From Thioclava dalianensis (lineage in GTDB: Bacteria > Pseudomonadota > Alphaproteobacteria > Rhodobacterales > Rhodobacteraceae): DNA of 64,000 bases. The translations under genes and the position numbers were made by a program. The stretch spans positions 1 to 64,000 of the forward strand of contig NZ_JHEH01000006.1 in NCBI RefSeq assembly GCF_000715505.1, written 5' to 3'. Below, one piece after another: positions 1 to 64,000 of the stretch. The notes under the pieces were generated by a model. It did not search any database and had not been told where the DNA came from. It saw only the letters and a program-made list of their open reading frames with translations. The first letter of the stretch is position 1; each line of letters starts with the position of its first letter.

Positions 1-552
1 GGCGATCTCGGCGGCAGGTGTCGGGCCGCCGATCTGATCATCGACAATTGACAGCGCATCGCGGGTCTCTGACAGGCGCAGCATCGTTTTCACGAAGTTC
101 TGCCCATGCGCCGAGACCACCCAGCTTGTGCGCAGGATCGCATGGCGGCCTCCGGCGGCCATGATCCCCGTCTCGCCCGCGCGTTTGGATCTGCCATAGG
201 CGTTGAGCGGGCGGGCCTTGTCCTCGGGGGTCCATGGTTGGGAGCCCGACCCGTCAAAGACATAATCGGTCGAGATGTGCAGAAACGGAATGTCGAGCGC
301 GGCACAGGCCTGCGCCATTGCGGTGGGGGCGGCGCCGTTGATCACCGTGGCCAGATCTTCGTCTTCCTCGGCGCGATCCACGGCGGTGTAGGCGGCGGCA
401 TTGATGACGCAGCGCGGCGCATGCGCTCGGATCGCCGCGGCGCAGGCCGCAGGGTCGCTCAGATCGGCTGCGTCGCGTCCCAAAGCGGTGACCGTCGCTT
501 GGCGTTGCAACTGCGTGGCGACCTGACCGGTCTTGCCGAAGACGAGGATCAT
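1..552 (-). CDS. rfbD: dTDP-4-dehydrorhamnose reductase, 3' end beyond window
   Basis: Reduces dTDP-4-dehydro-L-rhamnose to dTDP-L-rhamnose, the last step of the rhamnose donor pathway in the cytoplasm. Reading from 552 down, the protein opens [12 protein letters not shown], a Rossmann nucleotide-binding start. It continues with the family signatures [10 protein letters not shown] and YGRSKRAGE (the YxxxK catalytic pair) and the segment LRTSWV. The frame is open to the left edge, so about 184 of the usual 280-300 residues are present. Its ATG overlaps the TGA of rfbB by four bases (ATGA), showing translational coupling in the order rfbC-rfbB-rfbD. rfbA would be expected to the left but cannot be seen. 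Confidence 0.93.
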
Positions 553-1598
553 CCGCTCACTCCCAGCCGCTTCCCCACGCCAGCGCGATCTTGCAGCGCG
601 CGCCACCAGATTTCATTGTCGAGATACCATTGCACGGTCTTTTCCAGCCCCTCGGCCAGCGTCACGCTCGGACGCCAGCCCAGCTCGGCGCGGATTCGCG
701 TGGGATCAATCGCATAGCGCGCATCATGGCCGGGCCGGTCGGTCACGAACTGGATCTGCTCTGCATAAGATCCATCGGCTTTCGGGCGCTTCTGATCGAG
801 GATGGCGCAGAGCATCTGTACCAGCTCAAGATTGCTGTGCTCGTTCTCGCCGCCGATGGCGTAGCTGCGCCCGGGCGCGCCCACCTCAAGCACGCGCAGC
901 AGCGCGTCGGCGTGATCCTCGACATAGAGCCAGTCGCGGATATTGCTGCCATCGCCATAAATCGGAAGCGGCTTGCCGGCCAATGCATTCAGGATGATCA
1001 CCGGGATCAGCTTTTCGGGGAAATGGAACGGGCCGTAATTGTTAGAGCAGTTGGTCAGCACGACCGGCAGGCCATAGGTCTCGTGCCACGCTCGAACCAG
1101 ATGGTCGGAGCTGGCCTTTGAGGCTGAATAGGGCGAGCGCGGATCGTATGGGGTGTTTTCCGTGAAGCGCTGCGCCAGGTCGTTTGGCAGCGAGCCGAAC
1201 ACCTCATCCGTCGAGATGTGATGAAAGCGAAACGTGTCAGGGCGGCTACGCGTCTCCCAATAGGCGCGCGCTGCCTCAAGCATGTTGTAGGTGCCGGTGA
1301 TATTGGTTTCGATGAAGGTGCCCGGCCCGTCAATCGAACGATCGACATGGCTTTCGGCGGCAAGATGCATCACTGCGTCGGGCTGATGGCGCGCGAACAC
1401 CGCATCAAGCGCCACACGGTCGCGAATATCGGCCTGTTCGAAGTGATAGTCGGGGTGATCTGCGACGCTGGCGACATTGTCGAGGCAGGCCGCATAGGTG
1501 AGCGCATCGAGATTGACGATGGCATGGCCGCGGGTGATCGCCAGTCTTACGACAGCAGAGCCGATGAACCCGGCGCCGCCGGTGACAAGGATCTTCAT
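549..1598 (-). CDS. rfbB: dTDP-glucose 4,6-dehydratase
   Basis: Converts dTDP-glucose to dTDP-4-dehydro-6-deoxyglucose with bound NAD. The 349-residue protein begins [16 protein letters not shown], the GxxGxxG nucleotide-binding loop. It then shows [10 protein letters not shown], the STDEVFG segment with the catalytic acidic residues, and [10 protein letters not shown] (catalytic YxxxK). Length is normal for the family. The longer frame begins five codons upstream at 1613. I chose 1598 because GGGAGGGG lies just upstream and the ATG overlaps the stop of rfbC as ATGA. It is the middle gene of a tightly coupled three-gene set. Confidence 0.97.
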
Positions 1599-2164
1599 GC
1601 GGGCCCCTCCCAAGTGAAGGGGCTGTCGAGTTCCGCCAATCCGCTTGCGGCGGCGTCTTTGTCCGACAGGCGCGGGGTCATCCCATCGAGGCCCCAGTCA
1701 ATCGCAAGATCGGGGCAATCCCAGCGCAGCGCGCCTTCGGTCTCGGGGGCGTAGTAATCGGTGCATTTGTAGATGATTTCCGTGCCCGGCTCGTGGGTCA
1801 CGAAGCCATGGGCAAACCCTGCGGGCACAAGCAGCTGGCGTCCGTTCTCAAAGCTCAGCTCTGTGCCAAACCACTGGCCATAGGTCGGGCTGCCTTTGCG
1901 AATATCGACAGCCACATCCCAAAGCCGCCCCTTGCCGCAGCGGACAAGCTTGTCTTGCGCGTGGGGCGGGGCCTGAAAATGAAGCCCGCGAATGGTACCG
2001 GCTGCCTCGGAGAGCGAATGATTGTCCTGTACGAAATCAAGGGTGATCCCGTGCTCGGCCATGGTTTTCGCGTTATAGCTTTCGCTGAAAAACCCACGAC
2101 TGTCGCCAAATCGGGGCGGCGTCAGGATCAGGACGCCCGCGAGGGGGGTATGTTCGAGCTGCAC
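1595..2164 (-). CDS. rfbC: dTDP-4-dehydrorhamnose 3,5-epimerase
   Basis: Epimerises C3 and C5 of dTDP-4-dehydro-6-deoxyglucose, between the RfbB and RfbD steps. The 189-residue cupin protein has the family pattern RGFFSESYN near residue 25, QDNHSLSE, and GTIRGLHFQ carrying the catalytic histidine, followed by [18 protein letters not shown]. Length is typical. It starts with GTG; the codon immediately upstream in frame is TAA, so no earlier start is possible, and GAGAG lies upstream. First gene of the rfbC-rfbB-rfbD set, 90 bases downstream of flgI on the same strand. Rhamnose probably goes to a surface polysaccharide, though a role in flagellin glycosylation cannot be excluded. Confidence 0.96.
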
Positions 2165-2254
2165 TTAGGGTCTCTCGTCTCTCTGGGTCATCGGCAAAAT
2201 GGTCCAGAATGCGCCGAAAAGCCAGAGCGGAAACCTGTTGTGAGCGGGGCGGTC

Positions 2255-3352
2255 TCAGTTCACGATGAACTCTGCATGCAAGGCTCCTGCTGCGTTGATA
2301 CTTTTGAGGATGTCGATCATGTCGCGTGGGCTGACACCCAATGCGTTCAGCCCTGCCACGACCTGCGAGAGCGTGCTGCCTTCGTTGACCTCGGCCATGC
2401 GGATGCCGGGATCTTCCGTGATCGTTGCCTGGCTGCGTGGCACGACGACGGTTTCCCCCTCGGCGAAAGGATTGGGCTGCACGACGAGCGGGGCCTCCTC
2501 GACCTTGAGGGTCAGGTTGCCCTGACTGACGGCCACCCTCGAGATCCGAACGTCTTGGCCCATCACGATCGTACCGGACCGTTGATCGACGACGACACGG
2601 GCGCGCTGTTCCGGCTCGACCCCGAGGTTTTCGACTTTTCCGATCGCATGCGCGACGGAGCGCGCGCCGGTGGCGCGAATGTCGAGTGCAACGGTTCCGC
2701 CATCGAGCATCTCGGCCACCCGGCGCCCGTAGGCGCTGTTGATCACGGTCTCAATCCGGCCCGCAGTGGTAAAGTCCGGGGTGCGCAATGCCAGTCGCAC
2801 TTGGCTCAGATCGTTGATCGCGAAGTCGATCTCTCGCTCAACCCGGCCGCCTGCGGGGATATTGCCCGAGGTGGGCACGCCCTGTGTCACGCTCGCGCCA
2901 GCGCCTTCGGCCACCGCGCCGCCTGCGATGATGGTGCCTTGTGAGACGACATAGATCTCGCCATCTGCCGCCTTCAGAGGCGTCATGACGAGGGTGCCGC
3001 CAAGCAGGCTTTTGGCATCGCCAATAGCCGAGACGGTGACGTCGATCTGGCTGCCCGCACGCGAAAAGGGCGGTAGGGTCGCAGTCACCATGACGGCGGC
3101 CACGTTCTTGGGGCGAAACTGCTCACCGGTGACATTCACGCCCAGCCGCTCCAGCATGCTCGACATGATCTCTTCGGTGAAGGGGGCGTTGCGCAGCCCG
3201 TCGCCCGTGCCATTAAGGCCGACCACAAGCCCGTAGCCGACAAGGGCATTGCCGCGCACGCCGTCGAATTCCACCAGATCCTTGATGCGGATCGGTGTGG
3301 CACCGGCGAGGCCTGGACTCAGGAATAACAGCAGGAGCAGGCATTTCAGCAT
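2255..3352 (-). CDS. flgI: flagellar P-ring protein FlgI
   Basis: Forms the periplasmic P ring that acts as a bushing for the flagellar rod in peptidoglycan. The 365-residue protein has a Sec signal peptide (MLKCLLLLLFLSPGLAGA) and then the characteristic IRIKDLVEFDGVRGNALVGYG, a near-invariant FlgI N-terminus. Family segments NVAAVMVTATLPPF and GTLVMTPLKAADG follow, and the C-terminus contains GSTLSQVVAGLNALGV. Length is normal. Its ATG shares one base with the flgL stop codon (TGATG). It is last in motB-flgE-flgK-flgL-flgI. The partner L-ring gene flgH is not in the window. Confidence 0.97.
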   Translation of the reverse strand: MLKCLLLLLFLSPGLAGATPIRIKDLVEFDGVRGNALVGYGLVVGLNGTGDGLRNAPFTEEIMSSMLERLGVNVTGEQFRPKNVAAVMVTATLPPFSRAGSQIDVTVSAIGDAKSLLGGTLVMTPLKAADGEIYVVSQGTIIAGGAVAEGAGASVTQGVPTSGNIPAGGRVEREIDFAINDLSQVRLALRTPDFTTAGRIETVINSAYGRRVAEMLDGGTVALDIRATGARSVAHAIGKVENLGVEPEQRARVVVDQRSGTIVMGQDVRISRVAVSQGNLTLKVEEAPLVVQPNPFAEGETVVVPRSQATITEDPGIRMAEVNEGSTLSQVVAGLNALGVSPRDMIDILKSINAAGALHAEFIVN

Positions 3353-4365
3353 CAGATATAATCCGCCAATGTCAGCCGCGAGAGGCGTCCGGTCAGGGTG
3401 TAGAGCGTTTCAAGCTGGGTCGTCATCGCCTCAAGCGCGGAGGCCGTTTCATAAGGATCGGCGGCGACAAGCCCGTTGCGTGCGATTTGTAGCGCCGTGC
3501 CCTCGGCCGCGTTGCGCGTTGCCGCATCCGCGACCCGTCCTTGGTGCGCCCCAATATCGGCCACCAGAGATGTAAGTGTATAATTCCCCGTCATAATCGC
3601 CTCGCCTGAGGCGGCTGCAAGCTGACCGCGCATGGCCGCGTTTCCGGCAAAGAGCCCATCTGCGGTCAGGGCCGCGATTGCAAATCCCTTGAGCACATCG
3701 CGCAGCCGGGGGTCGGCGGCGGAACTGGTGATCTGTGTGACCTCCGAGTCAGCGACGCGATAGGATACGGGTTGGCTGTCATCGCCCTGATAGGCCGTAT
3801 CGAGAAACCCGCCGCCGCCGGGTGGCGCATCGAACCAGTCCGAGACCCGCGAAACGACTTCCTGCGCGGTCGTGGCGCCCGCGATCTCAGTTGTGAGGGC
3901 TGCAAGCAAGTCATCCGGCGTCGGAAGGGGGGCCGTGTCGCGCGCGATGCCGCTAAAGAGATACTGTCCCGCCGCGTTCGTGTTGAGCGCGGAGATCACT
4001 GTGTCAAACATCACCGAAGCGTCCGCAACGGCGGCGTCGACAAGGGTCGGGTTCGCCTCGTTCGAGGAGGACAGGATCGTTGCGCCGATCTGATCCGAGA
4101 GGGATTGGATCGTCCCCAGTGAGGCCTGCATCGTGTCGAGCGCGAGCGTGGCCTCGGATGTGACGATCTTGTAGCTCTCTAACATCGTCAGGCTGCGGTT
4201 GATGCCGGAAAACGCGCTGAAATCGCCCCCCAGCGCCGCGCCGGTGTCTTTCTTTTCCCCGGTCACCACCTCCTCTGAGAGCCGGTTCAGGGTCGATTTG
4301 AGCTGTGCGTTGTGATGGCGCAGCGTGTAGTTTTGCGCCATGTCACCGATGGAAAGATAAGCCAT
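3352..4365 (-). CDS. flgL: flagellar hook-associated protein 3 (FlgL)
   Basis: Second hook-filament junction protein, joining FlgK to the flagellin filament outside the cell. The 337-residue protein is flagellin-like at both ends: an N-terminal helix with LRHHNAQLKSTLNRLSEEV and a C-terminal helix with ASALEAMTTQLETLYTLTGR, between which lies a less conserved loop region. GGAGCTG lies seven bases before the start, inside the end of flgK. Position after flgK and the flagellin-like ends identify it as FlgL. The sequence is divergent from enterobacterial FlgL, as usual in Rhodobacterales. Confidence 0.87.
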   Translation of the reverse strand: MAYLSIGDMAQNYTLRHHNAQLKSTLNRLSEEVVTGEKKDTGAALGGDFSAFSGINRSLTMLESYKIVTSEATLALDTMQASLGTIQSLSDQIGATILSSSNEANPTLVDAAVADASVMFDTVISALNTNAAGQYLFSGIARDTAPLPTPDDLLAALTTEIAGATTAQEVVSRVSDWFDAPPGGGGFLDTAYQGDDSQPVSYRVADSEVTQITSSAADPRLRDVLKGFAIAALTADGLFAGNAAMRGQLAAASGEAIMTGNYTLTSLVADIGAHQGRVADAATRNAAEGTALQIARNGLVAADPYETASALEAMTTQLETLYTLTGRLSRLTLADYI

Positions 4366-4367
4366 GT

Positions 4368-5825
4368 TTACAGCTCCAGAAGCGTTTTGATCAGCGTGTC
4401 GATGGTCGAGATGACGCGCGCATTGGCGGCGTAGGATTGCTCGACCGCCATCAGCATTTGCAACTCGTTGTCGGTGTCGACGCCGTCGGCGAGAACCAAT
4501 TCATTCAGCGATTGATGGCGGGCGCTTGTGAAACTTTGGGTCAGCTCTGCGGTTTGGCGCTTGCTTGAGTAGTCCGATATCAGGGCTGCCGCGAGATCGG
4601 AGGCATTGTGTTGGCCGCCGCCGAAGCTCCCCGAGGCCGGAATCCGCTCGGCATGAAGCGCATCGGTGAGCGCGGAGAGGATTTGCGGATTGCCCGAAGT
4701 GCCGGGGCTTGCCGCGCCCAGGCCATCGCGCAAGTGCCACAGCGCGCCGCCTTGTTCTGGATCGGCGATCGGGTTGATCGAGATCCGTTTGGCAAGTCCG
4801 ACCGTGTCGAGCGGATCCACCGGGCCGCCCGCAATGGTGAACAGACCCGGATCGCCGGCGGGCAAGGTGGGATCAATCGCGGGATCCGAGAAGCGGTCGA
4901 TGAGATCGCGCGCAAAGCCGTCCAGTTGGGATTGCGCGCGCGGGGCCAGCTCATCGCGTATCGCAAACAGTGCGCCCAGGCTGCCGCCTCCCATCTGGCG
5001 GTCGTCCGAGGTCGACAGAGCGGTGCCCTTGAGGGACAGGCCGGACAGAGCACCCGACGCCTGTGTCATATCGGCGGTGATGATGCCTGCGCCGGAGAAG
5101 GTGATTTCCGCGGGATTGCCCTCGAGCAGAACGACACCGCCGGTGGTGTAGAGACTGATCTGTTGTTGATCGCGCTGAATTTGGCGGACCGGCACGATGG
5201 CGGAGAGTCGGTCGACCAGCACCTGTCTTTGGTCGAGCATCGCGCTGGCATCGCGTCCCGACGCATCTTGCGACAGGATCGTGGTGTTGAGCGCGTCAAT
5301 CTGGACGAGGGTCTCATTGAGCAGGCTGACCTGATCAGCGATCGCGTGATCGGCATCCATCCGGGCCTGCTGGATCGAAGAGCTGGTATCATTGAGATGG
5401 GTCGCAATGGCCGATGCGGCGTCGCGCACCGTGGAGAGCCGCGCCTCGCTGTCGGGACGGCTCGCAGCTTCGACCAGCGCGGCTTCGAGCGTGACGATCC
5501 GGGCCGATAACGAGCCGGGCATGTCCGGGTCGCCGATCCAGCCCTCCATATCCGCGAAGAAATCGCTGCGCAGACTTGCGTTTTGATCGGCGGCATCTGC
5601 CAGCCGCCGATCTTGCAGGACCGTCTCATTGGTGAGGCGTGCGATGCCGGAGACCTTCACGCCCGCACCGCCGCCTGCGAGCGTGCGCGTGGTCAGTTGC
5701 ACCTCGCGTCTTGCATAGCCTTCGGTCATTGCATTCGCCGTGTTGGAGGCCACGACCTCGGCCATCCGGGAGGCGGCGTTCAGCCCGGACATTGCGTTGG
5801 AAAGCGAGCGCGTGATGCTCATCAT
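4368..5825 (-). CDS. flgK: flagellar hook-associated protein 1 (FlgK)
   Basis: First hook-filament junction protein. The 485-residue protein starts with the rod/hook-type motif SNAMSGLNAASRMAEVVASNTANAMTEGY split over residues 8-36 (ANTA/SNTAN box). It has a long helical region near 90-200 and the conserved C-terminal pattern DTDNELQMLMAVEQSYAANAR that also occurs in hook and rod proteins. Two ATG codons lie side by side; AGGAGG is better spaced from the second (5822), so the true protein may be one residue shorter. Two bases separate its stop from flgL. Confidence 0.92.
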   Translation of the reverse strand: MMSITRSLSNAMSGLNAASRMAEVVASNTANAMTEGYARREVQLTTRTLAGGGAGVKVSGIARLTNETVLQDRRLADAADQNASLRSDFFADMEGWIGDPDMPGSLSARIVTLEAALVEAASRPDSEARLSTVRDAASAIATHLNDTSSSIQQARMDADHAIADQVSLLNETLVQIDALNTTILSQDASGRDASAMLDQRQVLVDRLSAIVPVRQIQRDQQQISLYTTGGVVLLEGNPAEITFSGAGIITADMTQASGALSGLSLKGTALSTSDDRQMGGGSLGALFAIRDELAPRAQSQLDGFARDLIDRFSDPAIDPTLPAGDPGLFTIAGGPVDPLDTVGLAKRISINPIADPEQGGALWHLRDGLGAASPGTSGNPQILSALTDALHAERIPASGSFGGGQHNASDLAAALISDYSSKRQTAELTQSFTSARHQSLNELVLADGVDTDNELQMLMAVEQSYAANARVISTIDTLIKTLLEL

Positions 5826-5852
5826 GGCCTCCTGTCAGAGATCCGGATTGGA

Positions 5853-7184
5853 TCAGCGTTTGATATTGGTCGTTTCCTGAAGCATTTCGTCGACCGTCTG
5901 GATGACCTTGGCGTTGGACGAATAGGCCCGCTGGGTCTGGATCAGGTTCGTCAGTTCCTGCGCGACATCGACGGTGGAGCCTTCGCGGGCGTAGCCCTCA
6001 ACCGAGCCGGTCGGGCCGTCGCCTGCATCCCACAGGAAGAAAGACCCGGAGGTCGGCGAGACCTGATAGGTCTGGTTGTCGAGCGCGGTCAGCCCGTTCT
6101 GATTGGGCACATCGACCAGAGGGATCTGATAGACGGTGCGAATAAAGCCCGTGTCATAGGTGGCCTTGATGTAGCCGTTCTCGTCGATCTCGACATCGGT
6201 GAGATTGCCGACGGGCGATCCGTCCTTGTTGATCGCGGTCGGTGCGAAGCTGTCGGACAGTTGGGTCAGACCGTTGGTGTCGCCGATCTTGCCGATGGTC
6301 ATTTCCAGCGGTCCGCCTGCGACCGTCAGGTCGAGCTTGCCGGTCGCCGCGTCATAACCGCCCCCGGAATTGACCACGACAGAGGCGAGCGTGCCGCCCG
6401 ATCCGCGGGTGGCGTCAAAGGTCAGGGTATATTCGCCGATAATGCTTTCATCGACGGCCGTCCCGGTGTCGTCGATGGTGGCGGAATCGCGAATCACCAT
6501 CGTCCATTCGTTCGAGCTTCCCGAGGCAGGAATCGTGGGCGTGAAGGAGATGTCGAGCGTCTCCGACGTGCCGAGATTGCCGAAATACTCGACAGAGAGC
6601 GGAAGCGTGTCTCCCGGGGCCGAAGCCTCGGTCTGAACCGCAGGAAGGTTGACCCCGAGATTCATTTTCGTTGTCGGGTCGCCCGCAGATTGGTTTGCAT
6701 TGATCACGACGGGTTGCAGCGCAGAGACCGTATCGCGCGGGAGCACGGGCATCGTGCCATCGGCATTGGCGGGCCACCCGAGCAGCACCAGCCCCGATGC
6801 GGTCTTGAGCGTGCCGTCCGCATCGGTGCGGAATGCGCCGGTCGTGGTCATCATCAGCGGCTGCTCGCCCGTATTGTTATCGACCGTCACGGAGGGCACG
6901 ACCGGGAGCATCCCGCGCCCCGACACCGCGATGTCGAGGGCGTTTTCGGTCGCCACGAGTGAGCCACGCTCCTCAATCAGGCGATTGGTGGCTGCGCGCA
7001 CGCCGCCCGAGGAATACGACCCGGCGCCACGCGCCTGATCGATCACCATGCTTTCGAATTCAGCGACGGCACGTTTATAGCCATAGGTGCCTGAGTTCGC
7101 GATGTTGTCGGAGATCGTCGCGAGCCGCGTCGCATTCGCGGCCAAACCAGCGACACCGGCGTTCAACGAAGAGGAAATGGACAT
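5853..7184 (-). CDS. flgE: flagellar hook protein FlgE
   Basis: Builds the flagellar hook, the universal joint between rod and filament. The 443-residue protein has the N-terminal rod/hook motif LNAGVAGLAANATRLATISDNIANSGTYG, broken here over residues 7-35, followed by GYKRAVAEFESMV. The C-terminus VDVAQELTNLIQTQRAYSSNAKVIQTVDEML is the standard hook-protein ending. A domain of beta-rich sequence lies between. The Shine-Dalgarno is weak. A CtrA-like box lies about 55 bases upstream (7240-7255). Lies second in the operon after motB, with a 96-base gap. Confidence 0.94.
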   Translation of the reverse strand: MSISSSLNAGVAGLAANATRLATISDNIANSGTYGYKRAVAEFESMVIDQARGAGSYSSGGVRAATNRLIEERGSLVATENALDIAVSGRGMLPVVPSVTVDNNTGEQPLMMTTTGAFRTDADGTLKTASGLVLLGWPANADGTMPVLPRDTVSALQPVVINANQSAGDPTTKMNLGVNLPAVQTEASAPGDTLPLSVEYFGNLGTSETLDISFTPTIPASGSSNEWTMVIRDSATIDDTGTAVDESIIGEYTLTFDATRGSGGTLASVVVNSGGGYDAATGKLDLTVAGGPLEMTIGKIGDTNGLTQLSDSFAPTAINKDGSPVGNLTDVEIDENGYIKATYDTGFIRTVYQIPLVDVPNQNGLTALDNQTYQVSPTSGSFFLWDAGDGPTGSVEGYAREGSTVDVAQELTNLIQTQRAYSSNAKVIQTVDEMLQETTNIKR

Positions 7185-7239
7185 GGAGGCGCCTTTCTGC
7201 TGCTGCGTCCTGATGGGCTGAACACTGCAGCAGACGTCT

Positions 7240-7255
7240 TTAATATCGTCCTAAC
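7240..7255 (+). promoter_or_regulatory. CtrA-like box upstream of flgE
   Basis: TTAA-N7-CTAAC, one base off the full CtrA consensus TTAA-N7-TTAAC, in the gap between motB and flgE. CtrA directly controls flagellar operons in several alphaproteobacteria. The mismatch and the orientation opposite to flgE make this a weak call. Confidence 0.35.
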
Positions 7256-7280
7256 GTTTCAAATTTTTCCTAGTTTCCCT

Positions 7281-8084
7281 TCACAGGCGGCTGCGCAGCA
7301 AAATCACTTCGATACGGTTGTTACGCAGGTCGAGAGCGGCCGGCACGCTAGGCTTACGATCGGCAAAGCCCGTCACGCGGGCGATCCTGCCCGGAGCAAA
7401 GTCGGCCTCTTCCAGCAGGCGGCGCATCGTTTGGGCGCGGGCCGCCGAGAGCTCCCAGACAGGGATTCGCTTGAGCATATGCGGATAGGCGCGCGTGTGG
7501 CCGTTGATGGCGACACTGTTGTTCACCAGCCCGAAAACCGTGCTGAGCATCTGCGCAAGTTCGCGGGTGATCGGCTCAGGCGTGTCGCTTTCGGGCGAGA
7601 AGAGCGGCTCTCCCGGCAGGTCGAAAAACTCCACGATCAACCCTTCATCGGTCAATTTCGTCACGATATGGCGGGCCAGTTGCTGACTGACCATGGACTC
7701 GCCACCGATGCCCATCAGCGCCTCTTCGATCTTGCGAAGCTCGGCGTCGTTCTCAGAGCTTTGACTTTCGCCGGGCTGAATCTGCGCCGCACCTGAGCCG
7801 CTATGCGCCAGTGTTTCGGCGGTGAAGACAGAATCGCCCCCAAAGGAGCCATCGCCGCCGCCCGAGACCCGGTTGAACGGAATCGTCGGACTGAAGTAAT
7901 CCGCAATCCCTTTGCGTTGCTTTTCAGTTGTTGCATTGAGCAACCACATCAGCAGAAAAAACGCCATCATCGCGGTCACGAAATCGGCGTAAGCCACTTT
8001 CCATGCGCCACCGTGATGACCGCCTCCACCAGAGACTTTTTTTCGTTTGATGATGATCGGAGTTGCCGCGTCACGCGTACCCAT
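7281..8084 (-). CDS. motB: flagellar motor stator protein MotB
   Basis: Stator subunit that conducts ions with MotA and anchors to peptidoglycan. The 267-residue protein has a basic N-terminus (IIIKRKKV), then the family's single membrane helix with the ion-binding aspartate in YADFVTAMMAFFLLMWLL. A plug/linker follows, then an OmpA-like peptidoglycan-binding domain containing INGHTRAY and ELSAARAQTMRRLLEE. AGGGGGATGAC precedes the ATG. It is the first gene of the flagellar operon. motA is not adjacent, so its partner must be elsewhere. Confidence 0.95.
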   Translation of the reverse strand: MGTRDAATPIIIKRKKVSGGGGHHGGAWKVAYADFVTAMMAFFLLMWLLNATTEKQRKGIADYFSPTIPFNRVSGGGDGSFGGDSVFTAETLAHSGSGAAQIQPGESQSSENDAELRKIEEALMGIGGESMVSQQLARHIVTKLTDEGLIVEFFDLPGEPLFSPESDTPEPITRELAQMLSTVFGLVNNSVAINGHTRAYPHMLKRIPVWELSAARAQTMRRLLEEADFAPGRIARVTGFADRKPSVPAALDLRNNRIEVILLRSRL

Positions 8085-8175
8085 GTCATCCCCCTATTTT
8101 CACCCAAGAGGAGGTCTAACAGTCGTCGGTTTACGGGGCGTTGACAGATAAAATGCCTGAGATTTCTTGTTGCCC

Positions 8176-8209
8176 TTGTCGTGGCGCCGACACTTGCTAG
8201 ATTTGCACA
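8176..8209 (+). promoter_or_regulatory. candidate promoter giving a leaderless pqiA transcript
   Basis: TTGTCG (8176-8181), a 16-base spacer, then an extended -10 TGC-TAGATT (8198-8203). The -10 lies exactly where transcription would begin at the A of the pqiA ATG (8210). There is no Shine-Dalgarno before this ATG, which fits a leaderless message. Inferred from spacing only. Confidence 0.4.
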
Positions 8210-8845
8210 ATGGCGAGAGTACCAAATCCAGACTTGGGAGATCTGCGCGGGCTGATTGCCTGTCCGCGATGCGATTTGCTCCATCATACCCAGCAGCTAT
8301 CGGATGGCGAACGCGCCAAATGCGCGCGCTGCGGCAGCTTGCTGATCTGGCCGCGCACGGGGGCGTTTTTGCATGTGGTGGCCTTCTCCTTCACGGGGAT
8401 GATCCTGATGATCGGTGCGATCTTTTTCCCGTTCCTCAAGATCTCGGCACAGGGGCTGTCGCATGAAAGCTCGATCTTCGGCGTAGCCATGGCGTTTTCC
8501 GACGGCTGGATCGCGCCGCTGGCTCTTGCGGTTCTGGCGATGATCGTGGCGCTTCCGGTCTTTCGGTTCGCCGCCTTGATCTATACCCTGTGGCCTCTTG
8601 CCAATGGGCGCCCGGCCTATCGGCACAGCACAACCGTGTTTCGTCTGGTCGAGGAATTGCAACCTTGGGCGATGGCGGAGATTTTCATCATCGGCACAGC
8701 GGTGGCGCTCGTGAAGGTTGCGGGGCTTGCCTCTGTCTCACTCGGACCGGCCTTTTGGGCCTTCTGTGTCCTGATCATCGTGATCGCGCTGAAAAACAGC
8801 TTCATGAGCAATTGGACCATATGGGACGCCATATCGCAGAAATAG
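8210..8845 (+). CDS. pqiA: PqiA-like membrane protein, N-terminal half
   Basis: Half-size PqiA (paraquat-inducible protein A family), an inner-membrane part of an MCE lipid transport system. The 211 residues open with a rubredoxin-like zinc ribbon (CPRC near residue 18 and CARC near residue 42). Four hydrophobic segments follow, including VVAFSFTGMILMIGAIFFPF and the last near residues 180-200. E. coli PqiA is about 417 residues with two such units in one chain; here they are two proteins. The following gene overlaps its end by 25 bases in another frame. No ribosome binding site is visible, so translation may be leaderless. Confidence 0.88.
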   Translation: MARVPNPDLGDLRGLIACPRCDLLHHTQQLSDGERAKCARCGSLLIWPRTGAFLHVVAFSFTGMILMIGAIFFPFLKISAQGLSHESSIFGVAMAFSDGWIAPLALAVLAMIVALPVFRFAALIYTLWPLANGRPAYRHSTTVFRLVEELQPWAMAEIFIIGTAVALVKVAGLASVSLGPAFWAFCVLIIVIALKNSFMSNWTIWDAISQK

Positions 8846-9447
8846 AAGCCTTGACGGCCACTGATGCCGGGCTGATCGGCTGCACTCGCTGCGGGCGCGT
8901 CTGGCCGCACGCGCATGTCGAATGCGAGCGCTGCGGCGCGCGGCTGCATCGGGTCGATCGGCACGGGCTGCAGGCGGTCTGGGCGTGGTGGCTGGCGGGG
9001 CTTATCTTCTACATTCCGGCCAATGTCTTCCCGATGCTGGTCACGGATACATTCGGTAGCTTGCAGAAGAACACCATCGTGGGCGGTGCCCTGGAGTTGT
9101 GGAAACACCACAATTACGGCGTTGCGGCCATCGTTTTCGTGGCATCCATCATGATCCCGATTGGAAAATTCATCGCCGTCGCCTATTTGGCAATCATCGT
9201 AGGAAATGAGAAACGCAAGGGCGGGCATCCCCATCTTTTGCTTCTGGAGGTGGTGGAATTCATTGGGCGCTGGTCGATGATCGACGTGTTCGTCGTGGCG
9301 ATCCTCTCGGCCTTGGTTCAGCTTGGCTATGTTGCGTCCATCCATCCCGGCCCGGCTGCGGCCTCTTTCGCGCTATCGGTTGCATTCACAATGCTATCCG
9401 CCCAGAGTTTCGACCCTCGCCTGATCTGGCGTGGCACAAAAGAGTGA
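8821..9447 (+). CDS. PqiA-like membrane protein, C-terminal half
   Basis: Second PqiA-type unit, 208 residues. It again opens with a zinc ribbon (CTRC and CERC near residues 21 and 36), followed by four hydrophobic segments, including LAGLIFYIPANVFPMLV with the conserved YxPANxFP pattern of PqiA. LLEVVEFIGRWSMIDVFVVA is also a PqiA signature. The ATG at 8821 lies inside the preceding gene. The frame is open further upstream, but that part has no family similarity. Its stop is four bases before the ATG of pqiB. The two halves probably work as a pair with the MCE protein. Confidence 0.87.
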   Translation: MGRHIAEIEALTATDAGLIGCTRCGRVWPHAHVECERCGARLHRVDRHGLQAVWAWWLAGLIFYIPANVFPMLVTDTFGSLQKNTIVGGALELWKHHNYGVAAIVFVASIMIPIGKFIAVAYLAIIVGNEKRKGGHPHLLLLEVVEFIGRWSMIDVFVVAILSALVQLGYVASIHPGPAAASFALSVAFTMLSAQSFDPRLIWRGTKE

Positions 9448-9451
9448 GCAC

Positions 9452-11476
9452 ATGACCGAAACGCCCGATCCTGGCCCGGCCGAACTGAAAACCTCCGCAG
9501 CAAAGCGCCCGATCTGGTCGCGACTTTCGATCATCTGGATCGTTCCGCTGCTGGCGCTTGTCGTGACGCTTGGCGTTGCGTGGAAGTCCTTTGCCGACCG
9601 GGGCGAGCTTATCCATATCGATTTCAAGGATGCGACCGGGGTTGAGGTCGGCACGCCGCTGAAATTCCGCGATGTGCAGGTCGGCAAGGTTGAATCCGTG
9701 GGGTTCACATCGGATCTGACGCAAGTGCGCCTGGGTGTTCGGGTCGATAATGATGTCGCGCCCTATGTGGATAATGATGCGAAGTTCTGGCTCGTGCGGC
9801 CTGAAGTGTCGGCGCGCGGGATCGAGAATCTCGGGACGGTGCTGTCGGGCACCTATCTTGAGGGATTCTGGACCAACAAACCCTCCGGTGCGCGGACCCA
9901 GTTCACGGGTCTTGAACGGCCGCCGCTGTCTCCTGATCCCAGCAAGGGTACGATCATTGAGCTGCGCGCGCAGGATGCGGGCGGCATCGTCGATGGCGCG
10001 CCGATCCTCTATCACGGGATCACGGTGGGACATCTGCAAAATCTACGTCTCAATAAGGACGGATCTGGGGTGATCGTCGATGCGTTCATCGAGGCGCCGC
10101 ATAACAAGCTGCTCACGACGCAGACCCGGTTCTGGAACACCTCCGGCTTCTCGGTGAAATTCGACACGTCGGGCCTGAGCCTCGATGTGCGTTCGCTTGC
10201 GACGCTTGTGCAGGGCGGGGTGGAGTTCGACACGTTCACCAGTGGCGGCGATGTCGTGAAAAATCAGGACACGTTCCGTCTCTATGACAGTCAGGACGTG
10301 GCGAAGAACTCTGTCTTCGAGTCCGATCAGGTCGATCCGCCGCGCTATACGCTGCTGTTTGACGATCCTGTCCAAGGGCTCGAAGTGGGCTCTAAAGTGC
10401 AGGTCCGCGGTGTTGAGGCCGGCGAGGTTACGGCGCTTGCGATCAAGGTCAGCACCGATTCCACCGGGCAAAGCTATGCCCAGCAGCAGGTCACCATCGC
10501 ACTGTCGCCCGATCGGCTGGGCCTTGCGCGCGATTCCGATGAGAAGCAGACGACGCAGTTCATCGAGAGTCAGGTCGTGAACGGTCTGCGGGCGCGCATC
10601 GCCTCCGTCGGGCTTCTGGGCGGCACCAAGATCATCGAGCTGACCGATGTGCCCGATCAGCCCAACGAGAAGATGAATCTCGACGCAAAGCCCTTCCCGA
10701 CGATTCCGACGGCCCCGCCCACGGCGAACGACCTGTCGCAATCGGCCAAAGGCGTGTTCAACCGGATCGAGGGTCTGCCGATCGAGAAGCTGATGAATTC
10801 CGCGATCCGTACGCTCGACTCGATTTCGGCGGTGGCGGAGAACGAGAATACCCGCAAAGTGCCTGAAGAACTCTCGGGGCTGCTCAACCAGCTTCGCAGC
10901 TTCGCGACCGATCTCAACGACAAGGGCGCTGCCGACAAGACGGTTGCGGCGCTGGATGGCGTGACCGATGCGGCCAGCTCTGTGCTCGAAGAGATCGACG
11001 GGCTGCATGAGACCTTGGCCTCCGCCGACAAGGCCGCGCAGGCGATCGCGGATATGCCGCTTGGCGATATCGGCGATAAGATCGACACGATCCTCGCCGA
11101 TATCAACGGCTTGCTCAACAAACCCGGCACGCAGGATCTGCCGCAATCGCTCAACCAGACGCTGGAACAGACAGCGGCAATTCTTGAGCAACTGCGCAAG
11201 GCTGGGGCTGCGGATAAGCTGAACCAGACGCTGGCGGCGACGCAGGACGCGGCGGCTTCCGTTTCGAAAGCGGCGGATCGCCTGCCTGAGCTGACGCAGC
11301 GCCTCGACACGCTGGTGGCGCAGGCGCAGGGTCTGGTCTCGACCTACGGGCAGGGATCGAACTTCTCGAATGAGACGCTGACCACACTGCGCGAACTGCG
11401 CCGCTCTATCACCGATATCGGCGCCGTGGCGCGGATGATCGAACGCAACCCGCGCGCCTTTATCCTAGGCCGCTGA
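9452..11476 (+). CDS. pqiB: PqiB-type MCE domain protein (intermembrane lipid transport)
   Basis: Periplasm-spanning MCE protein thought to form a channel for lipids between inner and outer membranes. The 674-residue protein has a cytoplasmic start, one membrane helix (IWIVPLLALVVTLGVAW) and three MCE repeats, visible by their opening pattern: DATGVEVGTPLKFRDVQVGKV, then GIVDGAPILYHGITVGHL, then GLEVGSKVQVRGVEAGEV. From about residue 420 it becomes alpha-helical and coiled-coil-like, as in PqiB. A GTG at 9431 would add seven residues. I prefer the ATG at 9452, four bases after the pqiA2 stop and behind AAGAGTGAG. Confidence 0.93.
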   Translation: MTETPDPGPAELKTSAAKRPIWSRLSIIWIVPLLALVVTLGVAWKSFADRGELIHIDFKDATGVEVGTPLKFRDVQVGKVESVGFTSDLTQVRLGVRVDNDVAPYVDNDAKFWLVRPEVSARGIENLGTVLSGTYLEGFWTNKPSGARTQFTGLERPPLSPDPSKGTIIELRAQDAGGIVDGAPILYHGITVGHLQNLRLNKDGSGVIVDAFIEAPHNKLLTTQTRFWNTSGFSVKFDTSGLSLDVRSLATLVQGGVEFDTFTSGGDVVKNQDTFRLYDSQDVAKNSVFESDQVDPPRYTLLFDDPVQGLEVGSKVQVRGVEAGEVTALAIKVSTDSTGQSYAQQQVTIALSPDRLGLARDSDEKQTTQFIESQVVNGLRARIASVGLLGGTKIIELTDVPDQPNEKMNLDAKPFPTIPTAPPTANDLSQSAKGVFNRIEGLPIEKLMNSAIRTLDSISAVAENENTRKVPEELSGLLNQLRSFATDLNDKGAADKTVAALDGVTDAASSVLEEIDGLHETLASADKAAQAIADMPLGDIGDKIDTILADINGLLNKPGTQDLPQSLNQTLEQTAAILEQLRKAGAADKLNQTLAATQDAAASVSKAADRLPELTQRLDTLVAQAQGLVSTYGQGSNFSNETLTTLRELRRSITDIGAVARMIERNPRAFILGR

Positions 11477-11488
11477 CCGGAGATGCCG

Positions 11489-12076
11489 ATGACCTTGCTG
11501 CGACTGATCCCGTTTCCGCTGTGCCTTTTGGCCCTTGCGGCCTGCTCCGATCCCGAGAAGATCGCGCGCTATCCGATCACGCCGCCTGCGGTGAGCAAGG
11601 ATATGGCGAACCGTCTTGGCACCGCCGAGCTGCGCCAGATCTCCTTGCCCGATTATGCCTCGTCGCAGGAGATCTCGTTTCAGACCCCGGATGGTGCGCT
11701 GCGCTCCAATCCGAACAACCTGTGGGCCGATGATCCCGCGCGGTCGATGACGCTGGCGCTGGCGCGGCAGATTTCCGAGATGTCGGGCGCGACCGTACTC
11801 TCGGATCCTTGGCCGCTGAGCGACCCGCCGCGGCGCCGGATTGACGTGCGCGTGGAGCAGCTATTGCCGGGCGCGGATCAGATGCTGCATGTGTCAGGGC
11901 TTTACGTGGTCTCGCCGACCGGCTTTGATGCGGGCGGCGACACGGTGCGGCGGTTCAACTTCACCGTGCCCATCGCGGGCGCCGAGGCAGATGGGGGCGC
12001 TCAGCCCGCCGCGATCGTGGCGGCCCAAGGGAAAGCGGTCACCGAATTGGCCCGGCGCATCGCGGGTCTGAGATAG
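11489..12076 (+). CDS. pqiC: PqiC-like outer-membrane lipoprotein
   Basis: ABC-type transport auxiliary lipoprotein of the PqiC/YmbA family (DUF330), expected to hold the PqiB tube at the outer membrane. The 195 residues begin with a lipoprotein signal ending LLALAACSD, where the cysteine is the lipidation site. A conserved central part follows, with RRIDVRVEQLLPGADQMLHVSGLYVV. An ATG at 11483 is also possible; GGAG at 11479-11482 is best spaced from the ATG at 11489. It is the last gene of the pqi operon and meets the flavin reductase gene tail to tail with three bases between. Confidence 0.87.
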   Translation: MTLLRLIPFPLCLLALAACSDPEKIARYPITPPAVSKDMANRLGTAELRQISLPDYASSQEISFQTPDGALRSNPNNLWADDPARSMTLALARQISEMSGATVLSDPWPLSDPPRRRIDVRVEQLLPGADQMLHVSGLYVVSPTGFDAGGDTVRRFNFTVPIAGAEADGGAQPAAIVAAQGKAVTELARRIAGLR

Positions 12077-12079
12077 GCA

Positions 12080-12637
12080 CTAGCTATTGGGCAGGAACCG
12101 CCCGAACTGCCCATGCGCGAAAACGAGCGGTTCGCCCGCCTGTGCGGTGCTGAACCGCTCGACCCGACCGATGATGATCGTGTGATCTCCCCCATCGTGC
12201 CGGGCCTCGCGCAGGCATTCGAAACGCGCCAGCGTATCGTCGAACACCGGCACGCCCTGCGCATTGATGCGATAGTCCAGCCCCGAGAAACCGTCGCCAT
12301 TGCGCGTGAAGCGCCGGGCGAGGGCCTCTTGATCGTGGCGAAGGACATGCACGGCAAAGGCGGGCGCTTGCGTGAAATGGGCGTGGCGCAGAGAGCTGCG
12401 TGCCGCCGACCACAGGATCAGCGCGGGCGATAGCGACACCGAGGCAAAGCTGTTCACCGTGATGCCAACCGGCCTGTCCGCGTCGCTGTGCTCATAGGCC
12501 GTGATCACGGCGACGCCTGTGGCAAAGCGGCCCAATGCATCGCGCATCGCGCGGGTATCGGCCTCATCCGGTGCCTGTGTCGTCAGATTTGCCTCTGCAC
12601 GACGCATGGCGGCATCGATCTCGTCACTTTCGCTCAT
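12080..12637 (-). CDS. flavin reductase family protein (FMN-binding split barrel)
   Basis: Member of the flavin reductase-like domain family, which reduces FMN or FAD with NAD(P)H and often supplies partner monooxygenases. The 185 residues contain the family pattern FATGVAVITAY, GITVNSFASVSLSPALILW, and near the end GGDHTIIIGRVERF. The start at 12637 is set by a strong AGGAGGG six bases upstream. The longer frame to 12763 has no such support. It lies 53 bases downstream of the DoxX gene on the same strand, so it may be read as the last gene of the bufferin operon. The partner enzyme cannot be read from sequence. Confidence 0.85.
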   Translation of the reverse strand: MSESDEIDAAMRRAEANLTTQAPDEADTRAMRDALGRFATGVAVITAYEHSDADRPVGITVNSFASVSLSPALILWSAARSSLRHAHFTQAPAFAVHVLRHDQEALARRFTRNGDGFSGLDYRINAQGVPVFDDTLARFECLREARHDGGDHTIIIGRVERFSTAQAGEPLVFAHGQFGRFLPNS

Positions 12638-12690
12638 CAGCCCTCCTGTCTGTGAGCAACAGATAGGCAACTCACAGGCAAGAGCAAGGC

Positions 12691-13158
12691 TTAGCGGTCC
12701 AGTCGGATCAAGCGATCCAACGAGATCGCCCCGGGGCCTTTTGCGATCACGATCAGAAAGCAACTGGCCCAGAGCCCATGTGTGACCCAGGCTTCGGGGA
12801 AGACGAAGGTCTGAATGACCAGCGTCATGATCAGCAGCGCCAATGCGGAAAGCCGCGTGAACAGACCCAAAACCAGCAGGATTGGCATCAGATGTTCGGC
12901 GAAGGTTGCAGCGACTGCCGCGATATGGGGCGGCACCAAGGGCAGAGCGTAGATCTGCTCGAACAGCGTGAAGGTCGAGTCCTTGATGGACAACCCTTCG
13001 ACTTTCGTGCGCCCCGATTGCCAGAAGACAACTGCGGGAAAAATGCGCGCCGCGAGCAAGATCACGCTGTCGGGGATATGCCCCGTGAGCTCAGAAATGC
13101 CTGAATAGAGGCGATATAGTCTCGGTTGAAGCGGTGCTTCGAGGTTTTGCTGGGTCAT
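12691..13158 (-). CDS. bufD: DoxX family membrane protein of the bufferin cluster
   Basis: Integral membrane protein of the DoxX family, 155 residues with four hydrophobic segments (SVILLAARIFPAVVFW, AAVAATFAEHLMPILLVLGL, ALALLIMTLVIQTFVF, THGLWASCFLIVIA). The pattern FxxGRTK and a membrane-embedded glutamate-histidine pair (AEHLMP) are visible. DoxX genes commonly close MNIO-type RiPP operons, where their biochemical role is not settled. The ATG at 13158 overlaps the bufC stop as ATGA. The open frame continues upstream to 13716 only as an antisense-like artefact over bufC. The symbol follows bufferin operon usage and is inferred from context. Confidence 0.85.
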   Translation of the reverse strand: MTQQNLEAPLQPRLYRLYSGISELTGHIPDSVILLAARIFPAVVFWQSGRTKVEGLSIKDSTFTLFEQIYALPLVPPHIAAVAATFAEHLMPILLVLGLFTRLSALALLIMTLVIQTFVFPEAWVTHGLWASCFLIVIAKGPGAISLDRLIRLDR

Positions 13159-13910
13159 TCCGGTCTCCCTTGCGAAATGGCTGTGATGAGGTCGTAACGG
13201 ATCAACAAGGTTAGCGCCTGTGTGAGATCGAGATCGCTCCCGGCAGCCGCGCAGGCCGCGCCAAGGGGGGTATCGGATAGAAGCGCTTCGATCAGGCGGG
13301 CGGTGGCAGGCGGAATCACAGTTGTGATCACATCGAACAGACCCTGCCGTGCGACCAACACCACCTCGGAAGTCCAGTCTTCCGCAGCGGGCGGCGCGGC
13401 CGCGCCGGGCTGTTGCGAGATCCAAAGGCTGCCCGCTGGCGTCGCGGCCCAAAGGGTCTGCACCGAGGGATGCAGTCTCAGGTAAGAGGTTTCGGCGATT
13501 TGGGTCAGCTGTGAGCTCTCCACGGGGACGAGATCTGCGGCATGATAGGCCCGGCTGCGCGCCCATTCGATCCGCGCCACGTCGGGCAGGTAGCTCAGAT
13601 GCGAAAACGTCTCTATTCCGCCTAAAAAATTGGGAAACTCTACACCCCATTCTGTCAGGATCGGAGTCCGAGGAGGGTGGCGCTCGATATAAAGATGCGC
13701 CACGCCTGAAAAACACTCCTCGCCCAGCAGCCGCGTCACCGCCGGGTAGTGACGCTGCAACGCTTGCGCCAGACCATGGGCCACGTTGTTGCGATAGACG
13801 TTGAACCGTCGCGTCAGTTCTTCGGGCGCTTGGGTGTGCGCACCGGGGGGCAGCGCGGTGTCGCGCAGCGCCGATTGAAATGCTTGGGCAAACTCACGAT
13901 GCGAGGGCAT
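13155..13910 (-). CDS. bufC: BufC/HvfC-like protein (DUF2063), partner of the MNIO enzyme
   Basis: DUF2063 protein (annotated elsewhere as putative DNA-binding domain). In bufferin and HvfABC systems it works as the partner that lets the MNIO enzyme act on its precursor peptide. The 251 residues start with [12 protein letters not shown] and the family signature [33 protein letters not shown] split over residues 36-68, then [12 protein letters not shown] and [17 protein letters not shown]. The C-terminal half is the variable domain. Start and end overlap neighbours: its ATG lies 17 bases inside bufB, and its TGA overlaps bufD. Confidence 0.92.
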
Positions 13911-14733
13911 GGCGTGCGTCCTCCAGGATAGCCTCGGCGCGAGACGCCTCGGTCATGAGCGTCGCGAAGTCGGGCACATCATTGTCCCATTCCACAAGGC
14001 TGGGGCGCGGGCCGTATTCTGTGACTGTTTCGGCGAAAAGACCCCAAACAGGCTCGCTGACCTCGCGGCCATGGGAATCAATCAAGAGCGGTCCAGAGGG
14101 CAGCTCTTCGGTCTCGTGACCGGCCAGATGGATCTCTCCTACCGCTTCGATCGGGAAGGCGCGCAGGTAGGCGCGCGGATCCGTGCGATGGTTCACGCAG
14201 GAGACGAAGACATTGTTCACGTCGAGCAGCAAACCACAGCCGGTCCGCCTTGCGATCTGGGCGAGGAAATCGGTCTCGGGAATGTCGGATTGCACGAAGG
14301 TGAGGTAGGTCGCCGGGTTTTCAAGCAGCATCTTGCGTCCAAGAGCCTCCTGCAACTGATCGATGTGATCACAAACGATATCGAGTGTCTCATCCGTATA
14401 GGGCAGGGGCAGAAGATCGTGCATCCATTCGCCGCCATGGCTGGCCCAAGCCAGATGCTCGGAGAAACTTTCGGGCTGATAGCGGTCGCATAGGCTGCGC
14501 AGCCGCGCCAAATGCGTCTTGTCCAGCGGATCGGCGCCCCCGATTGACAGGCCGACGCCATGGATCGACAGGGCATAATCGGCGCGCAGACGCTCGAGCA
14601 TCGCATGGGGCATCCCACCCGCACCCATGTAGTTCTCCGCATGCACTTCGAAGAAGCCAAGCGGCGGTTTCGTTTCTATTACGGCGGGAAAGTGCTCGGG
14701 CTTGAACCCGAGGCCAGCATTCGTCGGTAACAT
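13894..14733 (-). CDS. bufB: MNIO (DUF692) multinuclear iron oxidase, bufferin maturation
   Basis: DUF692 TIM-barrel enzyme of the multinuclear non-heme iron oxidative family, which modifies cysteines of RiPP precursors. The 279 residues carry the expected metal-ligand segments: [53 protein letters not shown] and LLIDSHG, ending with PSLVEWDND. The start is behind GGGAGGCGCAG. By analogy with characterised bufferin systems it converts cysteines of the upstream peptide to thiooxazole-type groups that bind copper; this activity is inferred, not read. The 54-base gap to bufA holds a strong hairpin. Confidence 0.94.
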
Positions 14734-14756
14734 CTGCGCCTCCCAGAGCTGAATTT

Positions 14757-14780
14757 CGGGGCGGACATAGGCCCGCCCCG
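14757..14780 (-). promoter_or_regulatory. intergenic hairpin between bufA and bufB
   Basis: Perfect 8-bp GC-rich inverted repeat, CGGGGCGG / CCGCCCCG, with an 8-base loop, between the precursor gene and the enzyme genes. No U-run follows, so it is not a classic terminator. Such hairpins often protect the upstream message or thin out downstream transcription, giving more peptide than enzyme. Confidence 0.55.
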
Positions 14781-14787
14781 AGAGCGA

Positions 14788-15069
14788 TCACATTTTGATC
14801 GGCTCGAGCGAGCCCATGCCTTTGGGCGTCTTGATCTCCTCGCAGGTGCCGGCAGGAACGAGTTTCCACGCATTGCCCTGATAGTCGCTGGTCGAGGTGC
14901 CCGCGCAGGTCGTGCCGGGGCCGGCCGCGCAGTCGTTCTGACCTGCCATCGAGACGCCGTAGCACTTCTCCATCGCCTTCGACATGTCGTCGGCTTTTGC
15001 GGCGGTTGCGACACCCAGTGCACAGGTGAGTGCTGCGGCGATACCCAGAGTGGTTTCGGTCTTACTCAT
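14788..15069 (-). CDS. bufA: bufferin precursor peptide (DUF2282)
   Basis: DUF2282 precursor, 93 residues. A Sec signal peptide (residues 1-26, ending ATAAKA) precedes a core with four cysteines: C36 in EKCYGVS, C47 in NDCAAG, C55 in TTCAG and C76 in GTCEEI. This spacing with [11 protein letters not shown] is the family hallmark. Bufferins keep a cleavable signal peptide, are modified by the MNIO enzyme and are exported to the periplasm, where they bind copper. The start at 15069 follows GGGAGTTTGAT; the longer frame to 15333 runs into the divergent promoter region. First gene of bufA-bufB-bufC-bufD. Confidence 0.94.
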
Positions 15070-15116
15070 ATCAAACTCCCAAATTGGTTGCGGACCATTG
15101 TCGGCCCTATGAACCC

Positions 15117-15143
15117 ATTCGCAGCCGCTCACCGATGCGTTAC
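15117..15143 (-). promoter_or_regulatory. ECF-type promoter of the bufferin operon
   Basis: GTAACG (15143-15138 on the minus strand), 15 bases, GCGAAT (15122-15117), 48 bases upstream of the bufA ATG. The same two elements with the same spacing occur before the divergent sigma gene, which makes a shared ECF sigma factor likely. Confidence 0.7.
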
Positions 15144-15249
15144 GAAACGTGTCAAAAAAATTTTGATCTGTTCGAAAAAGGCGTTCCCCGGTTAGAACGT
15201 CGCACGGGAAGGTTTTCGGACAGTGCAAAGATTTTTTGCTAGTTTGGCT

Positions 15250-15276
15250 GTAACGAAGCGCGCCTCGCACGCGAAG
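15250..15276 (+). promoter_or_regulatory. ECF-type promoter of the sigma / anti-sigma operon
   Basis: GTAACG (15250-15255), 15 bases, GCGAAG (15271-15276), ending ten bases before the sigma factor ATG. It matches the bufA promoter in both elements and spacing. Transcription would start close to the ATG, leaving a very short leader, so the exact start needs mapping. Confidence 0.62.
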
Positions 15277-15286
15277 GGACGGTAAG

Positions 15287-15836
15287 ATGCACGATCGGCA
15301 AGCAGACTGGAGCGCGTTGCTGCGCGCCGCCAATGGCGGAGATACGCGCGCATATAGGGCGTTCCTATCTGCCGTGACTCCGGTTTTGCGTGGTGTTGTG
15401 CGGGCGCGTGGTGCGGGTCTGCCGGAAGATGAATGCGAAGATGTCGTGCAAGAGGTTCTGTTGGCGATCCATCTGAAACGTCATACGTGGCGCGAGGATG
15501 AGCCCGCCGCGCCGTGGTGCTACGCCATTGCACGCTACAAGACGGTGGATGCGTTTCGAAAGCGTGGTCGCCGGGTGCATGTGCCGATTGAAGATTTCGC
15601 GGAGGTTCTGCCTGCGGCCCCCCGAGGCCGACCCGACAGAGCGCCGCGATATCGAGCGTGTGATCGAGCACCTTGACCCACGGGCGGCGCAAGTGGTGCG
15701 TGCGATCGGGCTGGAGGGCCAGTCGATTGCCGAAACCGGCGCGCGGATGGAAATGACCGAAGGCGCGGTGCGGGTGATGCTGCATCGCAGTCTCAAGAAA
15801 CTGGCCGAGCTGAGAGAAAGGCTGATCGAGATATGA
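15287..15836 (+). pseudogene. ECF sigma factor (SigF-like), frame broken by one base in a C6 run
   Basis: ECF sigma factor expected to drive the bufferin operon and itself. Region 2 is read from 15287 ([54 protein letters not shown]). Region 4 continues in the next frame to 15836 (TERRDIERVIEHLDPRAAQVV, GQSIAETGARMEMTEGAVRV). The frames join at six C at 15618-15623: with five C the reading is PAAPEADPTERRD and the protein would be 182 residues, the normal length. As given, the first frame ends at 15676 after 129 residues without region 4. The change may be a sequencing error, a real mutation, phase variation or programmed +1 slippage. The end overlaps nrsF as ATGA, which fits an intact gene. 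Confidence 0.82.
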
Positions 15837-16462
15837 AGACGGAAGATCTGCTGGATATGCTGGGCGAGGATCCCCTTGTCGAACCGCGCAGCGAAGCGGT
15901 GCTTTGGCGTTGGCTGATCCCGGCGGTGTGTTTCTCCGGGGCGGTCATGATGTTTGTCCTTGGCGTTCGATTTCCGCTGTCGCAGACCCTTATGGATCCT
16001 GAAGTGGTGCCCAAGGTCTTGCTGCCGCTCGCGCTCGGTCTGATCGCGGCGGTGCTGGCGCTGCGGATGGCGCGTCCGCTTGCGCGGCGCCCGCTTGGAT
16101 GGTTGTGTGTGGCGCCGGTGCTTGCGCTGGCTCTGTTGCTTTACGCCTATGTCAGCACGCCCGAGCAGTCCCGGATGATGGCGTTCACCGGCAAGACGAT
16201 TTTCCCGTGCCTAATCTCTATTCCGTCGCTGTCGGCCCCGCTTCTTGCGGCCTTCCTGACGACGCTGCGGCGTGGCGCGGTGATGCGGCCCATGCGCGCC
16301 GGTCTGATCGCGGGTCTGGCCGCCGGGGGGCTCGGGACGACGATCTACGCGCTTCACTGCACCGAGGACAGCCCGCTCTTCTACGTCACGTGGTACGGGG
16401 CTGGGATTGCCATCACGGCGCTGGCCGGGGCGTTGATCGGCTCGAAACTTCTGCGTTGGTGA
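15833..16462 (+). CDS. nrsF: NrsF-type anti-sigma factor (DUF1109), six membrane spans
   Basis: Membrane anti-sigma factor that holds its ECF sigma factor until metal stress releases it. The 209 residues start with a short cytoplasmic segment (MKTEDLLDMLGEDPLVEP), the expected sigma-binding part, followed by six hydrophobic segments. The C-terminal half carries the family signature IYALHCTEDSPLFYVTWYG. Cysteines C126 (FPCLISIPSLSAP) and C176 (LHCTEDS) are 50 residues apart, the same distance as the two metal-sensing cysteines known in Caulobacter NrsF. Its ATG overlaps the sigma gene stop. It abuts the convergent cysQ-like gene with no gap. Confidence 0.9.
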   Translation: MKTEDLLDMLGEDPLVEPRSEAVLWRWLIPAVCFSGAVMMFVLGVRFPLSQTLMDPEVVPKVLLPLALGLIAAVLALRMARPLARRPLGWLCVAPVLALALLLYAYVSTPEQSRMMAFTGKTIFPCLISIPSLSAPLLAAFLTTLRRGAVMRPMRAGLIAGLAAGGLGTTIYALHCTEDSPLFYVTWYGAGIAITALAGALIGSKLLRW

Positions 16463-17251
16463 TCACTGGGGCACAGGCTTAATCGCGTCGAGAAAGGCCT
16501 GATGGAGCGGGGCATTGGCCACGACGATCCCATCGGCTTGCGGATGGGCCTCGTTGAAGCGCAACGCCGCCCCATTGCGGTCGCTGGTGCGCAGGCCCGC
16601 ACGCTCAGCGATCAGGCTGGCGGCGGCAATGTCCCATTCCCATGCGGCACGCAGCGAAATCGTCGCATCGAAACGCCCCTCCGCCACCAGGCAGAGCCGC
16701 CAGGCGAGCGAGGAGCGCAGGGTCCGCTTATAGGCCGGCACCTCGCCCGCGCGCCAATGCATCGGATTGTCCGAGAGTTTCGAGGTCAACACTTTCGCGT
16801 CGATCAGATCGGCACGCTGGCTTGGCGTCAGCGGTTTCCCGTTGAGCAGCGCAGGCCCATCAAGTGTCGCGCTATAGGTCAGGCCGTGGACCGGCAGATG
16901 CACGATTCCGGCCACGACGCGGTGTCCCTCGGTCACGGCCAAAGCATGGGCAAACCCGCCATCGCCGTTCAGAAAGGCGCGGGTGCCATCGATCGGATCG
17001 ACGATGAAGCTGTGCTTGGCTGCGAGGCGCGCGGGATCGTCGACGCTCTCTTCAGACAGCCAGCCATAATCCGGACGCGCGGCACGCAGCTCGGCTTCCA
17101 GCATCGCATTCACCGCAAGATCGGCCTCCGAGACCGGCCCCGCGCCGTCGCCCTTATCCCAGGAGTCCGGCGCGTGCTTCCAGTAGCGCAGGGCGATCCG
17201 GCCCGCCTCTAGCGCGGCCTCGTGGAGCAAGGTGAGATCATTCGCCTGCAA
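16463..17251 (-). CDS. cysQ: inositol monophosphatase family, 3'(2'),5'-bisphosphate nucleotidase (CysQ-like)
   Basis: Metal-dependent phosphatase of the IMPase superfamily. CysQ members remove the 3' phosphate of PAP made in sulfate assimilation. The 262 residues carry all metal-site motifs: VSEADLAVN, WLSEES, DPIDGTRAFLNG and AWEWDIAAASLIAERAG. Length matches CysQ. The start is TTG at 17251, since an in-frame TGA lies just upstream; AAGGGATGACGC precedes it. It overlaps the end of pmbA by 14 bases, so the two are translated together. Inositol-1-phosphatase activity is an alternative; CysQ is favoured by the NGDGGFAHALAV segment but not certain. Confidence 0.85.
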   Translation of the reverse strand: MQANDLTLLHEAALEAGRIALRYWKHAPDSWDKGDGAGPVSEADLAVNAMLEAELRAARPDYGWLSEESVDDPARLAAKHSFIVDPIDGTRAFLNGDGGFAHALAVTEGHRVVAGIVHLPVHGLTYSATLDGPALLNGKPLTPSQRADLIDAKVLTSKLSDNPMHWRAGEVPAYKRTLRSSLAWRLCLVAEGRFDATISLRAAWEWDIAAASLIAERAGLRTSDRNGAALRFNEAHPQADGIVVANAPLHQAFLDAIKPVPQ

Positions 17252-18587
17252 GCGTCATCCCTTCGATTAGAAGCGAGGGCACGATATGGCTCAGATGGGT
17301 GCGCGCGTCATTGGCGGGTGTCAGCGAGCGCAGCATGTCGCGCAGATTACCTGCGATGGTGCATTCGTTGACCGGATGGGTGATCTTGCCATTCTCGACC
17401 CAAAACCCGGAGGCGCCGCGCGAATAATCTCCGGTATTGGGGTTGATCGTGGCGCCGATGAACGAGGTGACCAGAAGCCCGGTTCCCATCTCGGCCAGCA
17501 GAGCATCGCGGCTTTGCGTGCCTTGGGTCAGGCTCACATTGCCGACCCCCGGCGAGGGCGGCGAAGAGGTCCCGCGCCCGGCACAGGCGGTCGATTGCAG
17601 CCCGAGTTTGCGCGCCGTGGCCAGATCCAGCGTCCAGCTGCGCAGCACGCCGTTCTCGACGATGGCGCGGCGCGCCGTGGGCAGCCCCTCGGCATCGAAG
17701 GGGCGCGAGCCCGAGACACGTTTGCGGTGGGGCTCTTCGAACAGCGAGAGCGCATCGGGCAGGACCGGCTGATCCATCGCATCGCGCAGCCAAGAGGCAC
17801 CGCGCGTGATCGCCTGCCCATTCACTGCCGCCAGAAGATGCCCGATGAGCGAGCCCGAGATCCGCTCGTCGAGCAGAACCGGATAGGCGCCGGTCTTGGG
17901 GCGGCGCGGCTTGCTGCGCGCCACGGCCCGCTCGCCCGCAAGCTGGCCGATTTCGCGCGCGGAGGGCAGATCCGACTGGAAGATCCGGCTTTCGGCGGCC
18001 CAGTCGCGCTCCATTCCCAGCCCCTCGCCGGAAATCGCCACGGCAGAGATCGAGCGCGAGGACCTGCTGTAGCCGCCGCTGAACCCGTTGCTCGCGGCAA
18101 GATGCATCCGGCGGTAATTATACGCAGCCGAGGCGGATTGCACCTGATCGACGCCTGCCACCCCAAGGGCGGCTGCTTCGGCGGCTTGTGCATCCTCTTG
18201 CAGCGCGGCGGCGGCGGGTTCCTCGGCGGGGTCTGCGAGCTCCAAAGCTGCGGCATCCCAGTCGCGGATAAGCTGATCGGGATCGGCCAGACCGATATAC
18301 TGATCCTGCGGGGCCTCGCGCGCCATCGCGACCGCACGTTCCGCCATCTGTGCGATGGTGCGCTCGGAGACGTCAGAGGCGGAGACGCAGGCCTGACGCC
18401 CGTCGATCAACACGCGCAGGCCGATCTCGACCCCTTCGGCCCGTTCGGCCTGCTCGAGCACGCCTGCGCGCACGTCGATGGCAACCGAACGGCCATCGAC
18501 CGCAATCGCGTCGGCCTCTTTGGCGCCTGCGCGGCGCGCGGCTGACAGCAGGGTCTCCGTCAGCTTGGGCAGGGATATGTCAGTCAT
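17238..18587 (-). CDS. pmbA: PmbA/TldE metalloprotease-family protein
   Basis: PmbA (TldE), the subunit that pairs with TldD in a heterodimeric metalloprotease of the cytoplasm. The partner TldD holds the HExxxH zinc motif; this protein lacks it, as PmbA does. The 449 residues contain the family patterns VDGRSVAIDVRAGVLEQAE, RRPKTGAYPVLLDERISGSLIGHLLAAVNGQ split over 208-240, GLPTARRAIVENGVLRSW and the C-terminal NPNTGDYSRGASGFWVENG. ATG at 18587 follows AAGAGGTGAGC; a GTG two codons upstream is less likely. tldD is not in the window. Confidence 0.94.
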   Translation of the reverse strand: MTDISLPKLTETLLSAARRAGAKEADAIAVDGRSVAIDVRAGVLEQAERAEGVEIGLRVLIDGRQACVSASDVSERTIAQMAERAVAMAREAPQDQYIGLADPDQLIRDWDAAALELADPAEEPAAAALQEDAQAAEAAALGVAGVDQVQSASAAYNYRRMHLAASNGFSGGYSRSSRSISAVAISGEGLGMERDWAAESRIFQSDLPSAREIGQLAGERAVARSKPRRPKTGAYPVLLDERISGSLIGHLLAAVNGQAITRGASWLRDAMDQPVLPDALSLFEEPHRKRVSGSRPFDAEGLPTARRAIVENGVLRSWTLDLATARKLGLQSTACAGRGTSSPPSPGVGNVSLTQGTQSRDALLAEMGTGLLVTSFIGATINPNTGDYSRGASGFWVENGKITHPVNECTIAGNLRDMLRSLTPANDARTHLSHIVPSLLIEGMTLAGE

Positions 18588-18607
18588 GCTCACCTCTTGA
18601 AAGGATC

Positions 18608-18636
18608 GGGGCCGCCCGGATTTCCCGGACGGCCCC
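18608..18636 (-). terminator. hairpin after the DUF2125 gene
   Basis: Stem GGGGCCGYCCGG / CCGGRCGGCCCC with one mismatch and a short loop, followed on the minus strand by GATCCTTT. It lies between the DUF2125 stop and pmbA. The U-tract is weak, so termination may be partial. Confidence 0.5.
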
Positions 18637-18655
18637 GGATCTCATGGGACGTCTC

Positions 18656-20140
18656 TTATTGGACGCGCTGGCCATTGACGAGGATTTCCCCGCCGTCTTT
18701 GAATTCCACCTTCGATTCCACCGCATCATCGCCAGTGGATTTGGCGTAAAGCCCGAGCATCATCCGCCCGAACATGATTTTATCCTGCGGCACTAGGCCC
18801 GAGGCCACGAGGTTGTCCATCAGGGCATTTGCGCCTGTGAGGGTCAGATCAATCGTGCCAACGGGCTGCGGAACCGGCGTGGAATTGTCGAAGGTCAGTG
18901 CACCTGAGCCGCGCAGATCGGCGCCCATCAGCGTGAGTTGCAGCGCGTTGATATCAGCGCTTTGCATCTCGATCGGCGGCGACGACATTTTCGCGGCAGC
19001 CTTCGAGAACAAATCAGCCGTCAGCATGGCTTTGCCCGACAGGTCGACCACAAGCGAGGCCGGGTCGCGCGGCAATTTCTTATCCGGGTCGAACATGTTC
19101 CAGATGTCATCAGAGACGGTCAGCCCCTTGAGCGCAATCTTCGCCTTATAGGGTTGGGCTGTGTCGGATTTGCTGACCGGGATCAAGAAATTCGTCACGA
19201 TCTCATCGAGCCCGGCCGTGACTGGGAAGGGCAGTTTCTGCGAGGTCATGTTGAGCTTGGAGCCCTCGGCGGTGGCGCCGTACTGAACGGACTCCTGCGT
19301 CATCACAGCGGTCAATGCGCCCGATTGCGCGCTCGTCTTCACCGAGACCGGGCCTTCATTGGCATCGGCGCTGAGGCTGAAATCGCTTGCGCCATAGGTC
19401 GCCTGAAAGTCAATCTTCGCGCCTGCGTTCAATGCCGTATCGAGCTCTTCCATCGAGACGCCCTCGGGCAGAACGAAACTGCCGTTATAGCTCACGTCTG
19501 CGACGCTTCCCGACAGGTTGAACGTCCCGGAGGTTTCCGGGTCCGCGCCCGACGCGCTCATCCGGACGAGCTTGGTCGTGACGTTCGAGGTAATATCCTG
19601 CCCGCCCGACTGCTTCATCTCATAGGTGCCCTTGGTCCCCTCGAGCGAGACAAAGACCTTGACGGGTTTGGCCGTCTTGCCCGCCTTGTCCTGATCCATC
19701 TCGACGGTCATTTTCGGCGAGTCGATGTCGTAGATCATATCTTCAGGCGTGCCTGAAACGGTGATCTTGCTGTCTTGCTGGGTGAGCACCATGTCGAGCT
19801 GGACCGGGCCATCCTCGCCCATATCGGTCGTCGCGACCCCGTTCATCTTCTCGGACATCGTGGCGTCAACCGTGCCATCGCCATTGTCGTGCAGTTTGAT
19901 GCTCGGCACCGTGAGCGTGAAGCTCGAATCGCCCGATGTGTTCTCAAGCGTCACGTCCGAGATGGTATAGGTGTCGCCGCTGCGATCCTTGCTGCCGGTG
20001 GTGACCTTGTAGCCGTAAGACTCATAGCCCTTTTGCCACGCCGTCCAAACCTGCTCGGGCGTGACATCAGCGAAAGCGGCGGGGGCGGAAATCAGGGAAA
20101 CGCAGAATGCCCCGACTGCGGCTGAGTTGACTCGTGCCAT
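18656..20140 (-). CDS. DUF2125 family periplasmic protein
   Basis: Secreted protein of unknown function, assigned to DUF2125. The 494 residues start with a Sec signal peptide (VGAFCVSLISAPAAFADV, cleavage after AFA). A long beta-rich body follows, with repeated short segments such as TPEDMIYDIDSPKMTVEMDQ. The C-terminus, VESKVEFKDGGEILVNGQRVQ, is the part most conserved in the family. No catalytic motif is visible. The pattern resembles AsmA/lipid-transfer-like beta proteins only loosely. It is transcribed alone, with a 116-base divergent gap to the enoyl-CoA hydratase gene and a hairpin behind it. Confidence 0.8.
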   Translation of the reverse strand: MARVNSAAVGAFCVSLISAPAAFADVTPEQVWTAWQKGYESYGYKVTTGSKDRSGDTYTISDVTLENTSGDSSFTLTVPSIKLHDNGDGTVDATMSEKMNGVATTDMGEDGPVQLDMVLTQQDSKITVSGTPEDMIYDIDSPKMTVEMDQDKAGKTAKPVKVFVSLEGTKGTYEMKQSGGQDITSNVTTKLVRMSASGADPETSGTFNLSGSVADVSYNGSFVLPEGVSMEELDTALNAGAKIDFQATYGASDFSLSADANEGPVSVKTSAQSGALTAVMTQESVQYGATAEGSKLNMTSQKLPFPVTAGLDEIVTNFLIPVSKSDTAQPYKAKIALKGLTVSDDIWNMFDPDKKLPRDPASLVVDLSGKAMLTADLFSKAAAKMSSPPIEMQSADINALQLTLMGADLRGSGALTFDNSTPVPQPVGTIDLTLTGANALMDNLVASGLVPQDKIMFGRMMLGLYAKSTGDDAVESKVEFKDGGEILVNGQRVQ

Positions 20141-20256
20141 AGATGCACCTTTCGTGATACCGATAAAGTTGCGCTATCCTCCTTTGGGGCTGGATGATGG
20201 TCAAGGCCTAGCGGCGCCTCAAGCGTGGCGGAAATCCACGAGAAACGGAGATGTGC

Positions 20257-20871
20257 ATGATCCGGCTGACGCAAGATGCGGGTATTTGGCAGGTGACAAT
20301 CGACCGACCCGAGGCTGCGAATGCGCTGACGGGCGAGATGCTGGGCCGTTTGGCCGATATCGCAGAGGCGGCGGCTCAGGCACAGGCGCGGGCCTTTGTG
20401 CTCACGGGCACGGGCCGGGTTTTCTCCGCCGGGGCTGATCTGGCGGAGGCGCGCGCAGGTCTGGCGCTCGATCCGGTCTGGGAACGTCTGTCGGCGGCGA
20501 TTGCGGCCTTGCCCTGTCTGAGTATCGCCGCGCTGAATGGCACGTTGGCGGGTGGGGCGATGGGGATGGCTCTGGCCTGCGATCTGCGGATCTCGGTGCC
20601 CGGGGCCAAGGTGTTTTACCCGGTCATGAAGCTCGGTTTCCTGCCCCAGCCTTCCGATCCCGCGCGGATGGTTGCCCTGATCGGTCCGGCGCGCAGCAAG
20701 ATGATCCTGATGGCCGGGCAGAAGATCACCGTCGAAGAGGCGCAGGATTGGGGCTTGATCGATCGGATCGTGCCGCCCGAGGCGCTGATCGAGACTGCGC
20801 ATGCGCTGGCGTCCGATGCGCTGAGCGCGAGCGTTGAACATAGCGCGGCGATCAAGGGGATGATCGGTTGA
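20257..20871 (+). CDS. enoyl-CoA hydratase/isomerase family protein
   Basis: Crotonase-fold protein, 204 residues, shorter than the usual 255-260. It shows the start WQVTIDRPEAANALTGEML, the oxyanion-hole segments FVLTGTGRVFSAGADLAEA and ALNGTLAGGAMGMALACDLRI, and KVFYPVMKLGFLP. The C-terminal helical part ends early (SVEHSAAIKGMIG). The glutamates used by hydratases are not clearly present, so the reaction may be isomerase- or other crotonase-type. The start at 20257 is six bases after AAACGGAG; ATG 20251 is the alternative. Substrate unknown. Confidence 0.85.
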   Translation: MIRLTQDAGIWQVTIDRPEAANALTGEMLGRLADIAEAAAQAQARAFVLTGTGRVFSAGADLAEARAGLALDPVWERLSAAIAALPCLSIAALNGTLAGGAMGMALACDLRISVPGAKVFYPVMKLGFLPQPSDPARMVALIGPARSKMILMAGQKITVEEAQDWGLIDRIVPPEALIETAHALASDALSASVEHSAAIKGMIG

Positions 20872-20873
20872 AG

Positions 20874-20902
20874 AAGACCCGATGACGCTGCCAACGGGTC
20901 TT
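20874..20902. terminator. bidirectional hairpin between convergent genes
   Basis: Perfect 8-bp arms AAGACCCG / CGGGTCTT around a 13-base loop, between the ends of the enoyl-CoA hydratase gene and the DUF2853 gene. U-runs are short on both sides, so the strength is uncertain. Confidence 0.45.
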
Positions 20903-20919
20903 GGAGCCTCAGCGCGCGC

Positions 20920-21261
20920 TTAGGCGTAAACGCTTTCCTTACCGAAATGCTTGGTCAGCATGTAATAGATCACGGCGCGGTATTTGTTGCGCTCCGAGCG
21001 GCCATAGGTCTCGATCACCGCATCGATTGCATCCATCAAAGCCGGGCTGTCGGACAGGCCAAGCTTCTTGACGAGGAAGTTGTCCTTGACGGTTTCCAGC
21101 TCGGATTTGTCAGAGCCTGCGACGGTCGAGGCATCCGCATTATAAATCGCGGGGCCGCAGGCGATGGTCACCTTGGTCAGAAGGTCCATGTCCGGCGTCA
21201 TGCCGCATTTGCTTTTCAGATCGTCGGCATATTTCGCGATCAGTTCGTCTCTTTTTCCCAT
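20920..21261 (-). CDS. DUF2853 family protein
   Basis: Small cytoplasmic protein of unknown function, 113 residues, DUF2853. The sequence has the family features MGKRDELIAKYADDLKSK, VTIACGPAIYNADASTVAGSD, and the end YRAVIYYMLTKHFGKESVYA. It is mainly helical with no membrane segment. The start at 21261 follows AGGTGGG; the frame continues to 21375 but without a ribosome binding site. No operon partner. Confidence 0.85.
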   Translation of the reverse strand: MGKRDELIAKYADDLKSKCGMTPDMDLLTKVTIACGPAIYNADASTVAGSDKSELETVKDNFLVKKLGLSDSPALMDAIDAVIETYGRSERNKYRAVIYYMLTKHFGKESVYA

Positions 21262-21365
21262 ATGTCCCACCTGTGAAATTGCTTTGCCCGCATAATTCGG
21301 ACGAGATGCAGGGTAAGACGAGAGTGTGAAATTACAAAGCCTAAATCCCGACGCCGCGTCAGCCT

Positions 21366-22100
21366 CTAGCTGCACCGCCCCCAGCCGCGCGATTGCAGGT
21401 GGAAATGATCGGCATGCAACGCGTTGAACTCCGGGCCGAGCGTCGTTGCGAACCAGCGACAGGCGGTGTCGCGGGCCGCTCGAAGGAAGGCCGCGCCGTC
21501 CGGGCTGTCCCAGTCGCGCTTGAGCACCAGCCGCGTGCCGTCGGCAAAGCGAAAGCCCGAGATGTCGATGGCCTCGGCGGTGGCATGCAGGCTCATCCGG
21601 CTGGATTGCCCGGAGGGGGTGCGGATTGGGCGGCAGTTATACGAAGACAGATGGTCGATGGCGGTGAGGCGCGTTCCCAGCAGCTCTTGTGCCATCGGCT
21701 TGAGCCCGTGTTGCGTCCACATCGCCACGCGCAGCGCCAGATCGCATCGGGTCTCGAGCGGGCGCAGCGACACGGCGGCGGCGCGGCGCAGCGTGACGCG
21801 GTTGGCGATCCCGCAGGCGGGGTTCTCGGGCGCCAGATCGGGCAGGGCGGTAAAGCCCGCGCCAGTTTCAAGGGCTGCGCGGCAGCGCTCCGGGTTGCGC
21901 AATGCGGTTGCGAATTTTGCGCGCGTGAAGGGTGTGATCGGGTCCGAGATCACCAGCGGCGCGCGCGGGTTCCAAGCCGAGGGGATGGGCACATCGGGAC
22001 GGCCGAGCCAGAACCAGCCAGTCGCCACAAGGGCTGCCACCAGACCCGCCCGGCTGAGCCAGCGCAGGCCTTCGATCAAAAGTTTTGTCCGTCGTGTCAT
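21366..22100 (-). CDS. extensin-like protein, membrane-anchored
   Basis: Extensin-like C-terminal domain family protein, 244 residues, with one N-terminal membrane helix (GLVAALVATGWFWLG) that anchors it on the periplasmic side. The conserved domain runs from about residue 75: NPACGIANRVTL, HLSSYNCRPI, SLHATAEAIDISGFRFADG and the end LHADHFHLQSRGWGRCS. The HxxxxxxD and HADHFH patterns resemble zinc-dependent peptidoglycan peptidases of the LAS type, so a cell-wall role is plausible but unproven. Four paired-looking cysteines agree with a periplasmic location. Confidence 0.85.
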   Translation of the reverse strand: MTRRTKLLIEGLRWLSRAGLVAALVATGWFWLGRPDVPIPSAWNPRAPLVISDPITPFTRAKFATALRNPERCRAALETGAGFTALPDLAPENPACGIANRVTLRRAAAVSLRPLETRCDLALRVAMWTQHGLKPMAQELLGTRLTAIDHLSSYNCRPIRTPSGQSSRMSLHATAEAIDISGFRFADGTRLVLKRDWDSPDGAAFLRAARDTACRWFATTLGPEFNALHADHFHLQSRGWGRCS

Positions 22101-22152
22101 GGCGCTCCCATCATCTCAAAATGGGGAGCAGTTGGCCTGATGTGAAGGCATG

Positions 22153-22178
22153 AAAAAACCGCGCCCGAAGGCGCGGTT
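22153..22178 (-). terminator. rho-independent terminator of ahcY
   Basis: Stem AACCGCGCC / GGCGCGGTT with a TTCG tetraloop on the minus strand, followed by a run of U. It lies 24 bases after the ahcY stop. Confidence 0.88.
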
Positions 22179-22201
22179 GATGCGACGATCCGAGGGATCG
22201 A

Positions 22202-23590
22202 TCAGTAGCGGTAATGCTCGGGCTTGTAGGGGCCCTCGACGGTGACGCCGATATAGGCGGCCTGCTCGGGCTTCAGCTCGGTCAGTTTCACGCCGATCCG
22301 GTCGAGGTGAAGCCGTGCGACCTTCTCATCCAGGTGTTTGGGCAGGATGTAGACGCCGGGCTGATACTCGTCGCCCTTGGTCCACAGCTCGATCTGCGCC
22401 AGCACCTGGTTGGTGAAGCTGGCCGACATCACAAAGCTCGGATGGCCGGTCGCGTTGCCGAGGTTCAGCAGGCGCCCTTCGGAGAGCAGGATGATGCGAT
22501 TGCCCGACGGCATCTCGATCATATCCACCTGCTCTTTGATATTGGTCCATTTGTGGTTGCGCAGGTTTGCCACCTGAATTTCATTGTCGAAATGGCCGAT
22601 ATTGCCGACGATCGCCATGTTTTTCATCGCGCGCATATGCTCGATGCGGATGATGTCGCGGTTGCCGGTGGTGGTGATGAAGATGTCGGCGCTGTCGACC
22701 ACGTCTTCCAGCAGCACGACCTCGAACCCGTCCATCGCGGCCTGCAAGGCGCAGATCGGATCGACTTCCGTGACCTTCACGCGTGCGCCCGCGCCCAGAA
22801 GCGAGGCCGCGCAGCCCTTGCCGACATCGCCATAGCCGCAGACGACGGCGACTTTGCCGGCCATCATCACATCGGTGGCGCGGCGGATGCCGTCGACAAG
22901 GCTTTCCTTGCAGCCATATTTATTGTCGAATTTCGACTTGGTGACGGAGTCGTTGACGTTGATCGCAGGGAAAGGAAGCTGACCTTTCTTGTGCAGGTCA
23001 TAAAGGCGATGCACGCCGGTCGTGGTCTCTTCGGACACGCCTTGGATCGCCTCGCGGGTTTTGGTGAACCAGCCGGGGGACTCCGCCATCCGCTTCTTGA
23101 TCTGCTTGAAGATGACCTCTTCCTCTTCCGAGGTGGGGACTTCGATCAGATCGGTCTCGCCCGCCTCGACGCGCGCGCCAAGCAGCACGTAAAGCGTGGC
23201 ATCGCCGCCATCGTCGAGGATCATGTTCGCGCCTTCGGGGAACTGGAAGGAGCGGTCGAGATAATCCCAATGCTCGGTCAGGGACTGGCCCTTGATCGCA
23301 AAGACCGGGGTGCCGCCCGCCGCGATTGCGGCCGCCGCGTGATCTTGGGTCGAATAGATGTTGCACGAGGCCCAACGCACATCCGCGCCCAGCTCTACCA
23401 GCGTCTCGATCAGCACCGCGGTCTGAATGGTCATGTGCAGCGAACCTACGATCCGCGCGCCCTTGAGCGGTTTGCTCTGACCAAATTCCGCGCGGCAGGC
23501 CATCAGCCCCGGCATCTCGGTTTCGGCGATCTCAAGTTCCTTGCGGCCAAACTCAGCCAGCCCAATGTCCTTGACGATATAATCAGCCAT
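22202..23590 (-). CDS. ahcY: adenosylhomocysteinase
   Basis: Splits S-adenosylhomocysteine into adenosine and homocysteine with bound NAD, clearing the by-product of methylation. The 462 residues are full length. They include [16 protein letters not shown], the NAD loop [15 protein letters not shown], the substrate segments [15 protein letters not shown] and [20 protein letters not shown], and the C-terminal [11 protein letters not shown] that reaches the partner subunit's active site. A short leader hairpin covers its Shine-Dalgarno. ahcY beside the reg genes is typical of Rhodobacter relatives. Confidence 0.98.
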
Positions 23591-23594
23591 GTTG

Positions 23595-23620
23595 CGGCTC
23601 CCAAATGTTCATTTGAGCCG
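23595..23620 (-). promoter_or_regulatory. leader hairpin covering the ahcY ribosome binding site
   Basis: On the minus strand CGGCU and AGCCG pair, then CAAAU with AUUUG around a GAAC loop, with two bulged G. The only good Shine-Dalgarno (GGGAG, eight bases before the ATG) lies in the 3' arm, so folding would block translation. A second small hairpin (CGCA / TGCG) lies upstream at 23632-23645. It does not match the SAH or SAM/SAH riboswitch patterns I know. Confidence 0.5.
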
Positions 23621-23666
23621 TATGTAGCACTCGCACCTTAATGCGACAACAATGGCTGATCTCACA

Positions 23667-24179
23667 TCACGCGGCGGGCAGAATGCCCTCTTTGTGGAGC
23701 AAGGCGACCGGGTTTTCACCCTGCGTCCAGTTCATGCCCGAAGACACGACGCAAGAGACGCCATCGGCGCGGGTGTAGACCGCCGTCCACGTGCCCATGA
23801 TTTTCGAGGCCCAGAGCTCGACCGAGCGATTCCCGCTCAGCGTTTTCTCGAGACGGGGCTTCTCGGCGAAGTCATGGCCAAGTGTTTGGGTCAGCTTGGA
23901 GCGTATGTCGCAATAGGGAACATCGGGCGATTGCGCGACGCCGATCGTGTTGATCTTGTCGAAGGCGCGCAGATCGCCATAGGGAATATCGGAAGTGTCG
24001 CCATCCATCGGGCGCCCGTCGCCGGTATAGCCGCGCAACATGATATCGCGCGCATTGCTGTCGCTCTCGATGGATTGCTTGGGCTGGAACTGCGTCGAAA
24101 CGCTCGCGATCGCGATGGTCGCGGGAACGCTCAGTCCGACAAAGGCAGCCGCCAGAATGGATTTTTTCGAGGTCCGCAT
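23667..24179 (-). CDS. secreted protein of unknown function, predicted EcfG regulon member
   Basis: Unknown 170-residue protein. It begins MRTSKKSILAAAFVGLSV, a Sec signal peptide or membrane anchor ending near ATIAIA. The mature part has two cysteines (PYCDIRS and VSCVVSS), which could form a disulfide, and a conserved-looking C-terminal segment SVELWASKIMGTWTAVYTR. No family recognised. The start at 24179 follows GGGAGGACC. A GGAAC-N16-CGTT promoter sits upstream, so it is probably induced in the general stress response. Not in an operon. Confidence 0.75.
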   Translation of the reverse strand: MRTSKKSILAAAFVGLSVPATIAIASVSTQFQPKQSIESDSNARDIMLRGYTGDGRPMDGDTSDIPYGDLRAFDKINTIGVAQSPDVPYCDIRSKLTQTLGHDFAEKPRLEKTLSGNRSVELWASKIMGTWTAVYTRADGVSCVVSSGMNWTQGENPVALLHKEGILPAA

Positions 24180-24214
24180 GTCGAGGTCCTCCCTTTCCTG
24201 TGTGTCAAGTCGAA

Positions 24215-24239
24215 AACGCCCGCCGCATTGTCTGGTTCC
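24215..24239 (-). promoter_or_regulatory. EcfG-type promoter of the secreted protein gene
   Basis: Minus strand GGAAC (24239-24235), 16 bases, CGTT (24218-24215), 36 bases before the ATG at 24179. Both elements match the general-stress sigma consensus and the promoters of the phyR/nepR genes in this window. Confidence 0.65.
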
Positions 24240-24452
24240 CCCTTTGAGCGCGTTTGCGCGAAAGAAATGCGTGGCCACTCACGAAAAGCTCTCGCAACCT
24301 TGCGCGTGCAGACGCGGTGCCGGAAGGGTATAGCGGGGGCGAGGCGACCCGTTTTCACGCGGTCTCACGATTGGATGTAGAGGCTGAATTGTTTTAAATT
24401 CGGCCTGAATTTGACGACAGATCCGGTCTTAAAACCGGAAAAGGCAGGACAG

Positions 24453-25043
24453 ATGAAACGGGCTTGGCAACGTATGCTATCGGGACGGCGGCTTGATTTG
24501 CTCGATCCGACTCCGGTTGATATCGAGGTTGAAGATATTGCGCATGGGCTTGCCTTTGTTGCGCGCTGGAATGGTCAAACTTTCGGGGATTGGCCCTATT
24601 CCGTCGCCGAGCATTCGCTTCTCGTTGAGCAAATATTCACACTGCAAAATCCGAACGCAGATCCGAAATGGCAATTGGCCGCCCTTTTGCATGACGCGCC
24701 GGAATATGTTTTAGGGGATATGATCAGCCCGGTTAAAGCGACCGTCGGGGCTGGATATAGTGAGCTTGATTCGCGTCTGGCTGCAGCGGTGCATATCCGG
24801 TTCGGTCTGCCCGCAGCGCTTCCGGTCAAAATAAAGCGGGCCATCAAAAAGGCAGATATCGTTTCGGCCCGGCTGGAGGCCGAACAAATCGCTGGGTTTT
24901 CGAAAACCGAAGCGGATAAGATTTTTGGCAAGCTGGATCCAAAAATGGCGGAAGCTTTTGAAATTCGGCTGCGTCCACCCTCGCAGGTGCGGCTTGATTA
25001 CACCCGGCGTCACGAAACACTGCTGGCTGGGATCAAGATGTGA
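24453..25043 (+). CDS. HD-domain hydrolase, YfbR-like 5'-nucleotidase
   Basis: HD-superfamily phosphohydrolase, 196 residues, similar to YfbR-type 5'-deoxynucleotidases and to HD proteins acting on nucleotides. The metal site is visible as YSVAEHSLLVEQ, then LAALLHDAPEYVLGDMISPVK (the HD pair), and a later aspartate in IKKADIVSARLEAEQIAGF. TTG at 24411 would add 14 residues. I chose ATG 24453, which follows GGCAGGACAG. A small repeat CCGGT / ACCGG (24423-24438) lies just before the start. The 273-base gap upstream also holds the divergent EcfG-type promoter. Confidence 0.82.
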   Translation: MKRAWQRMLSGRRLDLLDPTPVDIEVEDIAHGLAFVARWNGQTFGDWPYSVAEHSLLVEQIFTLQNPNADPKWQLAALLHDAPEYVLGDMISPVKATVGAGYSELDSRLAAAVHIRFGLPAALPVKIKRAIKKADIVSARLEAEQIAGFSKTEADKIFGKLDPKMAEAFEIRLRPPSQVRLDYTRRHETLLAGIKM

Positions 25044-25070
25044 AAAGGTCCGCCCTCTAGGCGGACCCTT
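25043..25070. terminator. bidirectional terminator between yfbR-like gene and hvrA
   Basis: Perfect 8-bp stem GGTCCGCC / GGCGGACC with a 5-base loop. AAAA before it becomes the U-run for hvrA on the minus strand; CTT follows on the plus strand. Confidence 0.8.
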
Positions 25071-25088
25071 GAGCCGAGTGTGGTGCGC

Positions 25089-25397
25089 TTAGATTTTGAG
25101 ATCGTCCAGCGACTTGCCTTGGTCGAGCGCCGCTTGCACCCAACGCGGCTTGCGCCCGCGCCCGGACCACGTTTCGCTCGGATTGGCGGGGTTTGCATAT
25201 TTTGGTGCCACGGCCCGGCGCGGTTTCACGCCGCCTGCGCTTGTCAGCTCGGACAAGGAATAGCCCATATCGCGCGCAGCTTTCTCAAGCTGATCCAGCG
25301 CTTCTTTTTTCTTGCGAGCCTCGTAAGACGCGATCGCCTTTTCGACGTTCTTTTGAAGCGCCTTTAACTCGTCAAGCGACATAGTTTCCAAATTCAT
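25089..25397 (-). CDS. hvrA: H-NS family trans-acting regulator HvrA
   Basis: H-NS-like nucleoid protein, 102 residues; in Rhodobacter HvrA modulates photosynthesis and nitrogen genes. The N-terminus is a coiled-coil oligomerisation helix (LDELKALQKNVEKAIASYEARKKK split near residues 8-31). The C-terminus has the H-NS DNA-binding motif YANPANPSETWSGRGRKPRWV. Third gene after senC and regA on the same strand, the order known from Rhodobacter. An inverted repeat in its leader overlaps the Shine-Dalgarno. Its role here is likely fine control of RegA targets; phototrophy genes are not visible. Confidence 0.92.
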   Translation of the reverse strand: MNLETMSLDELKALQKNVEKAIASYEARKKKEALDQLEKAARDMGYSLSELTSAGGVKPRRAVAPKYANPANPSETWSGRGRKPRWVQAALDQGKSLDDLKI

Positions 25398-25404
25398 TGG
25401 ACAC

Positions 25405-25442
25405 CTCTATTTGCTACACATTTCTATGAAAGCCAAATAGAG
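25405..25442 (-). promoter_or_regulatory. inverted repeat in the hvrA leader
   Basis: Perfect 9-bp arms CTCTATTTG / CAAATAGAG separated by 20 bases, with a smaller inner repeat TTTC / GAAA. The 3' arm overlaps the GAGGTG ribosome binding site of hvrA. It may fold in RNA or act as an AT-rich operator in DNA, possibly for HvrA itself. Confidence 0.4.
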
Positions 25443-25465
25443 AAAATAATCAATAGACGAAAGAG

Positions 25466-26020
25466 TTAACGTGGGCTGCGTTTGGCCAAAATACGCTGAA
25501 GTGTACGCCGATGCATATTTAAACGGCGTGCGGTTTCCGAAACGTTGCGATCACAGAGCTCGTAGACCCTTTGAATATGCTCCCAGCGCACGCGATCCGC
25601 GCTCATCGGATTTTCCGGGGGCGGCGGTGCTTCTTCGCCCCGTGCCAGCAACGCATTTGTGATATCGGTCGCATCGGCGGGCTTGGCAAGATAATCGGTG
25701 GCGCCCATTTTGACAGCGGCAACGGCGGTCGCGATTGCGCCATATCCGGTCAGGACGACAATTCGGGCATCAGCGCGTTTTTCGCGCAGCAATTCGACAA
25801 CATCAAGCCCGCTGCCGTCTTCAAGCCGCAGGTCGATCACCGCATAGGCGGGCGCCTGCGATTGGACGATTGCACGGCCAGCCGCGACGGTTTCCGCAGT
25901 CTGCGGCGCAAATCCGCGTTTCTCCATCGCGCGCGCCAAACGAGTCAGGAAAGAGATGTCATCATCGACCAGCAAAAGCGAGCGGTCCGGCCCAAGTTCA
26001 GCTGTCAAATCATCTGCCAT
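25466..26020 (-). CDS. regA: response regulator RegA (PrrA/ActR)
   Basis: DNA-binding regulator of the RegB-RegA redox system controlling respiration, nitrogen and carbon fixation, and photosynthesis genes where present. The 184 residues have a receiver domain with the acidic pocket LLLVDDDIS, phospho-acceptor D63 in VIDLRLEDGSG, VVLTGYGAI and the lysine in YLAKPA. A proline-rich linker (EEAPPPPENP) follows. The C-terminal FIS-type helix-turn-helix NVSETARRLNMHRRTLQRIL is nearly invariant in the family. 53 bases after senC. Confidence 0.97.
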   Translation of the reverse strand: MADDLTAELGPDRSLLLVDDDISFLTRLARAMEKRGFAPQTAETVAAGRAIVQSQAPAYAVIDLRLEDGSGLDVVELLREKRADARIVVLTGYGAIATAVAAVKMGATDYLAKPADATDITNALLARGEEAPPPPENPMSADRVRWEHIQRVYELCDRNVSETARRLNMHRRTLQRILAKRSPR

Positions 26021-26073
26021 TCGTTTCCCCAGGTTAAGCTTCCGCTGTTATGTAGGAGCTCACACCCTCAGGG

Positions 26074-26718
26074 TCAATTTCCACTGCCCGAGCTTTTCCA
26101 TGCATCGATGAAACACGCCATGCGGTCGGCCATTTGCTCCGGTTTGGCATCGCGGTTGAAATATTCGACGAAGCCGACTTTGGGAAGTACCAGATAGCTT
26201 TGCGTGGAATGATCAATCAGCGTGTAGGGGTCGCCTGGGTTTTGCACCTTGTAATAGGTCCGGTATTCTTTTGAGACCTTGCTGATCTGCTCGGGCGTGC
26301 CCGTCAGTCCGATCATCTTCGGATGCATGATATCGGTGAATTCTCGCAGCACCTCTGGCGTATCGCGCGCCGGATCAACTGAAATGAAGATCGGCGTGGC
26401 CGAATAGCCCTTGGCTTCTAGCTGCTCGATGGCGTTTGCATTGCGCGCATTGTCGAGCGGGCAGACATCGGGGCAATACGTGTAGCCGAAATAGAGCAGG
26501 CTCGGCTCGGTGATCACGTCTTTATCCGTGACCTCACGGCCGTTTTCGTCGGTCAGCGTGAAGGGGCCACCGATCTGGCCCGCGCCACCCGCCACGACGC
26601 TTGAGCGGCATTTCGCGAAGACATCTTCAGACTGGCGTGCCGAGATCGAGAGCCACGTGGCACCCAGCCCGAGTATGACGACAGCGCTTGCTGCAAAGGC
26701 GATTGTTGCGGTTTTCAT
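26074..26718 (-). CDS. senC: SCO1/SenC/PrrC family copper protein
   Basis: Membrane-anchored thioredoxin-fold protein of the SCO family. It delivers copper to cytochrome oxidase and is linked to Reg signalling. The 214 residues start with a membrane helix (TIAFAASAVVILGLGATWLS). The copper motif is YFGYTYCPDVCPLDNARN, with CxxxC, and the later histidine is in LIDHSTQSYLVLP. The ATG at 26718 has GGAG eight bases upstream; nine extra codons of open frame are unlikely. It diverges from regB over 105 bases, as in Rhodobacter. Confidence 0.95.
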   Translation of the reverse strand: MKTATIAFAASAVVILGLGATWLSISARQSEDVFAKCRSSVVAGGAGQIGGPFTLTDENGREVTDKDVITEPSLLYFGYTYCPDVCPLDNARNANAIEQLEAKGYSATPIFISVDPARDTPEVLREFTDIMHPKMIGLTGTPEQISKVSKEYRTYYKVQNPGDPYTLIDHSTQSYLVLPKVGFVEYFNRDAKPEQMADRMACFIDAWKSSGSGN

Positions 26719-26823
26719 CGGTTGTGCTCCTCGTTCACGCTCCATTGATCGCGCGAGAGCGGCGAAGTATCAATGCAGGCGCATGTTTTTTATCTCCATG
26801 CGCTGAAACGACGCGGAGGCACC

Positions 26824-28203
26824 ATGCCACGGCACAAAGCCCAGCCCGGACCGCCCGAGACCCATCAGGATTGGGTCCGGTTGCGGACATTGATCTATCT
26901 GCGCTGGATTGCGATCGCCGGGCAGCTTGCGGCGATCCTGATTGCTTACTCGTTCTTCAATATCGCGCTGGACCTGCCGCTGTGTTTTGCCACGGTCGGG
27001 GCGGCAGTGGCAGCGAACCTGATCGCGATCTTTTCTTTTCCCGACACCAAGCGGCTCACCCAGCCGGAGGCCGCGGCGACACTGATGTTCGACATGGCGC
27101 AGCTTGCGATCTTGTTGGCGATCACGGGCGGGCTGAGCAATCCCTTCGCGTTGCTTATCCTCGTGCCTGTGACGATTGCCGCGACTGCGCTGAAACGCTC
27201 GGCCACGATTGCGCTGGGGCTGTCGACGATGGTGATGATCTCGCTGGTGGCGCTGGTCTATCTGCCGCTGATGACGCGCGACGGCGAGGTTATAAATATG
27301 CCGCCGGTATTTGAGTTCGGCTATTGGCTGGCGATCGTGATCGGCGTGGCGTTTCTGGGGGCCTACGCGCATACGGTTTCAAACGAGAACCGCTCGATGA
27401 GCGAGGCGCTGCGGGCCACTCAGCTTGCGCTGGCGCGCGAGCAAAAGCTCACGGATCTGGGGGGCGTGGTCGCTGCGGCGGCGCATGAGCTGGGCACGCC
27501 GCTGGCGACGATCAAGCTGGTTTCGGCTGAGCTCGCCGATGAGCTGGGGGATCGCGAAGATCTGCGCGACGACGCTTTGTTGATCCGTGAGCAGGCGGAT
27601 CGATGCCGCGATATTCTCCATTCCATGGGGCGCGCGGGCAAAGACGATCTGCATCTGCGCAGCGCACCCCTGATGGCTGTGCTGCGCGAGGCCGCCGACC
27701 CCCATCAAGAGCGCGGGATCGACATTCGCTTTGAGGGCCACCCGATCGAGGAAGGCGCAGAGCGTCAGCCGACCATCTACCGCTATCCCGAGCTGATCCA
27801 CGCGCTGCGCAATTTCGTGCAGAACGCCGTCGATTTCGCGCGCACCACCGTTTGGATCGAGGCCGAGTGGGATGCCGAGATGATCCGTGTGCGCGTCAGC
27901 GATGACGGTCGCGGCTATCCGAGCAATGTGCTCAGCCGGATCGGCGATCCCTATCTTCAGCCGCGCGCAAACGCCTCGGAGCGGAAGGAATATGACGGGA
28001 TGGGTCTGGGTGTTTTCATCGCCAAGACTCTGCTGGAGCGCACCGGCGCCCAGCTTGCCTTTTTCAACGGAGATGCGAGCTACGCCCCGCTCACCCAAGA
28101 GCCGCAACGCTCGGGCGCCGTGGTCGAAGTGAGCTGGCCCGCCGAGCGGATCCTTGCGCCCGAAAGCGCGGCTCTGGGTCTGAATGCGCCGATCACGGGG
28201 TAA
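26824..28203 (+). CDS. regB: redox sensor histidine kinase RegB (PrrB/ActS)
   Basis: Membrane kinase that phosphorylates RegA in response to redox state. The 459 residues have six hydrophobic segments in the first 200. The quinone-binding loop GGLSNPF lies at 102-108 between membrane segments. The H-box AAAAHELGTPLATIKL has phospho-acceptor H221. C261 in QADRCRDILHSMGR is the redox-active cysteine known from Rhodobacter RegB. ATP-binding boxes are NFVQNAVDFA, VSDDGRGYP and GMGLGVFIAKTLLERTGA. Start at 26824 follows GGAGGCACC; the frame is open 17 codons further. Confidence 0.97.
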   Translation: MPRHKAQPGPPETHQDWVRLRTLIYLRWIAIAGQLAAILIAYSFFNIALDLPLCFATVGAAVAANLIAIFSFPDTKRLTQPEAAATLMFDMAQLAILLAITGGLSNPFALLILVPVTIAATALKRSATIALGLSTMVMISLVALVYLPLMTRDGEVINMPPVFEFGYWLAIVIGVAFLGAYAHTVSNENRSMSEALRATQLALAREQKLTDLGGVVAAAAHELGTPLATIKLVSAELADELGDREDLRDDALLIREQADRCRDILHSMGRAGKDDLHLRSAPLMAVLREAADPHQERGIDIRFEGHPIEEGAERQPTIYRYPELIHALRNFVQNAVDFARTTVWIEAEWDAEMIRVRVSDDGRGYPSNVLSRIGDPYLQPRANASERKEYDGMGLGVFIAKTLLERTGAQLAFFNGDASYAPLTQEPQRSGAVVEVSWPAERILAPESAALGLNAPITG

Positions 28204-28228
28204 GGCTCTGCGCGCCCGTCCGGAGGGA

Positions 28229-28244
28229 TTAACACAGATTTAAC
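28229..28244 (+). promoter_or_regulatory. perfect CtrA box
   Basis: TTAA-N7-TTAAC, an exact match to the full CtrA consensus, in the 89-base gap between regB and the PAS-domain gene, 49 bases before that gene's ATG. AT-rich matches of this kind are rare in DNA of this GC content. Confidence 0.6.
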
Positions 28245-28292
28245 CAATCCCACGCCAATCTCGCCCATGGGACAGGTTAGAAAGGCCGTGTT

Positions 28293-29888
28293 ATGGCGAG
28301 CGTATGGTTCGAGGCGGGTTTCGTTGCACTGACCTCTGTCGGATCAGCGATCTTGGCGATGCTGGTGACATGGTGGTTGATCGGTCGCGCGCGGGTGCCG
28401 GATCTGACAGAGGTGCAGCACCCGGAGCTTGAGCAGACGGTCTTTCTGTTCGACGATCATGCGCTGGTGGATGCGACCGCCCCGGCGCAGGCCCTGATCG
28501 AGGCGACGCCGGCGGGCGTAAGCGACTGGTCGCGTCTGGCCGGGTTCATCGGCCCGCGCTTTCACGACTTTCCGGCGCAGATGGCGGGTCTGGTCGAGCG
28601 GGGGCGAATCCATCTTGTCGGCACGCAGCGCGAGGGGGGGCGTCGCCCGCTGGAGCTCATTGCCGAGAATATCGACGGATTGGCCCGGATCACGCTCTGC
28701 GATCCCGAGGCGGAAGGGCGTGGCGTGCTGGTGGACGGCTTGTCGCAACGCGCGCTTGAAGATGAGCTGGAGCTGATGCGCCAGACGATTGACCGCTCGC
28801 CGGCGCTGGTGTGGCGTGCGGATCAAACCGGGGCGATAAGCTGGGCGAACCGTGCCTATATTCTGCGCTCCGGCGTTCTCGAAACTTCGGAGGACGGTTT
28901 CATCTGGCCGCTGCCCGTGCTGTTCAACTTCGACCCTAATCAAGCGCGAAACGGCCCGATCCGCATCGCTTTGACCGAAGCAGAGGCCGGGACATCTTGG
29001 TATGATTGCCACTCCTTCGAGCTGCATGGGAGCTGGCTGCATTTCGCGCTGCCCGCCAATGCGGTCGTGCGCGCCGAACAGGCATTGCGGGATTTCGTTC
29101 AGACGCTGTCCAAGACATTCGCGGATCTGCCAGTTGGTCTTGCGGTGTTTGACCGTCAACGCCAGCTGCAATTGTTCAATCCCGCGCTGATCGATCTTTT
29201 GCAGCTTCCACCCGAGATGATGACCGCGCGGCCCACGCTCTATGCGTTTCTCGACCGGCTGCGCGAGACCCGGATGATGCCGGAGCCAAAGGACTACCGC
29301 AGCTGGCGGACGCGGATGACAGAGCTGGAGAAAGCGGCATCGACCGGGCTTCACTCTGAGACATGGGGCTTGCCGGGCGGGCAGACCTACCGGGTCACCG
29401 GGCGGCCCCATCCCGATGGCGCGGTGGCGTTTTTGTTTGAGGATATCTCGGCGGAAATCGCCTCCACTCGCAGGTTTCGCGCGCAGTTGGAGGTCAGCCA
29501 AGAGGTGCTGGACCGGATTGACGACGCCATTGCGGTGTTTCAGAGCGATGGAGAGCTTATGAGTTCGAATGTCGCCTATTGCCGGATGTGGTCGGTCGAT
29601 CCAGAGGCCGTGCTGGGGCGGATGTCGCTGGTCGATGCGATCGGTCATTGGCGCGAGGGGTGTCAGCCGACGCCGTTCTGGTCGACCCTGAAGACCCGGC
29701 CCCAAAAGATCGGGGCACGCGATCCGGTGAGTGAGGTGGTTCGGCTCAAGGACGGCACGCGGCTTCAATGTCGCCTCATTCCGCTGCATGGGGGCGCACT
29801 GATGGTGCAGTTTTCGCACCAGCCCGAACCAAGCGCAGTGCTTGGCGGAAAATCGCGCCGCCAGACCAACGCAGCGGCGCATGGTTAA
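28293..29888 (+). CDS. PAS-domain membrane protein without a kinase domain
   Basis: Sensor-like protein, 531 residues. One N-terminal membrane helix (GFVALTSVGSAILAMLVTWWLIG) is followed by PAS-like units: near residue 160 (MRQTIDRSPALVWRADQTGAISWAN), near 275 (LPVGLAVFDRQRQLQLFNPALIDLLQLPPEM, split) and near 400 (QEVLDRIDDAIAVFQSDGELMSSN). It ends at PAS-type sequence with no histidine kinase, GGDEF or EAL domain. It probably passes a signal to another protein. A perfect CtrA box upstream suggests cell-cycle or motility control. Found between regB and tsaE in related genomes as far as I recall; function unknown. Confidence 0.8.
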   Translation: MASVWFEAGFVALTSVGSAILAMLVTWWLIGRARVPDLTEVQHPELEQTVFLFDDHALVDATAPAQALIEATPAGVSDWSRLAGFIGPRFHDFPAQMAGLVERGRIHLVGTQREGGRRPLELIAENIDGLARITLCDPEAEGRGVLVDGLSQRALEDELELMRQTIDRSPALVWRADQTGAISWANRAYILRSGVLETSEDGFIWPLPVLFNFDPNQARNGPIRIALTEAEAGTSWYDCHSFELHGSWLHFALPANAVVRAEQALRDFVQTLSKTFADLPVGLAVFDRQRQLQLFNPALIDLLQLPPEMMTARPTLYAFLDRLRETRMMPEPKDYRSWRTRMTELEKAASTGLHSETWGLPGGQTYRVTGRPHPDGAVAFLFEDISAEIASTRRFRAQLEVSQEVLDRIDDAIAVFQSDGELMSSNVAYCRMWSVDPEAVLGRMSLVDAIGHWREGCQPTPFWSTLKTRPQKIGARDPVSEVVRLKDGTRLQCRLIPLHGGALMVQFSHQPEPSAVLGGKSRRQTNAAAHG

Positions 29889-29927
29889 TCGCTTGCAGTG
29901 CGCGCGGAGGGGCGTAAAACTCGCCCC

Positions 29928-30407
29928 ATGCTGTCCCAGACCTCTCCTCTGACCCTGCTTGATCCCGAGGTGACGCGCCGCTTTGGTGCACATGTCGCGG
30001 ATCGCGTGGGACCGGGCGATGTGTTGCTGCTCGCCGGGCCCATCGGCGCGGGAAAGACCCATTTTGCGCGTGCACTGATCCAGCACCGTCTGGCCAAGGT
30101 TGGGCTGTTCGAGGATGTGCCCTCACCGACCTTCACGCTTGTTCAGACCTATCAGGCTGATTGCGAGATCTGGCATGCGGACCTCTATCGCCTCACCGAT
30201 CCCGATGAGCTGTTCGAGCTTGGCCTTGACGGGGCGTTCGACACGGCCCTGTGCCTGATCGAATGGCCAGACCGTTTAGGCTCTGAAACACCGGAAAACG
30301 CGGCTCTTTTGCAGTTTCAAAGCTCTGAGGACGGCTTGGCACGTCAGCTGGAACTGAGCGGCAATGTGAAGCTGGCACGCCGCATTCTGGAGGGATGGAA
30401 TGGCTGA
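29928..30407 (+). CDS. tsaE: tRNA threonylcarbamoyladenosine biosynthesis ATPase TsaE
   Basis: ATPase needed with TsaB, TsaC and TsaD for the t6A modification of tRNAs that read ANN codons. The 159 residues have the P-loop LLLAGPIGAGKTHFARAL, then PSPTFTLVQTYQ and IWHADLYRLTDPDELFELGL, all family signatures. ATG 29928 gives the normal length. A GTG at 29898 is in frame and would add ten residues. The stop overlaps amgK by eight bases. First gene of the tsaE-amgK-murU-addB-addA operon. Confidence 0.94.
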   Translation: MLSQTSPLTLLDPEVTRRFGAHVADRVGPGDVLLLAGPIGAGKTHFARALIQHRLAKVGLFEDVPSPTFTLVQTYQADCEIWHADLYRLTDPDELFELGLDGAFDTALCLIEWPDRLGSETPENAALLQFQSSEDGLARQLELSGNVKLARRILEGWNG

Positions 30408-31395
30408 GAGCGCCACCTTGTCGCGGTTTCTGGAGCGCGCAGGCTGGGCCGATGCGCGCCGGGTTGTGCTGGCGGGCGATGCCTCGGCGCGCAGCTATGA
30501 TCGGCTGATCCGGTCTGGGCAAAGCGCGGTGCTGATGAAGGCTGTGCCGGGCCCCGAGATCGAGCGCTTCGTCGCGCTGGCCGATTGGCTCCGAGAGGCG
30601 GGCTTCTCCGCGCCCGAAATTTTGTGCGATGGCGCGACGGACGGGTTTCTGCTGCTTGAGGATTTCGGCAATGATCTGGCTGCGCGGGTTGTGCGGGATG
30701 CGCCGAGCCGTGAGAGTGAGATTTACGCCCAGATTACCAATTTTCTGCTGGAATTGGGTCGAATATCGCCACCCGATTATCTTGACCGTCTCGATGCGGA
30801 CGCATTGGTCGCGCTGATCTCGATCACGCCCGATTGGTATCCTTGCCTGTCGCAAGAGAGCGCAGATCGTCTCGCGACCGCGATTTCGGATTTGTATTCC
30901 ATGCTCGCCGTGGAAGACGATGTGCTCTGCCTGCGCGATTTTCATGCCGAGAATATCGTGCTGCTCGACCGTCCCGGCAATCGCGGCTTGGGATTGCTCG
31001 ATTTTCAGGACGCGGTGCTGTGCCACCCGGCCTATGATCTGGTCTCTGCGCTTCAAGATGCACGCCGGGATGTGTCGCGCAGCGTGGCCGAGCGGGAAAT
31101 TGCCCGCTTTGCCGATCAAAGCGGGATTGCGCCGGATCGGTTTGCCGCGATCTACAGTCTGCTTGGTGTGCAGCGCGCCCTGCGCATTCTGGGGATCTTC
31201 GCGCGGCTCTGTCTGCGCGATGGAAAACCCGGCTATCTGCCGTTGATGCATCGCGTTTGGGCCAATATAGAGCATAATTTGACGCATCCCGCACTTACCC
31301 AGATCGCACAATTGCTGCGCGCAAGCTATCCTGCGCCAAGCCCGAACCTCATTTCTGAGCTGGAGAATTCATGCGCGACACGCCCCGATCTCTGA
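30400..31395 (+). CDS. amgK: anomeric N-acetylmuramate/N-acetylglucosamine kinase AmgK
   Basis: Aminoglycoside phosphotransferase-fold kinase, 331 residues. Its position directly before a MurU-type nucleotidyltransferase identifies it as AmgK, which phosphorylates the anomeric carbon of MurNAc and GlcNAc for peptidoglycan recycling. Seen: LAGDASARSYDRLIRSGQSAVLMKA, broken over residues 26-52, the catalytic loop CLRDFHAENIVLL and the metal site LLDFQDAVLCHPAYDL. ATG 30400 follows GGAGGGATGGA and overlaps tsaE. Without the MurU neighbour only an APH-fold kinase could be named. Confidence 0.88.
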   Translation: MAESATLSRFLERAGWADARRVVLAGDASARSYDRLIRSGQSAVLMKAVPGPEIERFVALADWLREAGFSAPEILCDGATDGFLLLEDFGNDLAARVVRDAPSRESEIYAQITNFLLELGRISPPDYLDRLDADALVALISITPDWYPCLSQESADRLATAISDLYSMLAVEDDVLCLRDFHAENIVLLDRPGNRGLGLLDFQDAVLCHPAYDLVSALQDARRDVSRSVAEREIARFADQSGIAPDRFAAIYSLLGVQRALRILGIFARLCLRDGKPGYLPLMHRVWANIEHNLTHPALTQIAQLLRASYPAPSPNLISELENSCATRPDL

Positions 31396-32063
31396 TGCTT
31401 TTTGCCGCGGGCTTCGGCACGCGCATGGGCGCTTTGACGCAGGACCGCCCGAAACCCTTGGTCGAGGTCGCGGGCAAGCCCTTGGTCGATCACGCGCTGG
31501 CGCTGGTCCATGAGGCCGGGATCGCGAAAGTCGTGGCGAACGTGCATTACCGCGCAGATCAGATGGAAGCTTATCTTGCTCCGCGCGGTGTCGAGATCTC
31601 GGATGAGCGCGCGGAGATCCTTGAGACGGGAGGTGGGCTGCGCAAGGCTCTACCACAGCTAGGAACGGGGCCGGTTTTCACCTTGAACACCGATGCGGTC
31701 TGGACCGGAGACAATGTGATCACAACCTTGCAGGCCGCGTGGGATGGCGAGCGGATGGACGCGCTTGTGGCTCTCGTCTCGCCCGAACAGGCTTTGGGCC
31801 ATCCGGGCGCGGGCGATTTCGCAATGGCGCCCGACGGCTCTTTGACGCGCGGAACGGGCTACATCTACACCGGGGCGCAGATCCTTGTGACGGACGGTTT
31901 GGCGGAGATTGCAGAGGATCACTTCTCGCTCAATCGGCTTTGGGACCAGATGATTGCGCGCGGTCGCCTTTACGGCGTGGTGCATCGCGGCGGGTGGTGC
32001 GATGTCGGCCGCCCGAACTCGATTTCTTTGGCCGAAGGGATGCTGGAAGGGGCCGCGCGATGA
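31371..32063 (+). CDS. murU: MurNAc-1-phosphate uridylyltransferase MurU
   Basis: Nucleotidyltransferase that turns MurNAc-1-phosphate into UDP-MurNAc, bypassing de novo synthesis and reducing fosfomycin sensitivity where studied. The 230 residues open with the signature LFAAGFGTRMGALTQDRPKP followed by LVEVAGKPLVDHAL. They also contain ETGGGLRKALPQLG, FTLNTDAVWTG (metal-binding aspartate) and WCDVGRPNSISLAEGML. It starts 25 bases before the end of amgK and overlaps the addB start as ATGA, so it is coupled to both. Confidence 0.92.
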   Translation: MRDTPRSLMLFAAGFGTRMGALTQDRPKPLVEVAGKPLVDHALALVHEAGIAKVVANVHYRADQMEAYLAPRGVEISDERAEILETGGGLRKALPQLGTGPVFTLNTDAVWTGDNVITTLQAAWDGERMDALVALVSPEQALGHPGAGDFAMAPDGSLTRGTGYIYTGAQILVTDGLAEIAEDHFSLNRLWDQMIARGRLYGVVHRGGWCDVGRPNSISLAEGMLEGAAR

Positions 32064-35002
32064 GCGTTTTCGCCGTCCCGATCGGTGTCGATTTTCCCGA
32101 GGCGCTGGTTGCGGGGCTGGTCGAGCGGATGGCGGATCAACCGCCTGAGGCGATGGCGCGGGTTCAGCTTTATCTCAATTCCGGGCGGATGTTGCGCCGG
32201 GTGCGCGAGGTGTTCCTGAGCGAAGGGGCGCGCTACCTGCCGCACCTGCGCCTTGTGAGCGATCTCGGGCAGGATCCGTTGGCCGGCCTGCCGTTGGCGG
32301 TCTCAGGCTTGCGGCGCAAGCTGGAATTGGCGCAGCTTGTCGAGCAGTTGACCCGCGCTATCCCTGCTTTTGAGGCGGGTTCGAGCCATATTCAGCTTGC
32401 CGAGAGCCTCTCCAGCCTGATTGCAGAGATGCAAAGCGAGGGGGTTCACCCCGATGATCTCGAGACGATCGAGATGTCAGAAAACTATGCCGAGCATTGG
32501 CGGCGCAGCCTTGAGTTTATCAAGATCGTGGCGCGGTATTTCGAAGGCGATGCGGGCTTGGATGCCGAGGCGCGCCAGAGGTTGGTCGTCGAGGAAATCG
32601 CGCGCAGCTGGGCCCATACCCCGCCGGAGGATCCGGTGATCGTGGCGGGCTCGACCGGGTCGCGTGGCGCGACAGCTGCCTTCATGCGCGCGGTCTGCGG
32701 GCTTGAAGACGGTATGGTCGTTTTGCCGGGTTTCGACCGAGATATGACCGATTTGGCCTGGAATAGTCTCTTTTCCGGGAAGTTTCCGATCGAGGATCAT
32801 CCGCAATACCGGTTTCGCGGATTGCTCGACAGCTTGGGTCTGACGCCCGGTGATGTGCGCGATTGGACCGGAGCTGTGCCGAATGCGGCGGCGCGCAACA
32901 AGTTGGTTTCCCTTGCGCTGCGGCCTGCGCCGGTCACGGATCAATGGCGGATCGAGGGGCGCGATCTGGGTGATTTGCGTCAGGCCTGCGCGGGTCTTTC
33001 GCTGATTGAGGCGCGCGACCCGCGCCATGAGGCTCTGTCCATCGCGCTGCGGATGCGCGAGGGGCTTGAGACCGGGCGCTCGGTTGCGCTGATCACGCCG
33101 GATCGTCTGCTGGCCCGGCGCGTGACCGCCGCGCTCGACCGCTGGGGGATCATTCCCGATGATAGCGCAGGCCAGCCGTTGCAATTGACCGCGCCGGGGC
33201 GATTGCTGCGCCACGTGGCCGATCTGCGCGGGGCGGCGCTCACGATTGCGGATCTGCTCGTGCTGCTCAAGCATCCGCTCTGTGCGACTGGGGCGGGCTC
33301 GGACGCGCGGGGCCAGCATCTGCGCCTGACCCGCGATCTGGAACTGGCGCTGCGGCGTGATGGGCCTGCCTTCCCCTCGGCGGAGTCGCTGAGCGTCTGG
33401 GCGGCCAAGAAGCCTGAGGATCGCGCGACCTGGAGCAGCTGGGTCGCCGAGATGATCCAAGGCTTTGAGACGCCCGAGAAGCAGCCGCTTTTGGCCAGTA
33501 TAGAGACACATCTGGATCTGACAGAGCGTCTTGCCGCCGGTCCCGGTGGCTCTGCGGAGGTCAGTGAGCTGTGGCGCGAAGAGGGCGGGCGCGAAGCTCT
33601 GCGGCTGATGTCCGAACTGCGGCGCGAGGCTGGTTACGGCGGCGAGATGACGCCCTTTGCCTATGCCGAGCTGGTCAAACTGCAGCTTCAGGGCGGTATG
33701 GCGCGCAGCGGACGCTCCGCGCATCCTCGGGTCGCGATCTGGGGGACGCTGGAGGCACGCGCCTCGAATGCCGATCTGATTATTTGCGGCGGGCTGAACG
33801 AGGGCAGCTGGCCCGAGGCGCCAGCGCCGGATCCTTGGCTGAACCGGCAGATGCGTCTCGAAGTCGGGCTTTTGCTGCCCGAGCGCCAGATCGGCCTGTC
33901 GGCACATGACTTCCAACAAGCGATGGGGGCAGGCGAGGTGGTTCTGAGCCGCGCGCGCCGCGATGCCGAGGCCGAGACGATCCCGTCGCGCTGGCTCAAC
34001 CGGATCACCAACCTGTTGCAGGGGCTGCCCGAGCAGGGCGGCGACGTGGCGCTGGCAGAGATGCGGACACGCGGCACGCACTGGCTTTCGCTCGCCGATC
34101 AGCTTGAGACGCCGCAGATCACTTTGGCGCCCGCGCCTCGCCCCTCGCCGCGTCCGCCCCGCGCGCATCGGCCCAAAAACATCTCTGTTACGGCGGTGCA
34201 GACCCTGATCCGGGATCCTTACGCGATCTATGCCAAGCGGATACTCAAGCTGTTCCCACTCGATCCGATGCGACCCGCGCCTGATCCTCTGCTGCGCGGG
34301 AAAATCCTGCATGAGATTGTGGAGACCTTCACCAAGACGCGCCCCGAGTCTGAGACGATCGAGGCTGCGCGCGAACGGCTGCTTTCGATTACCGATACAG
34401 TGCTGGAGAGGGACGTCGCTTGGCCCAGCACCCGTCGGATCTGGCGCGCCCGGATTGCCCGGATCGCCGGACGGTTCTGCGAGGACGAGGCCACACGGCT
34501 GACCGAAGGAACGCCCACGGTGATCGAAGAAAAAGTGACTGTTCCGCTGCAGAACGTCGATTTTTCGGTAACGGCCAAGCCGGACCGGATTGATCTTTTG
34601 TCCGATGGTCAGGCGCGGATTTTCGACTACAAGTCGGGCGGGCTCCCCAGTGAGGCGGAGATCATCGCGTTCAACAAGCAGATGCTTCTGGAGGCGGCGA
34701 TGGTCGAGCGCGGTGCCTTCGCCGACATCGGCGTCCGGCGCGTCGCGGGCATGACTTATGTGCGGCTTGGAGGCGGCGGAGAGTCCCCCGATGTGAAGGG
34801 GGTTTCCAAGGATCGGACCGAAACCCCGGATGAGGCGTGGGCGCGCTTGGCCGGGCTTGTTGCGCGATATCAGAGCCAAACCCAAGGCTACACGGCGCGG
34901 CGGGCGATGCAGAAAACCGCTGATCGCAGCGATTACGATCTGCTGGCGCGGTTTGGAGAATGGGACACGACCGATGAGCCCGAGCCGGAGGATCTGACGT
35001 GA
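32060..35002 (+). CDS. addB: double-strand break repair protein AddB
   Basis: Subunit of the AddAB helicase-nuclease that resects double-strand breaks for RecA-dependent repair. The 980 residues have the alphaproteobacterial AddB form: a degraded helicase part at the N-terminus without a clear Walker A, and NLIICGGLNEGSWP-like sequence (ADLIICGGLNEGSWPEA). A C-terminal PD-(D/E)xK nuclease is visible in GKILHEIVETFTK, AKPDRIDLLSDGQARIFDYKSG and the lysine in FNKQMLLEAAM. The start at 32060 overlaps the murU stop; the frame upstream to 31739 only shadows murU. Confidence 0.95.
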   Translation: MSVFAVPIGVDFPEALVAGLVERMADQPPEAMARVQLYLNSGRMLRRVREVFLSEGARYLPHLRLVSDLGQDPLAGLPLAVSGLRRKLELAQLVEQLTRAIPAFEAGSSHIQLAESLSSLIAEMQSEGVHPDDLETIEMSENYAEHWRRSLEFIKIVARYFEGDAGLDAEARQRLVVEEIARSWAHTPPEDPVIVAGSTGSRGATAAFMRAVCGLEDGMVVLPGFDRDMTDLAWNSLFSGKFPIEDHPQYRFRGLLDSLGLTPGDVRDWTGAVPNAAARNKLVSLALRPAPVTDQWRIEGRDLGDLRQACAGLSLIEARDPRHEALSIALRMREGLETGRSVALITPDRLLARRVTAALDRWGIIPDDSAGQPLQLTAPGRLLRHVADLRGAALTIADLLVLLKHPLCATGAGSDARGQHLRLTRDLELALRRDGPAFPSAESLSVWAAKKPEDRATWSSWVAEMIQGFETPEKQPLLASIETHLDLTERLAAGPGGSAEVSELWREEGGREALRLMSELRREAGYGGEMTPFAYAELVKLQLQGGMARSGRSAHPRVAIWGTLEARASNADLIICGGLNEGSWPEAPAPDPWLNRQMRLEVGLLLPERQIGLSAHDFQQAMGAGEVVLSRARRDAEAETIPSRWLNRITNLLQGLPEQGGDVALAEMRTRGTHWLSLADQLETPQITLAPAPRPSPRPPRAHRPKNISVTAVQTLIRDPYAIYAKRILKLFPLDPMRPAPDPLLRGKILHEIVETFTKTRPESETIEAARERLLSITDTVLERDVAWPSTRRIWRARIARIAGRFCEDEATRLTEGTPTVIEEKVTVPLQNVDFSVTAKPDRIDLLSDGQARIFDYKSGGLPSEAEIIAFNKQMLLEAAMVERGAFADIGVRRVAGMTYVRLGGGGESPDVKGVSKDRTETPDEAWARLAGLVARYQSQTQGYTARRAMQKTADRSDYDLLARFGEWDTTDEPEPEDLT

Positions 35003-38000
35003 GCCCCAATGACGCAACCGAGCGCCAGATTCAGGCGTCGATGCCCAAAGACTCCGTGTGGCTGAGCGCGAATGCGGGCTCTGGCAAGACCAAAGTGCTG
35101 ACCGACCGCGTAGCGCGCATGCTGCTGAACGGCACCGAACCGCAGCGGATTTTGTGCCTCACCTATACCAAGGCCGCAGCCGCCGAGATGCAGAACCGTC
35201 TGCTCGCGCTGCTGGGCGAATGGGCGATGATGGCGGAGACTGAGCTGCGCAAAAAGCTGGAGGCTCTGGGCGAGGAAGGTTCGATCAGCGCCGAGCGTCT
35301 GAACGAGGCGCGGCGGCTCTTTGCCAAGGCGATCGAGACGCCGGGCGGGCTCAAGATCCAGACGATCCACGCGTTTTGCGCCTCGCTGTTGCGGCGGTTT
35401 CCGCTAGAGGCTCAGGTACCGCACGGGTTCAGCGAGATGGATGATCGCGCGGGCGATCTGATGCGCGAGGATATTCTCGAGGCGATTGCTTCGGGTGAAG
35501 AGCGACCGGTTCTAGATGCGCTTTTGATGGCCTATTCTGCGGAAGATCTTGGCAAGATTTGCCGTGAAATCAGCCAGCATAGAGACTTATTCCTGCCCGA
35601 ACGCAGCCGGGCTGAGATCTTTGGGCACTATGGTCTGCCCGAAACCTTCACGCGTGCGGCTTTACTTGCGCAGGTCTTCGAGCCCGGGGATCTGGAGCTG
35701 GTGCGTTCCGTCGCGCCGGCCTGTCTTGGCAGCGGGCCGAATGACCAGAAGGTTGGGCGCGTTTTCGCCGGAATAGAGACGCTTGATCTCACTGCGCTGG
35801 CGCAGCTGGCCGATGTGATGAACCTCAAGAAGGGCGCGAGCGTGCCGTTTGGGCCGAAGGGTGACAAGCTACTGACGCAGGGCTTGCAGAAAAAGCTTGA
35901 GCCGGGCGTGTTTGAGGCGCTCAAGGATCTGGCGGAGCGGGTGGCAGAGGCGCGCGAGCCGCGACTGGCGCTGGCCGCAGCCGAGCGCAGCGAATTGCTG
36001 CACGCCTTCGCGCGGGCCTATCTGCCGCGCATCGACCGCTACAAGGCGCAGCGCGGGTGGCTCGATTTTGACGATCTGATCCAGCGCGCAGCGGCCTTGC
36101 TGTCGAACCCCTCCGTCGCGCAATGGGTGTTGTTTAAGCTTGATGGCGGCATTGATCATATTCTGGTCGACGAGGCGCAGGATACGAGCCCCGGCCAATG
36201 GCATGTGATCGAGCGTATCGCGGATGAGTTCACCTCGGGCGAGGGCGCACGCGATCAGCCGCGCAGCTTGTTTGTGGTGGGCGACCGCAAGCAATCGATC
36301 TACTCGTTTCAAGGCGCGGATCTGGCGCATTTTGAGGCGATGCAGAGACATTTTGTCGCGAAATTCGAGGGGGCGGGCGATCCGCTGCGCAGGTTGGAGC
36401 TAGAGCATTCCTTCCGCTCTTCGGCGGCGATTCTGCGAACCGTCGATGAGAGTTTCAAGGTTGGTTCTGAGGAAGGTCTGGGCGGTGCGCCGCATCACAT
36501 TGCCTTCCAGTCCGACTTGCCCGGGCGGGTCGATCTTTGGCCCGTTGTCGCGCAGGACAGTGAGACGGAAGAGACGGATTGGAGCGATCCGGTCGATCAG
36601 CTTGCCGATACCTCTGACACGGTGATCCTTGCGCGCGCGATTGCAGCCGAGATCAAGGCGATGATCGACTCTGGGGTGCAGATCCCGGACAAGAACGCGC
36701 CGGGTGGGGCGCGGGCGGTCCATGAGGGCGATTTCCTGATCCTTGTGCGGCGGCGCTCTGCGCTCTTTGCCGAGACGATCCGTGCCTGCAAAGCGGCACG
36801 TCTCAATGTGGCCGGGGCGGACCGGCTCAAGCTTGGGGCCGAGTTGGCGGTGCGCGATGTGCGCGCGCTTTTGTCGTTCTTGGCGACGCCGGAGGATGAT
36901 CTGTCGCTCGCAGAGGCCTTGCGATCTCCGCTTTTGTGTTGGAGTGAGCAGGAGCTTTATTCTCTGGCGCAGCCGCGCGAGGGTTTCCTCTGGGAGGCGC
37001 TGCGAAAGTCTCTAAACCGCCCCGATACGCTGACGATTTTGCGCGATCTGCGCGACAATGCGGATTTCTTGCGGCCCTTCGAGCTGATCGAGCGACTGCT
37101 TACGCGGCATGGTGGGCGCGAGCGGTTGCTGGCGCGTCTGGGCCCGGAGGCCGAGGACGGCATTGACGAGCTGATCTCGCAGGCTCTGGCCTTTGAGCGC
37201 AACGAAGTGCCAAGCCTGACCGGGTTCCTCGATTGGCTCGAGGCGGATGAGGTCGAGGTGAAGCGCCAGCTTGAAGGGGCAGGGCGCGCGATTCGGGTGA
37301 TGACGGTGCATGGCTCAAAAGGGCTTGAGGCGCCGATCGTGCTGCTGCCCGATACTGCTTTGCACAATTCGCCCGATAGCGCGCAGGTTTTTCCGCTTGG
37401 AGATGCGCTCGCGGGTTGGAGCGTTCCCAAGGATGACGCGCCCGAGGCACAGCAGCTTGCAACAGAGGCCCGACGTGCGCAGCGCGAGGCGGAATCGTTG
37501 CGTCTTTTGTATGTCGCGATGACGCGGGCCGAGAAATGGTTGATCGTTGCTGCCTCCGGCAAGACTGGAGAGGGCTCGGAGAGCTGGTATTCACGGATTA
37601 CCGAAGGGCTTGATCGAGCTGGAACAGAGACTGTTTTGCCTCTGAGCCCGGCCCTTCAAGCGATTGGGGAAGTGCAACGCCATAGCCACGGTGATTGGCC
37701 CGCGCCCTTGGGTGCTCCAGGCGAAGGTTATGTCGCGGAGAGAGCAGTTGAGCTGCCCGATTGGGTCCGCATACCCGTTTTGAAACCCGAAGCTGCGGTC
37801 AAGATGCGCACGCCGTCGGATCTCGAGGGGGCCAAGGCGCTGCCCGGCGAGGGCTATGGGCTGGACGAAGAGGCCGCGAAGGCGCGCGGGCGGCAGTTGC
37901 ATCTCTTGCTCGAATATCTTCCGCAACGCCCGGAGGCGGATTGGGTGGAGGTCGCGCGCTCGCTTCTCTCCACCGGCGAAGATGCGCTGCTTTGGGACGA

Positions 38001-38391
38001 AATAGAGCCTCTTTTGGACGAGGCGCGCCGGGTTTTGCATGCAGATGGTATGGCCGAATGGCTTGGCCCCGGGGCCTTGGCCGAGGTCGAGTTCGTTGCG
38101 GACCTCCCCGAGCTGGGCGGCGCGCGTCTGCATGGGATCATCGACCGGCTGGTCGTCACGCCCGAGGTGGTCCGGGTGCTTGACTACAAATCCAACGCAA
38201 TCGTGCCGCAGGATCCGCGCGACATCCCCGAAGGCTTGGTGCGGCAGATGGCGGCCTATCGCAGCGCAATGCGCCAGATCCATCCGGGCAGACCCGTGCA
38301 ATGCGCGATCTTGTGGACGGCGAGCGGGACGTTGATGCCGCTCGCAGATGCACAACTAGATGCGGCTTTGCGCGCAGACCCCGTATCTTGA
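34999..38391 (+). CDS. addA: double-strand break repair helicase AddA
   Basis: UvrD-type helicase and nuclease subunit of AddAB. The 1130 residues contain motif I SANAGSGKTKVLTDRVARML, motif Ia ILCLTYTKAAAAEMQNRL, IQTIHAFCASLLRRFP, motif II ILVDEAQDTSPGQW, motif III FVVGDRKQSIYSFQGAD, VMTVHGSKGLEAPIVLLPDT and LLYVAMTRAEKWLIV. The RecB-type nuclease at the C-terminus has GRQLHLLLEYLP, IIDRLVV and VLDYKSN. It starts four bases inside addB. Full length and intact. Confidence 0.97.
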   Translation: MSPNDATERQIQASMPKDSVWLSANAGSGKTKVLTDRVARMLLNGTEPQRILCLTYTKAAAAEMQNRLLALLGEWAMMAETELRKKLEALGEEGSISAERLNEARRLFAKAIETPGGLKIQTIHAFCASLLRRFPLEAQVPHGFSEMDDRAGDLMREDILEAIASGEERPVLDALLMAYSAEDLGKICREISQHRDLFLPERSRAEIFGHYGLPETFTRAALLAQVFEPGDLELVRSVAPACLGSGPNDQKVGRVFAGIETLDLTALAQLADVMNLKKGASVPFGPKGDKLLTQGLQKKLEPGVFEALKDLAERVAEAREPRLALAAAERSELLHAFARAYLPRIDRYKAQRGWLDFDDLIQRAAALLSNPSVAQWVLFKLDGGIDHILVDEAQDTSPGQWHVIERIADEFTSGEGARDQPRSLFVVGDRKQSIYSFQGADLAHFEAMQRHFVAKFEGAGDPLRRLELEHSFRSSAAILRTVDESFKVGSEEGLGGAPHHIAFQSDLPGRVDLWPVVAQDSETEETDWSDPVDQLADTSDTVILARAIAAEIKAMIDSGVQIPDKNAPGGARAVHEGDFLILVRRRSALFAETIRACKAARLNVAGADRLKLGAELAVRDVRALLSFLATPEDDLSLAEALRSPLLCWSEQELYSLAQPREGFLWEALRKSLNRPDTLTILRDLRDNADFLRPFELIERLLTRHGGRERLLARLGPEAEDGIDELISQALAFERNEVPSLTGFLDWLEADEVEVKRQLEGAGRAIRVMTVHGSKGLEAPIVLLPDTALHNSPDSAQVFPLGDALAGWSVPKDDAPEAQQLATEARRAQREAESLRLLYVAMTRAEKWLIVAASGKTGEGSESWYSRITEGLDRAGTETVLPLSPALQAIGEVQRHSHGDWPAPLGAPGEGYVAERAVELPDWVRIPVLKPEAAVKMRTPSDLEGAKALPGEGYGLDEEAAKARGRQLHLLLEYLPQRPEADWVEVARSLLSTGEDALLWDEIEPLLDEARRVLHADGMAEWLGPGALAEVEFVADLPELGGARLHGIIDRLVVTPEVVRVLDYKSNAIVPQDPRDIPEGLVRQMAAYRSAMRQIHPGRPVQCAILWTASGTLMPLADAQLDAALRADPVS

Positions 38392-38446
38392 CGCAGAGCA
38401 GGGTGCCACCTAGGTTCAGAGCCAACCCAATTCTCAGGAGGCTTAT

Positions 38447-38767
38447 ATGGCTACCGTTGCTGTTACCGACGCCACTTTCGATCAAGAAGTGCGCCAATCC
38501 GACGTCCCCGTCGTCGTGGATTTCTGGGCTGAATGGTGCGGCCCGTGCCGGACGATCGGCCCGTCGCTTGAAGAACTGTCCGAGGAATTGTCGGGCAAGA
38601 TCAAAGTCGTGAAGATCAATGTCGACGAAAACCCCGAAAGCCCAGCCACTCTGGGCGTGCGCGGTATCCCGGCTTTGTTCCTGTTCAAAAACGGCGAAGT
38701 CGTCTCCAACAAGGTTGGCGCAGCCCCCAAAGCGGCGCTCCAGACCTGGATCGAATCGGAAATCTGA
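38447..38767 (+). CDS. trxA: thioredoxin
   Basis: General cytoplasmic disulfide reductase, 106 residues, recharged by thioredoxin reductase. The active site is [18 protein letters not shown], with the classical [34 protein letters not shown] carries the conserved cis-proline and is broken here over residues 58-86. AGGAGGCTTAT precedes the ATG. A 55-base gap to addA could hold its own promoter. A strong terminator follows, closing the operon. Confidence 0.98.
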
Positions 38768-38790
38768 GCTTCGGGTTCAAAGGGAATACA

Positions 38791-38812
38791 GGGCGCCTTC
38801 GGGCGCCCTTTT
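38791..38812 (+). terminator. rho-independent terminator of trxA
   Basis: Stem GGGCGCC / GGCGCCC with a TTCG tetraloop, followed by TTTT, 23 bases after the trxA stop. It also touches the end of the convergent gene at 38812. Confidence 0.9.
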
Positions 38813-39717
38813 CATATCGGCCAGCCAAATCCGCGCAGGTGGCCGCGCAGATTTTCTTCGAATTCCGGTCGGCCCGCATTCAACGCGTTAAGCGCAAAGC
38901 GCCAATAGAGGTAGCGTGCGACGGGGGGCGTTTGGTGGCGGCGCGCGAAGGCCGCGTCGATCCCGTCACGTGGCACCGATCCGGCAATATGGTCGATATC
39001 TGACCTGCCGAAGAAGACCGCAGGTTTGCGCAGGAAATAGCCGTCAAGCGCCAGACCGCTGTTTTGCGTCACCAGAAAGCTGCAATGCGGCAGAAGATCG
39101 TGCGAGCCGCCCATCTGAAAACTGAAGCGCGAAAACCGCGCGGCGATGCGTTCGAGCGCGTTGATCTCGGCGCGCGAATAGGTCTCTTTGGGGTGCAGCG
39201 TCGCGACTGTTGGGCCGGGATGGCGGGCCAGAACCGCTTCGATCATCTCAAGCGGGCTCATCGACTGGAAGCTGCGGTGCTGGGTGAGCTTGCCCTGCAA
39301 GCCAATCAGCGCGAGGTTTTTCTGATCCGTACAATTTACGCCGGAATAGAGCCTTTTTTGCCAATGCCCGAAGAAGCCCCCGGCGGCTGTTCCGTCGATG
39401 TCATCGGCGTTGAAGGCGGCCTTGGCCACGGGCCATTCCCACCGTTCTGCGCTGGCCTCGATATTCCAGAAGGCGCCGAAATAGCTGCGCCTGCTGGTCA
39501 GCGCGCGGTCATGAGTGGGCGGCTCCATGTGATACATCACATAACCCGGCGAACGCCGCGCCGCGCGCCGGGCCGCGGCCCCAGTCTCATGCAGCGAGAC
39601 GGTCCAATCCGCAGCCTCAAGCGCTCTGGTCAGCCGGTTGAAGAAATTGTGATCGCCCGCAGCGGCCTGGTTGCACGTCGTGGGAGGAAGATAGAGGGAT
39701 AGGTGGCGCTCTGGCAT
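38812..39717 (-). CDS. uncharacterised protein, possibly glycan-related
   Basis: Unrecognised 301-residue cytoplasmic protein without signal peptide or membrane helix. The N-terminal half has an unusual run of aromatic and acidic residues (FGAFWNIEASAERWEWPVA). The C-terminal half looks like a nucleotide-sugar or capsule-type fold: TVATLHPKETYSRAE, FSFQMGGSHDLLPHCSFLVTQ and NSGLALDGYFLRKPAVFFG. The latter recalls the serine/asparagine loops of KpsC/KpsS-like capsule glycosyltransferases and CDP-glycerol transferases. This is a weak resemblance only. It stands alone on the minus strand, facing trxA, with a 91-base divergent gap to hslV. Confidence 0.65.
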   Translation of the reverse strand: MPERHLSLYLPPTTCNQAAAGDHNFFNRLTRALEAADWTVSLHETGAAARRAARRSPGYVMYHMEPPTHDRALTSRRSYFGAFWNIEASAERWEWPVAKAAFNADDIDGTAAGGFFGHWQKRLYSGVNCTDQKNLALIGLQGKLTQHRSFQSMSPLEMIEAVLARHPGPTVATLHPKETYSRAEINALERIAARFSRFSFQMGGSHDLLPHCSFLVTQNSGLALDGYFLRKPAVFFGRSDIDHIAGSVPRDGIDAAFARRHQTPPVARYLYWRFALNALNAGRPEFEENLRGHLRGFGWPI

Positions 39718-39808
39718 CGTTTGACGCTAGCGCGGCCGCGCGATCCGGGCAAGCAGGGTTGCAGGTCGCGTGCCCGGGCCTCATATCTTCCTCAACACGG
39801 AGGATTTT

Positions 39809-40366
39809 ATGGCGGACGATAAGTTTCCCGGCTGGCACGGCACGACGATCATCGGCATTCGCAAGGGCGGCAAGGTCGTCGTGGCGGGTGACGGGCAAGT
39901 GAGCCTTGGCCAGACTGTCATCAAGGGCTCGGCGCGCAAGGTGCGCAGGCTTAGCCCCGGCGGGCACGACATCGTGGCAGGCTTTGCGGGCTCCACGGCG
40001 GATGCTTTCACGCTGCTTGAGCGGCTGGAGAAAAAGCTTGAGGCCTCGCCGGGTCAGCTGATGCGCGGTTGTGTCGAGCTGGCCAAGGATTGGCGCATGG
40101 ACAAATACCTGCGCAATCTCGAAGCGATGCTGATCGTGACCGATGGCAAGGATCTGTATGTGCTGACCGGGGCGGGCGATGTGCTTGAACCCGAGCATGA
40201 TATCGCCGCGATCGGCTCTGGCGGGAATTTCGCGCTGGCTGCGGCACGCGGTTTGATGGAGACCGATCTCGACGCTGAGGCGGTCGCGCGCAAGGCGATG
40301 GCGATTGCCTCCGATATCTGCGTCTATACCAATGGCAACCTGACGGTGGAGACCGTTGGTGGCTGA
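39809..40366 (+). CDS. hslV: ATP-dependent protease subunit HslV
   Basis: Proteolytic core of the HslUV protease. The 185 residues start [20 protein letters not shown]. The catalytic threonine follows HG, so a short propeptide must be removed, as in other alphaproteobacteria. [23 protein letters not shown] and [17 protein letters not shown] are family signatures, and [17 protein letters not shown] lies near the end. ATG 39809 is five bases after ACGGAGG. GTG at 39770 is in frame but lacks support. It overlaps the membrane protein gene by eight bases. Confidence 0.97.
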
Positions 40367-41420
40367 GATCACGCGCGATGATCTGCGTGCGGCGGTCGCG
40401 GCCGGTCACCTGAGCGAGGCCCAAGCCGCAAGCGTGATGGCGCTTGCAGCGCGGCGCCTTGAGGGGCGCAGCGCGCTTCCGGCGGAGGACGAACCCTTTG
40501 AACTGTTCAAGGGCTTTGCCGAGATCTTCGTGACGGTCGGGTTGTTCATCCTGATCTTCGGCGTATTCGGCATGATCTGGTTTGCAGGCGGGCGCGCGGC
40601 GTTCATTCTGCTGATCCCGATCGCGGCTCTGTTGGCTGAGTATTTCACACGCAGGCGGCGTATGGTTCTGCCCTCGATCCTGCTGACTTTGACGCTTGCG
40701 GGATCGGTGCTGGCGAGCTTTCTCGGTATCCCGATCTTTGGCTATGCGTCGGTTCTCAGCGATCCGAGCCTGAGTCTGGCGCTGGGCGTAACGGCGGTCG
40801 CGCTGCTTGTCTGGTTTTTGCGTTACCGGGTGCCCTTCTCGATGTTTCTCGTGGGGCTTTGCGTGCTGGGTATTTTGCTGAGTGCTGCCAAAGCGGTGGA
40901 TCCCGGAATTGCGCCTGCGCAGGCGGTGAACCTGTTTGACCTTTCAAGCGGCTCGATGCTGGGTTTGGCGATGCTGGTGTTTGGTGCGCTGGCGCTGGCG
41001 GGCGGGATCTGGTTCGACATGCGCGATCCGCACCGTCTGGGGCGGCAATCGGCAAGCGGCTTCTGGCTGCATGTGCTGGCCGCGCCTGCGCTGGTCAATA
41101 CGCTCGCGCTCACCTTCTATCATATGGGGCCGGGGGCGGGCTACGCGCTGCTCACGCTGGCCCTGGTGGCAGCAGCGGTGCTCGCACTGGTGATCGACCG
41201 GCGCTCTTTTTTCACTGCCGGTATCGGCTACATGATCTTCCTGAGCTTCTATGCTTTTGGAGATGCAACCAATCCGCGCTCGTGGTGGTTGGTGTTGATC
41301 CTGATCGGCCTCGCGCTGACCGGGCTTGGTGCCTTCTGGACCGAGCTGCGCGGGCGCGTGATGCGCCTGCTTTCCGATTTTCCCGGCAAGTCCCGCTTGC
41401 CGCCCTTTGCTACGGAGTAA
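40359..41420 (+). CDS. multi-spanning membrane protein between hslV and hslU
   Basis: Unknown integral membrane protein, 353 residues. A soluble N-terminus of about 50 residues ([20 protein letters not shown], helical) is followed by about ten hydrophobic segments, for example [38 protein letters not shown] and [19 protein letters not shown]. It loosely recalls DUF2157/DUF4401-type membrane proteins with a similar helical start. It begins with GTG (40359) or TTG (40356), overlapping hslV, and stops three bases before the hslU ATG, so all three genes are translated from one message. Confidence 0.8.
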
Positions 41421-41423
41421 TCC

Positions 41424-42731
41424 ATGACCGATCTGACCCCCCGCGAAATCGTCTCGGAACTCGATCGCTTCATCATTGGCCAGAAAGAGGCCAAGCGCGC
41501 CGTGGCGGTGGCCCTGCGCAACCGCTGGCGCCGTCACAAGCTGTCGGATGAGATGCGCGAAGAGGTGTATCCCAAGAACATCCTGATGATCGGCCCGACT
41601 GGCGTCGGCAAAACCGAGATCTCGCGGCGGCTGGCGAAACTGGCCAAGGCACCGTTTCTCAAGGTCGAGGCTACGAAATTCACCGAAGTCGGCTATGTCG
41701 GGCGTGATGTCGAGCAGATCATCCGCGATCTGACCGATGTGGCGATGGTGCAGACCCGTGACCAGATGCGCGAAGAGGTCAAGGCACGGGCGCATAAGGC
41801 GGCAGAGGAGCGGGTTATTTCCGCGCTTGCCGGAACGGATGCGCGCGAGGGCACCCGCGAGATGTTTCGCAAAAAGCTGCGCGATGGCGAGCTGGACGAC
41901 AAGGAGATCGAAGTCGAGGTGGCCGATGCCTCGGGCGGCATGCCGCTTGGCATGATGGGCGGTCAGCCCGGCATGGAGCAGCAGATGCAGGGGCTGCAGG
42001 ATCTCTTCAAGGCCTTTGGCAGCAACCGCACCAGCAAACGCAAGATGAGCGTGGCCGAGAGCTATGAGATCCTGATCTCCGACGAGGCCGACAAGCTTCT
42101 CGATGATGAGAAGGTCAAAGAGGCGGCGCTGGAGGTGGTGCAGCATTCGGGTATCGTCTTCATCGATGAGATCGACAAAGTCACGGCACGGGCCGATGCG
42201 CGCGGCGCGGATGTCTCGCGCGAGGGGGTGCAGCGCGATTTGTTGCCGTTGATCGAGGGCACGACCGTTTCGACCAAGCATGGGCCGGTCAAGACCGACC
42301 ATATCCTGTTCATCGCAAGCGGCGCCTTCCATGTCGCAAAGCCTTCGGATCTGTTGCCCGAATTGCAGGGGCGTCTTCCGATCCGGGTTGAGCTGCGTGC
42401 GCTTACCGAGGCGGATTTCACCCGCATCCTGTCGGAGACCGACAATGCGCTGACCCGGCAATATATGGCCCTGATGGAGACCGAGCAGGTCACCGTCGAG
42501 TTCACGCAAGATGGGATTGAGGCGCTGGCGCGGATTGCCGCCGAGGTGAACCAATCCGTCGAGAATATCGGCGCGCGGCGGCTTTATACCGTGATCGAGC
42601 GGGTGTTCGAAGAGCTGGCCTTCACCGCGCCGGACCGCGCGGGCGAGACCGTCATCATTGATGGCGCGTTCGTCGAGCAGGAGTTGGGCGCGCTGACCCG
42701 CGATATCGATCTGAGCCGTTACGTCCTTTAA
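41424..42731 (+). CDS. hslU: ATP-dependent protease ATPase subunit HslU
   Basis: AAA+ unfoldase that feeds substrates to HslV. The 435 residues are full length: [34 protein letters not shown] (split, residues 4-37), Walker A GPTGVGKT at 57-64, the pore-1 segment [19 protein letters not shown], Walker [14 protein letters not shown] and the C-terminal [17 protein letters not shown]. The intermediate domain includes the glycine/methionine-rich stretch [27 protein letters not shown] precedes the start. Confidence 0.98.
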
Positions 42732-42797
42732 CATATCAGGACTGGCGCTGCGCGGCTTGTTTGCTATCCTCGCCTTGGGTAGCAAATTGGGCCGCGT

Positions 42798-43886
42798 ATG
42801 CACCGTATTCTCCTCCTCCTCGTGCTTGTGGCGCTCTCGGCCTGTGCGCCGCGTGGCAGGCTGGCCTATCTGAACCATCCCGATCCCGCCGCACGCGAGA
42901 TCTATGTGGGCACGACGCGCGCTCCAGACCTTGAGACTGGCAATCCCTTTGGCTGGGGGCGCAGCCTCGATCTGCGGCTGGCGCGGTTCGCGGTGGCCAC
43001 GCCGCCCGATCATACCATCGGAAAGATCGACTATCCCAAGGCCGGAGAGCGGGCCGATCCCGGCACGCAGTTCATGATCTCATCAGCGCAGATTGACATG
43101 AAACAGAGTCTGTTTCGTGCAGATTTGCATGCCGCCCTGCAGCGCAATGGAGGGCAGGCGGTGGTCTTCGTCCACGGCTTCAACAACGACTTTTCCGAAG
43201 GGCTGTACCGGATGGCGCAGCTTGGCACGGATTTCAACATTCCCGGCGTCTTGGTGCATTATTCCTGGCCATCGCGCGCCAATGTTCTGGGCTATGCCTA
43301 TGACCGGGATTCGGTGTTGTTCGCGCGCGATGGGCTGGTGCGCCTGCTGGACGAGCTGAAGGCCTCGGGGGCCACGCATATCATGTTGATCGGTCATTCG
43401 CTTGGGGCCGAACTGACAATGGAGGCGCTCCGTCAGGAGGCACTTGCGCGGGATCAGAGCCTGCTTTCGCGGCTCAACGGAGTCATTCTGGTGTCGCCCG
43501 ACATTGCGGTGGACGTGTTCAAGACGCAGGTCCGCACGATTGGCAAGTTGCCGCAACCGTTCGTCATTTTCACCTCGCAGAAGGACCGCGCGTTACGGCT
43601 CTCCGCACGGCTGACCGGCCAGAGCGACCGGCTGGGCAATCTCGAAAATGTGGACCGTTTGGCGCAATACCGGATCACTGTGATCAATACCGCCGCGTTC
43701 AACACTGGCGACGGGCATTTCAACGTCGCGGATTCCCCCGCTCTGATCCGCATATTGGATCGTGCGGGCAATATCGCAAAGGTGCTTGAAGGCGATCAGA
43801 AGGGGCGCACAAGTCTGGCCTCTGGCGTCGTGCTCACCGTCGAGAATGCGACCCAGATCGTGTTGCGCGCGCAGTCGGGCGGCTAG
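42798..43886 (+). CDS. alpha/beta hydrolase lipoprotein (DUF900 family)
   Basis: Predicted lipoprotein esterase-like enzyme, 362 residues. The signal peptide ends in the lipobox LVALSACAPR, with the cysteine near residue 16. The hydrolase domain shows VVFVHGFNNDFSEGLYRMAQ, YSWPSRANVLGYAYDRDS and the nucleophile elbow MLIGHSLGAELTMEALRQ. The catalytic histidine is probably in FNTGDGHFNVADSPALI. This is the DUF900 pattern. Substrate unknown. It ends four bases into the convergent smr gene. Confidence 0.87.
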   Translation: MHRILLLLVLVALSACAPRGRLAYLNHPDPAAREIYVGTTRAPDLETGNPFGWGRSLDLRLARFAVATPPDHTIGKIDYPKAGERADPGTQFMISSAQIDMKQSLFRADLHAALQRNGGQAVVFVHGFNNDFSEGLYRMAQLGTDFNIPGVLVHYSWPSRANVLGYAYDRDSVLFARDGLVRLLDELKASGATHIMLIGHSLGAELTMEALRQEALARDQSLLSRLNGVILVSPDIAVDVFKTQVRTIGKLPQPFVIFTSQKDRALRLSARLTGQSDRLGNLENVDRLAQYRITVINTAAFNTGDGHFNVADSPALIRILDRAGNIAKVLEGDQKGRTSLASGVVLTVENATQIVLRAQSGG

Positions 43887-44473
43887 CGCAAGCGGCGCAG
43901 ATAGACGTAATAGGCACCGCCACCGCCATGTTTGAGATGCGCCTCGGTGACCTGCATGACCGCAGGCGCGAGCGGCATCATGCGCAACCAATGTGGCACC
44001 TGATGGCGCAGCACACCGATCCGCCGCGGGATCGGCCCGTCGTCATCGCCGCGTTTGCCCTTGCCGGTGATCACCAGCACAAGGCGTCGCCCGTGGCTTT
44101 GCGCGTTGAGGATGAAACGGATCAGTTCGGGCTGCGCCTCGGCGAGCGTCATACCATGAAGATCCAGCGTTGCCTCGGGTGTCATCTTGCCGCGCGTCAT
44201 CGCCTTATGCGCCTTGCGATCCATCGTCACGGGCTGGCGCGCGAGATGCTCGCCCGGTGCCGGGGTCAGGTCATGCGGCGGGGGCGGGGATTTCGCGGAT
44301 TGTCCAAGGCGGAAAGCGCGCAGCTCTTGCTGCATCGTTTTCGCGGGCTTTTTGGGCGATTCAGGCTCTGTTGCGGGTAGTTTTGGCCGCTCTGGATGGG
44401 TCGGGCGCGTTGAGGCGGCAACGCGAGACCACAGCTCGCGCTCCTCGGGTGTCAGTTTGCGGCGGCGGCTCAT
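43883..44473 (-). CDS. Smr domain protein (MutS2-type endonuclease domain)
   Basis: Smr-domain protein, 196 residues. The first 90 residues are basic and low in complexity (ERPKLPATEPESPKKPAKTM). The Smr domain follows, with ATLDLHGMTLAEAQPELIRF (the LDxHG motif), VLVITGKGKRGDDDG (the TGxG motif) and the end HGGGGAYYVYLRRLR. Such stand-alone Smr proteins are reported to cut nucleic acids, including ribosome-stalled mRNA. The start overlaps the mltA stop as ATGA, so it is coupled to the tim44-like/mltA genes. Confidence 0.92.
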   Translation of the reverse strand: MSRRRKLTPEERELWSRVAASTRPTHPERPKLPATEPESPKKPAKTMQQELRAFRLGQSAKSPPPPHDLTPAPGEHLARQPVTMDRKAHKAMTRGKMTPEATLDLHGMTLAEAQPELIRFILNAQSHGRRLVLVITGKGKRGDDDGPIPRRIGVLRHQVPHWLRMMPLAPAVMQVTEAHLKHGGGGAYYVYLRRLR

Positions 44474-45357
44474 TTGCGCCTCCGCAGCACGATCATCCGC
44501 CCTTGGGTGTTGATCGCACCGGCGATCCGACCGGCCTCCGGGCCAGAGCCGATAAAGATATCGCCGCGCCCGGCACCCTTGATGGCTGAGCCTACGTCCT
44601 GCGCGATCATCAGCCGTGCGCCAAAGCCCGGGCAGTCGATCCAGACCGGGCTGCCAAGCGCTATGACCTCAGGGTCGACTGCAAGCGTGCGGCCCGGTGT
44701 GACCGGACGCCCCATCGCGCCCAGCGGTCCCATTTCCTCCGGCAGATCGAGGCTTTGGAAGAAGACGAAGGACGGATTGTGGTTGAGCAGATCTTGCACC
44801 CGCGCGGGATTGTCCGCGCACCACTGGCGGATGCGGGCGGGGGTGATCTCGGAGGCGGAGGCCACGCCACGCGCCACCAGCTCTTGGCCGATGGAGCGAT
44901 AGGGGTGGCCGTTCTTGCCCGCATAGCCCAATCGCATCGTGCCACCTTGGGTCAGGCGGATGCGCACCGAGCCTTGCACTTGGGCCAAAAACGCCTCGAT
45001 GGCGCTTTCGACCCAGACCAGTTCTGATCCGGCAAGCAGATCACCGGCGGCGATCTCGGCACGGCTGTGCCAAGGCCGATCAGGCTCTATTGTGCCGGGA
45101 TTTGCGTAGAGCGCGTGGGAAAACTCTTGGGTTTTCTGAAGCGATCCGGCAAGCTCTGGCTCGTAATAGCCGGTGAAATGGGCGGTCTTCGGGGCGCCGA
45201 TGGGGACCGGCTCGAACAGGGCTTCAAACGCTGCGCGCGGATCGTCCAGCAAGGCCGGGGCATCGCCTTTGAGATCGGCTTTCACGCAAAACGCCGCCCA
45301 GGCGGCGGCGTGATCGTCCCGGACCCATCCGGGAATCTCTGCGAAACGCAGCGACAC
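44470..45357 (-). CDS. mltA: murein transglycosylase A (MltA)
   Basis: Lytic transglycosylase that cleaves peptidoglycan. The 295 residues show the MltA domain HFTGYYEPELAGSL, MRLGYAGKNGHPYRSIGQEL and NPSFVFFQSL. The 3D (double-psi barrel) domain has GRPVTPGRTLAVDPEVIALGSPVWID, broken here, and MIAQDVGSAIKGAGRGDIF with the catalytic aspartate. It starts with GTG two bases after the tim44-like stop. No signal peptide or lipobox is encoded from this start, which is odd for a periplasmic enzyme. Confidence 0.92.
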   Translation of the reverse strand: MSLRFAEIPGWVRDDHAAAWAAFCVKADLKGDAPALLDDPRAAFEALFEPVPIGAPKTAHFTGYYEPELAGSLQKTQEFSHALYANPGTIEPDRPWHSRAEIAAGDLLAGSELVWVESAIEAFLAQVQGSVRIRLTQGGTMRLGYAGKNGHPYRSIGQELVARGVASASEITPARIRQWCADNPARVQDLLNHNPSFVFFQSLDLPEEMGPLGAMGRPVTPGRTLAVDPEVIALGSPVWIDCPGFGARLMIAQDVGSAIKGAGRGDIFIGSGPEAGRIAGAINTQGRMIVLRRRK

Positions 45358-45359
45358 TG

Positions 45360-46019
45360 TCAGCCACCCGTGGCGACGAGCTGCCAGTTCGGATCGTCAC
45401 TGCCCATCCTGCGTGCGAAGGTCCAGATGTCACGCTGTTTGCGCGCAACTTTGGGATCGCCCTCGACGATCTCGCCCTGCGCGTTTCGCGCGACCGAGAT
45501 CAGCTCGCCGCCAAAGCGAACGGTGATTTCGGAGTCATTGGTGGCGTGATCGAAATCAGCCCCGCTGAGCACCAGCTCGCGCAGGCCGAGAAATTCGGCA
45601 TGAACGTCAAGCCCCTGTTCCTTGCGCGCGGCGACGGCGCCTTCGAAAGCCTCATAGACCTCTGCAGAGAGGAAGGGCTTGATCTGTTCGATATCGCCGC
45701 GCTCGAAGGCCATCAGGATCATCTCATAAGCGCCGCGTGCGCCCTTGAGAAACTCCGAGACCGAAAATTGCGGCTCGACCCGTTTCATCGCCGAAAGCGC
45801 AATCGCCGCAGTCGACCCCTCGTCCACATGATCCACGATATCGGGATCCGGGCCGCCTTCGATCACTTCGAAATCACGCTTGGCTTGCGGGATCGGTTCT
45901 TCGAGCGGCGTTGCCGGTTTTTCGAAACCCTCACGCGTGCCGAGAACATTTTTCAGCTTGAAAATCAGAAAGATCGCGATGGCCGCGAGAACAATTAACT
46001 GGATGACGGCACCGGACAT
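45360..46019 (-). CDS. Tim44/TimA domain protein
   Basis: Membrane-anchored protein of the Tim44-like family, 219 residues; alphaproteobacterial members are relatives of mitochondrial Tim44. An N-terminal membrane helix (IQLIVLAAIAIFLIFKLKNVLG) leads to an acidic linker. The Tim44-like domain includes FSVSEFLKGARGAYEMILMAFERGD and the end RDIWTFARRMGSDDPNWQLVATGG. First gene of a minus-strand set with mltA and smr, divergent from fxsA over 121 bases. Function in bacteria is not established. Confidence 0.92.
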   Translation of the reverse strand: MSGAVIQLIVLAAIAIFLIFKLKNVLGTREGFEKPATPLEEPIPQAKRDFEVIEGGPDPDIVDHVDEGSTAAIALSAMKRVEPQFSVSEFLKGARGAYEMILMAFERGDIEQIKPFLSAEVYEAFEGAVAARKEQGLDVHAEFLGLRELVLSGADFDHATNDSEITVRFGGELISVARNAQGEIVEGDPKVARKQRDIWTFARRMGSDDPNWQLVATGG

Positions 46020-46140
46020 CGAAACCCCTGTGAAACGAGCTGCGTTTGTGTATCGCGTAGATGGTACCTATGTAAGCTAGCGACAGGATCAAGTCCACCT
46101 GCGCGGGTTAGCTGCCCGGCGAGCGATGAAAGAGGATGAC

Positions 46141-46656
46141 ATGTGGATTTTACTGGCCTTTTTGGCCGTCCCGCTGATCGAGATTGCGCTTTTTTTGAAA
46201 GTTGGCGGTTTGATCGGGCTGTGGCCGACCCTTGCGATCGTCGTGGTGACGGCGGTGCTGGGGACGGCTTTGGTGCGTCACGAGGGCGCACGTGCGCTCA
46301 ATGACCTGCGCCGCTCGCTCAATGAGCTGAGCGATCCGACGCGTCCGCTTGCGCATGGGGCGATGATTCTGGTCGCGGGGGTGTTGCTTCTGACACCGGG
46401 CTTTTTCACCGATACGCTTGGCCTGTTGCTGTTGATCCCGCGCGTGCGCGACTGGGTGATGCGGCACATGGCGAGCCGGGTCAAAGTGGCGCGTTTCGAG
46501 ATGGGCGGGCAGGCCGGTCCGGGCGGATCGCCCTATCCGCCGGGAGGCGCTCCACACCGTCCGCATGATCCCGGTGTGATCGATGCCGACGAGATCCCGG
46601 ATATGCCGCGCAGTGACCGACCGCGCAATGGCCCGTCTGGCTGGACGCGCGAATAG
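46141..46656 (+). CDS. fxsA: FxsA family membrane protein
   Basis: FxsA-family inner-membrane protein, 171 residues. In E. coli its overproduction relieves phage T7 exclusion by the F plasmid; the physiological role is unknown. The signature is LIEIALFLKVGGLIGLWPTL followed by VLGTALVRHEG and LLTPGFFTDTLGLLLLIPRVRDWV, with three to four membrane segments. The tail is glycine- and proline-rich. ATG 46141 follows AAAGAGG; five more codons are open upstream. A hairpin terminator separates it from secB. Confidence 0.92.
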   Translation: MWILLAFLAVPLIEIALFLKVGGLIGLWPTLAIVVVTAVLGTALVRHEGARALNDLRRSLNELSDPTRPLAHGAMILVAGVLLLTPGFFTDTLGLLLLIPRVRDWVMRHMASRVKVARFEMGGQAGPGGSPYPPGGAPHRPHDPGVIDADEIPDMPRSDRPRNGPSGWTRE

Positions 46657-46678
46657 ACGTTATTGAGAATTGAGAGAT

Positions 46679-46715
46679 GCGCCGGGCAGTGATAAACCCG
46701 GCGCAATTTCTTTTT
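46679..46715 (+). terminator. terminator between fxsA and secB
   Basis: Perfect 8-bp stem GCGCCGGG / CCCGGCGC with a 10-base loop, followed by AATTTCTTTTT. The secB Shine-Dalgarno follows at once, so secB needs either read-through or a promoter further upstream. Confidence 0.75.
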
Positions 46716-46725
46716 GGAGGCGAAG

Positions 46726-47211
46726 ATGAGCGATGAGGTCAATGGCGCTGAAGGCGCGGAACAGCAACTGCGGATGAACATTCTCGCGCAATTCGTGCGC
46801 GACATGTCGTTTGAGAATAACGTGGCGCTGAAAGGTCTGCAGGCGGGGGATATCTCGCCCGAGATGCAGGTTCAGGTCAGTCTTGATGCCAAGAAGCGGT
46901 CGCAGGACAATCAATACGAGGTGATTTCGAAGTTTAAGATCACCGCGACGAACAAGACCGACAACACCACGCTCTATCTGATGGAGCTCGATTACGGCGG
47001 GATCTTCCACATCGAGGGCGTGCCGGAGGACCAGCTGCACCCGTTCTTGCTGATCGAATGCCCGCGTCAGCTGTTCCCTTTCGTGCGGCGCATCGTGTCG
47101 GACGTGACCCGCGACGGGGGCTTCCCGCCCTTCAACCTCGAGATCGTGGATTTCGTGGGCCTCTATCGCAACGAGCTGGCGCGCCGTCAGCAAGCCGAGG
47201 CCGAGGTCTAA
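46726..47211 (+). CDS. secB: protein-export chaperone SecB
   Basis: Cytoplasmic tetrameric chaperone that keeps preproteins unfolded and hands them to SecA. The 161 residues carry the family pattern RMNILAQFVRDMSFENNVAL, LMELDYGGIFHIEGVPEDQL, HPFLLIECPRQLFPFVRRIV and GGFPPFNLEIVDFVGLYRNE. ATG 46726 is six bases after TTGGAGG. TTG at 46714 is in frame but less likely. A strong terminator follows. Confidence 0.97.
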   Translation: MSDEVNGAEGAEQQLRMNILAQFVRDMSFENNVALKGLQAGDISPEMQVQVSLDAKKRSQDNQYEVISKFKITATNKTDNTTLYLMELDYGGIFHIEGVPEDQLHPFLLIECPRQLFPFVRRIVSDVTRDGGFPPFNLEIVDFVGLYRNELARRQQAEAEV

Positions 47212-47242
47212 GCCAAAGCGCGACGGATCGGTCTGAAATCAG

Positions 47243-47272
47243 CCCCGCCACATTCTGTGTGGTGGGGTTTTT
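47243..47272 (+). terminator. rho-independent terminator of secB
   Basis: Stem CCCCGCCACA / TGTGGTGGGG (one G-U pair) with a 5-base loop, followed by five T. Confidence 0.9.
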
Positions 47273-47320
47273 CATGTGCCCTAATGCCCGTCCGACCCCC
47301 GTGATTTTCGGCGCGAGGAT

Positions 47321-47334
47321 ATGTCATGTGACAT
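47321..47334. repeat. 14-base palindrome upstream of tamA
   Basis: ATGTCA-TG-TGACAT, perfect 6-bp arms with a 2-base spacer, in the 277-base gap between secB and tamA, 155 bases before the tamA start. The shape suits a dimeric regulator operator, but no protein can be named. Apart from this and the secB terminator I see nothing definite in the gap. Confidence 0.35.
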
Positions 47335-47488
47335 TCCGCTCAGGTTGTAAGGGGAGAGTTAGACAATCGGGGCGCCCCACAGCGCTGATTTTCGCAGATC
47401 GTGTTCGGATTTTTTACAGAACTTCGTTCCAGGACTGGCAATTTGCTGGATTAGTTGCGAGTTTGGAAACAGAAAACAGGGGCGCGAG

Positions 47489-49285
47489 ATGAGTTCGAAA
47501 CACTTCAAACAATTGACGCTCGGCATGGCTCTTGGCGCGGTGTCTGCCTGGCCTGTGTCGGCTTATGATCTGACCTTCAACACGCCGGGTGCCTCGAAAA
47601 GCTTGCGCGACTCGATCACGGGCGCGTCTTTGCTGGAATCTTCTTCCTCTGACAAGTCGAAGGATGCGCAGGAGATCTTCGCGGCGGCGCGGGCGGATTA
47701 TAACCGGATCGTCTCGACACTGTTTTCCGAAGGGTATTATTCGGGCGTCGTCTCGATCAAACTGGACGGGCGCGAAGCCGCGTCGATCTCGCCGCTGGAT
47801 GCGCCCTCGAGCATTAAGAATGTCGTCGTCTCTGTCACGCCCGGCCCGGATTTCCATTTCTCGCGCGCATCGATTGGGCCGGTGGCGCCCAAATCCGATC
47901 TGCCCGAAGGCTTTGCCACGGGCAAAGTCGCGAAATCGGGGGTGATCGTGCAGGCGGTCTCCAGCGCGGTGAGCGGCTGGCGCGACGATGGTCACGCCAA
48001 GGCCAAGGTCGCCGACCAATCCATCGTGGCCGATCACCGCAAGGACACCATCGCGGCCGATATCCGCATGGCGCCGGGGCCGCTGGTGCATTTCGGGACG
48101 CTCGATGTGTCGGGCAATACGCGGCTGCGCACCAAGCGCTTGCGTGAGATCGCAGGCTTTCCGACCGGCAAGGTTTTCGACCCTAAAGAGCTGGACCAGA
48201 TGCAAGCGCGTCTGCGCCGCACGGGGATCTTCAGTTCGGTGGCGGTGACTGAGGCGCCAACGCTTGGTCCGGACAATTCGATGGATGTCGGGCTGGCGGT
48301 GGTCGAGCAGAAGAAACGCAAGATCGGGGTCGGTGCCGAGATCAACAGCGATGACGGTCTGGGGCTGAATGCCAGTTGGCTGCACCGCAACCTGTTTGGC
48401 GGCGGCGAGCGGTTCACGATCGATGGCGCGGTCAGCGGTATTGGCGGCAGTACGGGCGGTGGGCTGGACTATTCGCTGGGCACGAGGCTGGAGCGCCCCG
48501 CGACCTTCAACCCCGATACCTCGGCCTATCTCGAAGCGCAGGCGGCGCGGAAGGATCAGGAGGATTACACCCAGAACGGCTTCAATATCGGCTTTGGTGT
48601 GAGCCGGATCTTCAACGACAAGCTGACCGCGGATACCGCGATCAAATATGGCTGGTCGAAGGTGACCGATGATGCCGGCACAACATTTTTCCGGCAGGTA
48701 TTCTTCCCGACCACGGTGACTTATGACGCGCGTAACGATGACCTGGATCCGACGAACGGCTACTATCTGCGCGGCGGGCTGACGCCGTTCATCGGGGTTG
48801 GCGGCGATACCGGAACGGGTGCGCAGATCACCGGGGATATCCGGGGCTATAAGGGGTTTGGCACGGATGACCGTTTTGTGCTTGCCGGGCGGGTTCAGCT
48901 CGGCAAAGTCGTGGGCTCGAATTTGGACGAAACTCCGCGCGATTACCTGTTTTATTCGGGTGGCGGCGGTACGGTGCGCGGCCAGCCCTATGAATCACTT
49001 GGCGTGCAGGTGCTTAATGGCGGCACGCTAAGCACTGGCGGGCTTGAATTTGTCGGGGTGTCGGGGGAGGCGCGCATCGGCGTGACCAAATCCATCGGCG
49101 TCGTGGCATTCTACGATTACGGCTATGTCTCGGGCGGCGGCGAAAGCGGATCTCAGGCGGGCGCGGGCCTTGGTCTGCGCTACAAGACCGGAATCGGTCC
49201 GATCCGACTTGATGTCGGGCTACCGGTCAGCGGCGACACGGGCAGCGGCGCCCAAGTTTACATCGGTATCGGGCAGGCATTTTGA
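47489..49285 (+). CDS. tamA: outer-membrane translocation protein TamA
   Basis: Omp85-family outer-membrane protein of the TAM complex, which helps insert outer-membrane proteins and move lipids. The 598 residues have a signal peptide (LGMALGAVSAWPVSAYD), POTRA domains from about residue 55 to 270 (including HFGTLDVSGNTRLRTKRLREIAGF, broken here) and a C-terminal 16-strand barrel. The barrel holds the Omp85 signature DYLFYSGGGGTVRGQPYESLG and ends in IGPIRLDVGLPV...YIGIGQAF with a terminal phenylalanine. Stop and tamB start share one base. Confidence 0.94.
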   Translation: MSSKHFKQLTLGMALGAVSAWPVSAYDLTFNTPGASKSLRDSITGASLLESSSSDKSKDAQEIFAAARADYNRIVSTLFSEGYYSGVVSIKLDGREAASISPLDAPSSIKNVVVSVTPGPDFHFSRASIGPVAPKSDLPEGFATGKVAKSGVIVQAVSSAVSGWRDDGHAKAKVADQSIVADHRKDTIAADIRMAPGPLVHFGTLDVSGNTRLRTKRLREIAGFPTGKVFDPKELDQMQARLRRTGIFSSVAVTEAPTLGPDNSMDVGLAVVEQKKRKIGVGAEINSDDGLGLNASWLHRNLFGGGERFTIDGAVSGIGGSTGGGLDYSLGTRLERPATFNPDTSAYLEAQAARKDQEDYTQNGFNIGFGVSRIFNDKLTADTAIKYGWSKVTDDAGTTFFRQVFFPTTVTYDARNDDLDPTNGYYLRGGLTPFIGVGGDTGTGAQITGDIRGYKGFGTDDRFVLAGRVQLGKVVGSNLDETPRDYLFYSGGGGTVRGQPYESLGVQVLNGGTLSTGGLEFVGVSGEARIGVTKSIGVVAFYDYGYVSGGGESGSQAGAGLGLRYKTGIGPIRLDVGLPVSGDTGSGAQVYIGIGQAF

Positions 49286-52200
49286 TGAAACATTTCCTTC
49301 TCATTCTCGCCTTGGCATTCGCGCCTCTCGCAGGGTTTGCACAGGACACCACCTCAAGCGCAAAAGACGCAGGCGCGGGGGCTGCCACCGATGCGCAGGC
49401 TCAGCGGGATCGCTCCTATCTCACGGGATTGCTGGAGGATTCGCTTTCGGGCGCTGGGCGCACGGTGCGACTGGACGGGTTTAAGGGCGCGCTGAGTTCG
49501 CGCGCGACATTCACCTCGCTGAGCATTTCGGATGATCAGGGTGCATGGATCACGATCAAGAACGGCGCGATCAGCTGGAACCGCACGGCATTGTTGCGCG
49601 GTCGCATCGAGATCGACGAGCTGTCGGCGGAAGAGATCGACCTGCCGCGCCTTCCCAGCGCCTCGAGCACCAGCGCGGACGCGCCTTCGCCCGAGGCCAA
49701 GCCGTTTTCGCTGCCCGATCTGCCGGTGGCTGTGAATATTGGCAAGATCGACGCGAAGAAGGTGGTCATCGGCAAGCCGGTGATCGGCGAGGATATGACG
49801 GTCAAGCTCAACGGCTCGCTGTCGTTGGCCGGGGGCGAAGGCAAGGCCAAGCTCGATATCAACCGGATCGACGGGAAGAAGGGCGTCTTTTCACTGACCA
49901 GTTCTTACGACAATAGCACGAAGGTGCTGGGGCTCGATCTGCTGGTTGATGAGGGCAAGAACGGGCTTATCTCTCGGCTCGCGGGAATTCCGGGCCAGCC
50001 CGCCTTGACGCTTGCCGTGTCGGGCGATGGGCCGCTCAGCAAGTTTTCCGCCGATGTTGTGCTGAGCACCGATGGCGCGCGGCGGCTTGCGGGCAAGGTG
50101 GTGGTCAACCAGAGCGTCCCGAAGGGTGCCCCCGAAGGGAGCGCGCCGGAGACCGGATTTTCCGCCGCCTTCTCGGGCGATGTGACGCCGCTTCTGCCGC
50201 CCGATTATCATGAGTTCTTCGGCAAAGAGGCCTCCTTCGTGGTCGAGGGCGCGCGCACGGCTTCCGGTCAAACCCGGCTGAGCACGCTCGACATCAAATC
50301 GCGCGCGCTTGATCTGCAGGGCTCTGCCGATATCGGTGCGGATAATCTGCCCACGAAATTCGATCTGACGGGCCAGCTTGGGCTGGGCGATGGCCAAGAG
50401 GTGCTGTTGCCGATCTCGGGGACCAAGACTTGGGTCCAGTCGGGCAATATCAAGCTGACCTATGACAAGGCGAATGGCGATGGCTGGAGCCTGAACGGGC
50501 GGCTCAATCAGCTGCGCCGCGAAGATGGCACGAAAATGCTGACCGCGCTGCTGTCGGGCTCGGGGCGGATCCGTCAGGACGCACCGCCCAGTGTCGGCGG
50601 GACGGTTGTGCTCAGTGCCAACGGGCTTGAGCTGTCCGATCCGAACCTGTCGAAGGCTGTCGGATCCTTCGTGACCGGCAAGGCGGTGTTCTCTTGGCAG
50701 CAAGATCAGCCGTTGCGGCTGTCGCAGCTTGCCCTTGTCGGCCAAGGCTACCGCGCGGATGCCAATCTCAGCATCAAGGATCTCGCCAAGGGCGCGACAA
50801 TCGCCGGTACCGCGACGGTCACCGATGAGGATATCTCCCCGATTTCGGGTCTTGCGGGGCGGCCGCTGAGTGGCGCTCTGAACGGCACGGTCTCAGGCAG
50901 CTACACCGTTCTGTCGGGCGCCTTTGATGCGGATCTCAACATCACCGGGCAGGACCTGAAGATCGGTCAGCCGCAGGCGGATGCCGCGCTGGAAGGCCGC
51001 TCCGAGATCTCGCTTTCGGCCAAGCGCGACGAGACCGGGATCGCGATCGATGCGTTCAACGCCACGACCCGGGCCGTGGTGGCCTCGGCGCAAGGCACGC
51101 TCAACAGCGATAAGGGCGCGCTTGATGCGCATATCGAGGCGAAGGATCTGTCGGTCCTGGGGGGCGGCTATCGCGGCGGCATGGTTGCCGATGCGAAGCT
51201 CACCCGCAATGGCGATACGTTCGGAGCGAAACTGACGGCGGATGCGCAGAATCTGGCAATAGGGAACCCCCAACTTGACCGCGTTCTGGCGGGCAAGACC
51301 GCGCTTACGCTGGATGCCGATTATACCAACGGGGATATCGCGCTGCATGCGTTGAGCCTCAAGAACCCGCAGGTTTCGGTCTCGGCCCAAGGGGGCGCCG
51401 GTCAGGCGGGTCGCAAGATCACGCTGGATGCGCGTCTGGCCAATGCCGCTTTGCTCGCACCGGGCTTCCCCGGACCTGTCAGCGTGACCGGGACGGTCAC
51501 GCAAGGCGCGCGCGACTATCAGGTCGCGATTTCGGGCAGCGGACCGGGCGGCACCAGCGCGCGGGTGAACGGCAGCGTGGCGTCTGATTTCTCCACCGCC
51601 AATCTCGCGATTGTCGGCTCGGCACAGACCGCGCTGGCCAATGCGTTTATCGCGCCGCGTTCGGTGCAGGGGCCGCTCAATTTCGACCTGCGGCTCAACG
51701 GCAAGCCGGGGCTTGAGGCGCTGTCGGGCACGGTCACCGCAAATGGCACGCGGATCGTGGCCCCCAATCTCGGTATGGTGCTGCAAAACGTGGACACCCG
51801 GGTTTCGCTATCCAATGGGCGCGCGCAGCTTGGCGTGAGCGGGGAGCTTGGCACTGGGGGCACGATCACCGTGAACGGGCCGATTACGCTGGCTGCGCCC
51901 TATAACGGAGATCTGACGATCCGTCTGAACGGCGCGCGCCTGCGTGACCCGGCTTTGTACGACACCCGGGCTTCGGGCAGTGTGACGGTCAAGGGACCGC
52001 TGACCGGTGGTGCGGCAATCGCGGGCGCAATCACGCTGTCGGATACCGAGCTGCGTGTGCCCTCGTCAGGGATTGACGGTTCAGTCTCTGTGCCCGACGG
52101 GATCAAGCATGTACGCGAGAGCAACGCGGTGCGCACGACGCTGGAGCGTGCCGGTTTGCTGGTCAGCCAAGCCGCGAAATCTGCGGGCGGCAACAGCGCC

Positions 52201-52899
52201 AAGGCGTTTCCGCTGGATCTGACGATCACGTCGACCCGTGGCATATTCGTGCGCGGGCGCGGCCTTGATGCAGAGCTGGGCGGGAGCCTGCGGATCACCG
52301 GGACGACGGCGAATGTCATCCCCGTCGGCCAGTTCAATCTGGTGCGCGGGCGTCTCGATATTCTGGGTCAGCGGTTCACGCTCGATAAGGGGCAGATTGC
52401 GCTTCAGGGGGCTTTTGTTCCCTATATCGACTTCCAAGCGGTCACGACGCAGGGCGATTACACGATCAGCATCGAGATCAGCGGTCAGGCCACAGAGCCA
52501 CAGGTGACCTTCAACTCCGCGCCGGGTCTGCCGCAGGATGAGGTGATCTCGCGTTTGATCTTCGGGCGCGACACGCAAAGCCTGTCGCCCTTGCAGGCCG
52601 CTCAGCTTGCCTCGGCCGTGGCGACGCTCGCGGGTAAGGGCGGCGAGGGGTTGATCGGAAGGCTGCGTAAAAGCACCGGGCTCGATGATCTGGACGTCTC
52701 GACCAATGCGGAGGGGCAGACACAGCTCAAGGCGGGCAAGTATCTGTCTCAGAACCTCTATTCCGATGTGACGGTGGGGGCAGACGGGACATCCGAGATC
52801 AACCTGAACCTCGATGTGACCAAGAACCTCACCGCGCGCGGCACCGTGGGCTCAAGCGGGACCAGTGGGGTCGGTCTCTATTTCGAGAAGAACTACTGA
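49285..52899 (+). CDS. tamB: translocation and assembly module protein TamB
   Basis: Large AsmA-like inner-membrane protein spanning the periplasm as a beta-rich groove, partner of TamA. The 1204 residues begin with a membrane anchor or signal (KHFLLILALAFAPLAGFAQ). Over 1000 residues of repeated beta sequence (AsmA/TamB style) follow. The conserved C-terminal TamB domain has RGRGLDAELGGSLRITGTTA, GRLDILGQRFTLDKGQI, LPQDEVISRLIFGRDTQSLSPLQ (split) and a terminal strand ending YFEKNY. TTG 49282 is one codon upstream; ATG 49285 is the likely start. It overlaps the convergent gene by seven bases. Confidence 0.95.
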   Translation: MKHFLLILALAFAPLAGFAQDTTSSAKDAGAGAATDAQAQRDRSYLTGLLEDSLSGAGRTVRLDGFKGALSSRATFTSLSISDDQGAWITIKNGAISWNRTALLRGRIEIDELSAEEIDLPRLPSASSTSADAPSPEAKPFSLPDLPVAVNIGKIDAKKVVIGKPVIGEDMTVKLNGSLSLAGGEGKAKLDINRIDGKKGVFSLTSSYDNSTKVLGLDLLVDEGKNGLISRLAGIPGQPALTLAVSGDGPLSKFSADVVLSTDGARRLAGKVVVNQSVPKGAPEGSAPETGFSAAFSGDVTPLLPPDYHEFFGKEASFVVEGARTASGQTRLSTLDIKSRALDLQGSADIGADNLPTKFDLTGQLGLGDGQEVLLPISGTKTWVQSGNIKLTYDKANGDGWSLNGRLNQLRREDGTKMLTALLSGSGRIRQDAPPSVGGTVVLSANGLELSDPNLSKAVGSFVTGKAVFSWQQDQPLRLSQLALVGQGYRADANLSIKDLAKGATIAGTATVTDEDISPISGLAGRPLSGALNGTVSGSYTVLSGAFDADLNITGQDLKIGQPQADAALEGRSEISLSAKRDETGIAIDAFNATTRAVVASAQGTLNSDKGALDAHIEAKDLSVLGGGYRGGMVADAKLTRNGDTFGAKLTADAQNLAIGNPQLDRVLAGKTALTLDADYTNGDIALHALSLKNPQVSVSAQGGAGQAGRKITLDARLANAALLAPGFPGPVSVTGTVTQGARDYQVAISGSGPGGTSARVNGSVASDFSTANLAIVGSAQTALANAFIAPRSVQGPLNFDLRLNGKPGLEALSGTVTANGTRIVAPNLGMVLQNVDTRVSLSNGRAQLGVSGELGTGGTITVNGPITLAAPYNGDLTIRLNGARLRDPALYDTRASGSVTVKGPLTGGAAIAGAITLSDTELRVPSSGIDGSVSVPDGIKHVRESNAVRTTLERAGLLVSQAAKSAGGNSAKAFPLDLTITSTRGIFVRGRGLDAELGGSLRITGTTANVIPVGQFNLVRGRLDILGQRFTLDKGQIALQGAFVPYIDFQAVTTQGDYTISIEISGQATEPQVTFNSAPGLPQDEVISRLIFGRDTQSLSPLQAAQLASAVATLAGKGGEGLIGRLRKSTGLDDLDVSTNAEGQTQLKAGKYLSQNLYSDVTVGADGTSEINLNLDVTKNLTARGTVGSSGTSGVGLYFEKNY

Positions 52900-53729
52900 T
52901 CTTTCCCGGATTTGTTGAGATGGGCATTCAGCTCGGCGTTCAATGCAGCGCCGAGCAGAACCGACAGCGCGCTGAGATAGAGCCAGAACAGCAGTGCGAT
53001 GACCGCCCCGATCGAGCCGTAGAGTTTGTTATACGAGCCGAAATTCGAAAGATAGAAGGTCAGCCCAAGCGAGCTTAGCCCCCAGACCGCCGTCGCCAGC
53101 ACCGCGCCCAGTGTGAGTAAGGGGTAGCGCTTGCCCCTCATGTTGGGGCCGTAGCGATACAAGATCCCAAGCGCCGTGAGCATCAATAGCAGCATCGCGA
53201 CCCAAGGCAGGATCGACAAGACCCAGCCTGTATAATCGTGGAAGGGCAGGAAGTTGATGATGATCGGCACGATCACGATGGTCGCGATGGCGGCCAGCAT
53301 CACGCCCACCAATGTCACTGTCATCAGGTAGCCCATGATGAAGCTCCAGATCGTATTGCGCGGCTTGGTGCCGTTGATCACGTTGAGGCTAAGCACGAGG
53401 GCTGCCACGCCTGCGCGCGCCGAGAACAGCGTGAAAAGCGCCGAGAGAACCGTTCCCACACCGATTGAGGCGCGCGGCCCGATCAGCCAGCTTTGGATCT
53501 GAGAATTCAAAAGCCCATAGGCTTCGGGTGGAATAAAATCATCGGCCACCTGAAGATATTCCCGGATGACCGTCGGATCGGAAAAGGCGCTCCAGAGTGC
53601 GATGGTCGCCGAAATGCCGGGAAACACGGCCAGCATCGCGTAAAAGGCCACACCTGCTGCCACCAGCGTGATATTCGAATCAATGAGCCTGCCCAGCAGG
53701 TTAATCCCGAATTTGCTGATCTCGCGCAC
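52893..53729 (-). CDS. YihY/BrkB family inner-membrane protein
   Basis: Six-span membrane protein of the YihY family, 278 residues, once annotated as ribonuclease BN. Seen: LIDSNITLVAAGVAFYAMLAVFPGISATIALWS (split, first span), LNVINGTKPRNTIWSF, YLMTVTLVGVMLAAIATIVIV, FYLSNFGSYNKLYGSIGAVIALLFWLYLSA (split, the family signature) and the end LGAALNAELNAH. I place the start at GTG 53729 behind AAGGAGAAATTC. The longer frame to 53834 would overlap the next gene's start and has no ribosome site. Confidence 0.9.
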   Translation of the reverse strand: MREISKFGINLLGRLIDSNITLVAAGVAFYAMLAVFPGISATIALWSAFSDPTVIREYLQVADDFIPPEAYGLLNSQIQSWLIGPRASIGVGTVLSALFTLFSARAGVAALVLSLNVINGTKPRNTIWSFIMGYLMTVTLVGVMLAAIATIVIVPIIINFLPFHDYTGWVLSILPWVAMLLLMLTALGILYRYGPNMRGKRYPLLTLGAVLATAVWGLSSLGLTFYLSNFGSYNKLYGSIGAVIALLFWLYLSALSVLLGAALNAELNAHLNKSGKDQ

Positions 53730-53832
53730 GAATTTCTCCTTTTTGTTACCATTGCTCAAGAGCCATCCGAGCGCAACTTGCGCCGATCCGCGCTCTGTGG
53801 TTGTGTTTCCGCTAACATGGAGGAGGAACGTC

Positions 53833-54864
53833 ATGAGCTATCGGCCAGCCGATGAGAGATACTCGAACATGGTGTATCGCCGCTGCGGGCGCTCGGGGCT
53901 GAAACTGCCTGCGGTGTCGCTTGGGCTTTGGCACAATTTCGGCGAGGACACGCCGCATCGCACCAAGCGCGAGATTTGCCGCACCGCTTTTGATCACGGC
54001 ATCACGCATTTCGATCTGGCGAATAATTACGGGCCGCCGCCGGGCAGCGCCGAGACCGCCTTTGGCGAGATCCTGCGGACCGATTTCGCGGGCTATCGTG
54101 ACGAGCTGATCATCAGCTCCAAGGCAGGCTACCTGATGTGGGATGGCCCCTATGGCGAATGGGGCTCGCGCAAATATCTTATTTCGTCCTGCGATCAGTC
54201 GCTCAAGCGGATGGGGCTAGATTACGTCGATATCTTCTACTCGCACCGCTTCGATCCGGACACGCCGTTGGAAGAGACGATGGGCGCGCTGGAGCATATC
54301 TGGCGCTCGGGGCGCGCGCTGTATATCGGGATTTCGAGCTACAACACCCAGCGCACCCGCGAGGCTGCGGATATTCTGCGAGAGATGGGCGTGCCGCTTC
54401 TGATCCACCAACCGAGCTACAATATGCTCAATCGCTGGGTCGAGCGCGACGGGCTGACCGATACGCTCGACGATCTGGGCGTCGGCTCAATCGCGTTCAC
54501 GCCATTGGCGCAGGGTATGCTGACGCGGAAATATCTGGGCGGGATTCCCGAGGGTGCCCGTGCCGCGCAGGGCAAATCGCTCAATCCTGACATGCTCACG
54601 CCTGAGGCGCTGGCCAAGATCCGGGCGCTTGACGAGATCGCTCAGGCGCGGGGGCAGACATTGGCGCAGATGGCGATTGCATGGGTTCTGCGCGGGGGGC
54701 GGATTACCTCAGCCTTGATCGGTGCGTCCAAGCCCGAACAGGTGATCGATTGCGCCGGAGCCGTGTCAAATCTGGAGTTCACGCAAGCGGAACTGGACGC
54801 AATCGACAGCCATGCGCAGGACGAGGGGATCAACCTTTGGGCACGATCCTCGGAAACGGAGTAG
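53833..54864 (+). CDS. aldo/keto reductase, YghZ-like (L-glyceraldehyde 3-phosphate reductase)
   Basis: NADPH-dependent aldo/keto reductase, 343 residues, closest in pattern to the YghZ group. It shows MVYRRCGRSGLKLPAVSLGLWHNFG (split), ITHFDLANNYGPPPGSAE with catalytic aspartate and tyrosine, IISSKAGYLMWDGPYGEWGSRKYL with the catalytic lysine (split), YVDIFYSHRFDPDTPLEETM with the histidine, and the cofactor segment TSALIGASKPEQV. ATG 53833 follows GGAGGAACGTC. The frame upstream is a shadow over the divergent gene. Six bases before xylB, so probably one operon. Confidence 0.93.
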   Translation: MSYRPADERYSNMVYRRCGRSGLKLPAVSLGLWHNFGEDTPHRTKREICRTAFDHGITHFDLANNYGPPPGSAETAFGEILRTDFAGYRDELIISSKAGYLMWDGPYGEWGSRKYLISSCDQSLKRMGLDYVDIFYSHRFDPDTPLEETMGALEHIWRSGRALYIGISSYNTQRTREAADILREMGVPLLIHQPSYNMLNRWVERDGLTDTLDDLGVGSIAFTPLAQGMLTRKYLGGIPEGARAAQGKSLNPDMLTPEALAKIRALDEIAQARGQTLAQMAIAWVLRGGRITSALIGASKPEQVIDCAGAVSNLEFTQAELDAIDSHAQDEGINLWARSSETE

Positions 54865-54870
54865 GTTTTT

Positions 54871-56307
54871 ATGTATATCGGATTGGATCTGGGGACATCG
54901 GGCCTCAAGGCGCTGCTGATTGACGATGCGCAAAACGTCCTCGCCGAGGCCAGCGCGCCGCTCAGCGTGACGCGCCCGGCGGATGGATGGTCCGAGCAAG
55001 CGCCCGCCAATTGGATTACGGCGGCCGAGCAGGCGCTTGAGGCGCTGTCAGTGCATGACCTGTCGGGCGTGCGCGGGATCGGGCTGTCGGGTCAGATGCA
55101 CGGGGCGGTGTTGCTTGATGCCTCTGATACCGTGTTGCGACCCTGTATCTTGTGGAACGACACGCGCGCCTATCAAGAGGCGAAGGCACTCGACGCGGAT
55201 CCGAAATTTCGCGAGATCACCGGCAATATCGTCTTTCCGGGGTTCACCGCACCGAAACTGGTCTGGGTCGCGCGCCATGAGCCAGAGCTGTTCTCCAAAG
55301 TCGCTAAAGTATTGCTTCCCAAGGATTACCTGCGCCTTTGGTTGACGGGCGAGCATGTTGCCGAGATGTCGGATGCGGCGGGCACAAGCTGGTTCGACAC
55401 GGGCGCGCGCGACTGGTCCGATGCGTTGCTGGCGAAAACCGGATTGAGCCGGGCGCAGATGCCCCGGCTGGTCGAGGGGTCTGCGATTTCCGGCGCGCTG
55501 CGCCCCGAGCTGTCTGCACGGTTCGGCATCGGCAAGGGCGCGGTGGTTGCCGGTGGCGGCGGCGATAACGCGGCTTCAGGGATCGGCGTGGGCGTCGTGA
55601 AGGCGGGGCAAGCTTTTGTCAGCCTTGGCACCTCAGGCGTGCTCTTTGCCGCCAATGACGGCTATCAGCCCGACCCGGAAACGGCGGTGCACACGTTTTG
55701 TCACGCGGTGCCGGGAAGCTGGCACCAGATGGGGGTGATTTTGGCGGCGAGCGATGCGCTGAACTGGTTCGCGAAGCTCACCGGAACCGATGCCGAGACG
55801 CTGACCTCCGGGCTCGGTGCCTTGCGCGCGCCGTCCAAGACCCTGTTCCTGCCCTATCTGGGGGGCGAGCGGACGCCGCTCAACGATGCGGCGATCCGGG
55901 GCGCGTTTATCGGGCTGGAGCATGCGACGGATCGAGAGGCCGCGACCCGTGCGGTGCTGGAGGGTGTGAGCTTTGCCTTCCGCGATTGCCGCGATGCGCT
56001 GGCGGCCACCGGAACGCAGATCGAGAGCCTGCTGGCCGTGGGGGGCGGGTCGCGCTCGGATTACTGGCTGCAGATCATCGCAACCGCGCTTGGCATTCCG
56101 GTCAAGCTGCCGGTTGCGGGCGATTATGGCGGAGCGTTCGGCGCCGCGCGGCTGGGGCTGATGGCGGCCAGTGGCGCCGGGGCAGAGATTGCCACGCCGC
56201 CCGCAATTGCCCGCGAAATAGAGCCTGTTTCGGCGCAAATCGCGGCTTTTGACGATGGCTATGCGCGCTATCGCGAGGCCGCAAACCGGATCGCAGGGCT
56301 CACCTGA
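54871..56307 (+). CDS. xylB: xylulokinase
   Basis: FGGY-family kinase that phosphorylates D-xylulose to D-xylulose 5-phosphate. The 478 residues include MYIGLDLGTSGLKALLIDD, GIGLSGQMHGAVLLD with the catalytic MHG, PCILWNDTRA, FPGFTAPKLVWV, AGGGGDNAASGIGVG, KTLFLPYLGGERTPLND and LLAVGGGSRSDYWLQIIA. This pattern is typical of XylB. No xylose isomerase or xylose transporter gene lies nearby, so xylulose may come from another route such as sugar alcohols. Confidence 0.95.
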   Translation: MYIGLDLGTSGLKALLIDDAQNVLAEASAPLSVTRPADGWSEQAPANWITAAEQALEALSVHDLSGVRGIGLSGQMHGAVLLDASDTVLRPCILWNDTRAYQEAKALDADPKFREITGNIVFPGFTAPKLVWVARHEPELFSKVAKVLLPKDYLRLWLTGEHVAEMSDAAGTSWFDTGARDWSDALLAKTGLSRAQMPRLVEGSAISGALRPELSARFGIGKGAVVAGGGGDNAASGIGVGVVKAGQAFVSLGTSGVLFAANDGYQPDPETAVHTFCHAVPGSWHQMGVILAASDALNWFAKLTGTDAETLTSGLGALRAPSKTLFLPYLGGERTPLNDAAIRGAFIGLEHATDREAATRAVLEGVSFAFRDCRDALAATGTQIESLLAVGGGSRSDYWLQIIATALGIPVKLPVAGDYGGAFGAARLGLMAASGAGAEIATPPAIAREIEPVSAQIAAFDDGYARYREAANRIAGLT

Positions 56308-56314
56308 TCGGCCG

Positions 56315-56340
56315 AAAGCCCCGGCGCAAGCCGGGGCTTT
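56315..56340. terminator. bidirectional terminator between xylB and phyR
   Basis: Perfect 11-bp stem AAAGCCCCGGC / GCCGGGGCTTT with a GCAA tetraloop. The AAA/TTT ends give short U-tracts on both strands. Confidence 0.85.
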
Positions 56341-56366
56341 GTCATGTCGTGCAAGCGCGGGGCTGC

Positions 56367-57164
56367 TTAGGCCGCGAGCGACTCGGTCGATGAGAAGAAC
56401 ATCGCCTGACTGACCGCCGATTGCACCTGAGCCTCGGTATAGGGCTTGGTGATCAGGAAGGCCGGTTCAGGACGCTCGCCGGTCAACAGCCGCTCCGGGA
56501 AAGCCGTGATGAACACGACCGGAAGATCGTTGCCGAACTGCGCCAAAATATCGTTCACCGCATCGATGCCCGACGAATTGTCGGCCAGCTGGATGTCGGC
56601 AAGGATGAGATCGGGCTTTTCCTTCGCTGCCAGTTCCACAGCCTCGGTACGCGTGCGGGCAACCCCGGTGATGGTGTGGCCCATATCCTCGACGATGGCG
56701 CGAATATCCATCGCGATGATGGCTTCGTCCTCGATGATCATGATCTTGCCTGCAATCGAGGCTTCCATCTCGCGCAGGGCGATGTCGATCAGATCCTGCG
56801 CCTCGTCGGAATCGACTTGCATGATCGTCGCGATTTCCTCGATGCGGAATCCTTCGATCGAGTGCAACAGCAGCGCCTCACGCGTGTTGGGCGTCAGCGA
56901 GGCCATGTGATCCTGCGCGCTTGCGGACATACGGTTGTCAGGCTCACCCAGCGGCGACCCGGCTGAAGCCCAGACGAGGTGGAACGCATGGAACAAGCCC
57001 AGCTTGGGATCGTTGTCCTCGAAAGGTGACGTATCCTCGAGGATCGCCTCGAGCGTTGCTGCGGCAAAGCGATCGCCGCTGTCTTGGCTGCCGGTAAGGG
57101 CCCGCGCGTAGCGGCGCAGGTACGGAAGGTTGGCCCCGATGGTGCCGGCGATGTCTTCGGGCAT
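56367..57164 (-). CDS. phyR: general stress response regulator PhyR
   Basis: Anti-anti-sigma response regulator. When phosphorylated it binds NepR and frees the EcfG sigma factor. The 265 residues contain an N-terminal sigma-like domain (PYLRRYARALTGSQDSGDRF, NTREALLLHSIEGFRIEEIA) and a C-terminal receiver with IMIIEDEAIIAMDIRAIVE, phospho-acceptor D190 in DLILADIQLADNSSGIDAV, VVFITAFPERLL and ITKPY. The start at 57164 follows AAGGGGG; the frame upstream crosses the promoter. It is divergent from nepR, and an EcfG-type promoter lies in front. Confidence 0.97.
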   Translation of the reverse strand: MPEDIAGTIGANLPYLRRYARALTGSQDSGDRFAAATLEAILEDTSPFEDNDPKLGLFHAFHLVWASAGSPLGEPDNRMSASAQDHMASLTPNTREALLLHSIEGFRIEEIATIMQVDSDEAQDLIDIALREMEASIAGKIMIIEDEAIIAMDIRAIVEDMGHTITGVARTRTEAVELAAKEKPDLILADIQLADNSSGIDAVNDILAQFGNDLPVVFITAFPERLLTGERPEPAFLITKPYTEAQVQSAVSQAMFFSSTESLAA

Positions 57165-57189
57165 GAAAACCCCCTTTTGTCGTTTTTCG

Positions 57190-57215
57190 GGAACCAAACG
57201 TTCTGGCTCCGCGTT
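57190..57215 (+). promoter_or_regulatory. EcfG-type promoter of nepR-ecfG
   Basis: GGAAC (57190-57194), 17 bases, CGTT (57212-57215), matching the general-stress sigma consensus, 36 bases before the nepR start. It is the left-to-right reading of an 11-bp perfect inverted repeat, GGAACCAAACG / CGTTTGGTTCC. Confidence 0.85.
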
Positions 57216-57222
57216 TGGTTCC
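57197..57222 (-). promoter_or_regulatory. EcfG-type promoter of phyR, overlapping the nepR promoter
   Basis: On the minus strand GGAAC (57222-57218), 17 bases, CGTT (57200-57197). It uses the same inverted repeat as the nepR promoter, so the two promoters lie face to face on the same 33 bases. Confidence 0.85.
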
Positions 57223-57251
57223 GTGCAAAGTATGTGGGATCGGAAACCGGA

Positions 57252-57410
57252 ATGTATAGTGACATGGCTGAAGAAAAGTCCAAGTCCAGTATCAAAGATC
57301 AGATCAATGACAACCTGAAGCGCGTTTACGAACAAGCACTTCAAGAAGAGGTTCCTGATCGGTTCAAAGATCTTCTGGCACAGCTCAAGGCAAAGGAGGA
57401 CGGTAAATGA
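57252..57410 (+). CDS. nepR: anti-sigma factor NepR
   Basis: Small anti-sigma factor, 52 residues from ATG 57252 (48 from ATG 57264). It binds EcfG until phosphorylated PhyR takes it away. The core SIKDQINDNLKRVYEQALQE followed by EVPDRFKDLLAQLK is the typical two-helix NepR pattern. The end overlaps the ecfG start as ATGA, so anti-sigma and sigma are made in coupled amounts. Two ATG codons are possible, neither with a strong ribosome site. Confidence 0.93.
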   Translation: MYSDMAEEKSKSSIKDQINDNLKRVYEQALQEEVPDRFKDLLAQLKAKEDGK

Positions 57411-57997
57411 ACGCTCCTTCCAACCCGACCAGCACTCCCGAGACCCGCGATCCGCGCGACGAGTTGCCCGAACATCTCGGAGCGTTGCGTGCTTTTGCCC
57501 TGTCGCTGACCCGGAACGGGGCTGCGGCAGATGATTTGGTGCAGGACACCATCGTGAAAGCCTGGTCCAATATCGAGAAATTTGAGCGCGGGACCAATCT
57601 GCGCGCTTGGCTGTTCACCATCTTGCGCAACACGTTTTATTCTGATCGCCGCAAGCGCAAGCGCGAGGTGCCCGATCCCGATGGCATTCACGCAGCCGCT
57701 TTGTTTGAGAAACCCGCGCATGACGGCCGATTGGCGATGGGCGATTTCGTGCGCGCCTTCGATCAGCTCAGCCCGGAGCACCGTGAGGTTCTTACGCTCG
57801 TAGGCGCCTCGGGATTTTCCTACGAGGAAGCTGCTGGCATGATGAATGTCGCAGTGGGCACCGTGAAGAGCCGGGCGAACCGGGCCCGGGCGCGGCTGTG
57901 CGAAATGCTTGAGCTGGAAGAGGGCGAGGATATCCTTTCGGGATCTGACCGGAACTCTCTTGCCGTTATGGGTAGATCCGGAGTTGCCGCCGCATGA
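57407..57997 (+). CDS. ecfG: general stress sigma factor EcfG
   Basis: ECF sigma factor of the EcfG (ECF15) group, master regulator of the alphaproteobacterial general stress response. The 196 residues have region 2 (HLGALRAFALSLTRNGAAAD, DLVQDTIVKAWSNIEKFE, NLRAWLFTILRNTFYSDRRK) and region 4 (FDQLSPEHREVLTLVGASGF, SYEEAAGMMNVAVGTVKSRA, NRARARL). It is translationally coupled to nepR upstream and to the histidine kinase downstream (ATGA overlap), and self-activated through the promoter before nepR. Confidence 0.96.
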   Translation: MNAPSNPTSTPETRDPRDELPEHLGALRAFALSLTRNGAAADDLVQDTIVKAWSNIEKFERGTNLRAWLFTILRNTFYSDRRKRKREVPDPDGIHAAALFEKPAHDGRLAMGDFVRAFDQLSPEHREVLTLVGASGFSYEEAAGMMNVAVGTVKSRANRARARLCEMLELEEGEDILSGSDRNSLAVMGRSGVAAA

Positions 57998-59832
57998 CGC
58001 CCGACGCTGCTTCGGCGGCACCATCAGAAGATCCGCCCGAAATGGATCACGAGCGGCGCGCGAAAAGCAAAGGCTTGCGCGCCGCGTTTGACGGGCTTGG
58101 TATACGGCTGGCAGTGATGCTGGCCGTTGCGCTCTTTCCACTTCTGATCATCGCGATCCTGCAATCTTCGTCGGTGGCGCGCGAGGCGCAGGCGAAATCC
58201 GAAGCCGCCCTTATGGGCGAGACGATGCGGGCCGTCGCAGGCGAGACGCGGGTGATTCAGCATGCTCAGGATGCCGCCCGGCTTTTGTCGAGCACGGTGC
58301 TGCCGGTGATCGATGATAATCCCGCCTGTTCGGCGCTGATGGGGAAAGTGGCACAGACCTTCCCGAATTTCTCGCTCGTCGCCTTTATCCCCGATTCCGG
58401 ACAGATGACCTGCTCCAATCGGGACACGCCTTTCGATTTTCGCGGCAGTGATATCTTCAAACAGATCTCGCAGGCCAAGCAGATGACGTTCTTCGTCAAC
58501 CGTGCCGCGCCGATCTCGGATACGTCTGTGCTGGGAGTGGCGAACCCGGTTTATAATGCGCAGGGCAAACATATCGGGGTGATCTCGATCTCGATGCCGC
58601 ATACCGAATTGTCGCTGGCCAAGGATGGGCCGAAGCTGAACGATGATCGCCCGCTTGTCATCATGACCTTCGACAAGGAAGGCGCGATCCTGACCTCCTC
58701 GGACGGTTTGAGCAACACGCAGGCGCATCTGCCCACCGACCGGTCGCTCAAGCTGTTGGCGGGGGCCGGTGCGGTTACGTTTTCTGGGAAATCGAACAAG
58801 GGCATCAAGCGGGTCTATTCCGTGGTGGAGTTGGTCCCCGATCAGCTTTATGCGCTCGGGAGTTGGCCTGCACAGGCCGCCTCGTCGCTGGGGCCGTTCG
58901 CCGATATCTCGCCGATCCTGTTTCCCGCATTGATGTGGGCCGCAAGCCTTCTGGTGGCCTATTTCGCGATGCAGAAACTGGTGATCGGCCATATTCGCAA
59001 GCTGGTCTTCGCGATTTCGAATTTTGCGACCGGCAGCCGGATCGTGGGCAAGCTCAATCTCAGCCGCGCGCCGACCGAGATCCGCGATCTTGCCGAAGCC
59101 TATGACAAGATGACCGAGACGATCTTGCATGACGAGGCGGAGCTTGAGGATATCGTGCATCACAAAGAGGTGCTGCTGCGCGAAGTGCATCACCGGGTGA
59201 AGAACAACCTCCAGCTCATCGCCTCGATCATCAATATGCAGATGCGTAAGGCCCGCACGCCTGAGGCCAAGGGGCTGATGAAGTCGCTGCAAGAGCGGGT
59301 AATCTCGCTCGCGACGATCCACCGGGGCCTGTATCAGACCTCGGGACTGACCGATATTCGCGCGCAGGAATTGCTGCCCGACATCGTGCGCCAGATTACG
59401 CGGCTGGCCACCGGCCCGGAGCGGCGGATCGGTGTGGATTGTCAGATCGACGATATTCATCTGACGCCCGATCAGGCGGTGCCCTTGTCGCTGTTGCTGA
59501 CAGAGGCGATGACCAACGCAATGAAATACGCCTCGAACCGGAACGGCACGCCGCAGCTCGATATCAGCCTGCGCAAGCTTGAGGGCATGCGTGCGCGGCT
59601 TCGGGTGTCCAACACTGTCGATCCCGATGCCGAACCCTCCTCAAGCGTGGACGGCTCTGGGCTGGGCTCTCAGCTTGTGAATGCTTTCGTGCAGCAGCTC
59701 TCGGGGCAGCTGAAAATCGAGAATGAGGGAGAGCGCTATCTGCTGGTCACTGAGTTTGCGCTGCGACCGCTGGAGGAAAGCGAATTGCGACATGAAGAGC
59801 GCTTGAAATCGGAGACGACGGAAACAGTTTGA
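57994..59832 (+). CDS. HisKA_2-type sensor histidine kinase of the stress module
   Basis: Membrane kinase, 612 residues, probably controlling PhyR. A first membrane helix (GIRLAVMLAVALFPLLIIAIL) precedes a periplasmic Cache-like sensor of about 240 residues. A second helix lies near 305-325 (ILFPALMWAASLLVAYFAMQ), followed by a HAMP-like linker. The HisKA_2 box is VLLREVHHRVKNNLQLIASI, with H399/H400, and the ATPase part has LLLTEAMTNAMKYA and VDGSGLGSQLVNAFVQQLSG. Its coupling to ecfG (ATGA) ties it to this pathway. The stimulus is unknown. Confidence 0.92.
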   Translation: MTPDAASAAPSEDPPEMDHERRAKSKGLRAAFDGLGIRLAVMLAVALFPLLIIAILQSSSVAREAQAKSEAALMGETMRAVAGETRVIQHAQDAARLLSSTVLPVIDDNPACSALMGKVAQTFPNFSLVAFIPDSGQMTCSNRDTPFDFRGSDIFKQISQAKQMTFFVNRAAPISDTSVLGVANPVYNAQGKHIGVISISMPHTELSLAKDGPKLNDDRPLVIMTFDKEGAILTSSDGLSNTQAHLPTDRSLKLLAGAGAVTFSGKSNKGIKRVYSVVELVPDQLYALGSWPAQAASSLGPFADISPILFPALMWAASLLVAYFAMQKLVIGHIRKLVFAISNFATGSRIVGKLNLSRAPTEIRDLAEAYDKMTETILHDEAELEDIVHHKEVLLREVHHRVKNNLQLIASIINMQMRKARTPEAKGLMKSLQERVISLATIHRGLYQTSGLTDIRAQELLPDIVRQITRLATGPERRIGVDCQIDDIHLTPDQAVPLSLLLTEAMTNAMKYASNRNGTPQLDISLRKLEGMRARLRVSNTVDPDAEPSSSVDGSGLGSQLVNAFVQQLSGQLKIENEGERYLLVTEFALRPLEESELRHEERLKSETTETV

Positions 59833-59910
59833 AGGGTAGAAGACGCCCCAATTTAAACAGAGTTTCGTGCGATCAAGCTCCACTAGAGACGATGCAAGTG
59901 AACAGGTTTT

Positions 59911-61488
59911 ATGGACCGGCTACGCAGAGTAGGAATTCAGCCCGCAAGCAGGACAAAACTGCTGCTGACGGCCGCAGAAGCCTATCCCGTTCTTGAGGCG
60001 GCATTTCTGGATGCGCGTGAGGAAATTCATGTCTCGTTTCGGGTCTTCGATCTTGAAACCAAGCTGTTTTCGGCGCGCGGGCGGCAAGTCGGCAAAACTT
60101 GGTTCGATCTGATCGTGCATGTCGTGGCGCGCGGGCTGCGGGTTCAGGTGGATCTGTGCGATTTCGATCCTTGCGCGCGGCCCGATCTGCATCGCGGCAC
60201 ATGGCGGTCGATGCGGATGCTGGCGGCGGCGCGCGAGCTTGCGGGACCGCGGGCGCAGCTTACGACGCGGGCGCTTTTGCATCCTGCGCGCTCCGGGATC
60301 GCGGTGCGGCTGGCTTTCTGGCCGCTGGTGATGAGCAAGCTGTCGAAACATGCGCAATGGCTCAATGAGCAACCTGAGAAGTCCCGCGCCACGCTGCTGC
60401 GCGACATGCCCGGGCTGGCGCCGCATCTGGTGCCTTCGGGGCAGGGGCGCTACGCGCGACGCCTGAGCGGGCTGCCGCATCTTTTTCCCGCGACACATCA
60501 TCAGAAAATCGCGCTTTTCGATGCGAAAAAGCTCTATATCGGCGGGCTGGATCTGGATAACCGGCGTTACGACACACCCGATCATGAACGCCGTGGCGAG
60601 CGCACCTGGCATGACGTCCAGCTTTTGATGACCGGGCCTGTTGCGCGTGAGGCCAAGGCCCATCTTGAGACATATCACGAAGCCTGCGCCGGGCAGGCCG
60701 ATGCACCACCGCCGCGCCGCTTGCTGCGCACGATTGCGCGGCGTCGCAAGCGGGCGCCCTTTGCCATCGGCCCCAAATCCTACCGCTTCGAGATCGCAAC
60801 TGCCCATGGCATGCTGGTCGCGCGGGCTCAGAAGCTGATTTATCTTGAGACGCAGTTTTTCCGCTCAACGGCGCTGGCCAAGCAACTTGCAAAGGCGGCG
60901 CGCGACAATTCGGCACTTCAGATGATCTTGTTGCTTCCCGCAGCCCCCGAGGAGCTTGCTTTCGAACATTCGACCGGCCCGGATGTGCGCTATGGCGAAT
61001 TCCTGCAGGCCCGCGCGGTCAAGATCGTGCGGGAGGCCTTTGGCGACCGGCTCTTCGTGGGATGTCCGGGGCAGCCCCGCTCTGCGCGCAGACCCGCGCA
61101 GCAAGAGGATGGGCGCGACCGTCTGTCGGGAGCACCACTGGTCTACACGCATGCGAAAGTCTCGATTTTCGACGATGAGTCCGCGATTGTTTCTTCGGCC
61201 AATCTGAATGGGCGCTCGCTGGCTTGGGATACCGAGGCGGGCGTCTATCTGCGGCGCAGCGACGGGGTTGAGCAGATCCGTTATCGGATCATGCGTCATT
61301 GGCTGCCGGAGAATGCCGGGCCGGAGTGTTTTGCGCTGGAGACAGCCGTTGCGCGCTGGACCGAGATTGCGCGCAAGAATGCCGATGTGCCGCCCGATGA
61401 CCGCCGCGGTTTCCTGATGCCCTATAGCCGCTCGAAAGCGCAGGAGATCGGGCGCAACCTGCCGTTCATTCCCGAAGAGATGGTGTGA
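59911..61488 (+). CDS. phospholipase D-like protein with two HKD motifs
   Basis: PLD-superfamily protein, 525 residues, without signal peptide or membrane helix. The two motifs are HHQKIALFDAKKLYIGGLDL near residue 196 and HAKVSIFDDESAIVSSANLNGRS near 414. Both have HxK and an aspartate, so the enzyme looks active. The early segment EEIHVSFRVFDLETKLFS is typical of cardiolipin synthase-like and PLDc proteins, but the insert of basic sequence between motifs is not. It lies 78 bases after the stress kinase gene, so it may be in the stress regulon by read-through. Substrate not readable. Confidence 0.85.
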   Translation: MDRLRRVGIQPASRTKLLLTAAEAYPVLEAAFLDAREEIHVSFRVFDLETKLFSARGRQVGKTWFDLIVHVVARGLRVQVDLCDFDPCARPDLHRGTWRSMRMLAAARELAGPRAQLTTRALLHPARSGIAVRLAFWPLVMSKLSKHAQWLNEQPEKSRATLLRDMPGLAPHLVPSGQGRYARRLSGLPHLFPATHHQKIALFDAKKLYIGGLDLDNRRYDTPDHERRGERTWHDVQLLMTGPVAREAKAHLETYHEACAGQADAPPPRRLLRTIARRRKRAPFAIGPKSYRFEIATAHGMLVARAQKLIYLETQFFRSTALAKQLAKAARDNSALQMILLLPAAPEELAFEHSTGPDVRYGEFLQARAVKIVREAFGDRLFVGCPGQPRSARRPAQQEDGRDRLSGAPLVYTHAKVSIFDDESAIVSSANLNGRSLAWDTEAGVYLRRSDGVEQIRYRIMRHWLPENAGPECFALETAVARWTEIARKNADVPPDDRRGFLMPYSRSKAQEIGRNLPFIPEEMV

Positions 61489-62529
61489 TCAGTCTGCTTT
61501 GGTGGATTTGATCTCGGGCAGGCTGCTGGTGAGCACCAGCGCCCAGAGCAGCAGCGGGATCGCCACCACACCGCCCAGCGGCCCCCAGAGCCAGATCCCG
61601 AAGGTCAGCGACAGGAAGACCAGCAAAGGGTTGATCCGCATATGTTTGCCCACCATCGTGGGAGTCACGAACTGACCTTCGGTCGTGTTCATCGCGAGAT
61701 AAAGCAGCGCGGGAAGCAGCACGCGAATGCCGTCAAAGGCCGCGACACCGGCGAAGACCAGTGTGACGGCCAGAACCGCCGGGCCAAGGTAGAGAATGTA
61801 GTTGATCAAAAAGGCGATCACGCCCCAGAGCGGTGCGTTGGGCATGCCGATAATGCTCAGCCCGATGCCCACGCAAACGCCCAAGCCTGCATTGATCACG
61901 GTGATCGTCAGGAAGTAGCGCGACACCTTGTTCTCAGCGGCGCGCAGTCTGGCTGCCGTGCTGCCACGCTGCGTTGAATCGGCCAGATGTTTGGCGATCC
62001 ATTCGTAGATCTCTCGGCGTGAAAGCTGGAAGAAGAAGAGCGTCCCGATATAGATCAGCGCCTGCGCCAAAATCGCAGGTGCCAGCAGAAGCACATCGGC
62101 GGCATCGGGCATCGACGCACCGCTGCCGCCTTTGTCTTTGCCGCCCTCAGAGGCCGGGGTGATCGCGTCCGAGACTTCCTTGCTGGCGTCCTGAAACCCT
62201 TTGAAAGTCGATTGCAGGTCATGGACGCTCGAGCGCATGTCGTTCCAGACCTTGGGGGCCTGATCGATCATATTGGCGGCGAGCGGCTGGATCACGACAA
62301 CCAGAAGCGCCGCGACAAGCAGTGAGATTACGAGCGAAGTCAGCGCCCCCCAGACAGGCGGTAGACCTCGATTTTCCCATGCATCGGAAATCGGTGAGAG
62401 GACAATGCCCACGACCAGTGCAAGCACCACCGGGGCAATCAGGCTCTCCACCTGTTCGAGCGCTCCAACTACCACCACGACGGCAATAATTATGACGGAG
62501 GCGCGCGACAGGGTCTCCAGGCGATTCAT
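61489..62529 (-). CDS. AI-2E family permease
   Basis: Membrane protein of the AI-2E transporter family (YhhQ/PerM/TqsA-like), 346 residues with about eight spans: ASVIIIAVVVVVGALEQVE, LIAPVVLALVVGIVLSPISD, LTSLVISLLVAALLVVVIQP near the start, and later FLTITVINAGLGVCVGIGL with LWGVIAFLINYILYLGP, the family signature. A long periplasmic helix region follows residue 85. Start at ATG 62529, although AGGAG lies 13 bases away. An EcfG-type promoter sits upstream, so it is a likely stress gene. The transported substrate is unknown. Confidence 0.9.
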   Translation of the reverse strand: MNRLETLSRASVIIIAVVVVVGALEQVESLIAPVVLALVVGIVLSPISDAWENRGLPPVWGALTSLVISLLVAALLVVVIQPLAANMIDQAPKVWNDMRSSVHDLQSTFKGFQDASKEVSDAITPASEGGKDKGGSGASMPDAADVLLLAPAILAQALIYIGTLFFFQLSRREIYEWIAKHLADSTQRGSTAARLRAAENKVSRYFLTITVINAGLGVCVGIGLSIIGMPNAPLWGVIAFLINYILYLGPAVLAVTLVFAGVAAFDGIRVLLPALLYLAMNTTEGQFVTPTMVGKHMRINPLLVFLSLTFGIWLWGPLGGVVAIPLLLWALVLTSSLPEIKSTKAD

Positions 62530-62559
62530 GGTATGTGTGTAACTCCTGCTTTCGTGAAC

Positions 62560-62584
62560 AACGCCACGTATCGCTCGCGGTTCC
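62560..62584 (-). promoter_or_regulatory. EcfG-type promoter of the AI-2E permease gene
   Basis: Minus strand GGAAC (62584-62580), 16 bases, CGTT (62563-62560), 31 bases before the ATG. Confidence 0.7.
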
Positions 62585-62617
62585 TCGCCGGGTGAGAAAT
62601 TCATCACCCGTCCAGAC

Positions 62618-62643
62618 GGAACAGCGGGGATCGATCGGGCGTT
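62618..62643 (+). promoter_or_regulatory. EcfG-type promoter of csbD
   Basis: GGAAC (62618-62622), 17 bases, CGTT (62640-62643), 37 bases before the csbD ATG. It is divergent from the permease promoter 34 bases away. Confidence 0.78.
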
Positions 62644-62680
62644 ACCTTTGCAGATCCTAATCACGCGAAAGGAGAGCGTT

Positions 62681-62878
62681 ATGAACTGGGATGAAATCAA
62701 AGGTAACTGGAAACAAGTCAAAGGCAAAGCCCGTGAAAAATGGGGCGAGCTGACCGATGACGAGCTGGATCAGGCTCAGGGTCAACGCGAGCAACTCGTT
62801 GGCCTCATCCAGAAGAAATACGGCAAGACCAAAGAGGCTGCCGAGCAGGAAGTCGACGCGTGGCGTGCCAAGCACTGA
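62681..62878 (+). CDS. CsbD family stress protein
   Basis: Small hydrophilic CsbD-like protein, 65 residues, a family typically induced in general stress (sigma-B in Bacillus, EcfG in alphaproteobacteria). The sequence MNWDEIKGNWKQVKGKAREK, WGELTDDELDQAQGQREQLV and LIQKKYGKTKEAAEQEVDAW is the whole conserved domain. AAAGGAGAGCGTT precedes the ATG. Function is unknown in molecular terms. It has its own EcfG-type promoter and its own terminator. Confidence 0.95.
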   Translation: MNWDEIKGNWKQVKGKAREKWGELTDDELDQAQGQREQLVGLIQKKYGKTKEAAEQEVDAWRAKH

Positions 62879-62902
62879 TCGCAGTGACACTTGAATGAGA
62901 GA

Positions 62903-62933
62903 GGGCGTATTGCATAAGCGATGCGCCCTTTTT
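62903..62933 (+). terminator. rho-independent terminator of csbD
   Basis: Stem GGGCGTATTGC / GCGATGCGCCC (two G-U pairs) with a short loop, followed by five T. Confidence 0.85.
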
Positions 62934-62996
62934 CATGGGCGCAGGGTCGGGGGCGAGGTGCCAGCGCGCGATGGTGTTCATCCTTCGTAGGACATG

Positions 62997-63023
62997 AAAA
63001 AGCCGGGCGCTGGGCCCGGCTTT
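62997..63023 (-). terminator. rho-independent terminator of the DUF3618-type gene
   Basis: Stem AAAGCCGGGC / GCCCGGCTTT with a 5-base loop, ending in a U-run on the minus strand. Confidence 0.88.
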
Positions 63024-63047
63024 CCGCTTTGCTTGACACGGTAGCGA

Positions 63048-64000
63048 TCAGTGCGTCTTGTCGCTCGTCGCGGTGGCTTTTTTAGCGCCGTCGCGCAGAT
63101 GCTCGCCGACGTCGTGGATGGCGCGCGTGGCCTCGTCTGCCAGCTGCTGAGCGAGGCGTTCGCTGAGGTCCTTTCCCGCCGAAATCGCCTGATCCGAGAT
63201 GTCCTGCGCGGTCTTATAGGCCTCGTCGCGCGCGGTATCTGCAACCGAGCCTGCGGCGCGCTTCATCTCGTCGCCAACTTCTCCGGCCAAACGGCGAGCG
63301 CGGCGCTTCTCTTCGGCAAACGCGGCCTGAGCCTCGTCGATGAGACGGTTGGCGCGCGGACCAAGCGAGCGGCGGTTGAACTCGGGCTTGGGCATGACGC
63401 TGACGATCGCGGCACCGATGGCAATCCCGAGCGCGGCCGTGATCACCGGATGATCCTTGACCATCTGCGAGCTGGACTGGCCTGCGCTTTTCACACCTGA
63501 CTGCACACGCAGACGGGCGGAATAGGCGGCCTCACGGGCACGGACGACACGGGCACGCGCATCTTCGCTCAGGTCATGCAGCCCGGTATTGAGCGTGTCG
63601 CGCAGATCAGAGGCGAATTGGCTGACCATCTCGGCGCGCTCTGTGGCGAAATCGCGGGTCTTGTCGAGCGTGCTGCGCGAGTCCAGCTCAAGCTGATGCA
63701 TCCGATCCGACGCGGTTTCACGCAGCTCGTCGATCTCGTCGAGCCAGTCTTCGGTCACGAGGTCATCCGCAGCGAGCGCGTCGAGCGGCGCACGTACGCC
63801 GTCGCTGGCGGGTTTGTCCTTGCGGCTGCTCAACAAAAGCCACGCAAGACCGGCACCGGCGACCGCGAAAGCGACCGGATTGGAGCGCACGGTCTCTTCG
63901 GCTTTCTTGGCCACCGGGCGTGCGTAATCATGGACCATCGCCGACATCTGGTCGGAGAGGTAGTCCGGCGCGATGCGACCGGCGAGATCGGCCAAAGTCG
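63048..64000 (-). CDS. DUF3618-type membrane protein, 5' end beyond window
   Basis: Partial protein, at least 317 residues. The N-terminal TLADLAGRIAPDYLSDQMSA matches the DUF3618 pattern, and the frame is open to the right edge without a convincing start, so the gene begins outside. Two short hydrophobic segments (NPVAFAVAGAGLAWLLLSS and HPVITAALGIAIGAAIVSVM) are separated and followed by long charged helices with coiled-coil character (SDQAISAGKDLSERLAQQLA). Such proteins are often next to stress-induced CsbD and phage-holin-like genes. Function unknown. A clear terminator follows. Confidence 0.78.
   Translation of the reverse strand, partial: TLADLAGRIAPDYLSDQMSAMVHDYARPVAKKAEETVRSNPVAFAVAGAGLAWLLLSSRKDKPASDGVRAPLDALAADDLVTEDWLDEIDELRETASDRMHQLELDSRSTLDKTRDFATERAEMVSQFASDLRDTLNTGLHDLSEDARARVVRAREAAYSARLRVQSGVKSAGQSSSQMVKDHPVITAALGIAIGAAIVSVMPKPEFNRRSLGPRANRLIDEAQAAFAEEKRRARRLAGEVGDEMKRAAGSVADTARDEAYKTAQDISDQAISAGKDLSERLAQQLADEATRAIHDVGEHLRDGAKKATATSDKTH

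Follow-up and report, generated by a model that had tools for sequence, protein, structure and literature searches.

A Buf1-type bufferin cluster in Thioclava dalianensis with paired SigF-type promoter motifs and a sigF gene split over two reading frames

Thioclava dalianensis very probably carries a Buf1 bufferin biosynthetic cluster (we put the probability at about 0.87), laid out like the Caulobacter genes CC3252-CC3257, and a thiooxazole and copper function is predicted for it by homology. The cluster lies in the stretch of 64,000 nucleotides that was analysed (contig NZ_JHEH01000006.1, positions 1 to 64,000; hereafter the window). Its genes, its cysteines, a pair of promoter motifs, their conservation and a frame break in the sigma factor gene sigF are all seen directly in the DNA. 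As it stands in the present sequence sigF is not intact, and it may not work. The architecture has already been published, and the frame change is its sole unusual feature. A first-pass annotation, which had read the locus as a complete bufferin-type cluster beside a sigma/anti-sigma pair, was right in kind but missed the split in the sigma gene.

Results

Organization of the bufABC-doxX cluster

Four genes, each with a proper start and stop, run on the minus strand: bufA (14788-15069), for a Buf1/DUF2282 precursor of 93 amino acids; bufB (13894-14733), for an MNIO (DUF692) enzyme of 279 amino acids; bufC (13155-13910), for a DUF2063 partner of 251 amino acids; and doxX (12691-13158), for a DoxX-family protein of 155 amino acids. 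The first-pass annotation had placed these four genes at 12691-15069, and its coordinates proved right. All four products matched the corresponding Pfam family far from chance: BufA with DUF2282 (PF10048, E 2.4e-26), BufB with MbnB_TglH_ChrH (PF05114, E 1.2e-106), BufC with DUF2063 over residues 7-96 (PF09836, E 1e-24) and the DoxX protein with DoxX (PF07681, E 6.6e-18). The description of the genes as tightly overlapped applies to bufB-bufC-doxX, with 17 bases shared by bufB and bufC and an ATGA overlap between bufC and doxX, but not to bufA, which ends 54 bases short of bufB.

The precursor has cysteines at positions 16, 36, 47, 55 and 76. C16 lies inside the putative signal peptide, called by eye from a hydrophobic stretch and an AKA site rather than with a predictor; the core that follows contains C36, C47, C55 and C76, as previously described for this 93-residue peptide.

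Comparison with NCBIfam models placed BufB at 389.9 bits with MNIO_BufB, above its cut-off of 310, and at 239.6 bits with HvfB, below its cut-off of 360. BufA obtained 20.7 bits with BufA2, below the cut-off of 60 that would class it as Buf2, which is expected because it is a Buf1 precursor. BufC matched HvfC (RRE) over residues 9-217 with 50.6 bits and the DoxX protein matched HvfX with 53.1 bits, both under equivalog cut-offs (142 and 80, respectively) that belong to Hvf proteins. Among solved structures, those closest to BufB by sequence were 3bww, a DUF692 protein (E 2.3e-40), 8hci and MbnB proteins.

The genome (4,179,056 bases) contains one match each to PF05114, PF10048 and PF06532, the latter being the NrsF family, with bufB as the sole PF05114 (MNIO) match; among 14 control genomes, Caulobacter vibrioides has all three families. 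A plasmid search with the same DNA found no near copy: the eight records returned were partial, and the longest showed 75% identity over 19% of the query. Elsewhere in the window, at 9431-12076, a gene presumably for a large MlaD/PqiB-like protein is followed by one whose product matches PF03886 (E 4.3e-24), the family of ABC-type transport auxiliary lipoproteins. From a reading of the ORFs, we also take positions 25466-28203 to group a RegA/PrrA-like response regulator, a SenC/SCO copper chaperone and a RegB/PrrB-type sensor kinase.

Conservation among relatives

A profile scan of genome contigs yielded 539 loci with a BufB relative, of which the best 80 were taken, and a second genome search detected BufB in 39 of 61 genomes, counting that of the window itself, and added stretches from 15 others. 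From a group of 30 loci (L086-L115) the analysis drew on L086, the window's own, and it left aside a second BufB copy in G002. The comparison set contains 95 loci (the best 80 of 539 plus 15), with two pairs, L006 and L116, and L016 and L128, being the same DNA; all counts of loci and aligned rows below refer to this set unless stated otherwise. Within the genus, a BufB match was found in 13 of 15 relatives.

All four of bufA, bufB, bufC and doxX were found in 90 of the 95 loci, with one gene missing from each of the other five within the DNA stretch examined. Sigma and NrsF genes occurred together in 75 loci, 68 of which have them divergent and 7 in a common orientation; 18 loci had neither and two had one of them. 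One of these loci, L062, has a weak sigma match (20 bits) at a distance of about 3 kb from the NrsF one. The four core cysteines were kept in 113/113 aligned precursor rows, and 18 His/Asp/Glu positions of BufB were invariant in 96/96 rows; both counts include the window, tandem copies and the two loci present twice, and precursor stretches under 60 bits were excluded. The earlier claim that the enzyme has all expected metal-ligand segments agrees with this result insofar as it concerns conservation, which is what our comparison measures.

Second bufA matches in relatives' loci are tandem copies. Two tandem DUF2282 precursors precede a single MNIO gene in 18 of the best 80 of the 539 loci, mostly rhizobial (L035, L037-L042, L044, L045, L047, L050, L053, L056-L058, L063-L065), and tandem precursors are mentioned in the literature (PMC12452194).

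The anti-sigma gene nrsF (15833-16462, plus strand) is intact and encodes an NrsF-family protein of 209 amino acids, matching PF06532 with an E value of 1.2e-48 and reaching 83.8 bits with the NCBIfam AntiSigF_NrsF model, below its equivalog cut-off of 300. Two of its cysteines are conserved in the aligned rows, C126 in 76/76 and C176 in 75/76. Two conserved NrsF cysteines are tied to the signal response in Caulobacter (PMC3511200), and we took C126 and C176 to be their counterparts, the Caulobacter protein standing outside our alignment.

SigF-type promoter motifs precede both operons

The 217-base gap between bufA and sigF contains the SigF-type motif GTAACG-N16-CGAA twice, back to back, with one copy for each operon: at 15118-15143 (minus strand) for bufABC-doxX and at 15250-15275 (plus strand) for sigF-nrsF, the latter having its last base 12 positions before sigF begins. 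The sigma-F motif of Caulobacter is GTAACC-N16-CGAA, and like promoters have been mapped there upstream of sigF and of each of the two DUF2282 operons (PMC3511200). We found both motifs, at similar distances, in 11/11 close same-genus orthologues (L116-L126; BufB identity of 76-84%); two more distant clusters of the genus (L129 and L130) have the motif before bufA and lack the one before sigF. Across the comparison set (the best 80 of 539 loci plus 15), the motif stands before bufA in 42 of 95 rows from loci with a sigma gene and in 4 of 18 rows from loci without one, and before sigF in 41 of 77 rows; these counts include the window's row, tandem copies and repeats, and allow the spacing to vary by ±1 base. 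The reversed control motif gave 0/95, 0/18 and 2/77, respectively. Many relatives' loci, many rhizobial ones among them, do not have this exact form of the motif.

There was no enrichment of the motif across the genome, with four matches to the strict pattern against 10 for the reversed control and 11 against 36 for a relaxed one, so that the case for these promoters rests on their place, orientation and conservation. The higher control counts rule out a genome-wide promoter count as proof of a SigF regulon. The two strict matches outside the bufA-sigF locus fall inside ORFs, and we propose no regulon member beyond this locus; a spaced pattern ending in ATG, poorly chosen, gave a single, uninformative match in 16 genomes of the genus. 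A promoter match elsewhere in the genome, at L005 (G000:C28 near 8199), falls inside a putative EF-hand-like ORF and was taken as chance; this ORF stands together with genes for a possible multicopper oxidase and a putative response regulator. Overall, both operons carry SigF-type motifs that we predict to be promoters.

The sigF gene is split over two frames

On the plus strand, a first piece of sigF (15287-15676) contains the frame for region 2 and ends with a stop at 15676, having departed from the conserved frame at about 15620; a second piece (15618-15836), in another frame, contains region 4 and ends at an ATGA overlap with nrsF. The first matches Sigma70_r2 (E 2.6e-8) and positions 3-116 of NCBIfam PRK12512, and the second matches Sigma70_r4_2 (E 9.8e-12) and positions 115-178 of the same model. 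Since region 2 and region 4 do not share a frame, the present sequence does not show an intact ECF sigma gene, and the sigma/anti-sigma pair of the first-pass annotation holds for NrsF only.

Alignment to relatives places the frame change within the linker, where six C follow one another (15618-15623). In the 13 relatives aligned at this site there is no six-C run and the frame continues (13/13). In all 76 loci of relatives that have a gene of this kind (from the best 80 of 539 plus 15), a single frame runs through regions 2 and 4 across this junction, a figure that includes two loci counted twice, L062, and L027, which has a frame change of its own elsewhere in the gene. The latter locus, from Yoonia vestfoldensis SKA53, has its sigma gene (3904-4523, minus strand) split by an independent frame change within region 2; in L030, a close relative of L027, the gene is in one frame. 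A second partial frame was also present in doxX of L057, and none was seen in bufB, bufC or nrsF of the same loci at a detection level of at least 20 bits.

Both pieces of sigF are conserved in comparison with relatives. The dN/dS ratios against relatives were about 0.07-0.14 for the first piece (four of six rows) and 0.08-0.20 for the second (six rows), values that are rough because dS is near saturation; the first-piece rows against L119 and L124 were dropped as apparently misaligned (dN of 1.03 and 0.87, respectively). These low ratios imply that the break is either recent or an error.

Scans for frame changes flagged eight ORF pairs, then six, with the sigF pairs recurring at the same place against three genomes (G002, G005 and G009). 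Other flagged pairs, at 25848-26194, 45999-46653 and 56370-57291, correspond to antisense or upstream DNA, and the real genes there are in one frame; three minus-strand pairs within 15461-15991 were taken as shadows of sigF and nrsF. At about 56370-57188 on the minus strand lies a gene whose product we take to resemble a PhyR-type general stress regulator, with a sigma-like domain and a receiver. In the approximately 73 kb comparable with relatives, no frame change besides that of sigF was confirmed; one flagged pair, beyond the window at 145725-146337 of the joined contig, remains a candidate. The window has 16 runs of at least six G or C, including that of sigF. A search of the genome found no second close copy of sigF, the next best match having 35% identity (E 1e-8), and none of the papers listed by a literature search bears on the sigF gene of this locus.

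Discussion

The product of the cluster is most likely a periplasmic peptide that binds excess copper through thiooxazoles formed from its two middle cysteines. BufB, as an iron enzyme, and BufC, as the partner presenting the substrate, would convert C47 and C55 of BufA into thiooxazoles in the cytoplasm; the modified peptide would then be exported by Sec, its C36 and C76 would pair in a disulphide, and it would chelate excess copper in the periplasm, with DoxX acting as an accessory membrane protein. This scheme follows what is reported for Buf1 bufferins, in which the central cysteines are modified and the outer ones joined by a disulphide, and for bufferins as sequestering periplasmic copper via thiooxazoles (PMC12452194). 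In the ancestral circuit, NrsF would keep SigF at the membrane until metal on its two conserved cysteines freed it, and the freed SigF would fire both back-to-back promoters; Buf1 clusters with a sigma factor and NrsF are a published arrangement (PMC12452194). It is from homology that we infer the modification and the residues it affects, the metal, the export, how SigF is released and how the promoters are used. The earlier call of a bufferin-type cluster, probably for copper defence, is borne out by the family models, the gene order, the promoter pair and the published Caulobacter locus (PMC8224329). That annotation had also left the exact modification and metal as unknown, which is right for this organism, but for which thiooxazoles and copper are a strong prediction from homologues.

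It is improbable, in our view, that the cluster serves mainly a metal other than copper, such as cadmium, chromium, gold, silver or mercury, or is an oxidative-stress unit, although several observations point that way. The SigF regulon of Caulobacter answers chromate and cadmium (PMC3511200), a like cluster of Cupriavidus metallidurans rises with gold and silver as well as copper (PMC8224329), and some Buf1 domains are fused to MerC (PMC12452194); moreover, a sigF mutant is reportedly impaired against oxidative stress in stationary phase (PMC8224329), and a DoxX homologue has been linked to oxidative or sulphur stress (PMC12452194). Against this, the sigF::Tn5 mutant of Caulobacter grows poorly with copper, and the growth defect of the sigF mutant is seen with this metal and not with chromate or cadmium (PMC8224329). 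The corresponding Caulobacter genes also rise under copper in all conditions tested (PMC8224329), and bufferins are reported as copper-sequestering (PMC12452194). Two published results weigh against the main reading: in Caulobacter, loss of sigF or of the MNIO genes is reported to cause no sensitivity to chromium/chromate or cadmium (PMC3511200), and the like cluster of C. metallidurans CH34 reportedly had no effect on copper resistance, perhaps because other systems masked it (PMC8224329).

The break in sigF could be a mutation or a sequence error; the one assembly available fits both. We give even odds to an error of sequencing or assembly at the C run, which would make the locus a fully working Buf1-SigF-NrsF unit: the break coincides with the six-base run, nrsF and the pair of promoter motifs are intact, and the dN/dS of the two pieces, about 0.07-0.20, indicates that there has been no long decay. 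However, the lack of any other confirmed frame change in the compared 73 kb, despite 15 further runs of at least six G or C in the window, means that the sequence is not visibly error-rich. A real and recent loss of SigF, with bufABC-doxX and nrsF kept but uninducible or driven from another promoter, is a serious possibility to which we give somewhat less than an even chance. It would agree with the finding that no gene but sigF has a confirmed frame change in the DNA that was compared, with the absence of a close intact copy elsewhere in the genome and with the independent region 2 frame change that the same gene shows in L027; but the downstream and divergent genes show no decay, and error would explain the break equally well, also in L027. 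Seen more broadly, it is a tentative and rather unlikely idea that the break is a true mutation in a strain keeping the complete cluster and that, taken with L027, the switch is repeatedly lost earlier than the cluster. The overlap of the two frames at the C run, each conserved on its own side, might even suggest a recoding or slippage site tuning SigF output, but this is very improbable, the run being missing in the 13 relatives aligned at the site and such runs being common in the window.

If the sequence is right, the division of SigF between two frames implies that the cluster should be induced poorly or not at all, and copper induction should be lost or weak. Additionally, since nrsF begins within the last bases of the region 4 frame, a real break may cause nrsF translation to couple less well. 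A broken sigma gene, if real, would be a natural test of the need for SigF in this cluster, and the case illustrates how complete clusters called from gene lists can overlook a dead switch. The cluster adds a well-formed member to the large family of copper-binding modified peptides, and many Rhodobacteraceae loci retain the paired SigF-type motifs that have been described in Caulobacter.

Comparison with known systems

The closest parallel is CC3252-CC3257 of Caulobacter crescentus, which comprises nrsF, sigF and genes for DUF2282, DUF692, DUF2063 and DoxX proteins (PMC3511200). In both, the six gene families adjoin and sigF-nrsF stands beside the DUF2282 operon, a likeness drawn by family and without protein alignment, and the same type of promoter motif precedes sigF and the DUF2282 operon (PMC3511200). 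Unlike the Caulobacter gene, sigF in the present T. dalianensis sequence is in two frames, and the single matches to PF05114 and PF10048 indicate that this genome has no second operon of the CC2905-CC2907 type.

More distant likenesses are found in the GIG operon of C. metallidurans and Legionella pneumophila, which answers gold and copper and for which DUF2282 is mentioned (PMC5413113), a resemblance by description and in hosts different from T. dalianensis. HvfABC/oxazolin and fontiphorin-type captophorins are also thiooxazole peptides made by MNIO enzymes and linked to copper, and a 2026 paper widens this chemistry to related clusters (PMC13097082); oxazolin-type precursors, however, bear EGKCG motifs (PMC12452194) instead of the DUF2282 domain found in T. 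dalianensis. Published Buf1 clusters with a sigma factor and NrsF have the same DUF2282 precursor, with a signal peptide and four cysteines, and the same MNIO, DUF2063 and DoxX proteins; the core is the same as that of T. dalianensis (PMC12452194), and only the broken sigma gene sets the T. dalianensis cluster apart.
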